DNA of 64,000 bases from Indolivaga macrotermitis (lineage in GTDB: Bacteria; Bacteroidota; Bacteroidia; Bacteroidales; Dysgonomonadaceae), in NCBI RefSeq assembly GCF_900128985.1, contig NZ_FQUC01000008.1:1-64000 (forward strand), given 5' to 3'. Shown one piece after another: positions 1-64,000 of the stretch. Every line of letters starts with the position of its first letter. The stretch's first letter is position 1. A model generated the notes under the pieces. That model did no database searches. It saw only the letters and a list, made by a program, of their open reading frames with translations, and had not been told where the DNA came from. Made by a program: the position numbers and the translations under genes.

Positions 1-18
1 TCGGTTTTAAAGCGAGTG

Positions 19-50
19 CAAAAGTAATACACTTACCCTTCCATTCCAAA
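19..50 (-). promoter_or_regulatory. Strong Bacteroidota promoter firing off the left edge
   Basis: Read on the minus strand, positions 50-47 give TTTG and 26-19 give TACTTTTG, with a 20-base spacer after TTG. This fits the Bacteroidota consensus (-33 TTTG, -7 TAnnTTTG) exactly. Transcription would start near position 12 and leave the window, so the gene it serves lies outside. It implies that the unit ending at 153 is separate from whatever follows. Confidence 0.7.
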
Positions 51-152
51 TATTTTATGAGGTTTTTTTAAGAGACTTTTTATAGATGAACGTAACTAGC
101 TAATTGTAAATTTGTTGTTGAACAAAAAATTTACAGCAAAAACGCATTTATT

Positions 153-902
153 TTAAGAGCAGGCATAATTACCCCGGATACGTATTACATTTACATGAGG
201 AGCTTTTTCTAAATCGAACCTCAATCCTGTTTCATTTTTTATATAATCTTTTACCCTCTTAGGCGTTCCTTCGATCAAAACATTGCCCGAATCAAGCAAA
301 CCCACAGTCGAACAAATATTCTCAATATCCTTCAAATTCCGGTTGGTAAGTAATATTGTCTTCCCACTCTTTTGTATTTTTATAAGAAGCTTATATAATT
401 GAGTCTTGGGTTGATTCTTCAAATCGCGAAAAAGATCATCAAAAACCAAAAATTCAGGATTGTGAAATAAAGCCAGACCAATACTTAATCTTTTTTGTTG
501 CTCAGATCTCAAAATCCTCACTTTTTTATTTCTTACACTGGCCAAACCTATTGTTTTTAGTACCTCAATTATCCGTTCTTCTCCAAAACGGAACTTTACA
601 TCCAGAAATTTAAAGTTCTCCCATACCGTTAAAAAATTCTGGTAATAGGGTATATCAACTACATTGCCTGTAACATATGCAATATCTTTCCGCCGATTGG
701 CATAGTCAACACCAGAAATGAATATGGTATCCGAAGGAGCACCTAAAAGACCTAGTACAAGGTTAATAATAGTCGTTTTTCCGGAACGTGCTTTTCCTAC
801 AAGACCATAGATTTCTCCTCTTTTTACTGAGAAATTAAAATTCCTCAGCACATATTCTTCCTTGTAGTAATAATCCAGATTCTTTATAGCAAGAATAATC
901 AT
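153..902 (-). CDS. ABC transporter ATP-binding protein with degenerate catalytic motifs
   Basis: A 249-residue single ABC ATPase domain, predicted to sit on the cytoplasmic face of an ABC transporter. The fold is clear but the motifs are eroded: the Walker A region is GKARSGKTT (residues 36-44, second glycine replaced by Arg39), the signature LSGGQ is LRSEQ (131-135), Walker B ends in D155-D156 instead of D-E, and the H-loop His is Arg188 (in LLTNRN). Lys42 and Thr43 remain, so nucleotide binding is possible while hydrolysis is doubtful. It lies 143 bases downstream of the HlyD-type adaptor on the same strand, so it may belong to the peptide-export locus. No membrane partner is seen in the window. 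The ATG at 902 is the natural start, with no closer upstream Met. Family is sure; activity is not. Confidence 0.85.
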   Translation of the reverse strand: MIILAIKNLDYYYKEEYVLRNFNFSVKRGEIYGLVGKARSGKTTIINLVLGLLGAPSDTIFISGVDYANRRKDIAYVTGNVVDIPYYQNFLTVWENFKFLDVKFRFGEERIIEVLKTIGLASVRNKKVRILRSEQQKRLSIGLALFHNPEFLVFDDLFRDLKNQPKTQLYKLLIKIQKSGKTILLTNRNLKDIENICSTVGLLDSGNVLIEGTPKRVKDYIKNETGLRFDLEKAPHVNVIRIRGNYACS

Positions 903-1045
903 TCTTTATACGGGCTTTTGATTCGAACAGCAAAAAAACAAAATAGATTTGACTTTTTACATAATCATACTTTCATTTTTCATTCTGCCGTATATGGCAA
1001 TATTATATAAATATGAGAAAAAAGTAAGAGAAACGAATAGTCCTA

Positions 1046-2365
1046 TTACCTAAAATTATTATTAAGCAGATATCTTAATGGAGATAGTATTCGATTTGCA
1101 ATCGAGCGGTCTTCTGTGATAATCTCGGCCGTTCCATTCAGTTCCCCTGTAAAATCAAAGACTACACCGGTAGTAGACTTCACTCCACTGGATAAAGCTA
1201 TTTCTATTGTATATTTATTTTCGTTAGTTACCAATGAAATATTTTTTACCGTCCCTTGCAGAACTCCATATTCCAGATACGGGTATCCAGACATTTTAAG
1301 GTTTGCCTGTTGCCCGACTTTTACCTTTCCTGCACCCGATTCTGCGATTTCGACTTTGCCGATAAGGTCCCCCTGATAGCTTGGCACAACAACAAAAACT
1401 CTGTCTCCGGTTTTTACAGTTTGGTTTTTAGACCAATAAGTATTAAAGGTTACAGTTCCTGCCTGCGGAGCCACCAATAAATATTTTTGCTCCCAGTTTT
1501 CAATCTCCGAAATCAACTCCCTGTATGCTGAAGCTAACTCTGAATACTTACTATTTTTATCTTGTAAATATTCTACAGTAAGTTTTGACGCCGAATTTGC
1601 CAATTTTGTATTTTCTATATTTTCTGATAATATAGTAGCTTCGAGTTGCTGTAATACTTGTCTGATGCTTAAATAATTTTGTTCGGATTCTTCCATCTCC
1701 GATTTTGACAATACTCCTTTTTCATATAAAGACTTATCTCTGTCAAAAGTAGACTTTGCCAATTCCGATTCTTTCCGTTTCAGTTCTAATTGCGAATATA
1801 GGTTAGAAGAATACACGGTTCTCCCCTTGATTTGCTGATGAATAGATTTCTCATCTTCTTTCGTCAGGTTCAACGAAATGAAATTATCATAATTAACGGC
1901 AGCTTTTATAAATATTGAAAACGTCGACTGCAATTCACCCAGTTCATAAGTACGGGATAATAATTCGGATGGCAGATTTACTAATGAATCGGATACTATC
2001 GTCCTTTCTGTCAGATTTTTCTTAACCAACATAACATCCTCGGTTTTTGCCGGATTGTCAATCACTGCTATTACATCGCCCTGCCCGACCATCTGTTTAT
2101 CTTCTATATAAAGCTGCTTTAACCTTCCGTCCGATTTTGCCACAAGCCACGATGGTGGATTTTGGGTTGTCACGCTCACCCCTCCTGATACAACATCAGG
2201 ATAACGAAAGACAAAACAACCTATAAATATCAAACCCAGTATAACGCAAATAGCAGCAGTGCCACATCTGACTAAGACATGAGGAGAACGCGATAGTATA
2301 TCTTTAACCTCATCACTCCTCAATTCGAGGTCTTTATGCTTCTGATTTATTTCGTCTTCCATCAT
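1046..2365 (-). CDS. HlyD-family membrane fusion (adaptor) protein
   Basis: A 439-residue periplasmic adaptor of the HlyD/MFP family, which links an inner-membrane ABC exporter to an outer-membrane channel. There is a short cytoplasmic N-terminus, one membrane segment at about residues 31-53, a biotinyl/lipoyl-like half motif near residues 70-105, a long coiled-coil hairpin rich in Lys, Glu and Ser (about 170-285), and a second lipoyl half plus beta-barrel domain to the C-terminus. The start codon shares one base with the stop of the upstream C39 exporter (TAATG), so the two are translationally coupled. In Bacteroidota such pairs export double-glycine leader peptides. No TolC homologue is in the window. 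Two adjacent ATGs (MM) make the exact start uncertain by one codon. Confidence 0.93.
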   Translation of the reverse strand: MMEDEINQKHKDLELRSDEVKDILSRSPHVLVRCGTAAICVILGLIFIGCFVFRYPDVVSGGVSVTTQNPPSWLVAKSDGRLKQLYIEDKQMVGQGDVIAVIDNPAKTEDVMLVKKNLTERTIVSDSLVNLPSELLSRTYELGELQSTFSIFIKAAVNYDNFISLNLTKEDEKSIHQQIKGRTVYSSNLYSQLELKRKESELAKSTFDRDKSLYEKGVLSKSEMEESEQNYLSIRQVLQQLEATILSENIENTKLANSASKLTVEYLQDKNSKYSELASAYRELISEIENWEQKYLLVAPQAGTVTFNTYWSKNQTVKTGDRVFVVVPSYQGDLIGKVEIAESGAGKVKVGQQANLKMSGYPYLEYGVLQGTVKNISLVTNENKYTIEIALSSGVKSTTGVVFDFTGELNGTAEIITEDRSIANRILSPLRYLLNNNFR

Positions 2366-4560
2366 TATAATTCCAATTGATTTTTTACCAAATGATAATA
2401 CGCTCCTTTCTTTGCCGACAACTGATCATGTGTACCGACTTCTATCACCGAGCCTTTTTCGAGAACAATTATCTGATCGGCATTACGGACAGTACTCAGC
2501 CGATGAGCCACAATTACAGATGTACGCCCTTCGAAAAAATGATCCAGATTTTCCATTATCACTTTTTCGTTATTCGCATCAAGGGCATTTGTCGCCTCAT
2601 CCAGAAACACAAATTCGGGATCTTTATATATAGCACGGGCTATAAGTATGCGTTGCTTTTGCCCCTGACTTAGACCATGTCCGTCATTTCCTATTTTCGT
2701 ATTGTACCCCAACGGCAAGCCTTCAATAAAATCGGTCAGGTTTGCCATCCCTGCTGCTTTCAACAGCAGGTCTTTGTCTATAATCTCTGCTGCCGGAGCT
2801 ATATTACGGGCAATACTATCTGAAAAGATAAAACCTTCTTGCATAACTACACCACACCTCTTTCGCCACTCACGTTTACTATAATTTTCGAGATTGTTTT
2901 CTCCAAGGACAATCACTCCTTTCTGGGGAGGGTAATAGCCTAATAACAATTTCAGTAATGTAGTTTTTCCACTACCACTGGTTCCGACAATAGCTGTCTT
3001 CTTTCCTGCAGGAATCATAATACCTATATCATTCAGTACCCGGTTGCCTGCCGAAGTTGCATCATATGCAAAAAATAATTGAGCAACTATGAGATTTTTT
3101 CCTGACGGAATTTCCTGTATCCTACCCTCATCCTGAATAGTTTCATCTTCCTGATCCTGTAAATCGCTCAGGCGGTCGAGACTTAATCTGGCATCCTGTG
3201 TTTTACGGGCAAAGTCTATAATCTGATCTACCGGGCTATTCAATTGTCCTATGATATACTGTACCGCCATCATCATCCCCAGAGTCATTTCGCCATCTAT
3301 CACAAACTTAGCGACCAATGCTGTGATTAATATATTCTTTGTCTGATTAATGAATATTGCACCGGAATCTTGATACTGCCCCAAAGCCAACCCCTTTATA
3401 CGAAGACGGAACAGACGCGCCTGAATTCCCTCCCAAGCCCATCTTTTTTGCTGTTCGCAAGCGTTCAGCTTTATTTCCTGCATACCGGTAATCAACTGGA
3501 TTACGGCACTTTGATTTGCCGATTGCTGTGCAAAATTCTTATGATCCAATTCAGCCCGCTTTTTCATAAAAAGCCAAACCCAAAGAAAGTATAGGAGGCT
3601 GCCTATCATGAATATGGCAAAAATCTTCAAACTATAGAAAGCAAGGACAATACCCAGCACAATAATATTAAAGAACGAAAACAGGACATTCAGACTCGAA
3701 TTCGTCAGATAATCCTGTATCCTTGTATGGTCGTTAATACGTTGAAGTATATCTCCGACCATCTTGGTATCGAAATACCCCATCGGCATTCGCATCAACT
3801 TAATAAGGTAGTCCGAGATAAGGGCTATGTTGATACGGCTTCCCAGGTGTAACAATATCCATCCTCTAATAAATCCTACTGTAGCATTACTCAGGGTAAG
3901 TACCAACTGAGCAATCAGTACGAGATAGACAAAATTGAGATTCTGAGTATTGATACCTATATCAACAACTGCTTGCGACAAGAAAGGCAATATCAGCATC
4001 AACAAACTACCTATAGCCAAACCCAGAATCAACTGGGTTACCATTGACCGGTAAGGCTTCAGATATGAAAACAGAAAGCTGAAACCTTTGCGACGTTCAA
4101 TGTCGTCATTGTATTTATAAAAGTCGGGTGACGGTTCCAATAAAAGGGCAATTCCATGAGGTACGCCTTCTTCGGTTGTCGAAATCCAACTTTTGGAAAA
4201 TTCTTCTTTTGTGAATTTCAATTTCCCTCCGGCCGGGTCTGCAACATATACTTGCGTTCCATTCTTTCCTTGCTTGATATCATATACAACTAAAAAGTGC
4301 TCTTGATTCCAATAAACGATACAAGGCAACGGAGCTTCACACAATTGTTCGAAAGAAATACTGACACCCATCGTCCGGAATCCCAGCGACTCAGCAGCTT
4401 CGCTTATTCCTAACAATGAGACTCCTTCTTTGGTTAGCCGTGCTTTTTGCCGCAATCTCTCCAATGAAAAATGTTTACCATAAAAAGCCGCGATCATACG
4501 TAAACACGTAGGACCGCAATCCATCGCATCGTGTTGTTTGTAAAGAGGAAATTTCCGCAT
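2365..4560 (-). CDS. C39 peptidase-containing ABC exporter (double-glycine leader processing)
   Basis: A 731-residue bifunctional exporter of the PCAT type, which removes a GG leader and exports the peptide. Domain order: N-terminal C39 cysteine peptidase (about 1-145), ABC transmembrane domain (about 165-450, several hydrophobic helices), and ABC ATPase (about 495-731). The peptidase has Gln9, catalytic Cys15 (in MDCGPTC), His88 (QEHFLVVY) and Asp108 (VADPAGG), so it looks active. The ATPase has Walker A GTSGSGKTT near residue 525-533, signature LSQGQ near 628 and Walker B FLDEATNAL near 650, all intact. It overlaps the HlyD-type gene by one base. Candidate substrate in the window: the GG peptide at 18520-18639, though that pairing is inferred. 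Product could be a bacteriocin, signal or other modified peptide. Confidence 0.95.
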   Translation of the reverse strand: MRKFPLYKQHDAMDCGPTCLRMIAAFYGKHFSLERLRQKARLTKEGVSLLGISEAAESLGFRTMGVSISFEQLCEAPLPCIVYWNQEHFLVVYDIKQGKNGTQVYVADPAGGKLKFTKEEFSKSWISTTEEGVPHGIALLLEPSPDFYKYNDDIERRKGFSFLFSYLKPYRSMVTQLILGLAIGSLLMLILPFLSQAVVDIGINTQNLNFVYLVLIAQLVLTLSNATVGFIRGWILLHLGSRINIALISDYLIKLMRMPMGYFDTKMVGDILQRINDHTRIQDYLTNSSLNVLFSFFNIIVLGIVLAFYSLKIFAIFMIGSLLYFLWVWLFMKKRAELDHKNFAQQSANQSAVIQLITGMQEIKLNACEQQKRWAWEGIQARLFRLRIKGLALGQYQDSGAIFINQTKNILITALVAKFVIDGEMTLGMMMAVQYIIGQLNSPVDQIIDFARKTQDARLSLDRLSDLQDQEDETIQDEGRIQEIPSGKNLIVAQLFFAYDATSAGNRVLNDIGIMIPAGKKTAIVGTSGSGKTTLLKLLLGYYPPQKGVIVLGENNLENYSKREWRKRCGVVMQEGFIFSDSIARNIAPAAEIIDKDLLLKAAGMANLTDFIEGLPLGYNTKIGNDGHGLSQGQKQRILIARAIYKDPEFVFLDEATNALDANNEKVIMENLDHFFEGRTSVIVAHRLSTVRNADQIIVLEKGSVIEVGTHDQLSAKKGAYYHLVKNQLEL

Positions 4561-4678
4561 ATTATTAGCTATATCATTTTGATATAAAAGTACAGATAGT
4601 TTTGGTTTTGTGAAAGAGCCGCTAATTTATTAAAAAAAGAATATAATAATAGATTATAAGGTTACTTATTAAAAGAAA

Positions 4679-4706
4679 AAAGTGGTTTGTATTCACAAAC
4701 CACTTT
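4679..4706 (-). terminator. Intrinsic terminator of the C39-like gene
   Basis: A perfect 12-bp inverted repeat (4679-4690 and 4695-4706) with a 4-base loop. On the minus strand it is followed by a run of T. It closes the unit at 4733-5158 and separates it from the exporter operon, which starts at 4560. Confidence 0.85.
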
Positions 4707-4732
4707 AAAACTCTTGAGAAAGAATCCAGGGA

Positions 4733-5158
4733 TCAAGATTCTACTTTCTCATACTTTTTATTACTACTCTTCACAACACTTTCACTTGAATAAATAACAA
4801 CATTACTCCATAATTTAAGAAATGCAGGTTTCGATATCTCAATATTTTTATTGATAACAGGATCGAAAAAGGTAACATTTCCATCAGAACTTATTTTCTT
4901 CAGCATAACAAAACGCCCATCGCTGATACGAAGATGCAATAATGCGTGTTTACGCTCTTTTTGCAGAGTATCAAAGTCGGCCAGATAAGTCCGACTATGA
5001 AGGTCATAATCCTTTAATAAATTTGATATAGTTATGATCGGCGATTTCTTAGACTCAAACTCATACTGAACCTTCAGAATATTTCTGTTATGAACAATAT
5101 TACGAGCCGAAAGAAACGACGATATCAAATTGACTAAATAAAAATGAGAGGCATTCAT
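4733..5158 (-). CDS. Stand-alone degenerate C39-like domain protein
   Basis: A 141-residue protein with no signal peptide or clear membrane segment. Residues about 70-120 align by eye with the second half of a C39 peptidase domain: the pattern 'h-hhLh-x-GRFVMLKKI-x-FFDP-x-EISKPAFLKLW' parallels the exporter's segment around its His88 and Asp108. The catalytic Cys is absent from the N-terminus and the His position is Arg83, while Asp99 remains, so it should not cut peptides. It resembles the C39-like N-terminal domain of Bacteroidota VKOR/thioredoxin fusion proteins, but ends right after that domain. It precedes the exporter on the same strand but has its own terminator. A leader-binding or chaperone role is possible; this is inference from fold and location. 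Confidence 0.65.
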   Translation of the reverse strand: MNASHFYLVNLISSFLSARNIVHNRNILKVQYEFESKKSPIITISNLLKDYDLHSRTYLADFDTLQKERKHALLHLRISDGRFVMLKKISSDGNVTFFDPVINKNIEISKPAFLKLWSNVVIYSSESVVKSSNKKYEKVES

Positions 5159-5476
5159 ACTACTTTAAAACTAAGAAATTAGAAAATATCCATTACTCGA
5201 GCAAAGTAAAGGTATTTGTATTTACCTGTCTATAATATTTTAATCATATTATTCTTTGCCAGTGCTAAATATCAACTAATGGATATGCAAAAAAACACAA
5301 AAAAAACGGGTTAAGGATTACATTTTTCACCCCATGAATTACACTTTTCAATCCAATCTCATTTAACGCCTCTCTTTTTTCTCTTTTTTTTATATTTAAA
5401 TCTACAATCTGATTATACACAATAAGCGTTTACTTTAATTTAACTATCTTTACCGCTTAATATTACTAACGTTATT
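5159..5476. other. Divergent intergenic region
   Basis: 318 bases between divergent genes. There are only tiny open frames on either strand and none has a GG leader. On the plus strand TATCTTTA at 5445-5452 is a near match to the -7 consensus and would place the NUDIX operon start near 5459. On the minus strand no clean -7 element was found. Long A and T runs are present. Confidence 0.5.
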
Positions 5477-6010
5477 ATGCCTGAAAAGAAACACCCTCTG
5501 GATTTATTTAAGTATTGCCCTAAATGTGGCTCCGACCGGTTTGTTATTAATAATTTTAAATCGAAGTGTTGCGAATCGTGCCACTTCATTTATTATTTCA
5601 ACCCTTCTTCTGCAACTGTCTCAGTTATAATCAATAAGAAAAAAGAATTACTCGTTGCGACGAGAGCCAGCGATCCGGCGAAAGGAACTTTCGACTTGCC
5701 GGGAGGTTTTGTCGATATGAACGAAACTGCCGAAGAAGCTGTTATTAGAGAAGTGAACGAAGAAACAGGCCTGCAAATAAATTCGGTCAGGTATCTTTTT
5801 TCTATACCGAATACCTATTTATATTCGGGCTTCGAGGTACAAACCACGGATATGTTCTTTTTATGTGAAACAAATGACGATAGTTCATTTTCTGCACACG
5901 ATGATGTTGCAGCGCTGCAATTTATACCAATATCAGAATTAAACCCTTCCCTTTTCGGTTTAATGTCAGTACGAAAGGGAATCGAAAAAATACAATTGAT
6001 GAATCTATGA
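5477..6010 (+). CDS. NUDIX hydrolase with N-terminal zinc ribbon
   Basis: A 177-residue NUDIX pyrophosphohydrolase. An N-terminal zinc ribbon is formed by Cys14-x2-Cys17 and Cys32-x2-Cys35. The full Nudix box follows: Gly77, Glu83, Arg91-Glu92-Val93, Glu95-Glu96, Gly98-Leu99, matching G-x5-E-x7-R-E-U-x-E-E-x-G-U. The architecture recalls NudC-type and zinc-ribbon NUDIX proteins acting on NADH, ADP-ribose or similar nucleoside diphosphates; the substrate cannot be read from sequence. Its last codons overlap the ATG of the TPR gene by four bases (ATGA), so it is the first gene of a three-gene unit. Confidence 0.92.
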   Translation: MPEKKHPLDLFKYCPKCGSDRFVINNFKSKCCESCHFIYYFNPSSATVSVIINKKKELLVATRASDPAKGTFDLPGGFVDMNETAEEAVIREVNEETGLQINSVRYLFSIPNTYLYSGFEVQTTDMFFLCETNDDSSFSAHDDVAALQFIPISELNPSLFGLMSVRKGIEKIQLMNL

Positions 6011-9006
6011 GAAAAATCTTCATAATGGCAGGGATCGTTTCATCCCTCCAATTCGTAAATGCGCAAAAAAGTATTGTAAACGAATTACCCCCCCGATTGT
6101 ATATACAAGGACGGGAAATGTTTCTCAATAATAATTATACAGGAGCGGAGAATACCCTGAATGAATTCAAACAAACCAATAAAGAAAAAAGCCTGCAGCT
6201 CGAAGCCGATTACATGATTGCCGCAGGAGCCTATTTCAGAGGAAAAGAAAACTCAGCGACTATTCTTCGGGAGTATCTCGATACTTATCCCGAATCTTAC
6301 CACCGGAACGATATCTGTTTTTATATAGGATCTTCTTTCTTTAATGAGAAGGATTGGGCAAAAGCTCTTTATTGGTTCAATCAGTCGGACATTGCTTATC
6401 TTTCCATTTCCGATCAGGAGGATTACTCTTTTCGATCAGCATACGCCCTTCTTCAAGAAGGAAACCGGGAGGAAGCCGCAAGGCGTTTCGATATCCTCGC
6501 CCGAAACAGCAACAAGTATTACGAACCCGCAACTTTTTACAAAGCGTATATCGATTTCCGAAACGGAAATTATGACAAATCTCTTGAAACTTTCGAAAGA
6601 TTAAAAAACAATCCTGAATACAAAGAGCAATCCCTATTCTTTATTACACAAGGGTATTTTCTCAAAAACGATCTGAACAGCGCTATCAATGCCGGGACTA
6701 ATTACTTAAACAGTTATCCTGACAATAATAACTCAGCCGAAATATATCGAATTCTTGGAAACAGTTATTACAGATCAGGAAATACAAACGAATCGATATC
6801 TTACTACGAAAAATACCTCAATAAGACAGATAAACCGTTCAGGGAAGATATGTTCCAACTGGGAACTGCGTATTCGCAAGCCAATTCGCCTGCACAAGCT
6901 ATCAAAGCCCTCCAATTTGCTGCATCCACCGACGACCAATTAGGACAGGCATCTTATATGTTGCTGGGACAGAATTATCTGAAAGTAAATGATAATTCAA
7001 ATGCTCTGATGGCATTCGATGCGGCATCACGGGCTAAATTTGATCCATCGATCAGTGAAGTCGCTCTTTATAATTATGCACTACTGGTACATAAGACATC
7101 ACTTTCTATATTCGATCAGTCAATTACCGTATTACAACGTTTTCTGAAAGAATATCCAAATTCTAAATATGTCAATGAAATCAATAATCAACTTGCATCA
7201 ACACTATTGTCTACAAAAGACTACCAAGCCGCACTGAATGTTATTGATCAGATGAATGCTCCCGGCAGACAGATACTGGAAGCGAAGCAAAGCATACTAT
7301 TCCAGCTGGGTGCGCAGGATTTTATTGACGGGAAATACGATCAGGCTATACAGCGATTCAATGCCTGTATAAATATGGGTAATTATGACAGCAAATCGAA
7401 AAACGAATCTTATTTCTGGAGAGGCGAAACCCGTTACCGCCAAAATGAATTTGCTGCAGCAGCCAAAGATTATCAGACCTACACATCGCTGACTAACTCG
7501 ACTGACAGCAATTATAGCCTGGCTTTGTACAATCTGGGTTACAGTTATTTCAAACAAAAGCAATATAACAATTCGTTGAGCAGTTTACAACAATATATAG
7601 CTCAGGAAAAGAACTCTCAAAGCCTGACATATGCAGACGCATTGAACCGTATTGGCGACTGCTATCTCTATAATCGTAATTTCAGTGATGCCGAGCGTGC
7701 ATACACTCAGGCATCTACCCGTAACCAACAGAGTGCCGAATATGCAGATTTCCAAAAAGCATTCGTGATGGGTCTGCAACACAATTACAACGGAAAGATT
7801 TCGGCATTAGATGCAATGATACGCAAGTATCCCGAATCGCAATATATTGATGATGCGATGTACGAAAAAAGCCGCGCTTTAGTAATGACCGGACGTGAAC
7901 AGGAAGCAACCTCGGTACTTTCTCAAATGCTGAATAAGTTTCCCGATTCAAACATCGCTGCAAAAGCAGGTGTTTTACTCGGACAGTCATACTATAATAC
8001 AAACCAGACCAATCAGGCTATTTCTACATACAAAAAAGTAATAGAAAGAGACAAGAATACAGAAGAAGCCCGTATCGCCCTTCAAAGCTTAGAAGGAATT
8101 TATCGCGACATCAACGATATTTCGTCATACGCTAATTATGCCAATTCATTGGGTTCAGGAGTTATTATTTCTACAAGCCGTCAGGATTCACTAACTTATC
8201 TGGCTGCAGAAAATGTGTACATGAAAGGACGCACAGCCGAAGCTGTCAATACAATGAGAAAATATTTGCAGACATATCCAAACGGCCAGTTTGCAGGAGA
8301 TGCTCATTATTATATAGGTATTGTAGCTTATGAAAATAAGGATAATGTAACGGCCCTCAACGAATTTAATCAGACCGTTCAATCCGGAAATTCGAAGAAT
8401 CTCAGCAAGGCATTACTGCATATAGGAGATATCCAATTGGCAAACAATGATACACAAGCCGCCTATAACACCTTTAAACGACTGGAAAGAGTAGCAGTAA
8501 ACAGTGAAGAAAAAAATGCAGCGCAACTCGGCATCCTAAAAACAGCAGGTGCATCGGGGAACGACAACGAGATTATAACAACCACTACACAGCTGTTGTC
8601 TTCCGACAAGACTTCTCCCGAAGTCATTAGCGAAGCCCGTCTGGCGAGAGCTAAAGCCTACCTGAACATTTCGGCAACCAACAAAGCTGTGGAAGACCTC
8701 ACAAAAGCAGCGACTGACACACGAAGCGTATATGGTGCAGAAGCCCAGTATTTACTGGCTGACACATATCTGAAAGCAAAAGCTTACGATAAAGCCGAAC
8801 AGCAGGTGCTACAACTGATGAAGCAAGGAACCCCGCATGCTTATTGGATGGCTAGATCAATCATTGTCCTTTCCGATACATATAAAGCAAAAGGAGACAA
8901 GTTTCAGGCAAAACAATACCTCGAAAGCCTCGATGCCAATTATACTGGTAACGAACCGGAAATACGCTCGATGATAAGCGAACGCTTAGCAGCTTTAAAT
9001 AACTAA
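6007..9006 (+). CDS. Large periplasmic TPR-repeat protein
   Basis: A 999-residue protein with an N-terminal signal peptide (cleavage near VNA-Q at about residue 20) followed almost entirely by tetratricopeptide-type helical repeats. Repeated signatures such as 'A-x2-Y-x3-Y-L-x3-P' and 'G-x2-Y-x6-A-x3-F' run from about residue 30 to the C-terminus. It therefore acts as a periplasmic or outer-membrane-associated scaffold. It overlaps the NUDIX gene by four bases and is followed after 46 bases by an outer-membrane beta-barrel gene, so the TPR protein and barrel are likely partners, perhaps in outer-membrane assembly or peptidoglycan-linked secretion. There is no lipobox Cys. A function beyond scaffold is unknown. 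Confidence 0.9.
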   Translation: MRKIFIMAGIVSSLQFVNAQKSIVNELPPRLYIQGREMFLNNNYTGAENTLNEFKQTNKEKSLQLEADYMIAAGAYFRGKENSATILREYLDTYPESYHRNDICFYIGSSFFNEKDWAKALYWFNQSDIAYLSISDQEDYSFRSAYALLQEGNREEAARRFDILARNSNKYYEPATFYKAYIDFRNGNYDKSLETFERLKNNPEYKEQSLFFITQGYFLKNDLNSAINAGTNYLNSYPDNNNSAEIYRILGNSYYRSGNTNESISYYEKYLNKTDKPFREDMFQLGTAYSQANSPAQAIKALQFAASTDDQLGQASYMLLGQNYLKVNDNSNALMAFDAASRAKFDPSISEVALYNYALLVHKTSLSIFDQSITVLQRFLKEYPNSKYVNEINNQLASTLLSTKDYQAALNVIDQMNAPGRQILEAKQSILFQLGAQDFIDGKYDQAIQRFNACINMGNYDSKSKNESYFWRGETRYRQNEFAAAAKDYQTYTSLTNSTDSNYSLALYNLGYSYFKQKQYNNSLSSLQQYIAQEKNSQSLTYADALNRIGDCYLYNRNFSDAERAYTQASTRNQQSAEYADFQKAFVMGLQHNYNGKISALDAMIRKYPESQYIDDAMYEKSRALVMTGREQEATSVLSQMLNKFPDSNIAAKAGVLLGQSYYNTNQTNQAISTYKKVIERDKNTEEARIALQSLEGIYRDINDISSYANYANSLGSGVIISTSRQDSLTYLAAENVYMKGRTAEAVNTMRKYLQTYPNGQFAGDAHYYIGIVAYENKDNVTALNEFNQTVQSGNSKNLSKALLHIGDIQLANNDTQAAYNTFKRLERVAVNSEEKNAAQLGILKTAGASGNDNEIITTTTQLLSSDKTSPEVISEARLARAKAYLNISATNKAVEDLTKAATDTRSVYGAEAQYLLADTYLKAKAYDKAEQQVLQLMKQGTPHAYWMARSIIVLSDTYKAKGDKFQAKQYLESLDANYTGNEPEIRSMISERLAALNN

Positions 9007-9052
9007 GCTCCCGTATTGCAAAAATAAAAAGCAAATTAAAATTCAGAAAACG

Positions 9053-10822
9053 ATGAATATTAATACCTCATATAAATTAATAATATCAGCAGCCATAGCT
9101 ATTTGCCCTGCTATTATTGCCAACGCCCAAACTTCGGCAAAAGACACTTTATTGAACCGGCAAGTTTCTCTCGAAAGAGAATATAACCCGACAATACAGG
9201 ATGCTTCTAAAATAAACAGTTTACCAGCCGTACATCAACCTCTAAAGAAGCAATATGATATACGTTTCGAAAATGCTGCACCAACGATCAAGCTATCCGC
9301 TTATCCTATCGGGGACACCGGATCGGGGAGTATCCGTACCAAAATAGAATATCCGGAACAACGAGGTTATTTAAATTTCGGAGCTGGTATGTACTCCAAT
9401 TTAGAAGGGGCGCTGGGATACCGGATTGTAGACAGCGCGAATGACCAGTTCGACTTATTCGGCACACACAACTCGACCAACGGGAAAATAAAATACCTGA
9501 ATGGAGAAAATAACGACGAGGTAAAGGCAAAGAACATGGAGAACTTCATCAAAGCCAAGTACAGTCATAAATTCGGATCGGGAATATGGAACCTGAGTGC
9601 TTCATTTCTCAATAACAGCTTCAATTATTACGGAAAACCGTATATTCTGAATTACGAGGTTCTGCCTTCGGCTGATATTTACAATATGGAAAAAAATCAG
9701 GTTGTAAATATTTTCGACATCAACACAAGCCTCATTTCTAAAGAGTCCTACGACGAATTAAACTATTCGGCAAGTATCCGGTACAACCGGTTTACGACTA
9801 AATACTCTACAAACATCGAAGATGATGGTCCGTCAGGAAATATATTCGATGCTAAAGTTGATCTTTCCCAACCCTTTTTCGGAGATAAGAAAATAGGGAT
9901 CAAAGGAGGTTTATTATTTCAGAAGTACGACGAACACTCTACACTGTATGAAAGTGACCTCATGACAGACCTCTACCATAATCTAACAGTCGTAAGAGCG
10001 AATCCGTACTTTAAAATAGATGACGGAGACATCAGATTTACCATCGGAGCCAATATCAACTGGGCGATAGATGTAAAAAATAAGTTTGCAATAGCACCTA
10101 CAGTCGATCTAGCTTGGAATTTCGACGAAACCAGCCTTCTTTATTTAACTGTTGACGGAGGTATCAATGATAACAACTTTGTGAATATATATAACGAAAA
10201 CCGGTATATTGCACCAATTGGAAGAGTAAACATATCTAAAACTCTATATGATGCTCAGTTAGGTGTACGCTCAGGTGTAATACAAGGATTTGAGTTTGAT
10301 ATATTCGGTGGATATAAACAAACCAAAGACGAACACCTCTATCTCCCTACTTCAGGTACATCATGGAGCAATGTCAGTCAGGCTATATACGCAAATCTGG
10401 GAGAAGGACACTTCGGTGGAGCTATCAAAACAAAGCTAATCCCTTACACAGACCTTTCATTAAAAGCGATTGCGCATTTCTATAGCTTAGATAAATATAC
10501 AGAAAACGTATCCATCACCGAGAAAAAAGCATGGGGATTGCCCACATTTACGGTGGATTTCAATGCAGATTTCTCTTTTATTGAAAATTTGATATTGACA
10601 GCCAACTATCAATTTTCGGGTGGACGCAAGACCACTAATTATTTAGAAGTCGTTGATATGAAGAATATCAATGAACTTAATGTAAAGGCCAGTTATCACG
10701 TATTGAAATGGTTATCGCTATATGCCAAAGCAAATAACGTACTAAATCAAAAATACGAACGGTATTACGGCTATACTTTGCAAGGAATAAATATAACCGG
10801 AGGATTTAACCTCATTTTCTAG
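9053..10822 (+). CDS. Outer-membrane beta-barrel protein (TonB-receptor-like, no plug)
   Basis: A 589-residue protein with a signal peptide ending near NAQ (residue 26). The mature part is made of alternating amphipathic strands rich in Tyr, Asn, Asp and Gly and ends in an aromatic-final strand (GGFNLIF), typical of outer-membrane barrels. The C-terminal third resembles the last strands of TonB-dependent receptors ('YAKANNVLNQKYERYYGY'), but I see no plug domain, TonB box or carboxypeptidase-like domain, and the length is short for a full receptor. It follows the TPR gene by 46 bases and is probably cotranscribed with it. It may be an assembly or transport barrel working with that scaffold. 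Confidence 0.85.
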   Translation: MNINTSYKLIISAAIAICPAIIANAQTSAKDTLLNRQVSLEREYNPTIQDASKINSLPAVHQPLKKQYDIRFENAAPTIKLSAYPIGDTGSGSIRTKIEYPEQRGYLNFGAGMYSNLEGALGYRIVDSANDQFDLFGTHNSTNGKIKYLNGENNDEVKAKNMENFIKAKYSHKFGSGIWNLSASFLNNSFNYYGKPYILNYEVLPSADIYNMEKNQVVNIFDINTSLISKESYDELNYSASIRYNRFTTKYSTNIEDDGPSGNIFDAKVDLSQPFFGDKKIGIKGGLLFQKYDEHSTLYESDLMTDLYHNLTVVRANPYFKIDDGDIRFTIGANINWAIDVKNKFAIAPTVDLAWNFDETSLLYLTVDGGINDNNFVNIYNENRYIAPIGRVNISKTLYDAQLGVRSGVIQGFEFDIFGGYKQTKDEHLYLPTSGTSWSNVSQAIYANLGEGHFGGAIKTKLIPYTDLSLKAIAHFYSLDKYTENVSITEKKAWGLPTFTVDFNADFSFIENLILTANYQFSGGRKTTNYLEVVDMKNINELNVKASYHVLKWLSLYAKANNVLNQKYERYYGYTLQGINITGGFNLIF

Positions 10823-11093
10823 ATAATCTATAAATCGCTTATTTTTAAACAAATATTCAATTATCATTAATTTTCTATTATACAAAATATTAGTTTTTTG
10901 ATAAAAAAATTAGATTTTAATTATATGGTATTAAATAAAGAATGTGTTGCTTTGTACTATACAAAAAATAGAGACACTTAAATTTAACTCTAAATCTAAT
11001 TGTATATTGAAGAGCAGACTGATACTAAATTACATATTCGAAAGTTGTATTTTAGCTATAATGGACTCTCCTTCAACTTAAGGCACATTCTTA
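10823..11093. other. Non-coding stretch after the barrel gene
   Basis: About 270 AT-rich bases between the barrel stop codon and a strong terminator at 11094. No open frame of note and no tRNA-like fold were seen. It could be a long 3' untranslated region of the operon or hold a small RNA; no clear -7 element was found to support the latter. Confidence 0.35.
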
Positions 11094-11127
11094 AAAAAAT
11101 CTTTTCTGAAGACAGAAAAGATTTTTT
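11094..11127. terminator. Strong A/T-flanked hairpin terminator
   Basis: A perfect 15-bp inverted repeat (11094-11108 and 11113-11127) with loop AAGA. A-run on the left arm and T-run on the right arm make it usable on either strand. It ends transcription coming from the NUDIX-TPR-barrel operon or from a small RNA just upstream. Confidence 0.85.
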
Positions 11128-11148
11128 CTTCCTCACCTTTAAAATACG

Positions 11149-11156
11149 TACATTTG
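11149..11156 (+). promoter_or_regulatory. -7 element upstream of the CWC pseudogene
   Basis: TACATTTG matches TAnnTTTG and lies 54 bases before the ATG at 11210. The -33 position is T-rich but not TTTG. It suggests the broken gene is still transcribed. Confidence 0.5.
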
Positions 11157-11209
11157 ACACATAGATTATTTGCTCTCAAAAAGAGCAATAATCGAACAAA
11201 CTGAATAAT

Positions 11210-11418
11210 ATGAACAAAATATGTCCTCGTTGTTCTGCTCCTTTTGTATGTAGAGTAGATCAGATAAGTCTCTGTAACTGTAAAAAAGTGGTATTAAAAG
11301 AGGTGTTCGTAATTACATTAAAACTAAATACGGGAATTGTCTTTGCATAGATTGTCTCAGTTATATCAACGATAACTTCGATAATATAAAAGAGAGCCCG
11401 GAGCCTTATCATATTTAA
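11210..11418 (+). pseudogene. Cysteine-rich CWC family protein, frameshifted
   Basis: From the ATG at 11210 the frame reads 46 codons to TAG at 11348. It begins MNKICPRCSAPFVC and continues to LCNCKK, the CPxC...F-x-C...C-x-C pattern of the Cys_rich_CWC family. The expected C-terminal half, YGNCLCIDCLSYIND, is present in the frame two bases further on and runs to TAA at 11416-11418. A single lost base near 11300-11306 explains both halves: restoring one base there joins them into a protein of about 69 residues. It is either a true recent pseudogene or a sequencing error. The family is of unknown function, probably metal binding through the cysteines. Confidence 0.75.
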
Positions 11419-11541
11419 AGCGTACATCGAATTCGACAGTCTGCTAAGTCGAATTTACAAAATGCCCGGAAGCCCGGAATAAGTCCCTGCTTTTTAGGTA
11501 AATTTTAAACATTCGGAAGCCACTTTTACAATTGAAATTCT

Positions 11542-11549
11542 TAATTTTG
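11542..11549 (+). promoter_or_regulatory. -7 element for the PEPCK-fold gene
   Basis: TAATTTTG fits TAnnTTTG and lies 82 bases before the ATG at 11632. No good TTG is found at the -33 spacing. Upstream, 11419-11541 holds only short GC-rich inverted repeats and no gene. Confidence 0.45.
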
Positions 11550-11631
11550 AGAACACTTTGATATCTCAATATCCCGATCTATAGTTCAAGGATAATCTTA
11601 TAATATAATTCATAAATAAAATAAGAAAATA

Positions 11632-13362
11632 ATGCAAAACGAATTTACCATCAGCCGGGGAAAAGTAATGATCAATTTTTCTGTCAAGTATTGCGATAAT
11701 CGTCAGAAATTATTGAATAGTTATGGGTTCAAACAGGTGATAAACTCTTTTATTCAGGTGTTGAAAAAAGATAATGTAATCATCTATGACCATTATATCA
11801 AAAACTTTAAAAACGATGATGAGTTTGCCTCAACATTAGTACGGGTCTTCAAATTCCTCACAGTTTGCGACGAAGGTGAAATTCATAAAGTAAATACCAA
11901 ATATTCTGAATACTTCAGTGACAAAGATTTGTTCATTGAGTTTATCGAACTTCTTTATGCATACTGGCGCCGTTTAGACCGTATATCTGTTGTTCGTAAC
12001 AGCAGTCTCGGAGACGGGCTTCAAAATGTACGCTTTATTCAAGCTAACAGCCAATTTAATGATCTTATTCTGGCAACATACCGTCGTATAGAAGAAACCG
12101 TTATGGGATTCCAGCACAGGGTTTACCGCCAGCTGGTAGCAGGTGCTAACGCCGGACTTACCCTAAACGATGTGCCATGGAACTGCCCTGTTGAGTATAA
12201 CGGACTATCGACTGTTCCATTTATCAGTACCGTTGTTTTCCAACCGCCGTTAATTACATATACGAAGCGCAATACACGCTCGGGAATATTTCAGGAACAT
12301 GATTCAAACCCAATAGCTAACCTCAACCTAAATGATGATGAATGGTACATCTTCCCGGCATGGGTAGGTAATATGCTCACATTCGTTTACTTCCACAAAG
12401 ATTTTATCGATCACGGCTTAGGCTTATCTAACCTCTTCGAACTGGCTACTGAAAGCAGTTACATCGGAAAGAAACCTGACATGATTTATATATTTGGCTA
12501 TCCTGACGGGCATAATGAAAAGAGAACATTCTATTACAAAGACAAGAAAAACGATATCATGATAGGCTATGCCAACTATTGCGACGATATCGACTACTTC
12601 GGATATATGAAGAAAATGCTTCTGACACTGCACAATATCAAGCAGATGGAGAATGCTCGCCTTCCGATCCATGGTGCGATGGTAAATATTGCCCTAAAAA
12701 ACGGAAAGGAATCTAACATTATAATCATGGGGGACAGTGGTGCAGGAAAATCTGAAAGCCTTGAAGCCTTCCGTACCCTGAATGAAAAATATATACGCCA
12801 TATGCGTATTATATTCGATGATATGGGCTATCTGAATATCGAAGAAGATGGTTCTGTAAAGGGTTATGGTACCGAAATCGGAGCTTTTGTCCGTGTAGAT
12901 GATCTGGATCCCTCATATGCATATCAGCAACTCGACAGAGGAATTTATACCAACCCCGATAAGGTAAATGCCCGTGTAACGATACCTGTATCTACCTACG
13001 AAGTTATTTCAAAAGGATACACCGTAGATTACATGTTATACGCAAACAACTATGAAGAATCGGATCACAAGATCAAGCTATTCGACAATCTCGATAATGC
13101 TATAAAAGTATTCGAAGACGGAGCTCGCAAAGCAAAAGGAACAACATCCGAGGTAGGTCTGGTCAAATCTTACTTTGCCAATCCGTTCGGCCCTGTACAG
13201 GAACAATCCCTTGCAGAAAAACTGGTTCGTAAGTACTTTGCCAAAATGGACGAAAACGGAGTTAAGATCGGAGAAATCCACACTTCACTTGCCATTGACG
13301 GCAAAACTAAAGACGGACCGAGAATGGCAGCCGAAGAGCTATTCTCCCTGATCAATGAATAA
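11632..13362 (+). CDS. PEPCK/HPr-kinase-fold protein of unknown substrate
   Basis: A 576-residue cytoplasmic protein. Its C-terminal half carries a P-loop GDSGAGKSES near residues 364-373, whose wording (G-D-S-G-x-G-K-S-E) is that of HPr kinase and of the related ATP-type phosphoenolpyruvate carboxykinase fold. A downstream acidic pair (FDDMGYL, near 397-403) could hold the metal, and a PEPCK-like basic/acidic stretch follows. The N-terminal half (about 1-330) matches nothing I recognise. It sits 89 bases upstream of ppc, separated only by a stem-loop, which hints at a role in PEP/oxaloacetate metabolism or in phosphorylating a protein. It may be labelled PEP carboxykinase by homology, but standard PEPCK motifs are not complete. 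The substrate is open. Confidence 0.7.
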   Translation: MQNEFTISRGKVMINFSVKYCDNRQKLLNSYGFKQVINSFIQVLKKDNVIIYDHYIKNFKNDDEFASTLVRVFKFLTVCDEGEIHKVNTKYSEYFSDKDLFIEFIELLYAYWRRLDRISVVRNSSLGDGLQNVRFIQANSQFNDLILATYRRIEETVMGFQHRVYRQLVAGANAGLTLNDVPWNCPVEYNGLSTVPFISTVVFQPPLITYTKRNTRSGIFQEHDSNPIANLNLNDDEWYIFPAWVGNMLTFVYFHKDFIDHGLGLSNLFELATESSYIGKKPDMIYIFGYPDGHNEKRTFYYKDKKNDIMIGYANYCDDIDYFGYMKKMLLTLHNIKQMENARLPIHGAMVNIALKNGKESNIIIMGDSGAGKSESLEAFRTLNEKYIRHMRIIFDDMGYLNIEEDGSVKGYGTEIGAFVRVDDLDPSYAYQQLDRGIYTNPDKVNARVTIPVSTYEVISKGYTVDYMLYANNYEESDHKIKLFDNLDNAIKVFEDGARKAKGTTSEVGLVKSYFANPFGPVQEQSLAEKLVRKYFAKMDENGVKIGEIHTSLAIDGKTKDGPRMAAEELFSLINE

Positions 13363-13403
13363 AAACATAAGGCATATACCTTAAGTTCGTAAGCTTACAC
13401 AAA

Positions 13404-13424
13404 GAGCCGGAAGGTTTCCGGCTC
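13404..13424 (+). terminator. GC-rich stem-loop between the PEPCK-fold gene and ppc
   Basis: A perfect 9-bp stem (13404-13412 and 13416-13424) with a 3-base loop. No T-run follows, so it is a weak terminator or an RNA processing or attenuation element. It allows lower expression of ppc than of the upstream gene. Confidence 0.5.
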
Positions 13425-13451
13425 TCATTAAATAACTAAATACATAGGAGT

Positions 13452-16088
13452 ATGAGTCAATCAAACAGCCTAATGAATAACAACATATCCATGTTGGGTA
13501 CATTATTAGGAGATACTATCAAAGAAGCTCTCGGAGAAGCGATGTTTGACAGGGTCGAAACTATCAGACGATTGTCTAAAGCTTCTGATAACGGAGACAT
13601 GGACGCTCATGACGAGTTAGTAAAAACTTTACAAAACCTGCCGGACGAAGAATTCCTGCCTGTAGCTCAGGCTTTCAATCAGTTTTTAAATCTGACCAAT
13701 ACAGCAGAACAGTATGATATTATTTCTCAACATGCGTTAGGAAAGGATAATCCGGTAAATTTTCCGGCTATTCACAAAATGCTGAAAGAAAAAGGAATCA
13801 GCGACGACGAGATCAAAAAGTCTCTGGATGAGATTTCGATCGACCTTGTTCTGACTGCTCACCCGACTGAAATAAACCGCCGTTCACTTATTAACAATCT
13901 GAACGAGGTTAGCGACAGCCTGCAACAGTTAGACCACGATGATATTGTCGACTATAAGAAAGAGCAGATAATGCGCCGTCTTAAACAACTGATTGTTCAG
14001 TATTGGTTTACCGACGAGATTCGCAAAAACAGGCCGACACCCAACGAAGAAGCCAAATGGGGTTACGATGTGGTAGAAAATAGTTTATGGAAAGCCGTTC
14101 CCGAGTTTTTACGGGAGCTGAACCTGCAACTAAAAAACACACTCGGATATACAATATCAATCGATGCACGCCCTATTCATTTCTCATCATGGATGGGAGG
14201 AGACCGTGACGGAAATCCGAATGTTACATCTGCTGTTACACGCGATGTTCTATTACAAAGCCGGAAACGTGCTGCCCTTCTTTTTCTGAACGACATAGAA
14301 GTATTGGTAAAAGAACTGTCAATGTTCAATTGCACTCCTCAATTCAGAGAATATTTAGGGGATAACGATGTACAGGAGCCATACAGGGAGCTGATGAAAC
14401 GCCTCCGCTTGAAGCTCAGAAAAACAATAGCCTATCTGGACGAACGTATCGAAGGAAAGCAAGTTCCCGTTACTGACGATATCATATTTCACAACGAACA
14501 GCTTTGGGAACCTCTTATACAATGCTATCATTCGCTGATAGAATGCGGAATGAAAAGTATTGCCGAAGATAAACTTTCGGATACATTGCGCAGGGTAAAA
14601 TGTTTTGGAGTAACACTTGTACAAATAGATGTACGTCAGGAAAGCACCAGGCATACCGAAGCCCTCTCGGAAATAACCCGCTATCTGGGAATAGGCGATT
14701 ACGAGTCGTGGAGCGAAGCCGAAAAGCAAGCATTCCTACTTAAGGAATTAGCGTCGAACAGGCCTCTGATACCAAATAAATGGGAGCCCAGCGCCGAAAC
14801 TCAGGAGGTTATAGAAACCTGCCGGGTTATAGCCGAAACACCTGAAGGAGCAATTCCCGTATATGTAATATCGATGGCACGTACTCCATCGGATGTTTTA
14901 GCAGTCCACTTGTTTCTCAAGGAAACCGGTTGCCCGTACACATTGCCTGTAGCTCCATTGTTCGAGACATTGAATGACCTGAATAATGCCGAAGATGTAA
15001 TGCGTCAATTGCTTAATATCGGCTGGTATAAAGGTATCACAAATAACAAGCAAATGGTTATGATCGGCTATTCGGATTCTGCAAAAGATGCAGGAGCATT
15101 AGCTGCAGGATGGGCACAGTACAGAGGGCAGGAGGCCTTGCTTAAAGTATGTGCCGATGCCGGAGTATCGCTCACCTTATTCCATGGGCGTGGTGGTACA
15201 ATCGGACGTGGCGGAGGCCCTGCCAAAGTCGCCCTGTTCTCACAACCTCCCGGTTCGCTCAAAGGCGGACTACGTGTTACCGAACAAGGAGAAATGATCC
15301 GTTTTAAATTGGGATTACCCAGCTTGGCAATTAACACATTGTCTCTTTATCTGGACGCAATTCTGGAAGCCAACCTGCTACCACCACCTGCTCCGAAAGA
15401 CGAATGGAGAAAGGTTATGGACGAATTGTCCGATACCTCATGCAAAGCATATCAGGGATTGGTTCATCAAAATGAAGACTTTATCCCCTACTTCTATCAG
15501 GCAACTCCGGAGGCAGAGCTTGCCAAACTTCCATTAGGGTCTAGACCGGCTAAACGCCGTCCAACCGGAGGAGTGGAAAGTCTGAGAGCTATCCCCTGGA
15601 TATTCGGATGGACACAAAACCGATTGATGCTACCAGCATGGCTCGGTGCCGGACAAGCTCTTCAGGAGGCGATAGACAACGGCAAACTCGCTCTGTTGGA
15701 AAGCATGTATAACGAGTGGCCATTCTTCAATACACGTATCAGTATGTTGGAAATGGTTTTCGCTAAAGCAGACAAGCGAATTGCGGCATATTACGATAAA
15801 CGCCTTGTTGAGCCAAGACTACAATATCTGGGTGCCGAGCTACAAGAACAACTTGAAAAAAACATACAAACCGTTCTTAATATTGCACATGATGACTATT
15901 TGATGGAAAGCCTTCCGGCAATAGCCAGTAATATCGCAATGAGAAATATTTATACTGTGCCCCTGAATCTCCTACAGGTAGAGTTATTACAACGTTGCCG
16001 TAGTCAGGTAGAACATCCACAGGAATTGGAACAAGCCCTAATGATTACCATCTCGGGTATCGCAGCCGGTATGCGTAATACAGGGTGA
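13452..16088 (+). CDS. ppc: Phosphoenolpyruvate carboxylase
   Basis: An 878-residue PEP carboxylase, which adds bicarbonate to phosphoenolpyruvate to give oxaloacetate and refills the TCA (or reductive succinate) branch. The catalytic His137 lies in VLTAHPTE, followed by [11 protein letters not shown] (near 250), the glycine-rich loop [12 protein letters not shown] (near 580), and the conserved C-terminus ending RNTG, which is needed for activity. The length is that of bacterial PEPC. No truncation or frameshift. It follows the PEPCK-fold gene on the same strand and ends in a clear terminator. A sequence resembling a ribosome-binding site (AGGAG) lies just before the ATG. Confidence 0.98.
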
Positions 16089-16115
16089 TGAATAATCAAA
16101 TAATAGAGAACAGAG

Positions 16116-16148
16116 AAAGCGGAATATTCAGATTGAATGTTCCGCTTT
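16116..16148. terminator. Terminator between ppc and the response-regulator gene
   Basis: Arms 16116-16129 and 16135-16148 pair over 14 positions with one mismatch, around a 5-base loop. T residues follow on the plus strand and A residues precede, so it can serve both converging genes. Confidence 0.8.
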
Positions 16149-16172
16149 TATATAAACCCGTCTTTCCGGTCT

Positions 16173-16850
16173 TTATTTATCTATCAGTTTGTATCCGACT
16201 TTCGATATAGTGATCAGGTCAACATACCTGTTTCCGTCTATATATTTCCGTATTTTGTGAGCCAGGTTATTTAACGAATGTTCTTTCTGGTAAATATCTT
16301 CTTCGTTCCATAACAACCATACGATTTTCTCTTTTGTCACCACTGTATTCATATTCTCACACAATAGTCTCAAAAATGCAGCCTCGGTTTTCGCTATTCT
16401 AATTTCTTCGTCATCAATAGCGATTACCTGTTCTATCGGATTAAAGGAAAAGCCCGAAAACACGAAACGTTTTTCGCCCGATTCGACCACTCTATTCAGA
16501 AGATTATTTATTCTAGCCAATAATTCTTTGGTTCCATACGGCTTTTTCTGATAATCGACATGCCTGAGTTTCAACCCTCTCTCAACGTCCTTAAAATGGG
16601 TCTTCCCTGTCGTAAAAATAATAGGCAAAGTAGGGTAATTCTGTCTGATATTTTCGGCAACATCAAAACCGCTGACATTATCTTCCAGATCGACATCCAT
16701 TAACAATAAATCAACCTGATCTTGCTCCAGCATCCCCAAAGCTTTCTCTCCTCTACTTATATGTTTCACCCCAAAACCCTCTATTTCAAGATTCTCACAA
16801 AGCATATAAGCTAAGTTTTCATCATCTTCTACTAATAATATATTTGCCAT
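16173..16850 (-). CDS. OmpR-family response regulator
   Basis: A 225-residue two-domain regulator. The receiver domain (1-120) has Asp9, Asp10, the phospho-acceptor Asp52 (LLLMDVD), Thr81 and Lys103 followed by Pro104. The DNA-binding half (about 130-225) is a winged helix of the OmpR/PhoB type. It is related to, but clearly diverged from, B. fragilis RprY. The kinase gene lies upstream on the same strand with 105 bases between them, and a separate -7 element (16902-16909) sits in that gap, so the regulator may be made alone as well as with the kinase. Target genes are unknown; the divergent GG peptide is an obvious candidate. Confidence 0.95.
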   Translation of the reverse strand: MANILLVEDDENLAYMLCENLEIEGFGVKHISRGEKALGMLEQDQVDLLLMDVDLEDNVSGFDVAENIRQNYPTLPIIFTTGKTHFKDVERGLKLRHVDYQKKPYGTKELLARINNLLNRVVESGEKRFVFSGFSFNPIEQVIAIDDEEIRIAKTEAAFLRLLCENMNTVVTKEKIVWLLWNEEDIYQKEHSLNNLAHKIRKYIDGNRYVDLITISKVGYKLIDK

Positions 16851-16901
16851 ATGATTAATAATAAATGTGCCTGTAAAAGTTTGTTTATTTTATTCCAAGA
16901 A

Positions 16902-16909
16902 CAAAGATA
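16902..16909 (-). promoter_or_regulatory. -7 element for the response regulator
   Basis: On the minus strand 16909-16902 reads TATCTTTG, an exact TAnnTTTG. TTG occurs at 16930-16928, giving an 18-base spacer, slightly short. It lies in the gap between kinase and regulator genes. Confidence 0.5.
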
Positions 16910-16955
16910 ATAAAGTTGTTCTTTCCTCAACTATTTTCAACAACCAATTTACAGG

Positions 16956-18350
16956 TTATAATACTCCGTTTGTAGGCAATTTTATGATAAACTCACTTCC
17001 TACATTTATTTCACTCTTCACGTCGATAAGCCCGTTGTGCTTCTCCACGATACGTTTTACATAATTCAGTCCTATACCATGTCCTTTAATACTGGCAGTC
17101 TTCGCCACTCTTGCATATTTATCAAATATTACCTGCAAATCTTCTTTTGCAATACCCAATCCATTGTCTTTTATACTAATACAAGTATAACCACCTTCAA
17201 CATACAATCGGATATGGATATCTATCACGGCTTTCGAGTACTTAATTGCATTACCCAACAAATTAGAAACAACCTGTTCTATATGCGCCTTATCGCCAAC
17301 TATATCAGGCGATTTCAGTTCATTATCTGCATCTATATCAATCGGCTTGGTTGTAGTACCTTCTGCACCGTCGGCCAAATCGTAAACAATCTTCACCAAA
17401 TCAAATTCTGCTTTATGTATTTCGAAGATACCTTCATCATCCATAGCTAAACTCAGGAGCATATCGGTTTTCTCCGTCATTTTTACAATCTCATGGTCAG
17501 CGATTTTCAACAGCCTGCCACGTTTCTCGGCATCCATAATTATCTTCTCATTATCGAGTGAACTGATTGCCTGTTTCAGTACGGATAGAGGCCGTTTAAA
17601 TTCGTGCGAAACTTCGGAGAAGAAATCGCTTTTAAGATGGGCTAGTTTTCGTTGTTTAGACAAAGTCTTCAACTGGAAATATAAACAATAGATGCAAAAC
17701 AGCGATAATAAAAGTGACAACACTAACATCCATGCCATCTGCGGATACACTTTACTCCAAGGATTGATAAGCACAACGCGTAATACTTTAGTTTGTGCTA
17801 AATTTAGCGGTATATCTTTTGATTGTAAAGTGCTCGAAGGGTGTTCTGTCGGAAGTAGTGTTGATTCCAATACTTTATTGGTTTCCTTATCGACAATCTC
17901 GACATAGAAATAAAAATTAATATTGCTTCTATGCATACTCTCCTCAATAGAAGAACTAAAAAGTTTCAAATCTATAGGATTAGTTTTACTAACAAACTCC
18001 TCTAATGCAATATTTAAAATAGCTACGGCATTAGGTTCAGATTGAAGGGACTCCGACTTATTTTTTATCTTAACTACTTTTGTTGTATCCGTAACCAAAG
18101 AATTTAACGGAGTATCGACCCCCATAAACTCAATTTGTGCCGCTGGCTTATCTCTGCCCTTTACTAATCTTTTATTAAGATTAGCACCATAAGTTTCAGA
18201 AGTTAACAAATTCAACTCCCGAGTAAGTAAGTCTGTGTTTGCCTGAAACAAACGGTATAGAATCCCCGCCTGAAATATAAATATGACTATAACAAAAATG
18301 ATAGAAATGCGGGTTAAAAACTTGTCAGAAAATGTGGCACTCTTCATCAT
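16956..18350 (-). CDS. Membrane sensor histidine kinase
   Basis: A 464-residue kinase with two membrane segments (about 15-33 and 205-226) enclosing an extracytoplasmic sensor domain of about 170 residues. The H-box is SHEFKRPL with phospho-acceptor His249; it is followed by N-box NLLGNAIKYS, G1 DNGLGI and G2 GHGIGLNYV. No HAMP domain is visible between TM2 and the H-box. The sensor domain has no family I recognise. The gene is divergent from the 39-residue GG-leader peptide gene; their starts are 169 bases apart. A kinase with a large periplasmic domain next to an exported peptide could sense it, but that is inference. The ATG-ATG start (MMKS) is well placed. Confidence 0.95.
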   Translation of the reverse strand: MMKSATFSDKFLTRISIIFVIVIFIFQAGILYRLFQANTDLLTRELNLLTSETYGANLNKRLVKGRDKPAAQIEFMGVDTPLNSLVTDTTKVVKIKNKSESLQSEPNAVAILNIALEEFVSKTNPIDLKLFSSSIEESMHRSNINFYFYVEIVDKETNKVLESTLLPTEHPSSTLQSKDIPLNLAQTKVLRVVLINPWSKVYPQMAWMLVLSLLLSLFCIYCLYFQLKTLSKQRKLAHLKSDFFSEVSHEFKRPLSVLKQAISSLDNEKIIMDAEKRGRLLKIADHEIVKMTEKTDMLLSLAMDDEGIFEIHKAEFDLVKIVYDLADGAEGTTTKPIDIDADNELKSPDIVGDKAHIEQVVSNLLGNAIKYSKAVIDIHIRLYVEGGYTCISIKDNGLGIAKEDLQVIFDKYARVAKTASIKGHGIGLNYVKRIVEKHNGLIDVKSEINVGSEFIIKLPTNGVL

Positions 18351-18484
18351 GGCATTTTTTAGAAAAAAAAGTTTATAAATATAAGAATATTAATCTTTAT
18401 TTCAGCTAAAAACAAGCAAAGAGCAGGCTAAAAATATGAGAAAAAAATTACATTTCAATTATACACAATCCCCTTTTTGCTGTA

Positions 18485-18492
18485 TAGTTTTG
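18485..18492 (+). promoter_or_regulatory. -7 element for the GG-leader peptide gene
   Basis: TAGTTTTG is an exact TAnnTTTG and lies 27 bases before the ATG at 18520. This predicts a short leader of about 20 bases. The -33 region has no TTTG at 19-21 bases, which suggests a need for an activator, for example the adjacent response regulator. Confidence 0.55.
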
Positions 18493-18519
18493 TAATACAA
18501 ATCTTTAATACTTATAGCA

Positions 18520-18639
18520 ATGAAAAAAGTAGCGTTAGACCAATTCAAAAAACTTAGCTCTAAAGAGTTAAGCAAAGTACAAGGAGGAGCAAAATATTAT
18601 CTTCTTGTAAATGGGACTCTTATTGAAGTTGAAATTTAA
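18520..18639 (+). CDS. Double-glycine leader peptide precursor (39 aa)
   Basis: A 39-codon gene from ATG 18520 to TAA 18637-18639. Residues 1-23 form a classic Bacteroidales GG leader: MKK start, then KKLSSKELSKVQGG with Leu, Leu and Val in the spacing that C39 peptidases read. Cutting after Gly23 releases a 16-residue core, AKYYLLVNGTLIEVEI, which is hydrophobic and has no Cys, so a lanthipeptide or disulfide bacteriocin is unlikely. It resembles the 'natural product precursor, GG-Bacteroidales' leaders (TIGR04149). It has its own -7 element and a very strong terminator, and is divergent from a histidine kinase. No maturase gene lies beside it; the only matching exporter in the window is at 2365-4560. 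Real gene: quite sure. Function (signal, toxin or modified product): open. Confidence 0.8.
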   Translation: MKKVALDQFKKLSSKELSKVQGGAKYYLLVNGTLIEVEI

Positions 18640-18649
18640 TATAAAACTT

Positions 18650-18690
18650 AAGAAACGGGGCAGATATTAAAATATCTGCCCCGTTTCTTT
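18650..18690. terminator. Bidirectional terminator between the GG peptide and mrp
   Basis: A perfect 19-bp inverted repeat (18650-18668 and 18671-18689) with a very tight apex and GC-rich core, flanked by A on the left and T on the right. It starts 10 bases after the peptide stop codon and touches the mrp stop codon at 18690, so it serves both converging genes. A dedicated terminator this strong for a 39-codon gene supports its reality. Confidence 0.9.
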
Positions 18691-19805
18691 TATTTATGAG
18701 TTACATCTACTTTTATTGTAGGTGCTTTTTCTTTATTCCGCTTTTCGGTTGCAGTAACCAAGTTATCGGCTAATGTACCGAAAGCCGTTCCTGTCATAGA
18801 ATCTTCATTCAATGCAACAGGTGCTCCATTATCTCCTGCTTCGCGTATACTCTGTACCAGAGGTATTTGACCGAGCAAATCGATATTCATTTCTTCCGCT
18901 AAATTCTTAGCCCCGTCTTTCCCAAATATATAATACTTATTATCAGGCAATTCGGCAGGCGTAAACCATGCCATATTCTCTACAATACCGAGTATAGGCA
19001 CATTTACTTTTTCGTTGGTAAACATATCGATACCTTTACGAGCATCCGCCAATGCTACTTCCTGAGGTGTACTTACTACTATAGCTCCTGTTATAGGCAA
19101 TGTCTGAACCAGAGTTAAATGAATATCGCTTGTTCCCGGAGGGAAATCTATCAGAAAATAATCCAGTTCTCCCCAATTTCCATCCGTAATCAGCTGTTTC
19201 AGGGCATTCCCGGCCATAGCACCTCTCCACACAATAGCACTTTCTTTCTTTACGAAAAAGCCTATGGATAGCATTTTCACACCATATTTATCGACAGGTA
19301 CTATCATTTCACGCCCATCCACCGGTTCAAGAAAAGGTTGTGCATCTTCTTCGTTGAACATCTTAGGCATTGAAGGCCCGAAAATATCGGCATCAAGCAA
19401 TCCTACTTTAAATCCTTTTTTCGCCAGAGCTACAGCCAGATTTGCAGTAACAGTACTCTTACCTACTCCACCTTTACCGGAAGTAACTGCTATTATATTT
19501 TTAACCAGAGGCAACACACGGGGAGGTTCTTCCTTCTGTACCTCTTGTGTCAAAACTTCAATATTACCCTTAATTTCGATATCGGGATCGACAAAAGTAA
19601 GTATTGCAGTTTCGCTTGCTTTTACCACAGATTTGATAAACGGATCATTTGGTTTTTCGAAAACTAATGAAAAACTCACTTTTTTCCCCTCAATATGGAT
19701 GTCATCCGAGACGAATCCCATCTCTACAATATCCTTCCCTGTTCCAGGGTAACGTACATTTCTTAAAGCATCAATTATCAGCTTTGGATATATATTAGTA
19801 CTCAT
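18690..19805 (-). CDS. mrp: Mrp/NBP35-type P-loop ATPase (Fe-S carrier family)
   Basis: A 371-residue protein: N-terminal MIP18/DUF59 domain (about 1-85) and a Mrp ATPase domain with deviant Walker A GKGGVGKST at residues 110-118, later DADIFGPS and FLIDFPPGTSD. The family carries and transfers Fe-S clusters in the cytoplasm. The C-terminal CxxC that normally holds the bridging cluster is missing: the region after ENMAWF (about residues 278-283) reads TPAELPDNKYY with no Cys. ATPase motifs are intact. It is followed closely by trmB upstream (trmB stop at 19814, eight bases from its start), so the two are one transcription unit. Confidence 0.95.
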   Translation of the reverse strand: MSTNIYPKLIIDALRNVRYPGTGKDIVEMGFVSDDIHIEGKKVSFSLVFEKPNDPFIKSVVKASETAILTFVDPDIEIKGNIEVLTQEVQKEEPPRVLPLVKNIIAVTSGKGGVGKSTVTANLAVALAKKGFKVGLLDADIFGPSMPKMFNEEDAQPFLEPVDGREMIVPVDKYGVKMLSIGFFVKKESAIVWRGAMAGNALKQLITDGNWGELDYFLIDFPPGTSDIHLTLVQTLPITGAIVVSTPQEVALADARKGIDMFTNEKVNVPILGIVENMAWFTPAELPDNKYYIFGKDGAKNLAEEMNIDLLGQIPLVQSIREAGDNGAPVALNEDSMTGTAFGTLADNLVTATEKRNKEKAPTIKVDVTHK

Positions 19806-19813
19806 TTGTTAAG

Positions 19814-20596
19814 TTATTTAGTTGAATTCTTTTTATCTATAGCTTGCTGAGTCAGAGTCTGCGAATTGTTCCGTCCATAACTCCGATAACTATCCTGTTC
19901 TATTTCGATATCGGGTTCGATCCATTCATCTCTATCCTGACATTCGAACTTGATATACTTAATTGTTAAACCACGGGCAATCCATTGTTGTTCATAATAA
20001 GTCTTTATCCCTAGTATCTTATCTACTAAATCCGAACGGTATAAGTCGTCGTTGCAGAATAAAACCGGCAAACGGTTAGCTTCGACCATAGCCGAAGTAT
20101 ATGTAAACATAAAATTACTGTCGGTCTTCAAATGAATAATACCCGAAGGTTTGAGTATCCTGCGGTACATCTTCATAAAGCGAGTGGACGTCATTCGCTT
20201 ATTAACTTTCGTCATTTGAGGATCGGGGAATGTTATCCATATTTCGGAAACTTCACCGGGAGCAAAAAAGCTTTCCAGTAGTTCGATATGGGTTCTCAGG
20301 AAAGCAACATTACCCATCCCGTCTTCGAGAGATTGTTTAGCTCCCGTCCACATCCGGGCACCTTTTATATCGACACCTATGAAGTTCTTTTCAGGAAACA
20401 GTTTTGCCAGTCCTACAGTATATTCACCTTTCCCACACCCCAGTTCAAGAACTATCGGATGATCGTTTTTGAAGAACAGTTCGTTCCATTTGCCTTTCAT
20501 CTCGAAACCCTTGTCCCGTAGTAGCGAAAAAGGGTACTGGAACACATGAGGATACTCTTCCATATTGGCAAACTTAGCCAGCTTATTCTTTCCCAT
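19814..20596 (-). CDS. trmB: tRNA (guanine-N7-)-methyltransferase
   Basis: A 260-residue SAM-dependent enzyme that makes m7G46 in tRNA. Motif [12 protein letters not shown] is at about residues 50-60, then [10 protein letters not shown], and the family-specific [11 protein letters not shown] near 130 with the RMTS/RFM helix. The length is a little above the usual 220-240 because of a C-terminal tail rich in Asn, Ser and Gln. It is the first gene of the trmB-mrp unit, with -7 element TATCTTTG on the minus strand at 20646-20639. Confidence 0.95.
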
Positions 20597-20638
20597 TCAA
20601 TATAGTATGTTAGGTATTACTAATCCTTTATTATGCCG

Positions 20639-20646
20639 CAAAGATA
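20639..20646 (-). promoter_or_regulatory. -7 element of trmB-mrp
   Basis: On the minus strand the bases read TATCTTTG, an exact -7 match, 42 bases before the trmB ATG. No TTG at the -33 spacing. Confidence 0.55.
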
Positions 20647-20705
20647 CGCGAAAAAGAAATATTTCATGTAATAAACCAAATTAAGGAATACATTGTTTAG
20701 TATGT

Positions 20706-20984
20706 ATGGAATACAAAATTATAAACAACGTGGATAATAACCGTTTCGAAGCAAAGCTAGACTCGGAAGTAATAGGGTTGATCGATTACGAATTAAGTGA
20801 GGGTAATGTGTTAATAGTTCCTCATACCGAAGTCAACACCAAATACGAAGGACAAGGTATTGCAGGAGCTATGACGAAGGCTTTACTCGAATTTGCGTCC
20901 GTAAACTCGTACCGGATATTACCGATATGCCCTTATACAAAAGCATATATCGACAGGCACCCCGAATACCACCAACTGTTATAA
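20706..20984 (+). CDS. Small GNAT-family N-acetyltransferase (YjdJ type)
   Basis: A 92-residue protein of the compact GNAT class. The acetyl-CoA loop is seen in TKYEGQGIAGAMTKALLEF (residues about 45-63), and the C-terminus CPYTKAYIDRHPEYH is the signature of the YjdJ/COG2388 subfamily. The substrate is unknown; these small proteins usually lack the full N-terminal strand set. It stands alone on the plus strand between two minus-strand genes. Confidence 0.9.
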   Translation: MEYKIINNVDNNRFEAKLDSEVIGLIDYELSEGNVLIVPHTEVNTKYEGQGIAGAMTKALLEFASVNSYRILPICPYTKAYIDRHPEYHQLL

Positions 20985-21009
20985 CGGGAAAGATAGCCCA
21001 AAATCCGGG

Positions 21010-21657
21010 TTATTCTTTCTCTTTATAGACGAACTTATTCCATTCGAATACCTTCGGCTTATCAAGCAAATAAGGTTCTACAGCCTTATAGTCATCTTGT
21101 GCCAGATAACTCTGCAATTGGTATTCTGCTGTAACATTCTTGTCCTTAGCCGAAAAAGCCATCTTTATCGGAGTCATATCCACAACTGCTGCTGCATTGA
21201 GATAATCCTGTGAAGTCTGATCAATATCTTTCTTGAAAAACCAATCTCTTCCCACTTTCGGAAAAAGGCTATCCCTGTCAAGAGGTTCCCATGATGTTGT
21301 ATAGAAATCGATTCTGCTATCGCAAATCTGGCCGCATACTGTTGTAATAACTCCAATAATACTCGAATTGTTAACTAATGGCAACAATTTGATTTGGAGA
21401 ATTCCGGCATCCGAAGTTTTCAAGGCTATATAATCGTCCGAATAATCGAGCCGTACAACGGAATCTCCGACTGCATTGATTATATATACTTCTTTATTCA
21501 ACGAATCGGGAAGTTCAACAGCTAACTCCTTCTTCTGATCCAAAGTCACCCCAATCAACATATTGTCGGGCATCGACACCACCGCTGAAGCTATATTCTG
21601 AGCTTTAAGCACCGGAAATAACGAGAATATAAGAAGTGCAACTAATATCTTTTTCAT
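21010..21657 (-). CDS. DUF3256 family secreted protein
   Basis: A 215-residue protein with a signal peptide (cleaved near LKA-QN, residue 19-20). The mature part begins with MPDNML and a repeated 'LD-x-LN' pattern and contains one Cys pair (CGQIC). It matches the Bacteroidales DUF3256 family in look and length. Function unknown. It is the last gene of a run of minus-strand genes from truA; the gap to the EamA gene is 66 bases. Confidence 0.8.
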   Translation of the reverse strand: MKKILVALLIFSLFPVLKAQNIASAVVSMPDNMLIGVTLDQKKELAVELPDSLNKEVYIINAVGDSVVRLDYSDDYIALKTSDAGILQIKLLPLVNNSSIIGVITTVCGQICDSRIDFYTTSWEPLDRDSLFPKVGRDWFFKKDIDQTSQDYLNAAAVVDMTPIKMAFSAKDKNVTAEYQLQSYLAQDDYKAVEPYLLDKPKVFEWNKFVYKEKE

Positions 21658-21723
21658 AATTTATCAATATTTCATAAAACAATCAGCTAAAATACAAGCT
21701 TATAGCCGAGCAATAAGCTGTTT

Positions 21724-22623
21724 TTATTTCGTACCCAAATATAGGAAAAACATCCCTATAATTATCAGAACCAAGTCGAGAGCTTTTCCTTTTAAGTTTT
21801 TTTCATGGAAGAACAACACTCCTCCGATAAAAGAGATCACTACCGATCCCCGTCTTACCATCGATACGATCGAAATCATTGCATCCGGATCCGACAGTGC
21901 ATAGAAGTAAACAAAGTCCGCCAAGGTAAGAAAAAACGACACCAGCAGAATACTCCATTTCCAAGAAAAGGGCGTTGATTTTGCTCTTTTCGGATACCAC
22001 AGAATAATCAGGACAACCAACATCATAATACACTGATACAGGTTGTACCAGAACTGAACTGCTGTAGAGCTGAACTTTTGCATCAAATACTTATCGTACA
22101 GTCCGCTTAATGCTCCGAGAACGGCAGCAATAAAGATGAACAATACCCATTTGTTTTGCCTGAAGTTGATTCCTTCCTTTTTGCCGGTTGCAGATAACAG
22201 GAAGAATGAAACAATAGTGAGTAATACCCCGATCCACTGATACAGGTTAAGGCGTTCGCCAAAGATGAGTAATGCTCCTACCAGTGTCATTACTGGACGT
22301 GTTGCATTAATCGGGCCTGTAATAGTCAACGGCAGATGCTTAGTCGCAAAATATCCGAATATCCACGAAGAGAGTACTATCAACGATTTCAACACAATAT
22401 ACAGGTGTGCCTCTAACGAAACTACAGGCACATAATATATAGTTCCGGCTAAAGTTTCGCCCGACAAACGGGATATAAAAAACAGGGGAGACAGTAATAA
22501 AGTACAAAATAAGGTATTAAGAAACAAAACAGGTATCACGGCATTGTTATGTACCGACATCTTTTTGTTTATATCATAACACCCTAGAAAAAAAGCTGAC
22601 ACAAAAGCTAACGCTAACCACAT
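21724..22623 (-). CDS. EamA/DMT-superfamily permease
   Basis: A 299-residue inner-membrane protein with about ten hydrophobic helices in two EamA halves (each about five helices). The N-terminal half has 'GPINATRPVMTLVGALLIFGERL' wording, broken here only to name it: G-P-I-N-A and FGERLNLYQWIG. The C-terminal half repeats 'VSMVRRGSVVISFIGGVLFF'. The family exports metabolites; the substrate cannot be told. It lies eight bases downstream of truA, so the two are cotranscribed. Confidence 0.9.
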   Translation of the reverse strand: MWLALAFVSAFFLGCYDINKKMSVHNNAVIPVLFLNTLFCTLLLSPLFFISRLSGETLAGTIYYVPVVSLEAHLYIVLKSLIVLSSWIFGYFATKHLPLTITGPINATRPVMTLVGALLIFGERLNLYQWIGVLLTIVSFFLLSATGKKEGINFRQNKWVLFIFIAAVLGALSGLYDKYLMQKFSSTAVQFWYNLYQCIMMLVVLIILWYPKRAKSTPFSWKWSILLVSFFLTLADFVYFYALSDPDAMISIVSMVRRGSVVISFIGGVLFFHEKNLKGKALDLVLIIIGMFFLYLGTK

Positions 22624-22631
22624 ATTATCAT

Positions 22632-23384
22632 TTATTCATTATCGGGAAATAAGTGAGACGGATATTCCACACCTTCGAGAAACAACGCCTGTCCCGGAAC
22701 AGAGAGTCCGGCTGCACCCCGGTCTTTCGACTCGATGATACGGCGCACCCCCTGCTCATCAAGCTTACCCCGTCCTGCCTCGAGTAATGTACCCACAACC
22801 GCGCGTACCATATTCCGCAAAAAACGGTTAGCCTGAATTGTAAATACATAATCATTATCATTACATATCCATCCGGCTTGCATAATAGTACAATTGTTTG
22901 TCTTTACATCGGTATGAAGTTTGCTGAAAGAAGTAAAGTCCTCGTATTCGAATAATACACGGGCACACCGGTTCATGGCTTCCACATCGATGTTTCCATA
23001 TACCTTGTACTTAAACGGATATCCAAAAGGGTCTTTTTGTGTAGTCACATAATAGCGATACAAACGCGAAGTAGCATCAAAACGGGCATGTGCATCTGCT
23101 GTAACAGGCACAATTTTGTAGATTACTATATCATTGGGTAAAATCCTGTTCAGCTTATCGGTCAATAAAAGAATGTCTTCAACAACGGCATCGAAGTGAG
23201 CCACCATCAGCCGGGCATGTACTCCGGCGTCAGTCCGTCCTGCCCCTACTATCGGAGCCTGACACCTCAGCAAAGTAGACAAAGCTTTCTCTATAACTTC
23301 CTGAACAGCCAATCCGTTCGGTTGAGTCTGCCATCCGCAATAGTTACTTCCGTTATAAGCCAGGTATATAAAATAGCGCTTCAT
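22632..23384 (-). CDS. truA: tRNA pseudouridine(38-40) synthase
   Basis: A 250-residue pseudouridine synthase of the TruA family, modifying positions 38-40 of the anticodon arm. Catalytic Asp52 lies in [11 protein letters not shown]. Further family motifs are [10 protein letters not shown] near the N-terminus and [18 protein letters not shown] near 190. Length is normal. It starts 14 bases after the DUF5715 gene stop and is followed by the EamA transporter. Confidence 0.96.
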
Positions 23385-23397
23385 CCTATCCTTTTGT

Positions 23398-24057
23398 CTA
23401 TCGTACGGTTATATGAAAACAGGCTTGTTTACGTTCGTGCACAATATAACACTTTCCCCTTTCGCGCAAATCATGTAAAACCTGAGCCAGAACCAGTTTC
23501 AGTTTATCCACACTCACCTCATCCTTTCCCTCAGGCCCTATCTTCTGAAAGCGTTTCCACGAAATATCGAAAGTAGTACCATATGTATGAGCCGAGTTGT
23601 CACTGGCATTCCGGTTTCTTTTTGTCAAAACTTCAACATCAGCCATAGTACGTGTCACACTTGTCACTATGGGCTTGTAATGAGCCAGCTTTTTGGAGTC
23701 CAGCGAATCCCTGAAATTGGCACATATCTGAACCAGTAAAGCCGAAGCATCAGGTACAAGATATGGTACGGAATGAGTCAGCTTATCAACTTTAAACAAA
23801 TCGAGTTCCATTGGTAGCCTAACCATCTTTTTCTCATACTGAGCTGTATCAGCGCGATCCATCATTGGCGAAATTCCTTTGTTGACTGCCGCCGAAAGAT
23901 GCTTATCGGGCATATCATTGAAGGTTTTATAGTCGCCTCTGAAACGGGTATATACTTTTTGAGGTTCTTCAACATTTACGGAATCTTCTTTCTTGCCGCC
24001 GCAAGCAAACAAGCCTAAAACAAATACAATATATAAAACAGTTCTTATTACAAACAT
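23398..24057 (-). CDS. DUF5715 family lipoprotein, M15-peptidase-like
   Basis: With the ATG at 24057 the protein has 219 residues: a signal with lipobox LFACGG (Cys about 19) and a mature domain with H-x6-D ([13 protein letters not shown]) and a C-terminal H-x-T (CFHITVR). These are the zinc ligands expected of an M15 D-Ala-D-Ala carboxypeptidase-like fold, so it may act on peptidoglycan or a similar peptide. An alternative TTG at 24129 would add 24 residues, but those bases are the -33 box of a good promoter (24099-24129), so the later start is preferred. It precedes truA by 13 bases. Confidence 0.8.
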
Positions 24058-24098
24058 CGAAAATAGGGGAATATATAGATACGTAATTTTTGGTACTG

Positions 24099-24129
24099 CA
24101 AAATTAGCAAATAAAAAAGGAAAGCCCAA
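24099..24129 (-). promoter_or_regulatory. Promoter of the DUF5715-truA-EamA unit
   Basis: On the minus strand TTG (24129-24127), a 20-base spacer and TAATTTTG (24106-24099) give a complete Bacteroidota promoter. The start point would be near 24092, 35 bases before the chosen ATG. Confidence 0.7.
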
Positions 24130-24187
24130 CCTAACTCCCTGTTAGTTACATATACTAAACAAACTTATACAAATCAGTATACACAGT

Positions 24188-24278
24188 TGTCACTCTGATG
24201 TCACCTTTGTCACCCTGATACTTCACTGCTAATCAACCGATAGCAGACTTAAAAGTGACAAAGGTGACAAAAGTGACA
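24188..24278. repeat. Imperfect inverted repeat of TGTCAC/GTGACA units
   Basis: Left arm 24188-24213 contains GTCACCTTTGTCAC and the right arm 24255-24278 contains GTGACAAAGGTGAC, then AAAAGTGACA. They pair over most of about 25 positions across a 41-base loop. Each arm itself repeats a GTGACA/TGTCAC unit two to three times. It could form a long hairpin or bind a dimeric regulator. Confidence 0.7.
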
Positions 24279-24546
24279 CTGTTTTTGTAAATTATTTTCT
24301 TTATCTGTTCTTCCATTTATTTATAGATAAAATATTTCCCTGAAATTCGTTTCAAGGATTAAACTACGTTCAGAAAACACATTAGCAACAATCAGAAAGA
24401 TCTGTAATACCGGATATTATATTCACATTAACGAATATTATGCAATAACCATGATAACACTTGCATTTTTATATAAAAAAAAGAAACCCCGATCAACATT
24501 TAACGATGATTTTATTCTTGAACGTTTTTTATACTAAAGTTTTAGT

Positions 24547-24554
24547 TAGATTTG
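24547..24554 (+). promoter_or_regulatory. -7 element of the outer-membrane protein gene
   Basis: TAGATTTG matches TAnnTTTG and lies 33 bases before the ATG at 24588. No TTG at the -33 spacing. Confidence 0.55.
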
Positions 24555-24587
24555 CCACCTCAAACAAACACTAATTAATTTTTTTTT

Positions 24588-25328
24588 ATGAGAATTTCAA
24601 CACTAATCATCTTTTTAGGAATAGGTGCATGCACTCTATCCTCAGTACAAGCACAGGAAAAAGAATCACCCTGGACATTTGGAGTAAAAGCCGGAATCAA
24701 TTTAAGCGATTCCGAAATGGGAGCGTCCGAGACCAAAACAGGTTTTACCGGAGGAGTAACCGTTGAATATGCATTAAAAGACAACTTCTTCCTTAGTTCC
24801 GGTCTCGAGTTTAAAACCAAGCACTCATCTATTGGAGAATCCAGTTTCTACACAGCTGAGTCGGGCAACTTAGAAGCAACCAGATACTATAACAACAGAA
24901 TCACATCCAGCAGATTATCTTATCTGCAATTACCCATTGCCGTTGGATACAGACTGCCCCTATCGCCCAAGTTCAACCTAACCTTCAAAACCGGTGTATA
25001 TGTTGCATATGGCTTAGGCGCAAGCGTACGGGAAGAGACTTATGCACAGTACAGCTCAGACGGTCCAATAAGTAATAATAACATCAATTATGAATACAGT
25101 GTGAATAAATATTCCGGAACAGATGTTTTTGGCGGAGTAGAGCGTTTTGACTACGGATTACTAGCCGGAGCCGGAGTCGAGTACAAACGTATTTCATTGA
25201 ACGTCGACTGGGAGATGGGGCTACGAAGCTATGGGAGCAATTCTTCCTACGGAGCCGCCGATCTTATATCCAGAGGATATGGATGGAAAAATAGGAATAT
25301 AACATTATCCGCAGGTTACAGATTCTAA
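24588..25328 (+). CDS. Small outer-membrane beta-barrel protein (PorT/OmpA-barrel type)
   Basis: A 246-residue protein with a signal peptide (cleavage near VQA-QE, residue 23). The mature part opens with WTFGVKAGINLS and continues with amphipathic strands of the 'outer membrane beta-barrel, PorT-like' kind ('TGFTGGVTVEYALKDNFFLSSGLEF' region), ending in LSAGYRF with terminal Phe. This is an eight-stranded barrel of unknown role, common in Bacteroidota. It has its own -7 element and ends in a hairpin terminator. No partner gene is seen. Confidence 0.88.
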   Translation: MRISTLIIFLGIGACTLSSVQAQEKESPWTFGVKAGINLSDSEMGASETKTGFTGGVTVEYALKDNFFLSSGLEFKTKHSSIGESSFYTAESGNLEATRYYNNRITSSRLSYLQLPIAVGYRLPLSPKFNLTFKTGVYVAYGLGASVREETYAQYSSDGPISNNNINYEYSVNKYSGTDVFGGVERFDYGLLAGAGVEYKRISLNVDWEMGLRSYGSNSSYGAADLISRGYGWKNRNITLSAGYRF

Positions 25329-25364
25329 TAAAGTTTAATTACCATTTTGTCTTAAAAAAAAACA

Positions 25365-25391
25365 GGGTGTGTCATGATAATTGGCACACCT
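25365..25391. terminator. Bidirectional terminator
   Basis: GGTGTG (25366-25371) pairs with CACACC (25385-25390), extended by a wobble and two more pairs. On the minus strand it is followed by a long T-run; on the plus strand by T-rich DNA. It serves the outer-membrane protein gene and the converging gene at 25398. Confidence 0.75.
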
Positions 25392-25397
25392 TTACTT

Positions 25398-26066
25398 TTA
25401 TCTAAAACGAACATATTGTAATTCTTCTTTCCGGATACAAAGATTGGTTGCAAACCATCCGGTTAAGACACTTTTTAGCTCTTCTCTATTAACAGTTGTA
25501 TTATCTTTCCGGAAAACGAGATAATTTTCACAAACTATATTTTCAATAAATTCTCTGACAGTTTTATACCTAAACCTGTTGCTTAAACGAGTAATTAATG
25601 CCAGAGAAGTGGAGAAACACAATAACCCGCTCAATCCTATTATTACATTAAAGAATAAACATGCTATGGAAACAGAAATCAGAAACAACAATACCGAAAC
25701 GATTTTTCCATTAGGTTCAAACATATAAAGTTTACAGCCCAGCTCATATTCAAGTTCTCTGACAAGAACCAATCTTTCCTCTTTAGAAAACATATTATCC
25801 AAATCTGTCGAAGGTCTCAATTTCTCATGGGCAAATCCAAGCCTCTGTACTAATGCCTTTACTCGATAGAAAACCTGTTGGGTTGTACATTGATTATCAT
25901 TATGCAGGGAAATTTTATCTATTATAAGAATGGTCAAATCTTCAAAGCTCGACACCTTCAATAATTCATTATTATCAAATTTAATATTAAAATTATCTTC
26001 TATACACAGCAACAAATCCATTTCTAAGTCTTCCAGTTGCCCATTATTCAGCTTTATTTCTTTCAT
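25398..26066 (-). CDS. Hypothetical membrane protein with acyl-carrier-protein-like segments
   Basis: A 222-residue protein I cannot name. Residues about 10-52 resemble the second half of an acyl carrier protein (E-D-N-F-N-I pattern, then VSSFEDLTILI), and residues about 78-115 resemble another ACP-like helix set (LRPSTDLDNMF...ELEYELGCKL). No DSL serine for a phosphopantetheine arm is visible. Two hydrophobic helices (about 122-160) follow, then a soluble C-terminal part. It may be a membrane-anchored ACP-like fold that does not carry a prosthetic group. It is close to, and on the same strand as, the esterase gene upstream (41 bases). Confidence 0.55.
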   Translation of the reverse strand: MKEIKLNNGQLEDLEMDLLLCIEDNFNIKFDNNELLKVSSFEDLTILIIDKISLHNDNQCTTQQVFYRVKALVQRLGFAHEKLRPSTDLDNMFSKEERLVLVRELEYELGCKLYMFEPNGKIVSVLLFLISVSIACLFFNVIIGLSGLLCFSTSLALITRLSNRFRYKTVREFIENIVCENYLVFRKDNTTVNREELKSVLTGWFATNLCIRKEELQYVRFR

Positions 26067-26107
26067 CCAAGTGGTATATTTTGTAGTATCACAATCTATT
26101 TCATCGG

Positions 26108-26914
26108 TTATCTAGTATGCTTTTTAATCCAGTCTAACATAAGATAACAAGCCGGGGCATAGACAGCTCCATGGTCAAAACCCTCCAATTCATACAAAGT
26201 CACATCGGGATGTCCGACAGTTTTAAGAATAGCATACAGGTGAGCATTCTCTTCGTAACGTGCCGACATTTCCAAAGTCTTATCTCCTGTTATTAATAAT
26301 ATAGGGGAGGCATCTTTCCTTGCATGACTGATCGGTGCATACTCATCTATGTAAGGTATATCGAATGGCAAACCCCGTTCTCTCTTTATTGTATAATGAG
26401 TATTTGTCTGTCCGCTTACAGGTATCAGCCCCTTTATATCATCTGCATCTATACCATATCTGGCCAGATAGGATTTATCAAGCCCTATCATCAAAGCCAA
26501 ATACCCTCCGGCAGAATGTCCCGACACGTAGATATTACGGTCCGACCCTCCATATTCAGCAATATGCTTAAACACCCATGCAACAGCCTCAGCTGCATCT
26601 TCGGTATAAGCAGGATTTGTGGCTTTAGGGCTAAGCCTGTAATTAACGGCTATAACCGCTACGCCTTTCTCTTTCAACTCCGAGGGAATACCCTTCTCTC
26701 CTCCTTCGAGTCCTCCGCCATGAAACCAGACAATAGTCGGGAAATCTTTTTTACCGGTAGGATAATAGATGTCCAGTTTACAACGTTCCAGCTTGTAACT
26801 ATCCTTTTCGCCAGCGGAAACATAAGAAATATTTTCTTTTAACTGATAATCTTGAGAAAAACTCAGGAGATGAGCAGAAATCAAAACTCCGAATAAAATT
26901 AGTCGATGCAGCAT
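26108..26914 (-). CDS. Secreted alpha/beta-hydrolase (esterase/lipase-like)
   Basis: A 268-residue carboxyl-ester hydrolase of the HSL/BD-FAE type. A signal peptide ends near FSQ (residue 20-21). The oxyanion loop HGGG is at 65-68, the nucleophile Ser134 in GHSAGG, the acidic residue lies near 'LITGDKT', and the catalytic His is in EGFDHG near 250. It should hydrolyse small acyl or carbohydrate esters in the periplasm. The substrate is open. It is upstream of the ACP-like gene on the same strand. Confidence 0.9.
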   Translation of the reverse strand: MLHRLILFGVLISAHLLSFSQDYQLKENISYVSAGEKDSYKLERCKLDIYYPTGKKDFPTIVWFHGGGLEGGEKGIPSELKEKGVAVIAVNYRLSPKATNPAYTEDAAEAVAWVFKHIAEYGGSDRNIYVSGHSAGGYLALMIGLDKSYLARYGIDADDIKGLIPVSGQTNTHYTIKRERGLPFDIPYIDEYAPISHARKDASPILLITGDKTLEMSARYEENAHLYAILKTVGHPDVTLYELEGFDHGAVYAPACYLMLDWIKKHTR

Positions 26915-26969
26915 GTGTGATTATTTTTTATGTGAATCAATAGATAAAAACATTTTTATTTTTCTACTA

Positions 26970-27370
26970 CTTTCTAACGCACCCTATCGGGTTTGTTCTT
27001 CATTTTGCCTTGATGCAAAACGATACAAAAAATCAAGACTGCGCCTGCAAGCCCGACCCGTTACGTGTTCGAAAGCGAAGACAACTAAAATACGTTTAAT
27101 ACAACTGCTATTTGTCTTTTAACGCTTTCTTCTCACAACGGGTATCCCGTGCTTTACGCCGATGTCAAAACCTGACGGGCGTAAGCTAAGGCGCATACAG
27201 AGGTGCAGCCGTTATCTGACGAGTGAAGTTGCCGTTAAAACTAAACTCTGTTTGAGTACCGAAAGGACGAGTTTTGTTTAGTTTTGGCTACAAACGTTGT
27301 CAGATAGGCGAAGGCTCGGAGCGCCAATGAGTTTTTGCCTTCTTTTGGGGCTTAGGCCAAAAGAAGGGTA
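26970..27370. repeat. Structured GC-richer non-coding element (candidate dispersed repeat)
   Basis: About 400 bases that are GC-richer than both flanks and contain nested inverted repeats: 27213-27220 with 27299-27306, 27237-27246 with 27276-27285 and 27339-27349 with 27357-27367 (11 bp, 7-base loop). The left part carries the string TTTTGCCTTGATGCAAAACG, a wording I associate with repeats found in many Bacteroidota intergenic regions (from memory). The open frames across it are poor. The rest of the 721-base gap (27371-27635) shows only the -7 element of sulP. Confidence 0.55.
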
Positions 27371-27579
27371 AGTAATCTTTGATTGCGCACAGTTAATTAA
27401 GCAATTATTTAAAAGAACCTCGTTCAATTACCCATCGTTATTATTTGATTAAAAAAGTCGTATTAGTTTAATTTATCAAAGATATAATTTAATACATAAA
27501 TCTATATGCAAAAGAGATGCTCAAAGAAACAAAAAACCTGATATTTACCAATATAAAAGATTTTCGGAATAAAATTTAG

Positions 27580-27587
27580 TATCTTTG
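27580..27587 (+). promoter_or_regulatory. -7 element of the SulP gene
   Basis: TATCTTTG, an exact -7 match, 48 bases before the ATG at 27636. No TTG at the -33 spacing. Confidence 0.6.
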
Positions 27588-27635
27588 CGCCCTTAATTAA
27601 GAACTATTGCACTATTCATTTAAACGGATGAACTC

Positions 27636-29357
27636 ATGCTTACGAAAGCAGCAAACAAAGCTGAGACCTTATTCAAATCTTTCAGGCCACAGATACTAGA
27701 CTCTCTCAAAGGATACAACAAAGATAAATTCATGGCTGACCTTATGGCCGGGCTTATCGTGGGTATAGTCGCCCTACCTTTGGCTATTGCCTTCGGGATA
27801 GCATCGGGAGTAAGTCCCGAAAAAGGACTTTATACCGCAATTATTGCCGGATTTATAATCTCCGCACTCGGGGGTAGCACTGTGCAGATAGGCGGCCCTA
27901 CAGGTGCTTTTATTGTTGTTGTATACAATATTATCGAACAGTTTGGGTTCGAAGGGCTGGTCATCACCACCATTATGTCAGGTATAATGCTCATACTGAT
28001 GGGAGTGCTTAAGCTGGGGGTTGTCATCAAATATATACCCTATCCGGTAATAGTCGGATACATGAGCGGTATAGCCGTCACTATATTTTCGACCCAGATA
28101 AAAGATTTCTTTGGTTTGCAGGTTACAAATACACCTCCCGACTTTTTGGGAAAATGGCATATATACATTGCTAATTTTTCCACACTCGATTTAGTGACTG
28201 TAGGAATAGGAATCTTAAGCCTGATTATAATCATCTTCTCCCATAAAATCTCGAAGAAAATACCTGGTTCATTGATTGCCGTAGTATTCGTTACCATCCT
28301 GGCATATTGCCTGAGGCACTTTTTAGGCATAGACTCTGTCGAAACTATCGGCGACAGGTTTATATTCAAAAGCACATTGCCCGACATAGAAGGTGTATCG
28401 TTCAATATCCGAACCATCAACATATTGTTTCCATATGCCTTCACACTGGCAATACTAGGTTCTATAGAATCTCTCATATCGGCAAATGTAGCCGACGGGG
28501 TAACAGGTGCCAAGAATAACTCCAATATGGAACTGATAGCCCAAGGGGTAGCCAATATCATTACTCCTTTATTTGGCGGTATCCCTGCCACCGGAGCGTT
28601 AGCCCGTACCATGACCAATGTCAGTAACGGAGGGCGAACCCCTGTTGCCGGAATCATACATGCAGCGTTTTTGTTGCTCGTTGTTTTATTCTTAGGCAAT
28701 CTTACCAAACATATCCCTATGGTATGTCTGGCCGCGATACTTGTGGTGGTATCGTATAATATGAGCGAATGGCGTTCATTTCTGGCACTGCTCCGTAATT
28801 CGAAAGCGGATGTTGTGGTTCTGGTTACAACATTCCTGCTGACAGTTATTTTCGACCTGACTATCGCCATCGAGATAGGGTTACTATTAGCAGTATTCCT
28901 GTTCCTGAAACGTATCATGGACGTCACGGAAGTTTCAGTTATAACCAATGAACTGAATCCGACCGACAACGAGAACACCCCCGATGAAGAAAAACTGACT
29001 ATTCCTAAAGAAGTAGAAGTCTACGAAATCGATGGGCCTTTCTTCTTCGGCATCGCCAACAAGTTCGAAGAGAGTATGCACATCATAGGTGATCAACCTA
29101 TGGTCAGGATTATTCGCATGAGAAAAGTTCCGTTTATAGATTCCACAGGGCTACATAATCTCGAAAGCCTCTGTAAAAAATCACAAAGCGAACATATCCG
29201 CATGATCCTGTCGGGTGTCCGTCCAAATGTGCACGATGCTTTGGATAAGTTCGGGTTTTCGGATTTAATCGGAGAAGAAAACATCTGTCCCAATATAACG
29301 GTAGCACTCGAAAAAGCAACAGCTATAGTAAAACACAGTAAAGCAAAAGCCGACTAA
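27636..29357 (+). CDS. SulP-family inorganic anion transporter
   Basis: A 573-residue inner-membrane transporter. About 10-12 hydrophobic helices (residues 30-430) carry the SulP fingerprint: LPLAIAFGIASGVSP near 50 and the substrate region PATGALARTMTNV near 320. A cytoplasmic STAS domain (about 455-560) follows with the phospho-loop-like DSTGLHNL. Likely substrates are sulfate, bicarbonate or C4-dicarboxylates; bicarbonate would fit PEP carboxylase, but the genes are far apart and this is guesswork. Stands alone with its own -7 element. Confidence 0.95.
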   Translation: MLTKAANKAETLFKSFRPQILDSLKGYNKDKFMADLMAGLIVGIVALPLAIAFGIASGVSPEKGLYTAIIAGFIISALGGSTVQIGGPTGAFIVVVYNIIEQFGFEGLVITTIMSGIMLILMGVLKLGVVIKYIPYPVIVGYMSGIAVTIFSTQIKDFFGLQVTNTPPDFLGKWHIYIANFSTLDLVTVGIGILSLIIIIFSHKISKKIPGSLIAVVFVTILAYCLRHFLGIDSVETIGDRFIFKSTLPDIEGVSFNIRTINILFPYAFTLAILGSIESLISANVADGVTGAKNNSNMELIAQGVANIITPLFGGIPATGALARTMTNVSNGGRTPVAGIIHAAFLLLVVLFLGNLTKHIPMVCLAAILVVVSYNMSEWRSFLALLRNSKADVVVLVTTFLLTVIFDLTIAIEIGLLLAVFLFLKRIMDVTEVSVITNELNPTDNENTPDEEKLTIPKEVEVYEIDGPFFFGIANKFEESMHIIGDQPMVRIIRMRKVPFIDSTGLHNLESLCKKSQSEHIRMILSGVRPNVHDALDKFGFSDLIGEENICPNITVALEKATAIVKHSKAKAD

Positions 29358-29393
29358 GTTTCAATATTTAGGCACGTTAAATTCAAAATATTC

Positions 29394-29424
29394 TTGTATA
29401 TTTAAAATAAACTGTCTACTTTTG
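29394..29424 (+). promoter_or_regulatory. Promoter of rpmH
   Basis: TTG (29394-29396), a 20-base spacer and TACTTTTG (29417-29424) give a full Bacteroidota promoter 50 bases before the rpmH ATG. It likely also drives cvpA. Confidence 0.75.
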
Positions 29425-29474
29425 CAAGCCGAATTCAGATTACAGAAAATAATAACGAAATAATATATCAAGCA

Positions 29475-29627
29475 ATGAAAAGAACTTTCCAACCTTCAAG
29501 AAGAAAGAGAATTAACAAACACGGATTCCGCTCAAGAATGGCTACAGCCAACGGACGCAGAGTGTTAGCTGCACGCAGAGCTAAAGGTAGAGGTAAATTA
29601 ACTGTATCTGACGAAGCTGCAAAATAA
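29475..29627 (+). CDS. rpmH: Large ribosomal subunit protein bL34
   Basis: A 50-residue, very basic protein that starts [18 protein letters not shown], the signature of L34, with the usual [19 protein letters not shown] after it. A short C-terminal extension ends EAAK. It is not next to rnpA or dnaA here, as it is in many bacteria, but followed by cvpA. It has its own consensus promoter. Confidence 0.97.
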
Positions 29628-29727
29628 GAAGACTTTCAGTAAATCTGACAATATGAAAAGAGTAAGAATTAAATAAATTCTTACTTTTGTTGTTTTATAA
29701 CTAACCCTTTTTCGACTGTTCACAAAA

Positions 29728-30222
29728 ATGACATGGTTCGACATTTGCATATTTATTGTAACGGCTTATTGCATATTCAAAGGATATAAGACGGGATTAG
29801 TCAAGCAACTAGCCACACTGGCAGGGTTGGTTGCAGGAGCCGTTTTGTCGGGACAGATATCAACCATTATCCGACCCCTTATACAAGGAAAAACCGAATC
29901 ATCGGATTATATACTCGAACCCCTTTCTTATATATTGGCATTCGCAATCATTATGCTTGCATTTTATCTGTTGGGGACACTCGTTCAAGGAATACTCGAA
30001 GCTGCGAAAATGGGAACTCTGAACCGGCTTGCCGGTATCGTGCTTTGCCTCACCAAATGGATGTTTGCGATAAGCATTGTGCTCAACCTCCTTATCAAAG
30101 TAGATACCAACCGGATTATAATCAGCCACGAAACCGAAGCCCGGTCTAAAACCTATAAATACGTGCAACCTCTGGCTCCCTATCTGGTACCCTATCTTAA
30201 ATTTGGACTGGACAAAGAGTGA
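29728..30222 (+). CDS. cvpA: CvpA family membrane protein
   Basis: A 164-residue inner-membrane protein with about four hydrophobic segments. The start WFDICIFIVTAYCIFKGYKTG and the following GxxR/K turn are typical of CvpA (colicin V production accessory) proteins, which in other bacteria help envelope stress and purine-operon-linked functions. Located between rpmH and a patatin gene; exact role is unknown. Confidence 0.9.
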   Translation: MTWFDICIFIVTAYCIFKGYKTGLVKQLATLAGLVAGAVLSGQISTIIRPLIQGKTESSDYILEPLSYILAFAIIMLAFYLLGTLVQGILEAAKMGTLNRLAGIVLCLTKWMFAISIVLNLLIKVDTNRIIISHETEARSKTYKYVQPLAPYLVPYLKFGLDKE

Positions 30223-30276
30223 TTATCTGGAAAAGTTGGTTAATTTTGAGTTTTAGTATTATCAAAACTTCGGGAC

Positions 30277-31113
30277 ATGCCTCAAGATCGTGAAGAATAC
30301 ACAGAACAGTATCCATATAAATTAGGTTTAGCTTTAAGTGGAGGTGGGGCAAAAGGATTCGCTCATTTAGGGGTACTCAAGGCTATGGACGAACTGGGCA
30401 TACGCCCCGACATCATTTCGGGAACCAGTGCCGGAGCTTTTGCCGGTGTGCTATATGCCGACGGATACAGTCCTGATGAAATAATATCATTCTTTAAGAA
30501 AAAATCATTCAAGGAATTCGCCGAATTAACTATACCTCATACCGGAATATTTAAAACAGACCGTTTTAAACGTTTCCTAAAAACGCATCTTAAGGCTAAG
30601 ACTTTCGATGACCTGCATATTCCGATGAAGATTATCGCCACAGACCTTGCCAATGGCACCAGTGTTGCTTTTGACGAAGGCCCCCTGATTCCGGCAGTTA
30701 TAGCATCGTGCGCATTTCCTATCATATTCACTCCCGCCGAGATCAATAATGTATACTATGTAGACGGAGGGCTGTTCAAAAACTTTCCGGTAACACCTAT
30801 TCGCTTCGATTGCGAAACCGTTATCGGAGTCAATGTCGCTCCTTTAACCAAACAAGAGTTCAAAAACTCCTTATTATATGTTGCCGAAAGATCATTCCAC
30901 TATATGTCGGTATCGAATTCTTTTGCCGACCGCAACCTTTGCGACATATTACTGGAAACCGAAGCTTTGTCTCAATACGCTATGTTTACACTCGAACACA
31001 CAGAGGAAATAGTCAATATCGGATATGAATTTGCAAAAAAAGAATTCGCAAAACCCGGAAATCTGGCAATAATCAACAAAATATCTCCGATAAACAAAAA
31101 TCAGGCAATTTAA
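30277..31113 (+). CDS. Patatin-like phospholipase (cytoplasmic RssA type)
   Basis: A 278-residue patatin-fold serine hydrolase without a signal peptide. The oxyanion motif GGGAKG is at 22-27, the nucleophile Ser51 in GTSAG and Asp163 in VDGG, so the Ser-Asp dyad is complete. The class hydrolyses acyl esters of lipids. It follows cvpA by 54 bases on the same strand. Substrate unknown; a phospholipid or lysophospholipid is most likely. Confidence 0.94.
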   Translation: MPQDREEYTEQYPYKLGLALSGGGAKGFAHLGVLKAMDELGIRPDIISGTSAGAFAGVLYADGYSPDEIISFFKKKSFKEFAELTIPHTGIFKTDRFKRFLKTHLKAKTFDDLHIPMKIIATDLANGTSVAFDEGPLIPAVIASCAFPIIFTPAEINNVYYVDGGLFKNFPVTPIRFDCETVIGVNVAPLTKQEFKNSLLYVAERSFHYMSVSNSFADRNLCDILLETEALSQYAMFTLEHTEEIVNIGYEFAKKEFAKPGNLAIINKISPINKNQAI

Positions 31114-31159
31114 CACTGATATTTCAGCTGCGATATTTAATAAGTAATATATTTGTTTG

Positions 31160-31167
31160 TAAATTTG
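31160..31167 (+). promoter_or_regulatory. -7 element of prs
   Basis: TAAATTTG, an exact -7 match, 42 bases before the chosen ATG at 31209. A GTG at 31167 overlaps its last base and so cannot be the start. Confidence 0.6.
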
Positions 31168-31208
31168 TGCTCCAAAATAAACCGAACCAGTATATAAAAA
31201 GCTCATCA

Positions 31209-32144
31209 ATGGAACAAATACCATTTAAAATCTTCTCAGGAACCAATTCCCGATATTTAGCAGAAAAAATTTGTAACAGCCTAGGCTGTCCACTCGGCAA
31301 CATGAATATCCAACGCTTTGCCGACGGCGAATTCTCAGTATCATATGAAGAATCGATTCGCGGACGTCAGGTTTTCCTTATCCAATCTACATATCCCAGT
31401 TCAGACAATCTGATGGAATTGCTCTTGATGATAGATGCAGCAAAACGGGCTTCGGCACGGTCGATAGTTGCCGTTATACCATATTTCGGATGGGCCAGAC
31501 AAGACCGCAAAGATAAGCCACGTGTATCAATCGGAGCAAAATTAATTGCAGACATGCTTGCGGCAGCAGGAATCAACCGACTGATAACAATGGATCTACA
31601 CGCTGATCAGATACAAGGATTTTTCGATGTTCCGGTAGATCACCTGTATGCTTCAGCCATATTCACCAGCTATATCGATACATTAGATAAGGAAAATCTG
31701 GTTATAGCAACCCCCGACGTAGGAGGGACTAAGCGTGCCAGTTCATATGCAAAATACTTCGGGGTACCGATGGTTATTTGTTACAAACTCCGCAAAAAGG
31801 CAAACGAAATATCCGAAATGCAGATCATCGGTGATGTCGAAGGAATGGACGTACTTCTCGTAGACGATATAGTAGATACGGCAGGCACAATAACTAAAGC
31901 AGCCGACCTGATGACATCCAACGGGGCACGTTCGGTAAGGGCAATAGCCAGCCATGCCGTAATGTCCGACCCTGCATCAGAACGCGTAGACCAATCGACT
32001 CTTACCGAGATACTATTTACCGATAGTATCCCCTACTCTAAGAAATGCGAAAAGGTTACTATTTTATCAATTGCTGATGTGTTTGCAGACTCTATCAGAC
32101 GTGTATGTAATAACGAATCTATCAGCTCTTTATACGTTTTATAA
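31209..32144 (+). CDS. prs: Ribose-phosphate pyrophosphokinase
   Basis: A 311-residue PRPP synthetase, which transfers pyrophosphate from ATP to ribose 5-phosphate for nucleotide, His and Trp synthesis. The start at 31209 (MEQIPFKIFSGTN) is chosen because the upstream GTG at 31167 lies in the promoter. Family motifs include FADGE near the N-terminus, the Asp/His-rich MDLHADQIQGFF region and the PRPP-binding loop DDIVDTAGT. Two phosphoribosyltransferase-like halves are present. A terminator follows. Confidence 0.96.
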   Translation: MEQIPFKIFSGTNSRYLAEKICNSLGCPLGNMNIQRFADGEFSVSYEESIRGRQVFLIQSTYPSSDNLMELLLMIDAAKRASARSIVAVIPYFGWARQDRKDKPRVSIGAKLIADMLAAAGINRLITMDLHADQIQGFFDVPVDHLYASAIFTSYIDTLDKENLVIATPDVGGTKRASSYAKYFGVPMVICYKLRKKANEISEMQIIGDVEGMDVLLVDDIVDTAGTITKAADLMTSNGARSVRAIASHAVMSDPASERVDQSTLTEILFTDSIPYSKKCEKVTILSIADVFADSIRRVCNNESISSLYVL

Positions 32145-32163
32145 AGACAAATCAAAATATCCG

Positions 32164-32203
32164 GAATCAGGATTAATCACCATGGTTACATCCTGATTCT
32201 TTT
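32164..32203 (+). terminator. Terminator of prs
   Basis: A perfect 10-bp stem (32164-32173 and 32190-32199) with a 16-base loop, followed by TTTTG and T-rich DNA. Confidence 0.85.
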
Positions 32204-32220
32204 GTTTAAAATATAGATTA

Positions 32221-32252
32221 TTTGGCAGTTTCGACAAATAAGAATATTTTTG
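32221..32252 (+). promoter_or_regulatory. Promoter of the psd-pssA-DUF4834 operon
   Basis: TTTG (32221-32224), exactly 20 bases, then TATTTTTG (32245-32252): the best full match to the Bacteroidota consensus in the window. The ATG follows 131 bases later, leaving a 5' leader of about 120 bases with no clear riboswitch fold. Confidence 0.75.
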
Positions 32253-32383
32253 TTCCATAAATAATACTCGGATAATAATAAAATACAGCGAGCATAAAGT
32301 AACAGAATAGCCCGATCACACATATCTGTTACACATACACTTGCCATAACAAAAGGGATTGAATCCTTTAAACAGTTTTAAGA

Positions 32384-33052
32384 ATGAAAGTGCATCATGA
32401 AGGCCGTAGTGAACTCATTGTTCTGTTTATAATCCTGTCGGTTATAAGCGGATCACTTGTCTATTTTTTCGGGAAAAACCTTTTTACTTATGTAATATTA
32501 TCTGCCTCGGTGGCGCTTTTCCTTATTGTACTGAACTTTTACAGAAGCCCGTACAGACGATTCAAAGGAGATATGGACAACTCCATAGTATCTCCGGCAG
32601 ATGGAAAGATCGTTGCCATAGAAGAAGTTTTTGAGCCTGAGTATTTCAACGAAAAACGTATACAGGTCTCTGTATTTATGTCTCCGTTAAATGTTCATGC
32701 CAACTGGTTTCCTGTAAACGGAACCGTGATTGTAAAAAAGCATCACAACGGACGCTTTCAGGCAGCATATCTTCCTAAGTCGAGTACCGAAAATGAAAGA
32801 TCAACAGTAGTTATAAGAAGATCAGACGGTGTTGAGATCCTTATGCGGCAAATTGCAGGAGCAATGGCAAAACGAATTGTTACTTACCCCGAAGTAGGAG
32901 AAGAAGCACATATAGACGACCATATGGGATTCATTAAACTAGGATCGCGTGTCGACTTATTCTTACCATTGGACACGAAAATAAACGTGGAACTCGAACA
33001 GAGAGTGACAGGAAATCAAACAATAATAGGAGAACTACCCCTAAAAAAATAA
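32384..33052 (+). CDS. psd: Phosphatidylserine decarboxylase (short form)
   Basis: A 222-residue enzyme that makes phosphatidylethanolamine from phosphatidylserine. It is made as a proenzyme and cut between Gly187 and Ser188 in LGSRVD to create the pyruvoyl cofactor; the E. coli LGST has Arg in this short archaeal/Bacteroidota class. An N-terminal hydrophobic segment (about 10-50) anchors it to the membrane. SPADG (70-74) and VHANWFP (104-110) are conserved catalytic parts. It is four bases upstream of pssA, its substrate supplier. Confidence 0.95.
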   Translation: MKVHHEGRSELIVLFIILSVISGSLVYFFGKNLFTYVILSASVALFLIVLNFYRSPYRRFKGDMDNSIVSPADGKIVAIEEVFEPEYFNEKRIQVSVFMSPLNVHANWFPVNGTVIVKKHHNGRFQAAYLPKSSTENERSTVVIRRSDGVEILMRQIAGAMAKRIVTYPEVGEEAHIDDHMGFIKLGSRVDLFLPLDTKINVELEQRVTGNQTIIGELPLKK

Positions 33053-33056
33053 GAAA

Positions 33057-33794
33057 ATGAAAAAACATATCCCCAATATACTTACCTCGATGAATATACT
33101 TTCGGGATGTGTTGCTTCAGTAATGGCTTTTGAAGGTAACTATCTCTGGGTTGCCATTTGGGTTATTATTGCTGCTATTTTCGATTTTTTCGACGGTTTT
33201 TCTGCCCGTATGCTCAAAGCATACTCACCCATAGGCAAAGAACTCGATTCATTAGCCGATATGGTAAGCTTCGGGTTGGCGCCGGCATTGGCTGTATTTC
33301 ATTTTTTATCTTACAACAACACGATCGGTTCACCGACATTTATAATAGCCGACAGTCAGTTTCACATCAAAGAGATAATTCCTTATGTCAGCTTCCTCCT
33401 TGTTATATTTTCAGGATTGAGGCTTGCTAAATTCAACGTCGACGAAAGACAGTCTACATCCTTTATAGGATTACCGACACCTGCTAACGCTTTGTTCTGG
33501 ATAAGCTTCTGTTTTGGAGTTAACCGTTTGGACGAATTCACCCAGCTTTTCCTGTTTTATCCTACAATTATACTCATAATTGTGTTCTCCCTGCTTATGA
33601 CATCCGAAATACCCATGTTCTCATTAAAGGTTAGCGGTCTCAAATTAAAAGGAAATGAACTTCGCTATCTTCTGATTGTTTTTATGGTAGCAGCAGTTAT
33701 TTCCTGGGGAGTATTCGGTATTTCTGCGGGTATTATCTTTTACATTATACTTTCGGTCATATCCTGGAAACTGCTTCCCGGCAAAAAAGACTAA
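33057..33794 (+). CDS. pssA: CDP-diacylglycerol--serine O-phosphatidyltransferase
   Basis: A 245-residue inner-membrane CDP-alcohol phosphatidyltransferase that makes phosphatidylserine. The family signature D-x2-D-G-x2-A-R-x8-G-x3-D-x3-D is complete: Asp43, Asp46-Gly47, Ala50-Arg51, Gly60, Asp64 and Asp68. Six to eight hydrophobic helices. It is coupled to psd four bases upstream, giving PS then PE. Confidence 0.96.
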   Translation: MKKHIPNILTSMNILSGCVASVMAFEGNYLWVAIWVIIAAIFDFFDGFSARMLKAYSPIGKELDSLADMVSFGLAPALAVFHFLSYNNTIGSPTFIIADSQFHIKEIIPYVSFLLVIFSGLRLAKFNVDERQSTSFIGLPTPANALFWISFCFGVNRLDEFTQLFLFYPTIILIIVFSLLMTSEIPMFSLKVSGLKLKGNELRYLLIVFMVAAVISWGVFGISAGIIFYIILSVISWKLLPGKKD

Positions 33795-33887
33795 TGTTGT
33801 AACGATAGTCGTTAAATATTACAAAAATGTTTTCGGGGCATAGTCTTTTGCTGTATTTTTAAAACGTAAGACTCAAAACAAAATCAA

Positions 33888-34127
33888 ATGGGTAGTTTTT
33901 TACTATTTATATTAGTGGTATTCCTCCTGATCATAGGATTAGGCTTTCTATTTATATTGAGATTTTTACGGATCTTCACTAAGGGAACCAACTCTTCCCC
34001 TTTTGGAAATACCCGACGGAACAACCAGCAATCACACGACAGCAATTCATCTTCAAACCAACGCTCCGAAGGAAAAGTATTTGGCAAAGACGAGGGTGAA
34101 TATATCGACTACGAAGAAATCAAATAA
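33888..34127 (+). CDS. DUF4834 family small membrane protein
   Basis: A 79-residue protein: one long N-terminal membrane helix (residues 2-30), then a polar, Ser/Asn-rich tail ending in an acidic stretch (EGEYIDYEEIK). DUF4834 is a Bacteroidota family usually found right after psd/pssA, as here (93 bases). Its function is unknown; the phospholipid context suggests a membrane role. Confidence 0.8.
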   Translation: MGSFLLFILVVFLLIIGLGFLFILRFLRIFTKGTNSSPFGNTRRNNQQSHDSNSSSNQRSEGKVFGKDEGEYIDYEEIK

Positions 34128-34149
34128 ACCGTCCCCCCTCCTTTACATT

Positions 34150-34845
34150 TTACAGGTTACTAAGCAAACCGACCAGTTCTTTCATCCCTTCCGAAGCACC
34201 CTTCTTTATAAAAGTGACATTCGGACGTACTATAAGAACATCCTTAGGGTCTATCAGAAATATAGGGGTATCATCTGCTACACAATTAACCAACCCTGCC
34301 GCCGGATAAACATTTAGGGATGTACCTATCACAATCAGTATATCTGCTTTCTGTGTTATTCTTTCCGCATCATACATCATAGGTACCGCCTCGCCGAACC
34401 ACACAATATGAGGCCGTAACTGAGATCCGTCGGAGGCCTTATCACCCAGCTTAGTATCAGGATTAAGCGGATCTGCATCCAATATCAGCTCCGGATTTCT
34501 TGAAGATCGTATTTTCATCAATTCTCCATGAAGGTGTAAGACTTGCCTGCTGCCTGCTTTCTCATGCAGGTTATCCACATTCTGAGTGATAATATGCACA
34601 TTGTAATGATCCTGAAGCGAAGCCAAAAGCAAATGTCCCTGATTAGGCACAGCATTTATAGTCTCACGCCTGCGCTTATTATAAAAATCCAAGACCAGTT
34701 GGGGATTTCGCATAAAACCTTCGGGGGTTGCTACTTCTTCAACCTTATACTGATCCCACAATCCACCCGAATCCCGAAAAGTCGCAATACCGCTTTCGGC
34801 GCTCATCCCGGCACCGGTTAAGACCACTATATTCTTCATATTCAT
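34150..34845 (-). CDS. Sir2-family NAD-dependent protein deacylase without zinc-ribbon cysteines
   Basis: A 231-residue sirtuin. GAGMSAESGIATFR (11-24), TQNVDN (87-92) and the catalytic His106 (HLHGE) are conserved. Tyr55 and Arg58 (Y-x2-R) match SIRT5/CobB-like enzymes that remove succinyl or malonyl groups. The four cysteines that normally hold zinc in the small domain are absent: residues 108-148 contain none. This no-zinc variant is seen in other Bacteroidetes from memory. It converges with DUF4834. Name cobB avoided because of the missing ribbon. Confidence 0.93.
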   Translation of the reverse strand: MNMKNIVVLTGAGMSAESGIATFRDSGGLWDQYKVEEVATPEGFMRNPQLVLDFYNKRRRETINAVPNQGHLLLASLQDHYNVHIITQNVDNLHEKAGSRQVLHLHGELMKIRSSRNPELILDADPLNPDTKLGDKASDGSQLRPHIVWFGEAVPMMYDAERITQKADILIVIGTSLNVYPAAGLVNCVADDTPIFLIDPKDVLIVRPNVTFIKKGASEGMKELVGLLSNL

Positions 34846-34930
34846 GCTTTTTTGAAAGATTTAACAAATCTACATTCAGACAGATGCTATTTTAGAGAAC
34901 GAAAGTTAGATAAAATATCAGTAAAAGAAT

Positions 34931-34938
34931 TACTTTTG
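34931..34938 (+). promoter_or_regulatory. -7 element of the FKBP pair
   Basis: TACTTTTG, an exact -7 match, 62 bases before the ATG at 35001. No TTG at the -33 spacing. Confidence 0.6.
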
Positions 34939-35000
34939 CAACAATAAAATATGTATTAAACCGAACAGGGAACAATTCCTGTCTTATTAATTGAAAAACA

Positions 35001-35585
35001 ATGGATAAAATCAGTTATGCTTTAGGCTTAAGTATCGCTAATAATTTTTTAAGTTCAGGGATAAATAAACTTGACATCGAAACTTTTGCTAAAGCTATCG
35101 ATGATGTTTTAAACAAGAAACAGACTTCCATGAATTACGACGAGGCCAAAAGCGTAATCAATGACTACTTCACAAAACTACAAGACGAAAAACTGGATAT
35201 AAACCAGAAAGCAGGTCAGGAATTTCTTGCGATCAACAAACAACGTCCTGAAGTAGTAACTCTCCCCAGCGGATTGCAATACGAAATCATAAAAAAAGGA
35301 GAAGGAAAAATACCTACCGCTACAGATCAGGTAAAATGCCACTATCACGGAACATTGATCGACGGAACAGTATTCGACAGCAGTGTTCAGAGAGGAACAC
35401 CTGCAACTTTCGGTGTAAACCAGGTGATCAAAGGATGGGTAGAAGCTCTTCAGTTAATGCCTGTAGGATCTAAATGGAAACTCTTTATCCCTGCCGATCT
35501 GGCTTATGGAAAACAAGGAGCAGGGCAATCTATCGAACCCAACTCAACCCTAGTATTCGAAGTAGAAGTTTTAGATATAGTATAA
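35001..35585 (+). CDS. FKBP-type peptidyl-prolyl isomerase (cytoplasmic)
   Basis: A 194-residue protein with an N-terminal FKBP_N-like helical dimerisation part (about 1-85) and a C-terminal FKBP domain: VKCHYHGTLIDGTVFDSS, GWVEALQLMPVG and PADLAYG. No signal peptide. It belongs to the FkpA/Mip-like group that speeds proline isomerisation in folding proteins. Followed after 25 bases by a second, lipoprotein FKBP. Confidence 0.95.
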   Translation: MDKISYALGLSIANNFLSSGINKLDIETFAKAIDDVLNKKQTSMNYDEAKSVINDYFTKLQDEKLDINQKAGQEFLAINKQRPEVVTLPSGLQYEIIKKGEGKIPTATDQVKCHYHGTLIDGTVFDSSVQRGTPATFGVNQVIKGWVEALQLMPVGSKWKLFIPADLAYGKQGAGQSIEPNSTLVFEVEVLDIV

Positions 35586-35610
35586 ATCATAAACAATATT
35601 CTTTATAAAG

Positions 35611-36615
35611 ATGAAAAAATTTCAAATCTTAGCACTAAGTGCTATTGCAGCAATCGGTGTAACCGTTGTTTCATGCGATGGAGGAACAGCAACTCCTAAT
35701 GCATCATTAAAAACCGAGGTAGACTCATTGTCTTACGCATACGGTGTACAATTAGCTGAAGGCGGACTTATACAATACATGAACCAATTGGGTGTACTTC
35801 AAGACACAACAATGTTCAGAGCATCATATGCTCAACGTATTGCTGCTGAAACCGATGCTGCTAAAAAAGCGACTTTAGAAAAAGAAATGTCTACAAAGTT
35901 AGATTCTATCAATAAAGCAAACAGCAAAAATCTGGCACTATTCATCAAAGGTTTGAACGAAAGCTTCAGTACTTCAAATAAAGATCAGGATGCTTATTAT
36001 CACGGGCTTCAAATCGGAGGACAGCTGAAACAAATGTCTGAAAACTTCGAAAATCAAGTTCTTGACTCTGCTAAAGTAAACAAATCTGCTTTACTTGCCG
36101 GAGTATTAAACTTTATCAAGAAAGAAAAAGTGGTAATTCCTAACTCAAGCGAATTAATCCAGACTAAAGCTATGGCAGCTCAGGCTAAAGCTCAGGCTAA
36201 ACAAGAGGAAAACCTGAAGAAACAATATCAACCTCAAATCGAAGCCGGAGAAAAGTTCTTAGCCGATAACAAAACTAAAGACGGTGTAATAGCATTACCT
36301 AGCGGATTACAATACAAAATTGTAAAACAAGGCAACGGAGCTAAACCAACAGCATCAGACCGTGTAAAAGTAAATTACAAAGGGACATTACTTGACGGTA
36401 CTGTATTTGACTCTAACGACGGAAAAGACCCTATCGTTTTAGGTGTAGGTCAGGTAATCAAAGGATGGACCGAAGCTCTACAAATTATGCCTGTTGGTTC
36501 TAAGTGGACATTATACATCCCTTACGACTTAGCATATGGTGCACAACAAGCCGGTTCAATAACTCCATTCTCAACTTTGGTATTCGATATCGAACTACTT
36601 GGCATCGAAAAATAA
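35611..36615 (+). CDS. FKBP-type peptidyl-prolyl isomerase, lipoprotein
   Basis: A 334-residue protein with a lipoprotein signal (VVSC, Cys22), a long Ala/Lys/Gln-rich helical FKBP_N linker (about 60-225), and a C-terminal FKBP domain (VKVNYKGTLLDGTVFDSN, GWTEALQIMPVG, PYDLAYG). Probably a periplasmic chaperone on the outer membrane. It forms an operon with the cytoplasmic FKBP; the two FKBP domains are near copies, indicating duplication. A terminator follows. Confidence 0.95.
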   Translation: MKKFQILALSAIAAIGVTVVSCDGGTATPNASLKTEVDSLSYAYGVQLAEGGLIQYMNQLGVLQDTTMFRASYAQRIAAETDAAKKATLEKEMSTKLDSINKANSKNLALFIKGLNESFSTSNKDQDAYYHGLQIGGQLKQMSENFENQVLDSAKVNKSALLAGVLNFIKKEKVVIPNSSELIQTKAMAAQAKAQAKQEENLKKQYQPQIEAGEKFLADNKTKDGVIALPSGLQYKIVKQGNGAKPTASDRVKVNYKGTLLDGTVFDSNDGKDPIVLGVGQVIKGWTEALQIMPVGSKWTLYIPYDLAYGAQQAGSITPFSTLVFDIELLGIEK

Positions 36616-36639
36616 TCTTCGAGAACCAATTATATACAG

Positions 36640-36675
36640 AAACGAGGGTACCCGATTGGGCATCCTCGTTTTTTA
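36640..36675 (+). terminator. Terminator of the FKBP operon
   Basis: AAACGAGG (36640-36647) pairs with CCTCGTTT (36664-36671), followed by a T-run. The 16-base loop can also pair in part. Confidence 0.8.
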
Positions 36676-36866
36676 TACACACAACCGGAATTGAGCCTAT
36701 AATAACGATTTGACTCAATAAAATAATACATTGAACTATTGAATTATCATTAATACATTACAAGGCTATACAATATAACAGATCAGAAACAGGATAGAGT
36801 GCAATAAATAGTAAGCAAAACTCCGTATTTTTCAGTTTTAAAATTACACAATTAAAAAAATAGCAC

Positions 36867-36874
36867 TATATTTG
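36867..36874 (+). promoter_or_regulatory. -7 element of the Lrp-family gene
   Basis: TATATTTG, an exact -7 match, 29 bases before the ATG at 36903. Confidence 0.55.
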
Positions 36875-36902
36875 GTAATTAAATCTAATAAAAAGAAAGA
36901 AT

Positions 36903-37367
36903 ATGGAGAAAATTGATAAACTTGACAAAAAGATTCTGGAGATAATATCCCAGAATGCAAGAATTCCATTCAAGGACGTAGCCCTCGAATGCGGAGTTTC
37001 ACGTGCAGCTATCCACCAACGGGTACAACGGATGATAGAAATGAAAGTAATCATCGGATCAGGATATATCATCAACCCAAAAGTTTTAGGATACAATACA
37101 TGTACTTATATAGGAGTTAAGCTGGAAAAGGGATCAATGTACAAAACAGTAATCCCCGAACTAGATAAAATCCCCGAAATTGTAGAATCTCATTTTACAA
37201 CCGGTCCTTACACTATATTGGTAAAGCTATATGCCAGAGACAATGAGCACCTGATGGATTTACTGAATAATAAAATACAGGAAATACCGGGAGTAGTAGC
37301 GACCGAAACTATGATATCACTTAGTCAGGGAGTAAAACGCCAGATTCCTATATCTAAAACAGAATAA
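36903..37367 (+). CDS. Lrp/AsnC-family transcription regulator
   Basis: A 154-residue regulator: N-terminal winged helix-turn-helix (about 5-60; DKKILEIISQNAR, GVSRAAIHQRVQRM) and C-terminal RAM ligand domain (about 75-145). It forms multimers that respond to amino acids. Location between the FKBP and PASTA units gives no clue to target; it is alone on its transcript, with a terminator behind it. Confidence 0.95.
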   Translation: MEKIDKLDKKILEIISQNARIPFKDVALECGVSRAAIHQRVQRMIEMKVIIGSGYIINPKVLGYNTCTYIGVKLEKGSMYKTVIPELDKIPEIVESHFTTGPYTILVKLYARDNEHLMDLLNNKIQEIPGVVATETMISLSQGVKRQIPISKTE

Positions 37368-37400
37368 TAGTTTTCATCTCATCTTTCTGTGAGACAAAAG

Positions 37401-37444
37401 CACAAAAGGATAGTCAATCATATATATTTGACTATCCTTTTGTG
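37401..37444 (+). terminator. Terminator of the Lrp-family gene
   Basis: A perfect 17-bp stem (37401-37417 and 37428-37444) with an AT-rich 10-base loop. The 3' arm has a T4 run. Confidence 0.85.
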
Positions 37445-37549
37445 TGTTATAAAAGATACAATGCCAACAAATAAGTCCGGTAACGATCTATATACAGACA
37501 TCGCAAATACAAAAAAAGTGAAAAGCATATGCTTTCATATATTTTTTAA

Positions 37550-37557
37550 TACTTTTG
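37550..37557 (+). promoter_or_regulatory. -7 element of the PASTA-rluD unit
   Basis: TACTTTTG, an exact -7 match, 37 bases before the ATG at 37595. Confidence 0.6.
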
Positions 37558-37594
37558 CAATTCGGATGGGAACGTCCTTAAACAGAAAATCAAA

Positions 37595-38209
37595 ATGGTA
37601 GACTTTTTGAAAAAATTTATAGCTAATATATATGTCCGTAACATCCTTTTAATGGCTGTTTTACTTTTTGTCCTTATCGGAATCGTTCTTTTTTGCCTGA
37701 ATCAGTATACGCGGCACAATAAATCGATCGAAGTACCCGATCTGAGAGGACTGCAAATACAAGAAGTAGCACCTATAATCGGATCCAAAGATTTAAAATA
37801 TGAGGTAGTAGATTCTGTATACAACAAAGACGGGGTACCCGGTGCGATTGTAGAACAGATTCCACTGGGAAAATCACATGTAAAAGAAGGACGCACCATA
37901 TACCTGACTATACAGGCACGAAGCGAACAGCTCGTTGCGGTTCCCGATCTCGAAGACTCGTCACTCCGACAATCCGAAGCATTATTGAGGGCTTTGGGAT
38001 TCAGCAATATAAATATCGTAAGAATTCCATCGGAATATCTTGACCTCGTATTCGGGCTCGAATACAAAGGAGCAACTGTAAAAGGTGGACAAAAAATACC
38101 TAAGAACGCTACACTTACACTCAAAGTAGGTGATGGAGGAATATCATCAGACAGCATAAGCTCTGAAGAAGTAGAAGTAGAAACAGACACCAGTAGCGAA
38201 ACATTCTGA
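37595..38209 (+). CDS. PASTA-domain membrane protein
   Basis: A 204-residue protein: one N-terminal membrane helix (about 15-38), then two PASTA domains (about 48-110 and 115-185) on the outer side, and a short acidic Ser/Glu tail. PASTA domains bind peptidoglycan fragments. There is no kinase domain, unlike PknB-type proteins. It is four bases upstream of the rluD-like gene and near ddl, a grouping common in Bacteroidota and suggesting cell-wall coupling. Confidence 0.93.
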   Translation: MVDFLKKFIANIYVRNILLMAVLLFVLIGIVLFCLNQYTRHNKSIEVPDLRGLQIQEVAPIIGSKDLKYEVVDSVYNKDGVPGAIVEQIPLGKSHVKEGRTIYLTIQARSEQLVAVPDLEDSSLRQSEALLRALGFSNINIVRIPSEYLDLVFGLEYKGATVKGGQKIPKNATLTLKVGDGGISSDSISSEEVEVETDTSSETF

Positions 38210-38212
38210 TAT

Positions 38213-39274
38213 ATGAACGAAAGTAATGATGAAATAGATGATCTTCTGGACGAAGATCAGGAAGAAAACGTATCAGAACAATACGAACATTACAGATTTG
38301 TCGCCGACAAGGGACAAGGATTACTCCGTGTCGACAAATTTATAACCTGCCGCATAGAAGGCATCTCCCGCAACAGAATTCAGAGTGCAGCCGATGCCGG
38401 TTGCATCCTGGCAAATGGAACTCCCGTAAAATCGAATTATAAGGTAAAGCCCAATGATGTGATATCCATAGTAATGGATCGCCCTAAACGGGAAATTGAA
38501 ATCATACCCGAAGACCTGCCTATCGATATTATATATGAAGATGCTGATCTGATGGTTATCAATAAACAACCCGGACTAGTGGTTCATCCCGGACATGGAA
38601 ACTATACAGGCACTCTGGTCAATGCCATAGCATGGCATCTTAAAGACTCACCAGAATACGATTCGAAAGACCCTCGCTTAGGACTTGTACACCGTATAGA
38701 CAAAGATACTTCCGGATTACTGGTCATAGCCAAGACAGCTAATGCTAAAGCCCACTTATCGGGTCAGTTTTTCGATAAAACCACCAAGCGCGAATATATT
38801 GCACTCGTGTGGGGATTAGTCTCAGAAGACCGGGGACGTATCGAGGGAAATATAGGACGAAATGTAAGAGATCGCTTACAAATGACTGTATTCGAGGATG
38901 GTGAGCAAGGAAAACCCGCTGTAACCAATTACGAAGTGATCGAGCGCTTAGGCTATGTAACAGTCGTTAAATGCAAACTGGAAACAGGGCGCACCCATCA
39001 GATAAGGGTACATATGAAATATATAGGCCATACACTTTTTAATGATGCTCGCTATGGAGGCGATCAAATATTAAAAGGTACAACCTTTTCCAAATATAAG
39101 CAATTTGTGCAGAACTGTTTCAATATATGTCCGAGACAGGCTCTACATGCCCGCACCCTAGGTTTTGTACATCCCCGCACAGGTGAAGAAATGCTATTCG
39201 AGAGCCCTTTACCTATGGATATGCAACAACTGACCGAAAAATGGAGAAACTATATTGCCGGCAGGGAAGTTTAA
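38213..39274 (+). CDS. rluD: RluA/RluD-family pseudouridine synthase
   Basis: A 353-residue synthase with an acidic N-terminus, an S4 RNA-binding domain (about 38-90) and the catalytic domain with Asp163 in HRIDKDTSG. The family makes pseudouridine in 23S rRNA (helix 69 for RluD). The S4 domain plus length fits RluD best, but RluC-like activity cannot be excluded. Three bases from the PASTA gene, so cotranscribed. Confidence 0.93.
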   Translation: MNESNDEIDDLLDEDQEENVSEQYEHYRFVADKGQGLLRVDKFITCRIEGISRNRIQSAADAGCILANGTPVKSNYKVKPNDVISIVMDRPKREIEIIPEDLPIDIIYEDADLMVINKQPGLVVHPGHGNYTGTLVNAIAWHLKDSPEYDSKDPRLGLVHRIDKDTSGLLVIAKTANAKAHLSGQFFDKTTKREYIALVWGLVSEDRGRIEGNIGRNVRDRLQMTVFEDGEQGKPAVTNYEVIERLGYVTVVKCKLETGRTHQIRVHMKYIGHTLFNDARYGGDQILKGTTFSKYKQFVQNCFNICPRQALHARTLGFVHPRTGEEMLFESPLPMDMQQLTEKWRNYIAGREV

Positions 39275-39326
39275 TTCTGTAAGAGGCAAAAAAGGCTTTC
39301 AGCTAAAAGTAATTATCGAGATAAAA

Positions 39327-39334
39327 TAAATTTG
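39327..39334 (+). promoter_or_regulatory. -7 element of ddl
   Basis: TAAATTTG, an exact -7 match, 25 bases before the ATG at 39359. A TTG at 39332 lies inside it and is not the start. Confidence 0.6.
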
Positions 39335-39358
39335 TATTTCAAACAGGATCAACAGGTC

Positions 39359-40342
39359 ATGAAAAAGAATATTGCAATAGTATGGGGCGGCTATTCTTCC
39401 GAAATAGTTGTATCGGAAAAAAGCATGCTGGGTATCTATTCCTTTATGGATAAAGAGCAATACCATGTTATTAAAGTAAAAATAACCAGAGACAGCTGGA
39501 CAGCTACTATTGATGACCGGGAATACTTTGTAGACAAGAACGATTTTTCGGTACAAAAAGAAAATCAAAAAGTAAAAATTGATTTTGCATATATAACCAT
39601 ACACGGCACTCCCGGCGAAGATGGACACCTTCAAGGCTATCTGGATATGTTAAATATCCCCTACTCGACTTGCGGAATGACAGCATCGACTCTGACATTT
39701 AACAAATTTATTTGCAACAATTTCCTAAAAAACTTTGGGCTCAATGTTGCTAAATCAGTATATTTAACCAAAGAAACCAAGTACAACGTCGACGAAATAA
39801 CTGATAGTCTGGGCTTACCCGTATTTGTAAAGCCGAACACCGGAGGATCTAGTTTCGCAACGACTAAAGTAAAGGTCAAAGAAAAGATGCAAGAAGCAAT
39901 CGATTCGGCATTCGGCGAAGCTTCGGATGTCATCATCGAAAGCTTTATAAGTGGACGTGAAGTTACCTGCGGTTGCTACAAGACCGGCTCTAAGGAAGTG
40001 GTATTACCATTGACCGAGGTGGTAACACAAAACGAGTTTTTCGATTACAATGCCAAGTATATGGGCGAAGTCGAAGAAATTACCCCGGCTCAGCTACCGG
40101 ATGACATAACAAAAGAAATACAGTTGTTAACATCTAAAATATATGATTTGATAAATGCCAAAGGCATAATAAGAGCCGATTTTATCATATCCGACAACAT
40201 TCCGTATTTATTGGAAGTAAATACAACCCCGGGAATGACAGCAACAAGCTTCATCCCGCAACAGGTCAAAGCTGCCAATTTAAGCATGACCGATGTATTA
40301 TCTGAAATTATTGAATGTGAATATCTTAAAAACGCAAAATAA
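39359..40342 (+). CDS. ddl: D-alanine--D-alanine ligase
   Basis: A 327-residue ATP-grasp ligase that makes the D-Ala-D-Ala end of peptidoglycan precursors. ATG 39359 (MKKNIAIVWGGYSSE) is preferred over a TTG at 39332 that overlaps the promoter. ATP-grasp parts: VFVKPNTGGSSF near 165, then the metal-binding LLEVNTTPGMT near 285. Length is slightly below the usual form but all key parts are there. Followed three bases later by an acyltransferase gene. Confidence 0.95.
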   Translation: MKKNIAIVWGGYSSEIVVSEKSMLGIYSFMDKEQYHVIKVKITRDSWTATIDDREYFVDKNDFSVQKENQKVKIDFAYITIHGTPGEDGHLQGYLDMLNIPYSTCGMTASTLTFNKFICNNFLKNFGLNVAKSVYLTKETKYNVDEITDSLGLPVFVKPNTGGSSFATTKVKVKEKMQEAIDSAFGEASDVIIESFISGREVTCGCYKTGSKEVVLPLTEVVTQNEFFDYNAKYMGEVEEITPAQLPDDITKEIQLLTSKIYDLINAKGIIRADFIISDNIPYLLEVNTTPGMTATSFIPQQVKAANLSMTDVLSEIIECEYLKNAK

Positions 40343-40345
40343 TTT

Positions 40346-41497
40346 ATGAATAGCGATAAGTTTAGCGACATAGCTCCATTAGAAGATCATCAGGTTAGAG
40401 ACACTATTCAGGAATTACTTGTTGATCCTGGGTTTCTTCATGCCGTAAAATATATTTTACCGGATGTCAACTGGGATGAGTTCTCTGCCGAAATGTCGAA
40501 GTACAATACAAAGTTCGACTTCCAGAGCCAGATGATTGCCCCTACCGTATGGGGATTAACACGCAGAACAGCATCTTCTGTAGAAAGTTCCGGCTGGGAA
40601 AGCATCAGCAAAGACAAATCGAACCTTTTTATATCCAATCACCGGGATATCATACTCGATGCAGGTATTCTGAACATCCTCCTCAATTCGAAAGGATTTG
40701 AGACCACAGAGATTGCTATCGGCGATAATCTTCTGATTCATCCGTGGATAGAAAAACTGGTTAAGCTAAACAAAAGCTTCCTCGTTAAAAGAGGAGTATC
40801 CGTAAGGCAGATGCTTGAGGTATCGAAGCACATGTCAGAATATATACACCATACGATCAACGAAAAAAGAGAATCCGTATGGCTCGCTCAGAGGGAAGGA
40901 CGCGCCAAAGATTCTAACGACCGTACACAGGAAAGCCTGTTGAAAATGCTGGCTCTCTGGCCCGAAACCGGATCTTTTATCGACCGTATCAAAGAGCTGA
41001 ATATATTACCGTTATCCATATCGTACGAATTCGATCCATGCGATTATCTGAAAGCAAAAGAATTTCAACAAAAAAGGGATAACCCCGAATACAAAAAAGC
41101 ACAGATCGATGACCTGCGCAATATGGAGATAGGACTGCTCGGCTTCAAAGGCAATATCCATTTCAGGTTAGGGAAACCTATCAATGACAAGCTTGATCCT
41201 ATTAAGCTACTCGACAAAAAAGAGCAAACCGCTGCTTTAGCTGCAGTTATTGATAAAGAGATACATCTGAATTACGAATTTTATCCTTGCAATTATATTG
41301 CTTATGATTTATTGAATAATTCGGACAAATTCGGAAACAAATATACAGATGAACAAAAAAATGAATTTGAGGAATATCTGGCTAAGCAAATCGGGAAAAT
41401 AGATTTAGAGAATAAAGACATACCTTTCCTGAGAATCAAACTTCTCGAGATGTATTCGAATACATTAAAAAACTATCTGGTGGCCAAGGGAGAATAA
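40346..41497 (+). CDS. Acyltransferase of the PlsC/glycerol-3-phosphate class
   Basis: A 383-residue protein with acyltransferase block I NHRDIILD (His-x4-Asp, near residue 94-101) and a later block EGRAKD near 190. Members transfer acyl groups to glycerol phosphates or related lipids. I see no clear membrane helix, so it may be peripheral. The C-terminal half (220-383) is rich in Lys and Glu and unfamiliar. It is coupled to ddl three bases upstream. Confidence 0.85.
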   Translation: MNSDKFSDIAPLEDHQVRDTIQELLVDPGFLHAVKYILPDVNWDEFSAEMSKYNTKFDFQSQMIAPTVWGLTRRTASSVESSGWESISKDKSNLFISNHRDIILDAGILNILLNSKGFETTEIAIGDNLLIHPWIEKLVKLNKSFLVKRGVSVRQMLEVSKHMSEYIHHTINEKRESVWLAQREGRAKDSNDRTQESLLKMLALWPETGSFIDRIKELNILPLSISYEFDPCDYLKAKEFQQKRDNPEYKKAQIDDLRNMEIGLLGFKGNIHFRLGKPINDKLDPIKLLDKKEQTAALAAVIDKEIHLNYEFYPCNYIAYDLLNNSDKFGNKYTDEQKNEFEEYLAKQIGKIDLENKDIPFLRIKLLEMYSNTLKNYLVAKGE

Positions 41498-41553
41498 TTC
41501 TTCCTTTTTCCCTTTTTTAATAATTTGGAGAGACGCTTTTCATACTTTCTCCT

Positions 41554-41561
41554 TATTTTTG
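41554..41561 (+). promoter_or_regulatory. -7 element of the DUF4468 gene
   Basis: TATTTTTG, an exact -7 match, 66 bases before ATG 41628. A TTG at 41559 overlaps it and is not a likely start. Confidence 0.55.
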
Positions 41562-41627
41562 TACAGAAGGCTTAGCCCTCAGATAAAAGCAATACGAATA
41601 GCAATCGGCTTTCTAAAACGAAAAACT

Positions 41628-42200
41628 ATGAGCAAATCTTTCAAAACAATATTGATTACAATATGTTTCTGTTTGAGTATAACTAATATATATTCACAAG
41701 ACTTACTTCAGAACCAGAAATTCACATATGTACCGACTTTCGAAGGAAAAGTTATATTTCTAAAAGAAATACCACTGGTTTCGACCAACCTCGACAATAG
41801 TTATACGCTACTGAAAGATTGGTGTAAAACGACTTATGCCGCAGAACCCCTTATCTCAAATATAAGATACGACAATACGAACAAAGAAGTAGTTATCAAA
41901 TCTAAAATAGAGTTGTTGTTACCTCCTAATGCAAAAAATGTAAGAGAAAAAGTAACCATGACTTACCATCTCAATACATTTATATTCAATAACAAATGTG
42001 TATTCGAGCTCAAAGACATCACATATTTATTGCCTAATAGCCGGAAAAGTGTCAAAGCGGAAGACATGATTACAGACAGAGCCCTGTCACTAAAAGATGA
42101 TGGACACGAAATAAGGCAAAACACCCAAAAGAGTACACTGTATTTTCTGAACGAATTAGCTGATAAAATAGGGAATGCCGTTAACAATACTGCAAACTAA
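41628..42200 (+). CDS. DUF4468-like secreted protein
   Basis: With ATG 41628 the protein has 190 residues: a signal peptide (cleavage near YSQ, residue 22) and a mature domain that fits the Bacteroidales DUF4468 (TBP-like fold) family: a 'VSTNLDNSYTLLKDW' opening, then strands ending near ELKDITYLLP. Function is unknown. The frame extends upstream to 41559 with TTG, but that overlaps the -7 element. It converges with rnhB. Confidence 0.7.
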   Translation: MSKSFKTILITICFCLSITNIYSQDLLQNQKFTYVPTFEGKVIFLKEIPLVSTNLDNSYTLLKDWCKTTYAAEPLISNIRYDNTNKEVVIKSKIELLLPPNAKNVREKVTMTYHLNTFIFNNKCVFELKDITYLLPNSRKSVKAEDMITDRALSLKDDGHEIRQNTQKSTLYFLNELADKIGNAVNNTAN

Positions 42201-42208
42201 CGGTAAGA

Positions 42209-42811
42209 TCATTCAAAGTCTAAAGAAAGCTGCTTGCTTAATAAGGTAAAAGACATTCGGTGATAAGGTGTCACACCAAACTCTGCTATCGCTTTCCGGT
42301 GTCTTATAGTCGGATATCCTTTATTCGTATCCCAACCATAAGCAGGATATTCATTATGAATATTCAGCATAAAATCGTCCCTATACGTTTTAGCCAATAT
42401 AGAAGCTGCCGCTATCGGTAAATACTTCCCATCACCTTTAACAACGCAAGTATTTACAATATCCTTGTATTTTCTAAACCGGTTTCCATCTATAAGTAAA
42501 TGTTCCGGAACCACTGATAATTGGTCAATAGCCCTGTGCATAGCCAGAAACGAAGCATTCAGAATATTTATTTTATCGATTTCCTGATGGTCTACAATTC
42601 CTACAGCCCATGCCAAAGCTCTATCTTCAATAATACTCCTCAGTTCGTAACGGTCTTTTTCTTTTACTTGCTTAGAGTCATTCAGAAGAGCACATTCGAA
42701 ATCTTTCGGCAAAATAACCGCAGCAGCAAAAACAGGTCCGGCAAGACATCCCCTTCCGGCCTCGTCACATCCGGCTTCAATTTTATCAGGATTTAGAAAA
42801 AGTTCCAGCAT
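42209..42811 (-). CDS. rnhB: Ribonuclease HII
   Basis: A 200-residue enzyme that cuts RNA in RNA:DNA hybrids and single ribonucleotides in DNA. Asp16-Glu17 in [12 protein letters not shown] and the later LLIDGN (Asp near 108) give the catalytic acids. Length normal. -7 element TACTTTTG on the minus strand at 42924-42917. Convergent with the DUF4468 gene nine bases away. Confidence 0.96.
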
Positions 42812-42916
42812 TATTATCAGTTATAAGTTTCCTTATTCAGTAATTAAGTGTCAAGTATCGGTTAATACCCGGGAGCAATTTCCCCTCAATAAGAAATATA
42901 AAACCGATTTACCTTT

Positions 42917-42924
42917 CAAAAGTA
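42917..42924 (-). promoter_or_regulatory. -7 element of rnhB
   Basis: On the minus strand it reads TACTTTTG, 105 bases before the rnhB ATG. No TTG at the -33 spacing. Confidence 0.5.
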
Positions 42925-43007
42925 GAAAAAACAGGTCAATTTGACGAATACTACGATATTTAATAAATATTTTGACATCATACTCATAAATAATTGATTA
43001 AAAAAAT

Positions 43008-43015
43008 TACCTTTG
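43008..43015 (+). promoter_or_regulatory. -7 element of purB
   Basis: TACCTTTG, an exact -7 match, 84 bases before the ATG at 43100. Confidence 0.55.
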
Positions 43016-43099
43016 TTATGGTTAATAAGGAAAATCAAAAAAACACTTAGTTGTCAGTAACAAAACCTGTTATATCTAAAAAGATAAATATTACCAAAG

Positions 43100-44443
43100 A
43101 TGAAACTAGATACCCTAACAGCCATCAGCCCCATTGATGGACGTTATCGTGGCAAGACCGGAGAATTAGCTAATTATTTTTCGGAATATGCTTTAATAAA
43201 GTACCGTGTACATGTAGAAGTGGAATATTTCATAGCTCTATGCGAACTACCGTTACCACAACTAAAAAGTATTGATAAAAATGTATTCCCTAAGCTAAGA
43301 AATATAGTCGGGGATTTTTCCGAAGAGGAAGCAAACCACATTAAGGAAATCGAAAAAACAACCAACCACGATGTAAAAGCCGTGGAATATTTTATCAAAG
43401 AAAAATTCGACGAATTAAAACTGGATGCTTATAAAGAATTTATTCACTTTGGGCTTACATCCCAAGACATAAATAACACATCTATACCTCTTTCTTTGAA
43501 AGATGCATTGAACAAAGTTTATTATCCTTTGTTACAAGAGTTAATAGATGATTTGAAAGCTAAAGCGAATGAATGGGATGCAATTCCGATGTTGGCAAAA
43601 ACACACGGGCAACCGGCATCACCTACACGCTTAGGTAAAGAAGTAATGGTATTTGTAAGCAGATTAGAGAATCAGCTCGAATTATTAAAAGCGGTTCCAT
43701 TCTCCGCAAAATTTGGCGGGGCAACAGGTAATTACAACGCTCATAAGGTTGCATATCCTGATTTTAACTGGAAAGAATTCGGATCTAAATTCACATCCGA
43801 AAAACTCGGGTTAGTCAGGGAGGAATATACTACCCAAATATCAAATTATGATAATCTGGCAGCTGTATTCGATGCTTTGAAACGAATTAATACGATTATT
43901 ATCGATCTTGACAGGGATTTCTGGCAATACATTTCGATGGAGTACTTTAAACAAAGGATCAAAGCCGGCGAGATAGGATCATCGGCAATGCCCCATAAAG
44001 TAAACCCTATCGACTTCGAAAACGCCGAAGGAAATCTGGGGATTGCAAATGCGATTCTGGAGCATTTATCAGCCAAATTGCCAATATCGCGTCTACAAAG
44101 AGACCTCACTGATTCTACTGTTTTGAGAAACATAGGAGTACCGATGGGACATATCCTGATCTCTTTACAAAGTACGCTTAAAGGACTAGGGAAATTACTT
44201 CTGAACCAGGAAGCTTTTAATCGTGATCTGGAACATAACTGGGCAGTTGTTGCCGAAGCAATACAAACAATTCTTCGCCGTGAAGGTTATCCGAAGCCAT
44301 ACGAAGCATTGAAAGAACTGACCCGTACTAATGAAGCTATAACAGCCAAGTCTATCGAAGCTTTTATCGATGGACTGTCAGTCAGTGAAAATATTAAAAA
44401 GGAATTGAAACAAATTACGCCTCAGACCTATACGGGAGTATAA
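43100..44443 (+). CDS. purB: Adenylosuccinate lyase
   Basis: A 447-residue fumarase/aspartase-superfamily enzyme that releases fumarate from SAICAR and adenylosuccinate in purine synthesis. The signature GSSAMPHKVNP is near residue 293-303 and HFGLTSQDINNT near 114 holds a catalytic His region. Length typical. It is alone on its transcript ahead of the rluB-like gene. Confidence 0.97.
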   Translation: MKLDTLTAISPIDGRYRGKTGELANYFSEYALIKYRVHVEVEYFIALCELPLPQLKSIDKNVFPKLRNIVGDFSEEEANHIKEIEKTTNHDVKAVEYFIKEKFDELKLDAYKEFIHFGLTSQDINNTSIPLSLKDALNKVYYPLLQELIDDLKAKANEWDAIPMLAKTHGQPASPTRLGKEVMVFVSRLENQLELLKAVPFSAKFGGATGNYNAHKVAYPDFNWKEFGSKFTSEKLGLVREEYTTQISNYDNLAAVFDALKRINTIIIDLDRDFWQYISMEYFKQRIKAGEIGSSAMPHKVNPIDFENAEGNLGIANAILEHLSAKLPISRLQRDLTDSTVLRNIGVPMGHILISLQSTLKGLGKLLLNQEAFNRDLEHNWAVVAEAIQTILRREGYPKPYEALKELTRTNEAITAKSIEAFIDGLSVSENIKKELKQITPQTYTGV

Positions 44444-44507
44444 ACAACAATATAGCCGTGAGGTTATTTAAATAATCAAATTATTAAAAATTTAATTTTA
44501 ACCCAAG

Positions 44508-45725
44508 ATGATAACAGACAGAGATAATGAACGCCGGGATGGTTATTCATCGTCAAACAGACCATCTATCAACAAGAACAATCAAGGTGGCGAAATGAAG
44601 AAAAAACGCCCCCGTGTCGGAGATGCGCGCCCTACACTGAATCGTGATAATCGTGATTACAGTAACAACAGGGATAATCGTGATAATCGTGATTCACGCG
44701 ATTACAATAACAGAGGAGACAGCCGAAGCAGTAACAGCGGAGGTGGCTATAATTCAGGAAACAGACGCTCAAGCGGAGGTGGTTCCTATGGCAACAACAA
44801 CTCTTATCAGTCCGGAGGCCGGTCGTCCGGTCGTCCGAACAATAACAGACAAGGAGGAGGCTACTCGCAAGGAGGCAGAGACAACAATCGCAGATATAAC
44901 AATAACGACAGAGACCAACGCGGAGGCGGAGGTGCTTTCAGGACTGAAAACAAAGGACCTAAACAATTAGTTAAGCCGGTTAAGTATAAAGAAAATCTGG
45001 ACCCAAGCACACCAATCCGCCTGAATAAATATCTGGCTAATGCAGGAGTATGTTCTCGTCGCGAAGCAGATACTTATATCGCTGCCGGCGTGGTGAAAGT
45101 AAACGGGGAAGTTGTTTCGGAACTGGGAGCAAAAGTAACTCGTGGCGACAGCATCCTGTTCCACGATCAACCGGTACGTCTGGAAAGTAAAGTATATGTA
45201 CTTTTGAATAAACCCAAAAATACTGTAACTACTTCCGACGATCCTCAGAACCGTAAGACAGTTATGGACTTAGTAAAAGGTGCCTGTCCCGAACGTATAT
45301 ATCCTGTAGGTCGTCTCGACAGAAATACAACAGGTGTATTGCTTCTTACAAATGACGGAGATTTAGCTTCAAAGCTAATGCATCCTAAATATGTAAAGAA
45401 AAAAATATATCAGGTAAGACTAGATCGTGATGTAGCTATCGAAGATATGCAGGCAATAGCTGACGGTATTGAACTCGAAGACGGAGAAATTCATGCAGAC
45501 TCTATAGCTTATGTAGCGGAAGATGTTCTGAACGAAGTAGGTATCGAAATACACTCAGGACGTAACCGTATTGTCCGCCGTATTTTCGAAAAACTAGGTT
45601 ATCAGGTACAAAAGCTTGACCGTGTATACTTCGCCGGGCTTACAAAGAAAAACATCCCCAGAGGCCGTTGGAGATACCTGACAGAATCAGAAGTAAACAT
45701 GTTGCGCATGGGTGCATTCGAATAA
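44508..45725 (+). CDS. rluB: RluB/RsuA-type pseudouridine synthase with long disordered N-tail
   Basis: A 405-residue protein. Residues 1-150 are a low-complexity Arg/Asn/Gly/Ser tail with repeated RDN units (44640-44720) and RGG-like clusters, which could bind RNA. Residues about 165-220 form an S4 domain, and the catalytic domain follows with Asp271 in GRLDRNTTGVLLL. The family makes pseudouridine 2605 in 23S rRNA. The tail is much longer than in E. coli RluB but common in Bacteroidota. Followed by asnS after 36 bases. Confidence 0.92.
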   Translation: MITDRDNERRDGYSSSNRPSINKNNQGGEMKKKRPRVGDARPTLNRDNRDYSNNRDNRDNRDSRDYNNRGDSRSSNSGGGYNSGNRRSSGGGSYGNNNSYQSGGRSSGRPNNNRQGGGYSQGGRDNNRRYNNNDRDQRGGGGAFRTENKGPKQLVKPVKYKENLDPSTPIRLNKYLANAGVCSRREADTYIAAGVVKVNGEVVSELGAKVTRGDSILFHDQPVRLESKVYVLLNKPKNTVTTSDDPQNRKTVMDLVKGACPERIYPVGRLDRNTTGVLLLTNDGDLASKLMHPKYVKKKIYQVRLDRDVAIEDMQAIADGIELEDGEIHADSIAYVAEDVLNEVGIEIHSGRNRIVRRIFEKLGYQVQKLDRVYFAGLTKKNIPRGRWRYLTESEVNMLRMGAFE

Positions 45726-45761
45726 AACAACTTAATACTTTAGACAAACTTATAATTAGAA

Positions 45762-47156
45762 ATGGAAACAATTCGTAGAACTAAAATTTCAGACTTATCC
45801 CAACTTCCATTTGGGACTCAAGTGAGTGTTAAAGGGTGGGTACGGACTCGCCGGGGCAATAAACAAGTAAGCTTCATCGCTCTTAATGACGGTTCTACTA
45901 TAAATAATATACAGATCGTCGCTGATATCGAACAGTTCGGCGACGAGTATCTGAAACCAGTCTCTACCGGTGCATGTATTCATGTAATCGGTACATATGT
46001 TGAGTCTCAAGGAAAAGGGCAGAATGGAGAGATCCAAGCCGAAAAGATTGAAATATACGGAACAGCCGATCCTCTGGAGTATCCTTTGCAAAAAAAGGGA
46101 CACTCTCTTGAGTTTTTACGTGAAATAGCGCACCTGCGTCCACGTACTAATACATTCGGTGCCATATTCCGCATTCGCCACCATATGGCTTATGCTATAC
46201 ATAAATATTTCAATGACAACGGCTTTTACTATCTTCATACCCCTATTATCACAGCTTCAGATGCAGAGGGAGCCGGGTCTATGTTTCAGGCAACAACCCT
46301 TGATCTGAATAAAGTAGCAAGGACAGAAGATGGAAGTGTAGATTACAGCCAGGACTTTTTCGGACGCCAGACCAATCTTACTGTATCCGGCCAACTCGAA
46401 GGAGAACTAGGAGCTATGGCTTTAGGTGCAATTTATACCTTTGGTCCCACTTTCCGAGCCGAAAACTCCAATACTCCACGCCACTTGGCTGAGTTTTGGA
46501 TGATAGAGCCTGAAGTTGCCTTCTACGATATCCATGATAACATGGATTTAGCCGAAGACTTCCTGAAATATCTGATCCGTTATGCTTTGGATAATTGCAA
46601 AGATGATTTAGATTTTCTGAACGAAATGTATGACAAGGAACTGGTGGAAAGACTTGAGCTTGTATTAGCACACGATTTCGTAAGATTGTCGTATACCGAA
46701 GGTGTAAAAATATTGGAGGAAAGCGGACAGAAATTCGAGTTTCCCGTTTATTGGGGGGCTGACCTGCAATCTGAGCACGAGCGCTATCTGGTTGAAAAGC
46801 ATTTCAAACGTCCTGTTATCATGACTGACTATCCGAAAGAGATCAAGTCTTTCTATATGAAACAGAACGAAGACGGAAAAACCGTTCGCGGTATGGATGT
46901 ATTATTCCCTAAAATCGGGGAAATTATCGGAGGATCAGAACGTGAAGCCGACTACGATAAGCTTATGAACCGGATTAATGAAATCGGAATGCATACAGAC
47001 CCGATCTGGTGGTATCTCGAGACCCGCAAATTCGGAACTGCTCCGCATGCCGGTTTTGGTTTAGGTTTCGAAAGGTTAATTCTGTTCGTAACAGGTATGG
47101 CTAACATACGTGATGTTATACCATTCCCTCGAACTCCTAACAATGCAGATTTTTAA
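45762..47156 (+). CDS. asnS: Asparagine--tRNA ligase
   Basis: A 464-residue class II synthetase. An N-terminal OB-fold anticodon-binding domain (about 15-115; [14 protein letters not shown]) precedes the catalytic core with motif 2 ([21 protein letters not shown]) and motif 3 (GFGLGFERL). The length and [16 protein letters not shown] end are those of AsnRS. Asn from tRNA charging needs no amidotransferase here. A hairpin follows. Confidence 0.97.
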
Positions 47157-47176
47157 AAGTTAATCTTTATATTTGT

Positions 47177-47206
47177 AAGCAGATATTCTTATCAGGATAT
47201 CTGCTT
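47177..47206 (+). terminator. Terminator of asnS
   Basis: A perfect 10-bp stem (47177-47186 and 47197-47206) with a 10-base loop, followed by CTTTATTT. A -7 element, TATATTTG at 47168-47175, sits just before it, so the downstream gene's promoter overlaps. Confidence 0.75.
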
Positions 47207-47228
47207 CTTTATTTAAATAACATGTACT

Positions 47229-47714
47229 ATGAAAATCGCGTTCCCCCCGATTATAGATCAAAATTCCGTTGTTTTAATCCTAGGTACAATGCCTAGCGAA
47301 GAGTCTCTTCGGAAGCAGGAATATTATGGACATAAAACAAATCAATTCTGGAGGCTTATTTTCGCCGTATTTTCAAAAGAACACACAAACATATACGCCG
47401 ACAAGGTAAAGCTCTTACAAAGTCATAAAATAGCACTATGGGATGTAATAAAATGCTGTGAAGGTAAAGGAAGTGCCGATACTGCTATAAAAAATGAACA
47501 GGCAAATGATTTTTCTCTTCTGTTTCAGAATTATCCTAAAATCAGTACAATTATCTTTTCAAGTAAAAAATCCGAAGAATTCTACTGCAAATATGTAGGA
47601 AAACATCCTGACATTACTTATTATACGCTACCCTCGCCCAGTACTGCGAATGCCAGACTCAGTTTCGAAGATAAACTAAAGAAATGGCAACTATTAACTG
47701 ATATCACAAAATAA
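47229..47714 (+). CDS. DNA-deoxyinosine glycosylase (uracil-DNA glycosylase superfamily)
   Basis: A 161-residue protein of the Mug/TIGR04274-like group. Motif LILGTMPSEESLRKQEYYGHKTNQFW (quoted in parts: LGTMPSEE at 19-26 and YGHKTNQFW) is the glycosylase motif 1 region, and the C-terminal PSPSTANARLS is motif 2. Predicted to remove deoxyinosine (hypoxanthine) and perhaps uracil from DNA. Short and complete. It converges with rplQ. Confidence 0.88.
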   Translation: MKIAFPPIIDQNSVVLILGTMPSEESLRKQEYYGHKTNQFWRLIFAVFSKEHTNIYADKVKLLQSHKIALWDVIKCCEGKGSADTAIKNEQANDFSLLFQNYPKISTIIFSSKKSEEFYCKYVGKHPDITYYTLPSPSTANARLSFEDKLKKWQLLTDITK

Positions 47715-47742
47715 AAAAGCATCCTAAATAGGATGCTTTTTT
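47713..47742. terminator. Bidirectional terminator between the glycosylase and rplQ
   Basis: A perfect 13-bp inverted repeat (47713-47725 and 47730-47742) with loop AAAT, A-run on the left and T-run on the right. It closes the whole ribosomal-protein cluster. Confidence 0.9.
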
Positions 47743-47761
47743 AATATCATAAGACAGATAT

Positions 47762-48289
47762 TTATTCTTCTGTTTTATCTTCTGCTTCAGCTTTCGGAGC
47801 TTTAGCCTTTGGTGCTTTTTCCTTAACTTCTTTTGCAGGAGCAGCAACCTCTTCAGTAGCATCTGCTTTCTTCCTAGAACGGCGTGTTTTAGGCTTAGCA
47901 GCAGCTTTCGAAGTTTCTTTTGCCATATTATCGTTGTAATCAACCAACTCAATGAAGCACATCGCTGCATTATCACCTAAACGGTTACCTGTTTTGATAA
48001 TACGAGTATATCCTCCCGGACGATCTGCAACTTTTTGAGAAATGTTTTGGAACAACTCAGTTACGGCAGTTTTACTTTGAAGTTCTTGAAAAACCAAACG
48101 TCTTGAATGAGTTGTATCTTCTTTCGATTTTGTGATGATAGGTTCAACAACTTTCTTCAAAGCCTTAGCTTTTGCCACCGTAGTAAAAATACGCTTATGA
48201 AGGATCAAAGAACTACACATGTTAGACAACATGGCATTTCTGTGCGTATTAGTACGACCTAAGTGATTAAATTTTTTATTATGTCTCAT
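47762..48289 (-). CDS. rplQ: Large ribosomal subunit protein bL17
   Basis: A 175-residue L17. The core (1-125) is standard ([13 protein letters not shown] start, [13 protein letters not shown]). Residues 126-175 are a low-complexity Ala/Lys/Glu tail not seen in E. coli (127 residues) and typical of Bacteroidota in being longer. Last gene of the cluster, 9 bases after rpoA. Confidence 0.97.
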
Positions 48290-48298
48290 CTCGCTTAA

Positions 48299-49291
48299 TT
48301 AATCTTTATCTAATTTATACTTGGATATATCCAAACCAAAAGACAGGTTCAAGCTATCCAATAATTCATCAAGTTCAGTAAGAGATTTCTTACCAAAGTT
48401 TCTAAATTTAAGAAGATCGTTCTTGTTGAACTGAACTAGTTCGCCAAGAGTCTCTACCTCTGCTGATTTCAAACAATTTAGAGCTCTCACCGAAAGGTTC
48501 ATATCTACTAACTTGCTCTTCAACAATTGACGCATGTGAAGTATTTCTTCGTCAAATTCCTCATTACCATCAGTCTCTGTTTGTTCTAACAAGATTTTCT
48601 CGTCTGAGAACAACATAAAGTGATGAATAAGGATTTTCGCAGCTTCCTTCAATGCATCTTTCGGATGTATAGACCCATCTGTTGATATTTCTATAACCAG
48701 TTTCTCGTAGTCGGTCTTTTGTTCTACACGATAGTTTTCAATCGCATATTTCACGTTACGGATAGGAGTATAGATAGAATCAATTGCGATAACATTAACA
48801 TCGTCATTAGGGTTACGATTCTCGTCAGCCGGAACATACCCACGTCCTTTGTTAATTGTCAATTCAATCTGAAGGTTTGCACTAGAATCTAAGTGGCATA
48901 TCACTAGATCAGGATTCAATACTTCAAATCCGGACAAATGTTTACCAATATCACCAGCTTTGAACACTTCGGAACCCGAAATAGTTATACTCACTTTTTC
49001 ATTCTCGATCTCTTCAACTATTTGTTTGAATCTTACTTTTTTCAGATTCAGAATGATGTTTGTTACATCTTCTATAACTCCCGGTACTGTCGCAAACTCG
49101 TGCTCAACACCATCGATTTTGATAGAAGTAATAGCAAAACCTTCAAGCGAAGAAAGGAGAATACGGCGAAGAGCATTACCTACAGTAATACCGTAGCCGG
49201 GTTCCAACGGACGAAACTCAAACTTTCCGAAGAAATTGTCCGCCTCCAACATTAATACTTTATCGGGTTTTTGAAATGCTAATATCGCCAT
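48299..49291 (-). CDS. rpoA: DNA-directed RNA polymerase subunit alpha
   Basis: A 330-residue alpha subunit. The N-terminal domain (about 1-230) has the assembly motif [23 protein letters not shown]; the C-terminal domain (about 250-310, [16 protein letters not shown] and [11 protein letters not shown]) contacts DNA and activators. Complete. Between rpsD and rplQ in the alpha operon order. Confidence 0.98.
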
Positions 49292-49298
49292 GAAATTA

Positions 49299-49904
49299 TT
49301 ATTTAGAATACAACTCTACGATCAACTGTTCTTTGATATTTTCGGGAATATCCGCTCTTTCAGGTAAATGTAAGAATTTGCCTGCTTTAGAAGCCTGATC
49401 CCACTCTACCCAAGGGTATTTGCTGTGATTAAACCCAGCCAGAGCGTTATCAATTACTTCCAATGATTTAGATTTCTCACGAACACCTACTACCTGTCCA
49501 GGTTTTAAAGTGTAAGAAGGAATATTTACCACCTTACCATCAACCACGATGTGACGGTGAGAAACAAGTTGACGAGCAGCAGCTCTTGTAGGAGCAATAC
49601 CTAAGCGAAAAACTACATTATCTAATCTTGCTTCCAAAAATTGAAGAAGAACCTCACCGGTAATACCACGTGAGCTTGCAGCTTTTTCGAATAAATTACG
49701 GAACTGTTTTTCCAACACGCCGTAAGTATATTTTGCTTTTTGTTTTTCACGCAACTGAATACCGTATTCAGAAGTCTTTTTCTTTCTACCGTTACCATGT
49801 TGTCCGGGAGGATAGTTCTTCTTAGAAAGAACTTTATCCGGTCCGAAGATAGGCTCACCGAATTTACGGGCTATTTTTGATTTTGGTCCAGTATATCTTG
49901 CCAT
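49299..49904 (-). CDS. rpsD: Small ribosomal subunit protein uS4
   Basis: A 201-residue S4 with an S4 RNA-binding domain (about 92-155). The four N-terminal zinc cysteines of some S4 proteins are missing (C- form). Starts [20 protein letters not shown] 108-base gap to rpsK upstream, longer than elsewhere in the cluster, could hold a regulatory or processing site; no clear hairpin was confirmed. Confidence 0.98.
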
Positions 49905-50012
49905 TTTTTTTAAATTAATACATTAAAAAGAAGCGAGAATTGTGCAGCCGCGATTACAGAGAGGGTCTTATGCAATCAATCACAACTCAAGTTTCAAACT
50001 TTTAAATTGGGA

Positions 50013-50402
50013 TTAAACTCTTCTGTGTTTTGGAGGACGACATCCATTGTGAGGAAGTGGTGTAACATCAACAATTTCTGTTACTTCGATTCCTGCACCA
50101 TGTATAGTACGGATAGCTGACTCACGTCCATTACCCGGACCTTTTACATACACTTTTACTTTTCTTAGACCAAGATCGTATGCAACTTTTGCACAATCTG
50201 ATGCTGCCATCTGAGCTGCATAAGGGGTGTTCTTTTTAGAACTTCTGAAACCCATTTTACCTGCCGATGACCAGCTGATTACTTGTCCTTCGCTATTTGT
50301 AATAGAGATAATAATATTGTTAAATGAAGAATGCACATGAACTTGTCCGACTGCATCCACTTTAACGACTCTCTTTTTCGCTGCGACTGTTTTCTTTGCC
50401 AT
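50013..50402 (-). CDS. rpsK: Small ribosomal subunit protein uS11
   Basis: A 129-residue S11; ends with the invariant [18 protein letters not shown] pattern. Between rpsM and rpsD. Confidence 0.98.
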
Positions 50403-50411
50403 ATCAAACTA

Positions 50412-50792
50412 TTATTTTGTAGCTTTTTTCTTATTTGCAACAGTTTTCTTTCTACCCTTACGTGTACGGGCATTATTCTTAGTACTTTGACCTCTCAGGG
50501 GCAAACCAATACGGTGACGAATTCCACGGTAACAACCGATATCCATTAATCGCTTAATGTTCAACTGCACTTCCGATCTCAAATCTCCTTCTACTTTGTA
50601 TTTTGTAGAAATAATTTCACGGATAGTACCAGCCTGATCATCAGTCCAGTCTTTTACTTTAACATCTTTGTCAACACCTGCTTCAGCCAAAATAGCATTT
50701 GAAGCACTTCGTCCGATACCAAATATATATGTCAAGGCAATTTCGCCTCTTTTATTTTGCGGTAAATCGACACCAACTATTCTTATAGCCAT
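50412..50792 (-). CDS. rpsM: Small ribosomal subunit protein uS13
   Basis: A 126-residue S13; starts [17 protein letters not shown] and ends in a Lys-rich tail after the conserved [15 protein letters not shown] segment. It follows rpmJ by 31 bases. Confidence 0.98.
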
Positions 50793-50823
50793 ATACTAGA
50801 TTATATTTTGCAAAATTAATAAA

Positions 50824-50940
50824 TTATCCCTGACGTTGTTTGTACTTAGGATTTTTTTTGTTTATTACATATAAGCGTCCTTTTCTTCTGACGATCTTAC
50901 AGTCATCAGTACGCTTTTTCAATGATGCTCTTACTTTCAT
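50824..50940 (-). CDS. rpmJ: Large ribosomal subunit protein bL36
   Basis: A 38-residue L36: [15 protein letters not shown] start and KQRQG end. Of the zinc ligands C-x2-C...C...H only Cys12-like remains, so this is the zinc-independent (C-) form. It sits in its usual place between infA and rpsM and is too short for routine calling. Confidence 0.96.
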
Positions 50941-50953
50941 ATCTTATTTTTCT

Positions 50954-51172
50954 TTATTTATATCTGAAAGAGATCCGACCTTTAGTCAAATCGTAAGGAG
51001 ACATTTCCACACGCACTTTATCTCCCGGTAGTATCTTGATATAGTGCATACGCATCTTACCAGAGATATGGGCAGTGATTTCATGTCCGTTTTCTAATTC
51101 TACACGAAACATTGCATTTGACAATGCTTCGACAATTACGCCATCTTGTTCTATTGCAGCTTGTTTAGCCAT
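50954..51172 (-). CDS. infA: Translation initiation factor IF-1
   Basis: A 72-residue OB-fold protein ([19 protein letters not shown] start, [13 protein letters not shown] end) that binds the A site of the 30S subunit. Ten bases downstream of map. Confidence 0.98.
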
Positions 51173-51182
51173 AAATTATTTT

Positions 51183-51965
51183 TTAGATTCCGTTATTTCC
51201 TAATACAGCTTCTACAAATTCGAATGTAGATAAAATATCTGCTTTGCCTTCGCGGATAGCAACTGTATGTTCAAAGTGAGCCGACATCTTACGGTCCTTA
51301 GTTCTTACAGTCCAACCATCGCTCTCGAAAACCACATTTTTACTTCCCTGATTAATCATCGGTTCAATAGCAATACACATACCTTTTTTCAATAAAGGGC
51401 CTGTACCTCTTCTACCGTAATTAGGTACTTCAGGTGACTCATGCATTTTTCGTCCAATACCATGTCCGACTAACTCACGTACAACCGAAAAGCCTCTTTT
51501 CTCACAATACATTTGAACCGCCTCACCGATATCTCCAATACGGTTACCTTCAACCGCCTTGGCTATACCTTGATAAAGAGACTCCTTTGTTGTGCGGAGT
51601 AAAGCTTTTACGTCTTCCGCAACCTCCCCAACACAAAACGTGTAGGCCGAGTCACCACAGAAACCGTTTTTCTCAGTTCCGCAATCAACGGAAATAATAT
51701 CTCCATCCTTCAATATATATTCGGAAGGAAATCCATGCACCACGTTTTCATTAACTGAAATACACAATGAATAAGGAAATCCGTTATATCCTAAAAAAGA
51801 AGGAACAGCGCCATGGCTTCTTATAAAGTCTTCAGCAATTTCATCTAACTGAAGCGTAGTAATACCTGGTTTGATATGTTTGGCCAATTCGCCAAGAGTC
51901 ATACCAACCAAGCGGTTACTCTCACGCATCAATTCTATTTCTTCGTCTGTTTTTAGAAAAATCAT
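51183..51965 (-). CDS. map: Methionine aminopeptidase, type I
   Basis: A 260-residue pita-bread metallopeptidase that removes the starter Met from new proteins. Metal ligands lie in SVDCGTEKNGFCGD (two Asp), GHGIGRKMHESP (His) and the C-terminal IAIEPMI and HFEHTVAI (Glu). Standard place between secY and infA. Confidence 0.97.
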   Translation of the reverse strand: MIFLKTDEEIELMRESNRLVGMTLGELAKHIKPGITTLQLDEIAEDFIRSHGAVPSFLGYNGFPYSLCISVNENVVHGFPSEYILKDGDIISVDCGTEKNGFCGDSAYTFCVGEVAEDVKALLRTTKESLYQGIAKAVEGNRIGDIGEAVQMYCEKRGFSVVRELVGHGIGRKMHESPEVPNYGRRGTGPLLKKGMCIAIEPMINQGSKNVVFESDGWTVRTKDRKMSAHFEHTVAIREGKADILSTFEFVEAVLGNNGI

Positions 51966-51979
51966 TATCTACTTTAAAC

Positions 51980-53305
51980 TTAATATGCTGCAATTGATCC
52001 TGTACGTCCTTTGATCCTTCCGGATTTCAATAATCCATCGTAATGACGCATCAACAAGTGACTCTCAATTTGCTGCAATGTATCCAATACTACTCCGACC
52101 AGAATTAGCAACGAAGTTCCTCCAAAAAAGTGGGAAAATTCGGTACTGATACCAACCAAACTAGCAAAAGCAGGAAGTATTGCAACTAATGCAAGGAATA
52201 ATGATCCGGGCAAAGTTATACGCGACATAATATCGTCAATATAATCAGCTGTCTTTTTACCGGGTTTGATACCTGGTATGAAACCATTATTTCTCTTCAA
52301 CTCATCAGCCATTTGCACCGGATTTATTGTAATTGCTGTGTAGAACCATGTAAATAAAATAATCAACAAAGCAAATATTGTACAATATAACCAGCTTGTA
52401 TTATCGGTTAGCGAACGCATAAACCATCCTGTCTGATCTGCTGTAGTGAATCCCGCAATAGCGATCGGTATAAACATGATTGCCTGGGCAAAGATGATAG
52501 GCATTACGTTTGCAGCATTTACCTTTAGAGGTATATACTGACGCGCTCCGCCATATTGTTTATTACCAACGATACGTTTTGCGTATTGCACCGGAATTTT
52601 ACGGGTACCTTGTACCAATAAGATAGCCATCGCAATAACAAACAGCAGGAATACAATTTCGAGCAGGAATACAATCAAACCACCGGCCTGATCACTCAAA
52701 CGAGACATAAACTCATTTGCGAGTGCATGAGGCAGACGGGCAATTATACCTACAAGAATGATAAACGAAACACCATTACCAATACCTTTATCAGTGATAC
52801 GCTCACCCAGCCAAAGGACAAACATACTACCTCCGGCCAAGATTATGGTTGAAGGTATATAGAATGACCAAAGCCCGCCGGGAGCTGCACTTCCTAAGGC
52901 ACCCATCAAATAAGCAGGGCCTTGGAATAACAATATTGCCACAGTCAGATAACGGGTATATTGGTTTAGTTTATTACGTCCACTTTCTCCTTCTTTCTGC
53001 AATTTCTGGAAATAAGGCAATGCTATACCTAACAGCTGGATAACGATCGAAGCCGAAATGTATGGCATAATTCCCAGTGCAAAAATAGAAGCATTTGCAA
53101 AAGCACCACCTGAGAACATATCCAATAGTCCTATCAAACCTCCTGACGCAGTATGCTTCAAAGCATCCAGATCAGCAGGATTAACTCCGGGAAGCACAAC
53201 ATGCGCCCCGAAGCGATAGATAACTACGAAAAAGAAAGTAGTGAGAATCCGTTTACGCAGATCCTCAATCTTCCATATATTTTCGATTGTCTTTACAAAT
53301 CCCAT
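51980..53305 (-). CDS. secY: Protein translocase subunit SecY
   Basis: A 441-residue inner-membrane protein with ten hydrophobic helices, forming the Sec channel with SecE and SecG. Signature parts: FRFGAHVVLPGV-like start, GIALPYFQKLQKEGE near 95 and the C-terminal SLLILVGVVLDTLQQIE. In the usual place after rplO. Confidence 0.98.
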   Translation of the reverse strand: MGFVKTIENIWKIEDLRKRILTTFFFVVIYRFGAHVVLPGVNPADLDALKHTASGGLIGLLDMFSGGAFANASIFALGIMPYISASIVIQLLGIALPYFQKLQKEGESGRNKLNQYTRYLTVAILLFQGPAYLMGALGSAAPGGLWSFYIPSTIILAGGSMFVLWLGERITDKGIGNGVSFIILVGIIARLPHALANEFMSRLSDQAGGLIVFLLEIVFLLFVIAMAILLVQGTRKIPVQYAKRIVGNKQYGGARQYIPLKVNAANVMPIIFAQAIMFIPIAIAGFTTADQTGWFMRSLTDNTSWLYCTIFALLIILFTWFYTAITINPVQMADELKRNNGFIPGIKPGKKTADYIDDIMSRITLPGSLFLALVAILPAFASLVGISTEFSHFFGGTSLLILVGVVLDTLQQIESHLLMRHYDGLLKSGRIKGRTGSIAAY

Positions 53306-53306
53306 T

Positions 53307-53756
53307 TTAATCTAGTTTTGTTGCGGTTCCACCTACAGCTTGGATAGCTGCTTCTGCTGACTTAGAAAATGCATGCGCTACAACTTCCAATTTAGAAGTA
53401 AGAGCTCCATTACCTAAGATCTTCACTAAGTGCTTAGACGAAACAAAACCAGCATCGATCAAAGTTTGAACATCGATTTTTGTCAGACCTTTAGCTTCAG
53501 CCAAAGCCTGAAGAGTACCTAGATTGATTGGCTTATATTCTACACGGTTGATATTTTTGAAACCGAATTTAGGAAGACGGCGTTGGATAGGCATTTGACC
53601 TCCTTCAAAACCGATCTTCTTAGAATAGCCTGATCTAGACTTAGCTCCTTTATGACCTCTAGTTGAAGTACCACCTAAACCTGAACCTGTACCACGACCT
53701 ATTCTTTTTCTTGTTTTAGTAGCCCCTTCAGCGGGTCTCAAATTAGATAAATTCAT
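53307..53756 (-). CDS. rplO: Large ribosomal subunit protein uL15
   Basis: A 149-residue L15; glycine-rich N-terminus ([20 protein letters not shown]) and the usual [11 protein letters not shown]. One base from secY. Confidence 0.97.
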
Positions 53757-53786
53757 ATTCTTAGATTTTTATCTTTTATCAGATTA

Positions 53787-53963
53787 TTACTCTACTATAG
53801 AAACTAGGTGGTGAACTTTCGCAACCATTCCTCTGATAGCAGGATTGTCAGGATGTTCAACTACTCTGTTCAACTTTCTAAGACCTAAAGCATCTAAAGT
53901 TTTCTTTTGATCTTTAGGGCAGTTGATTCTGCTTCTAACTTGTTTAATTTTTATTGTTGCCAT
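53787..53963 (-). CDS. rpmD: Large ribosomal subunit protein uL30
   Basis: A 58-residue L30: start MATIKIKQVRSRIN, then LRKLNRVVEHPDNPAIRGM. Read directly from the minus strand between rpsE and rplO; too short for routine calling. Its 20 bases to rpsE and 30 to rplO fit the spc order. Confidence 0.96.
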   Translation of the reverse strand: MATIKIKQVRSRINCPKDQKKTLDALGLRKLNRVVEHPDNPAIRGMVAKVHHLVSIVE

Positions 53964-53983
53964 AATTGTAATCTCCTTGCGAA

Positions 53984-54502
53984 TTAGCCTTTAAAAACTT
54001 TTTCCATTGAAACACCTCTGTTTTGAGCAACAGTATAAGCATCTCTTAACTCACCTAAAGCTTCGATAGTAGCCTTCACTAAGTTGTGAGGGTTAGACGA
54101 ACCTTTAGACTTAGCAAGTACGTCAGTTACACCAACACTTTCAAGCACGGCACGCATCGCACCACCCGCTTTAACCCCTGTACCGGGAGCAGCTGGTTTG
54201 ATAAGAACTTCCGAACCTCCAAATCTTGCAACTTGTTCGTGAGGGATAGTACCTTTCAATACCGGAACCTTGATTAAGTTTTTCTTTGCAGCTTCAACTC
54301 CTTTAGCAATGGCTGTTGTTACTTCACCGGCTTTACCTAAGCCCCAACCAACAATGCCATCTTCGTTTCCTACAACTACGATAGCAGCGAAACTGAATGT
54401 ACGACCACCCTTTGTTACTTTTGTAACGCGATTGATAGCCACCAATCTGTCCTTCAATTCAATATCGTTGGTCGATTTTACTTTATTATTAACTCCTGCC
54501 AT
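53984..54502 (-). CDS. rpsE: Small ribosomal subunit protein uS5
   Basis: A 172-residue S5; double-stranded RNA-binding fold with [18 protein letters not shown] near the N-terminus and a C-terminal globular half. Between rplR and rpmD. Confidence 0.98.
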
Positions 54503-54507
54503 TTCTA

Positions 54508-54852
54508 TTAAAATTTAAGACCACCATTACGGGCAGCGTCTGCTAATTCTTTAATTCTACCGTGATATAAATAACCGTTACGGTCAAATACTACAGATGT
54601 AACACCGGCTTCCTGAGCAGCTTTAGCTACTAATTCACCTACTTTTGCAGCAATTTCTTTCTTTGGAGCTTTTTCACTTAATTTAAGAGAAGAAGCAGAA
54701 GCCAAAGTTTTACCACTCAAATCGTCGATTACCTGAGCGTAAATTTGCTTGTTACTTCTGAATACGGTCAAACGAGGACGGTCAGCAGTACCATGTACTT
54801 TGCTGCGTACGCCTAATTTTATCTTATTTCTTCTATCTGTCTTCGTTGTCAT
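54508..54852 (-). CDS. rplR: Large ribosomal subunit protein uL18
   Basis: A 114-residue L18 that binds 5S rRNA; ends with the conserved [20 protein letters not shown] pattern. Five bases from rpsE. Confidence 0.97.
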
Positions 54853-54874
54853 GATTTATTACAGTTTATTCAAA

Positions 54875-55429
54875 TTATTTACCTGCTGATTTACCTGACT
54901 TACGACGTATCACTTCACCTACGAAACGAATACCTTTACCTTTATAAGGCTCTGGTTTACGGAACGAACGAATTTTAGCACATACTAGTCCGATAAGTTC
55001 TTTATCGCAAGATTCTAAAATGATCAATGGGTTCTTGTTTCTTTCAGACTTAGTTTCGATCTTTATTTCTGTTGGCAGCAACATGTGAATGTTGTGTGTA
55101 AAGCCTACTGAAAGATCCAACTGCTGACCTGCATTAGAAGCACGGTAACCAACACCTACAAGTTCTAACTCTTTGCGGTATCCTTCCGAAACACCGATTA
55201 CCATATTATTGATCAAAGATCTGTAAAGACCATGCAACGCACGATGTTCTTTGTCATCACTCGGACGTGTAATTGTTACAACTCCGGCATCAACTGTTAC
55301 CTTGATGTCAGCATTTACACTCTGAGTCAATTCTCCTTTAGCACCTTTTACAGTTACTAAATTGTTTTTATCCACAGTTACGGTTACTCCCGCAGGGATA
55401 GTTATAGGTAGTTTTCCAATTCTTGACAT
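54875..55429 (-). CDS. rplF: Large ribosomal subunit protein uL6
   Basis: A 184-residue L6 with its two repeated domains; ends EPYKGKGIRFVGE then a basic tail. Confidence 0.98.
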   Translation of the reverse strand: MSRIGKLPITIPAGVTVTVDKNNLVTVKGAKGELTQSVNADIKVTVDAGVVTITRPSDDKEHRALHGLYRSLINNMVIGVSEGYRKELELVGVGYRASNAGQQLDLSVGFTHNIHMLLPTEIKIETKSERNKNPLIILESCDKELIGLVCAKIRSFRKPEPYKGKGIRFVGEVIRRKSGKSAGK

Positions 55430-55447
55430 AGTATACCTCCCTCTTTA

Positions 55448-55843
55448 TTAATAAACGTAACATAAAATTTCTCCACCGACTTTCAGGTCGCGAGCTTCTT
55501 TGTCAGTCATAACGCCTTTAGAGGTAGACAATACAGCAACACCAAGACCATTCAATACTCTTGGCATATCTTTGTACCCTGTATACTTACGAAGACCTGG
55601 AGTTGAAATACGAATTAATTTCTTAATTGCATTTACTTTATTAACCGGGTCATACTTCAAGGCAATTTTAATTGAACCTTGAGGACCTTCTTCTACAAAC
55701 TTATAATTAAGAATGTAGCCTTTTTCAAAAAGAATCTTAGTGATTTCTTTTTTCAAATTTGACGCAGGTATCTCTACCACTCTGTGTTTAGCCATGATCG
55801 CATTACGAACACGCGTCAAATAATCTGCTATTGGATCTGTCAT
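55448..55843 (-). CDS. rpsH: Small ribosomal subunit protein uS8
   Basis: A 131-residue S8; starts MTDPIADYLTRVRNA and ends with the conserved STSKGVMTD and GGEILCYVY. Confidence 0.98.
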   Translation of the reverse strand: MTDPIADYLTRVRNAIMAKHRVVEIPASNLKKEITKILFEKGYILNYKFVEEGPQGSIKIALKYDPVNKVNAIKKLIRISTPGLRKYTGYKDMPRVLNGLGVAVLSTSKGVMTDKEARDLKVGGEILCYVY

Positions 55844-55912
55844 TATTAAATTGATTTAAATTAATCCCGCATTCCGGGACAATATTTAACTCTAAAAAAT
55901 TTTAATCTAAAA

Positions 55913-56182
55913 TTACCAGCTTGCTTTTTTCACACCTGGTATCAAGCCTTTAGAAGCCATTTCTCTGAACTGAATACGAGATATTCCAAATTGGCGGATA
56001 TAACCTTTTGGACGTCCTGTCATACTGCAACGGTTGTGCAGACGGATAGGTGTCGAATTCTTTGGCAGAGCCTGAAGACCTTCATAATCTCCATCAGCTT
56101 TCAACTGTGCACGCTTAGCTGCATATTTAGCAACAAGTTTTGCACGTTTCACCTCACGGGCTTTCATTGATTCTTTTGCCAT
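55913..56182 (-). CDS. rpsN: Small ribosomal subunit protein uS14
   Basis: An 89-residue S14 of the longer zinc-free (C-) class: only one Cys is present and no C-x2-C...C-x2-C set. Ends [11 protein letters not shown]. Two bases from rplE's stop codon. Confidence 0.98.
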
Positions 56183-56183
56183 C

Positions 56184-56747
56184 TTATACTAATTCTTTTT
56201 TTGCGTTCTTAAATGGTAGTCCAAACTCTTTCAATAGAGCATAACCTTCTTCATCTGTTTTCGCAGAAGTTACAAAGGTAATATTCATTCCCAGAATTTT
56301 ATTGATCGAATCAATATTAATTTCAGGGAAAATGATTTGCTCCTGGATACCTAGTGTATAATTACCACGGCCATCCAACTTGCTTTCGATACCTTTAAAG
56401 TCACGGATACGAGGAAGAGCCACTTTTACAAGTCTTTCCAAGAATTCGTACATACGGTCTCCACGTAATGTCACCATTACACCGATAGGCATTTTCTTAC
56501 GCAATTTGAAGTTCGAAATATCTTTCTTCGAAACAGTTGCTACCGCTTTTTGACCGGTAATAATCGCCATTTCGTTAAGAGCTGTTTCAATAATTTTTTT
56601 GTCAGCCACAGCGATACCCAAACCTTGATTGATCACAATCTTTTTAAGAACAGGCACCTGCATTGGCGACTTATAGCCGAATTCCTTCATCAAAGAAGCT
56701 ACAATACGGTCTTTATATTCTGACTTAAGAGTTGTTGTATTGCTCAT
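56184..56747 (-). CDS. rplE: Large ribosomal subunit protein uL5
   Basis: A 187-residue L5, 5S rRNA binding; [21 protein letters not shown] is the core signature. Start shares one base with the rplX stop. Confidence 0.98.
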
Positions 56748-57064
56748 TATTTAATCACCTCCCCTGATTTTTTAGAAATACGTACTAATTTTCCATCCAC
56801 TTTTTTACGGCCTACACGTGTTGGTTTGCCAGTTTTTGGATCTACGACATTCAAGTTAGAAATATGAATAGGAGCTTCTACTTGTTCTCTACCTCCTTGA
56901 GGATTTTTAGCATTAGGCTTTGCATGTTTTGTCACCATATTCAGACCTTCAACAATAGCACGTTGCTTGTCTACTATGACTTTCACAACACGGCCAGTCT
57001 TTCCTTTGTCTGTTCCGGCATTAACAAAAACAATATCGCCTTTCTTTATATGTAACTTACTCAT
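56747..57064 (-). CDS. rplX: Large ribosomal subunit protein uL24
   Basis: A 105-residue L24 with a KOW motif near the N-terminus ([19 protein letters not shown]). Overlaps rplE by one base. Confidence 0.97.
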
Positions 57065-57086
57065 TACCGTTTCTGGATTAATTTGA

Positions 57087-57452
57087 TTAAAGTACCTCTG
57101 GTGCTAATGAAACGATTTTCATGTTTGTTGCACGAAGTTCACGAGCAACCGGTCCGAAGATGCGGCTTCCTCTGATTTCTCCACCAGCATTCAATAACAC
57201 ACATGCATTATCGTCGAAACGGATATATGATCCGTCAGCTCTACGTACTTCTTTTTTAGTACGTACTATTATAGCTTTAGTTACAGCACCTTTCTTAACA
57301 TCACTTGAAGGGATCACATTCTTGATAGCAACTACTATAATATCTCCAACAGATGCATAGCGTCTTCTTGTGCCACCTAATACACGGATACAAAGAGCTT
57401 CTCTGGCTCCGCTGTTATCGGTTACGACTAGTCTTGATTCTTGTTGTATCAT
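57087..57452 (-). CDS. rplN: Large ribosomal subunit protein uL14
   Basis: A 121-residue L14; starts [19 protein letters not shown] and ends SLAPEVL. Confidence 0.98.
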
Positions 57453-57454
57453 AA

Positions 57455-57712
57455 TTATTTAGCCCTTTCAATTATTTCTATTAATCTCCATCTTTTCAGT
57501 TTGCTCAAAGGACGAGTTTCCATGATTCTTACAGTATCACCAATGTTGCACTCGTTTTTTTCGTCGTGAGCATGATATTTCTTCGTTTTATTAACGAATT
57601 TTCCATAAATAGGGTGTTTCTCTTTCCATTTTACAGCAACAGTGATAGTTTTTTCCATCTTATTACTGAAAACGACCCCGATTCTTTCTTTTCTTAAATT
57701 TCTAGTTTCCAT
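57455..57712 (-). CDS. rpsQ: Small ribosomal subunit protein uS17
   Basis: An 85-residue S17, OB fold; [14 protein letters not shown] and the [17 protein letters not shown] pattern are typical. Two bases from rplN. Confidence 0.98.
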
Positions 57713-57721
57713 CAGCTCTTA

Positions 57722-57919
57722 TTACTTATTATTTAATTCTCTTTGGCGCAACACTGTCAAAATACGAGCGATATCACGACGCTTTCCTTTTATCTGAACA
57801 GGATTATCCAATGGAGTTACACTGTGGTTCAAAACTAACTGATCTAGTGCCGCTCTTTCGGTCACTAATTTGTCTGCTAAATCCTTATCGGACAATTCTC
57901 TTACTTCTGCAATTTTCAT
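57722..57919 (-). CDS. rpmC: Large ribosomal subunit protein uL29
   Basis: A 65-residue helical L29 with the conserved IKGKRRDIARILTVLRQRE segment. Between rplP and rpsQ. Confidence 0.96.
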   Translation of the reverse strand: MKIAEVRELSDKDLADKLVTERAALDQLVLNHSVTPLDNPVQIKGKRRDIARILTVLRQRELNNK

Positions 57920-57924
57920 CGTGC

Positions 57925-58356
57925 TTAAGAATTTTGAGTTAAATCATAGTCTCTACGTACTACAAACTTAGTAGTAACAGGCAGTTTCTGAGCAGCCAAG
58001 CGCAATGCTTCTTTTGCTACTTCGAAAGACACACCTTCGATTTCGAATAACATTCTTCCGGGAGTAACAGGTGCCACGAATCCTTCTGGCGAACCTTTAC
58101 CTTTACCCATACGCACTTCAGCAGGTTTCTTTGTAATAGGTTTATCCGGGAAGATTCTCACCCATACTTGTCCCTGACGTTGCATGTAACGAGTCACAGC
58201 AATACGAGCCGCTTCGATCTGACGTCCGGTGATCCATTTAGAGTCAAGGGTCTTGATTCCGAATGAACCGAAAGCCAATTGGTTGCCACGTTGAGCATTA
58301 CCCTTCATGCGACCTTTTTGCTGTCTTCTAAATTTTGTTTTCTTCGGTTGTAACAT
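57925..58356 (-). CDS. rplP: Large ribosomal subunit protein uL16
   Basis: A 143-residue L16; [19 protein letters not shown] start and [16 protein letters not shown] segment (position of antibiotic and peptidyl-transferase contacts). Confidence 0.98.
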
Positions 58357-58377
58357 CTTTTTTCAAATGTTTAATTC

Positions 58378-59124
58378 TTATTTTCTCTTTCCTTTCTTGA
58401 AACCTCTTCCAGCATCCGATGATCTGCGGTTATCTCCACCTCCTCTGTTTTGAGATGAATTTTCTTTAGATGCTACGAATGAAGGAGCAAGGTCTTTCTT
58501 ACCGTAAACTTCTCCACGGCAAATCCATACTTTGATACCGAGCAAACCTACTTTAGTCAAAGCTTCAGCATGTGCATAGTCAATATCTGCACGGAATGTA
58601 TGCAATGGTGTACGTCCTTCTTTGTACATTTCAGAACGTGCCATTTCAGCACCGTTCAAACGTCCAGAGATTTGGATCTTGATACCTTCTGCACCCATTC
58701 TCATAGTTGAAGCAATAGCCATTTTAACGGCACGGCGGTAAGCAATTTTACCTTCTAACTGACGTGCAATGTTGTTAGCTACGATAACCGCATCTAACTC
58801 TGGCTTTTTGATTTCAAATATATTGATCTGAATATCTTTATCTGTAATTTTCTTTAACTCTTCTTTTAGCTTGTCTACTTCCTGTCCGCCTTTACCGATA
58901 ATAATTCCGGGGCGTGCAGTACATACAGTAATAGTTACAAGTTTCAAAGTTCTTTCGATTACTATGCGAGATACACTAGCTTTGGCCAGGCGGGCATTTA
59001 AGTATTTACGGATTTTGCTGTCTTCTAAAAGAGTATCACCGTAATTTTTACCGCCATACCAGTTTGAATCCCATCCTCTGATTATACCTAAACGATTTGC
59101 TATCGGATTGATTTTTTGTCCCAT
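58378..59124 (-). CDS. rpsC: Small ribosomal subunit protein uS3
   Basis: A 248-residue S3 with a KH domain ([19 protein letters not shown]) and C-terminal domain; the last 30 residues are a basic, Gly/Ser-rich tail not found in E. coli. Confidence 0.98.
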
Positions 59125-59133
59125 CTGGCTGAA

Positions 59134-59538
59134 TTAATTTTGTTTATTATTAAGTGTATCTACTTCGATAGTCACATGGTTCGAACGTTTACGAATTCTG
59201 TAACCTCTACCTTGTGGAGCCGGACGCATTCTTTTTAGCATAGCACCACCATCTACATATATCGAAGACACATAAAGTTCTCCGCTCTCAGCTTTACGCT
59301 CATTTTTAGCTTCCCAGTTAGCAATAGCCGAAAGCAACAGTTTTTCAACTCTTGCTGCAGCTTCTTTATTTGAGAATTTCAAAACGCCAAGAGCTCTGAA
59401 CGCTTCCATACCTCTTACCATATCGGCTACCAAGCGCATTTTGCGAGGTGAAGTAGGAACGTTATTCAACTTAGCTAAAGAAACTGCTTGTTTTGCTTCT
59501 TTTCTAGCGTCAGCTGCTATTCTTTTTCTCTTACCCAT
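59134..59538 (-). CDS. rplV: Large ribosomal subunit protein uL22
   Basis: A 134-residue L22 with the beta-hairpin that lines the exit tunnel ([19 protein letters not shown]). N-terminal Lys/Arg/Ala-rich extension is somewhat longer than in E. coli. Confidence 0.97.
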
Positions 59539-59585
59539 TTTATATTAATGTTTCTTTTTTTGAATAAATTTTGGCTTTGCTCAGA

Positions 59586-59855
59586 TTACTTTTTCTTGTT
59601 ACCACCGTGTCCACGGAAAGTACGAGTTAAAGCAAATTCACCTAGTTTGTGACCTACCATATTTTCTGTTACATATACAGGAATAAATTTATTTCCGTTA
59701 TGTACAGCGATGGTATGTCCTACAAAGTCAGGAGAAATCATCGAAGCCCTTGCCCATGTTTTAACTACAGCTTTTTTGCCTGACTCATTCATGGTCAAAA
59801 CTTTTTTCTCAAGCTTCACATTAATATACGGGCCTTTTTTTAACGAACGACTCAT
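59586..59855 (-). CDS. rpsS: Small ribosomal subunit protein uS19
   Basis: An 89-residue S19; [12 protein letters not shown] start and [16 protein letters not shown] end. Confidence 0.98.
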
Positions 59856-59876
59856 AATCTTTTAAATTAAATCAGG

Positions 59877-60701
59877 TTACTTCTTTCTTCTTTCAATAAT
59901 GTACTTAGAAGAATGTTTCTTAGGAGCTCTTGTTTTAAGACCCTTAGTGTACAATCCATTACGTGATCTAGGATGTCCTCCCGAAGCACGTCCTTCACCA
60001 CCACCCATTGGGTGATCGACTGGGTTCATTACCACAGCACGTGTGCGTGGACGACGACCAAGCCATCTAGAGCGTCCTGCTTTACCTGATCTTTCAAGTG
60101 CATGATCCGAATTACCAACACTTCCTACTGTAGCTTTACAAGCTAAAAGTACTTTACGTGTTTCACCCGAAGGCATTTTAAGGATTGCATAGATTCCTTC
60201 ACGCGATGTCAACTGTGCATAAGCACCTGCCGAGCGAGCCATTTTAGCTCCTTGACCTGGACGTAATTCGATATTATGAACAACTGTACCGATAGGAACG
60301 TTTGCCAACGGCAATGCATTTCCTACCTCAGGCGCTGCATCAGCACCTGACATCACTGTCTGACCTACCTGCAAACCTGTTGGTGAGATAATGTAGGCTT
60401 TAGCTCCGTCTGCATAATAAAGCAATGCGATACGAGCCGAACGGTTCGGATCGTATTCGATTGATTGTACAGTAGCAGGAACTCCGTCTTTTGTTCTCTT
60501 GAAATCGATTACTCTCAGTTTTCTTTTGTGACCACCACCAACATTACGGACTGTCATTTTTCCGGTGTTGTTACGGCCACCTGAAGCACTTTTACCGACT
60601 ACAAGAGATTTCTCTGGTACACGCGCAGTGATTTCTTCAAATGTACCAATAACTTTGTGTCTTTGCCCCGGTGTTGTGGGCTTTAATTTACGTACTGCCA
60701 T
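59877..60701 (-). CDS. rplB: Large ribosomal subunit protein uL2
   Basis: A 274-residue L2 near the peptidyl-transferase centre; [19 protein letters not shown] carries the conserved His that supports catalysis. Confidence 0.98.
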
Positions 60702-60709
60702 TTTTGTAT

Positions 60710-61003
60710 TTAGATATTACTAAAAAAGTCTATAACTTCACCTTCTTTCAAGGTAATAATTGCTTTCTTATAAGCAGAAGTTCTACCATTTACTACACCG
60801 GCTTTTGTAAAACGGCTTTTACGTTTTCCTGGGTAGTTAATAGTATTTACGCTTTCCACTTTCACTCCGTAAACTTGCTCTATAGCTGCTTTGATCTGAG
60901 CTTTATTTGCATCAGGAGTTACACGAAAACCATAGCGGTTAGGAAATTTATCCGAGATCGCTGTTTGTTTTTCTGTCAATATAGGTTTAATCAAAATTCC
61001 CAT
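60710..61003 (-). CDS. rplW: Large ribosomal subunit protein uL23
   Basis: A 97-residue L23 at the tunnel exit, where trigger factor and SRP dock; [19 protein letters not shown] start. Confidence 0.97.
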
Positions 61004-61013
61004 TTTTACCTCC

Positions 61014-61643
61014 TTATGCTTTTAAAAGTTTATCAATTACCGCAACCGAAGATTCTGCCAACACAAGACTTGAGCAATTCAAGATTGTATAAGCATTTAT
61101 TTCAGAAGCAGTTACAACTTTAACTCGTTGCAAATTACGAGCCGACAAATATACGTTTTTATTTTGATCAGACAAAACTAAAACTACCTTTTTATCAGTC
61201 ACTTGCAGATTGTTAGCTAAAGCCACGAAATCTTTAGTTTTTGGAGCTTCGAAGTTAAAATCTTCTACTACGATAATCTGGTTTTCTTTCGCTTTATAAG
61301 AAAGAGCCGATTTACGAGCAAGAACTTTTACTTTTTTATTCAATTTGAAGCTGTAGTCTCTTGGTTTAGGGCCAAAAACACGAGCACCACCAACCAAAAT
61401 AGGAGAGTTAATATCACCACGACGGGCTCCACCACCACCTTTTTGACGGATTAGTTTACGTGTACTACCTGACAATTCACTTCTTTCTTTAGACTTATGA
61501 GTACCTTGACGTTGGTTAGCCAAGTACTGTTTTACATCTAACCAAAGAACGTGATCGTTAGGCTCGATTCCATAGATCGCATCGTCTAACGATACTTTCT
61601 TTCCGGTATCTTTACCGCTTATATTTAATACACTAAGTTCCAT
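61014..61643 (-). CDS. rplD: Large ribosomal subunit protein uL4
   Basis: A 209-residue L4; the tunnel loop region [30 protein letters not shown] is present (quoted in part: [12 protein letters not shown]). Start overlaps the rplC stop by one base. Confidence 0.97.
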
Positions 61644-62257
61644 TATTTTTCAATTAATACGATTGAACCTTTGCTTCCCGGAACAGAACCTTTTACTAAC
61701 AAAAGATTGTGTTCAGCGATCACTTTAATAATTTGTAAGTTTTGTACGGTAACACGTACATTACCCATTTGTCCACCCATTCTTGTTCCTTTGAATACCT
61801 TAGCTGGGTAAGAACAAGCACCGATAGAACCCGGAGCACGCAAACGGTTATGTTGTCCTAAGGTAGCTTGTCCAACCCCACCGAAACCGTGACGTTTTAC
61901 AACCCCTTGGAAACCTTTACCTTTTGAAGTACCTACAACATCTATAAATCCGTTTTCTTCAAACAAATCTACATTTAGCACATCACCTGGTTTGCAACCT
62001 TCAAATCCTTTGAACTCAGCCAAGTGTCTCTTAGCTGTTACTCCTGCTTTTTTGAAGTGACCAGCCAAAGGTTTAGTTGTGTGTTTGTCTTTTTGATCGA
62101 CAAAACCCAACTGAACAGCTTCGTAACCGTCTGTTTCAGCAGTTTTAACTTGAGTAACAACACAAGGACCCACTTCGATAACAGTGCATGGAAGATTTTT
62201 TCCCTCGGCACTGAAAACGGATGTCATTCCGATTTTTTTTCCTAATAATCCTGGCAT
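61643..62257 (-). CDS. rplC: Large ribosomal subunit protein uL3
   Basis: A 204-residue L3; [15 protein letters not shown] start and [16 protein letters not shown] loop near the centre. One base overlap with rplD. Confidence 0.98.
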
Positions 62258-62281
62258 TTCTTTAATTAATTTACTGGTTTA

Positions 62282-62587
62282 TCAAACTTTAATTTCTACT
62301 TCTACCCCACTTGGTAATTCTAGCTTCATCAAAGCATCTACAGTTTTTGCTGTCGAGCTATAGATATCGATCAGTCTTTTATAAGAAGACAATTCGAATT
62401 GCTCACGTGACTTTTTATTAACGAAAGTCGAACGGTTTACGGTGAAGATACGTTTGTGTGTTGGCAACGGAATTGGTCCGCTTACTACAGCACCTGTAGC
62501 TTTCACTGTTTTAACGATTTTTTCAGCAGATTTATCCACCAAGTTGTAATCGTAAGATTTCAGTTTGATTCTAATTTTTTGACTCAT
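62282..62587 (-). CDS. rpsJ: Small ribosomal subunit protein uS10
   Basis: A 101-residue S10 (also NusE); [15 protein letters not shown] start. Ends with the typical [18 protein letters not shown]. First S10-operon gene after fusA. Confidence 0.98.
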
Positions 62588-62626
62588 AATGGTCTTTTAA
62601 TTAATAAAATTGATTTATATAATGAT

Positions 62627-62666
62627 GCAAACTGCGATTAAGAGTCATTTACTAATCACAGTCTGC
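62627..62666 (-). other. RNA hairpin between fusA and rpsJ
   Basis: Arms 62627-62640 and 62653-62666 form a 14-pair stem on the minus-strand RNA, with two G-U pairs, around a 12-base loop. No T-run follows directly, so it may be a processing or attenuation site rather than a terminator. Confidence 0.6.
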
Positions 62667-62676
62667 ATACATTTCA

Positions 62677-64000
62677 TTATTTAATAAGATCTACACGACC
62701 TTGGCATTCTGTCAACACTTGTTTAGCAATTGAAGCAGAAAGCTGTGCGAAGTGATCGAATTCCATTGTAGAAGATGCGCGACCCGATGTAATAGTACGC
62801 AGGTCTGTTACATAACCGAACATTTCAGCCAAAGGAACTTTTGCTTTTACGATACGTGCTCCTGAACGGCTAGATTCCATTCCTTCTACTTGTCCACGAC
62901 GTTTATTCAAGTCTCCGATTACATCCCCCATGTTTTCTTCAGGAGTTACAACTTCAACTTTCATGATGGGCTCTAGAAGAACTGGGCCTGCTTTTTCGCA
63001 AGCACTCTTAAATGCCAATCTCGCACAAAGCTCATATGACAACTGGTCTGAATCGACTGGGTGATAAGAACCGTCAATAAGAACGACTTTCAACTTATCC
63101 AATGCATATCCGGCTAATACACCGTTAGCCATTGCCGAAGCAAAACCTTTCTGAACAGAAGGGATAAATTCTTTAGGAATATTACCACCTTTCACTTCAT
63201 CTACAAATTGAAGTGTTCCTTCGAAATCCGGATCAGCAGGACCCACTTTTACAATGATATCAGCAAACTTACCGCGACCTCCGGATTGTTTCTTATAAAC
63301 TTCACGAAGTTCGACAGTCTGAGTAATTGCCTCTTTATATGAAACCTGTGGACGACCTTGGTTACACTCAACTTTAAACTCACGTTGAAGACGAGTGATA
63401 AGTACATCCAAGTGAAGCTCACCCATACCTTCGATAATAGTCTGACCTGTTTCCTCATCGGTATGTACACGGAACGTTGGATCTTCTTCAGCCAATTTAG
63501 CTAAAGCTGTTGCCAACTTATCCACATCTTTTTGAGTTTTAGGCTCAATAGAGATTCCGATAACCGGATCAGGGAAGTCCATTGCTTCAAGAACAATCGG
63601 ATTATTTTCGTCACAAAGTGTATCACCTGTACGGATATCTTTAAATCCTACTCCGGCACCAATATCACCACATCCGATAAGGTCTTTCGGATTTTGTTTA
63701 TTAGAGTGCATTTGGAATAGACGAGAGATACGCTCTTTCTTTCCCGAACGAGAATTGTACACATAAGATCCTGCCTGAATTTCACCCGAGTAAACACGGA
63801 AGAAACACAAACGACCTACGAATGGGTCTGTAGCGATCTTAAATGCCAATGCACTGAAAGGCTCATCGGGACTTGGGTGACGTACAACTTTTTTCTCCGG
63901 ATCTTCGGGATCGTATCCTTCGATAGCAGGAGTATCAAGTGGGCTTGGCAAGTAAGCACAAACCGCATTCAATAGAGGTTGAACACCTTTATTTTTAAAT
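62677..64000 (-). CDS. fusA: Elongation factor G (partial, C-terminal part)
   Basis: The frame stays open to the right edge; about 441 residues of the C-terminal part of EF-G are in the window (reading VQPLL[10 protein letters not shown] at the edge). Domains II-V are present, with [10 protein letters not shown] and the [17 protein letters not shown] region of domain V (in parts). The N-terminal G domain lies outside. It translocates tRNA and mRNA on the ribosome. It is the first gene of the S10 cluster in the window. Confidence 0.97.

Follow-up and report, generated by a model that had tools for sequence, protein, structure and literature searches.

A double-glycine peptide gene paired with a sensor kinase: a candidate autoregulated signal in Bacteroidales

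Peptide pheromones that are read by sensor kinases are textbook knowledge in Gram-positive bacteria. The streptococcal ComC and BlpC systems consist of a precursor with a double-glycine (GG) leader and a variable core, a C39 exporter, and a kinase with its regulator, and they are autoregulated. In ComDE, the kinase is a polytopic HPK10 protein and the regulator is of the LytTR type. For Gram-negative bacteria, Dirix is said to have proposed in 2004 that GG-leader peptides act as signals together with cognate transporters. Among the peptides of Bacteroidales, bacteroidetocin has conserved cysteines in its core. Clusters of GG-motif peptides with peptidase-containing ABC exporters (PCATs), bacteroidetocins included, have been described from this order (PMC10352776). 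As far as the accessible part of that account goes, its precursors either lie in clusters with modifying enzymes or are bacteriocins, and signaling is suggested for a few of the clusters, one of which has a kinase and a regulator (PMC10352776). In the literature that we searched, mostly outside subscription journals and entirely outside bioRxiv preprints, we found no described GG-peptide signal or kinase-read peptide pheromone of Bacteroidales.

We analyzed a 64,000-nucleotide stretch of DNA (the window) containing a small gene whose surroundings resemble these systems. The window system would work like ComC-ComAB-ComDE without being a member of it. As in that system and in BlpC-BlpAB-BlpHR, there is a GG-leader precursor, a C39 ABC exporter, and a peptide gene beside a kinase and a regulator; the leader is conserved, the core is variable, and we propose autoregulation here as well. 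Unlike ComDE, the window kinase is a HisKA protein whose presumed extracytoplasmic domain is flanked by two predicted helices; the regulator is of the OmpR class. Unlike ComC, the window precursor falls below the cut-off of the NCBIfam ComC equivalog NF033214 (24.8 bits against 50), and unlike bacteroidetocin, its core has no cysteine. GG leaders presumably served by PCATs are common to the window and to the clusters described from the same order, but the divergent kinase/peptide pair, the predicted hairpin core, and the repeat box are features that were not seen in those clusters within the accessible part of their description (PMC10352776).

The peptide gene itself matches what a sequence-only reading had claimed. 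On the forward strand, an open reading frame (ORF) runs from an ATG at 18520 to a TAA ending at 18639 and translates into 39 amino acids (MKKVALDQFKKLSSKELSKVQGGAKYYLLVNGTLIEVEI). Residues 1 to 23 (18520-18588) form the leader, MKKVALDQFKKLSSKELSKVQGG, and residues 24 to 39 (18589-18636, followed by the stop codon at 18637-18639) form the core, AKYYLLVNGTLIEVEI. The claimed motif LSSKELSKVQGG occupies residues 12 to 23, and the 16-residue core is Cys-free as stated; it is hydrophobic, with a mass of ~1.8 kDa and a calculated [M+2H]2+ of 919.519 when unmodified. Two further elements named in that reading were also found: a -7 promoter element, TAGTTTTG, at 18485-18492 on the forward strand and, separating the peptide gene from mrp, which converges on it, a perfect 19-bp hairpin terminator at 18650-18689 (forward strand; stem 18650-18668/18671-18689), with a folding z-score of -9.2 for the region 18640-18705.

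The assignment of the precursor to known leader families stood in part. The leader exceeded the cut-offs of the Pfam ComC family PF03047 (23.0 bits against 20.4, in a match spanning residues 1 to 23 only) and of the bacteriocin signal model TIGR01847 (18.9 bits against 15.7). Membership in TIGR04149, which had been put forward by name, is ruled out on score (13 bits against 25), and a TIGR04149 search of the whole genome returned no match, as did the same search in every control genome. The NCBIfam leader models scored the peptides of four relatives below their cut-offs, two of these peptides being matched by none of the models. When ten such peptides, the window peptide included, were combined into a profile, the window peptide scored 67.2 bits; reversed, the DNA of the 75 sources searched (518,688 bases) gave 13.9 bits at most. 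Orthology and this reversed-sequence control rule out a chance ORF, and the peptide ORF is a real gene.

Two features bearing on its function had escaped the sequence-only reading: a C39 exporter at 2365-4560 and the conserved pairing with a divergently transcribed kinase at 16956-18350. The latter, our candidate receptor, is a 464-aa sensor histidine kinase on the reverse strand with HisKA (29.6 bits) and HATPase_c (89.8 bits) domains; a weaker match to the GHKL family PF14501 (25.7 bits) also exceeds its cut-off. Its structural model places two long membrane helices around a domain (mean pLDDT, 69.6). A fold search with the sensor domain gave zero matches at an E value of 0.001 (best, 0.074), and scattered matches to dynein light chain were nonsignificant. 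On the same strand lies a 225-aa OmpR-class response regulator (16173-16850) with Response_reg and Trans_reg_C domains and no LytTR match. The best NCBIfam matches of the regulator were RprY (129 bits; cut-off 370) and Bacteroidetes PhoB (123 bits; cut-off 270), yet both scores are so far below the cut-offs that the pair is a member of neither the RprXY nor the PhoRB system of Bacteroidetes. The surroundings are core genome, with mrp, a tRNA-methyltransferase-like gene, PEP carboxylase, and ribosomal proteins, and we found no immunity-like gene or small membrane protein between the kinase and mrp.

The pairing is a constant feature of this kinase. All ten genomes in which we found the sensor-kinase orthogroup, six of Dysgonomonas (the window's included) and four from two other Bacteroidales families, have a GG peptide gene divergent beside the kinase. 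Within the genus, the peptide adjoins the orthologous kinase in 5/5 other genomes compared. A single-sequence search recovered it in four of the five, every one at the kinase/mrp junction; in the fifth (G003) it was found only by profile search, divergent from the kinase and near a contig end. The GG and the layout of the core thus proved to be conserved in relatives. Outside the genus, G038, from another family, has three copies with the core QYIEIIIDGTIYRIRI or a Lys variant and an intact kinase frame (450 aa), and G253 and G333, both congeneric with G038, carry the core TTFCMIVDGKKIYITI or an Ile variant, the G333 kinase being cut by a contig end. In G387, from a third family, the kinase came to light through a sensor profile built without it, and its divergent neighbor is a GG peptide with the core KHIIIFIHGRPIVLEV, which was missed by a regular expression, read by eye, and then found by a profile that included it.

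Kinases of lower similarity behaved differently. We searched 149 Bacteroidales genomes with the window kinase and examined 30 loci, among which the best three (own, G001, and G038) had a GG peptide and the other 27 had none. Searching 393 Bacteroidales genomes with a profile built from eight sensor regions returned five kinases at 275 to 395 bits, with the next best at 88 bits, and zero GG peptides at 25 lower loci. The lower-scoring loci examined therefore lacked GG peptides in 52 of 52 cases (27 + 25, with kinases partly shared between the two sets), where some of the first-look candidates were scored in each genome (6 for the sensor profile, 11 for the window kinase). One loose pattern match among them (L127) had no GG leader when inspected by eye. 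Outside these 52 loci, G001 encodes a second GG peptide with a similar core (GRWVVVDGELVFVNN), divergent from a different kinase/regulator pair. That kinase scored 135 bits in the window-kinase search and 81 bits with the sensor profile, which shows that GG peptides are not entirely absent from the lower tier. The second G001 pair precedes genes for a radical-SAM protein, for three precursor-like peptides of 56 aa with identical sequences, and for a C39 exporter and an outer-membrane protein; the cluster (L041:3251-14213) also holds a DUF6625 protein alongside the kinase, regulator, and GG peptide.

Other searches began from the peptide. An order-wide peptide profile matched 15/393 genomes at an E value of 0.01; beyond Dysgonomonas and G253/G333, the matches were, where readable, different GG peptides or segments of larger proteins, and the G046 locus was cut by a contig end. 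This profile missed G038 and G387, whose leaders differ, which makes peptide-first counts too low. A class-wide profile matched 10/395 genomes at an E value of 0.003, with a maximum of 25.6 bits outside the window's own genome.

The mature part of the peptide varies around a common layout. Core lengths across the family range from 13 to 20 residues, and hydrophobic stretches flank a central Gly in all ten peptides compared; the cores otherwise differ. This Gly is at core position 9 in eight peptides and at positions 7 and 8 in two shorter ones, the G005 core having Gly-Gly with the first Gly at position 8. No pattern of Cys, Ser, or Thr was common to the cores. An AlphaFold model made with the ten sequences has a helix at residues 14 to 19 and strands at 25 to 30 and 33 to 38 (mean pLDDT, 66.6), and this low-confidence model suggests that the core is probably a beta-hairpin around Asn-Gly. 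In Dysgonomonas, mean pairwise identity was 0.55 for the leader and 0.34 for the core, compared with 0.46 for the kinase sensor region, 0.61 for the kinase domain, and 0.70 and 0.86 for the regulator and mrp (the last two computed from five genomes each). Between G253 and G038, identities were 0.80 for the kinase domain, 0.36 for the sensor, and 0.56 for the regulator. Sensor domains frequently diverge faster than kinase domains, which weakens the argument from sensor divergence for a signal, and the comparison is uncontrolled, the one control pair chosen being nonorthologous. DNA changes between the tandem copies in G038 fell mostly at third codon positions (3/3, 8/11, and 5/8), as expected for a gene under selection for its protein.

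Upstream of the gene, three 11-bp direct repeats (ATGAGAAAAAA, ATTACATTTCA, and ATTATACACAA; 18436-18468, forward strand), recognized by hand comparison of intergenic regions, form a putative regulator-binding box. The -7 element, whose consensus is TAnnTTTG, lies 49 bp downstream of the start of the box. Direct repeats of 11 bp suit regulators of the OmpR/PhoB class. A composite pattern made from the window, G004, G038, and G253 scored those four at 21 to 23 of 24, a result that is partly circular. The boxes of G001, G002, and G005, in a like register before the gene, scored 18 to 19 (P = 0.02, 0.013, and 0.008 against Markov shuffles), and that of G387 was weak (score, 17; P = 0.08) and farther from the gene. 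Before the G003 peptide and the second G001 peptide, the box was at chance level. In a noncircular test, a consensus built from G038 and G253 alone placed the window site at the top of 127,902 positions when the three repeats were scored and in second place when the full 49 bp were; either way, it was first of 111 TAnnTTTG sites. Scores of at least 21 of 24 occurred five times in the 433,930 bases searched. Two loci cover one and the same region, which leaves four separate places, all of them ahead of a GG peptide. We found no strong box before the exporter cluster.

The suggestion that a C39 exporter might handle the peptide gained a candidate in the same window. On the reverse strand, 2365-4560 encodes a peptidase-containing ABC exporter in which PF03412 (C39), PF00664 (ABC membrane), and PF00005 (ATPase) exceed their cut-offs in one chain, the architecture of a PCAT. 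It aligns along its entire length with the solved structures of PCAT1 and ComA, and falls below the stricter NCBIfam model TIGR01193 (402 bits against 524). Both C39 matches of the 4.66-Mb assembly lie in the window, and this is the only complete C39 exporter found. The cluster, all on the reverse strand, further comprises an ABC ATPase (153-902), an HlyD-type membrane fusion protein (1046-2365), and a stand-alone C39-like domain (4733-5158) that has zero Cys and so is not a Cys protease. The ORFs scanned in the window included no outer-membrane channel with the exporter, and the contig begins at the window start. Across the orthogroup, a C39 domain exceeded the family cut-off in 10/10 genomes. 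The distance between the peptide and the exporter C39 domain is ~4 kb in G253, 14 kb in both the window and G001, 40 kb in G004, and ~136 kb in G038; in the other five genomes the domain is on a different contig. Downstream of the G253 peptide and on the same strand (L072:8037-14286) are an HU-DUF4469 protein, one bearing a Por-type sorting tail, an HlyD-type protein, and the C39 exporter. Relatives of the Cys-free C39-like domain occur in G001, G002, G004, and G005; in G002, the C39-like gene is beside an ABC gene with no exporter between them, and the G002 exporters are on other contigs.

We propose that the product is probably a 16-residue exported peptide read by the adjacent sensor protein. 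The C39 domain of the exporter would recognize the leader and cut after Gly22-Gly23, a step suggested by established knowledge of such transporters, and the hydrophobic core would then leave the cytoplasm. The presumed periplasmic domain of the divergent kinase would sense the core, the kinase would phosphorylate the OmpR-class regulator, and the regulator would bind the three repeats and activate the peptide gene, so that the loop would autoinduce and could act between cells. A conserved leader, a variable short core, constant pairing with the kinase, fast divergence of the sensor, and a common box are best fitted by an autoregulated signal, and we hold this closed loop of peptide, exporter, kinase, and regulator to be somewhat probable. 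Several results count against it: the box is at chance level in G003 and at the second G001 peptide and weak in G387, and no strong one precedes the exporter cluster; the exporter is distant or on another contig in several relatives; and the NCBIfam leader models fail on four relatives. In addition, a 1.8-kDa peptide arriving from outside could act on a periplasmic sensor only after passing the outer membrane. On the broader claim, that Bacteroidales have a native family of peptide quorum-sensing systems in which GG precursors with short beta-hairpin cores and their own fast-diverging OmpR-class sensor kinases form species-specific signal/receptor pairs, sometimes ahead of radical-SAM peptide clusters, our judgment is evenly balanced. 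If the loop is real, the order would have a defined signal of 16 residues, together with candidates for its receptor, regulator, operator box, and exporter, and a single synthetic peptide and a single reporter would make cell-to-cell signaling in Bacteroidales testable.

The chief rival reading is that the gene encodes a small unmodified bacteriocin or exported effector, regulated by the neighboring two-component system, which would sense something else. The matches of the leader to bacteriocin signal models such as TIGR01847 and the hydrophobic core are in its favor, and the promoter box would be equally expected. However, the adjacent immunity gene expected of a class II bacteriocin is missing, the neighbors being the kinase and mrp; the constant partner is one kinase orthogroup rather than effectors, and the cores are short. 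We regard this explanation as unlikely, although it deserves appreciable weight. It is also conceivable that the peptide is autocrine, the periplasmic core reporting exporter activity or the state of the envelope to the kinase with no signaling between cells. This would suit a sensor region situated between two predicted membrane-spanning helices and a window in which no outer-membrane channel accompanies the exporter, but the HlyD-type fusion protein suggests export across both membranes and the diversified cores resemble specific signals, which leaves this account improbable.

The sequence-only reading had offered a signal and a modified product as alternatives, and it is the former that is favored by the common promoter box and by the association with a kinase/regulator pair. 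GG leaders are common among ribosomally made, modified peptides (RiPPs), and the second G001 peptide adjoins a radical-SAM gene, though the cluster there contains 56-aa precursor-like genes of its own. For the window peptide, the modifying enzyme would have to be encoded elsewhere: as had been stated, no maturase is adjacent, in that no radical-SAM, lanthipeptide, or YcaO domain was reported for the 20 ORFs scanned in 1-26,914 (the region has 25 ORFs of 100 aa or more, the other five being antisense; three of the scanned ORFs matched no family). With the TIGR04149 score and the lack of a common Cys, Ser, or Thr pattern added, a modified product seems very improbable. Smaller still is the chance that the product is a nonexported protein modulating the kinase or regulator directly; the constant kinase neighborhood would be explained, but not the conserved Gly-Gly leader pattern or the C39 domain in every orthogroup genome. 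An exported signal read by the adjacent kinase remains our preferred reading.

Other genes were observed along the way. Within the window, 11632-13362 is a 576-aa ORF that contains a P-loop-like stretch, GDSGAGKSE, and has zero Pfam matches. Elsewhere in the same genome, a small ORF with a GG-leader-like start lies at L045:8009-8173 (contig C20). Two more GG peptides, at L043:8888-9550 (contig C5) and L044:8073-8755 (contig C36), have the core pattern YG[ND]ARGD...F[EQ]ALK, and both directly adjoin a 165- to 175-aa Rce1-like (PF02517) membrane protein, perhaps an immunity or processing partner of the peptide.
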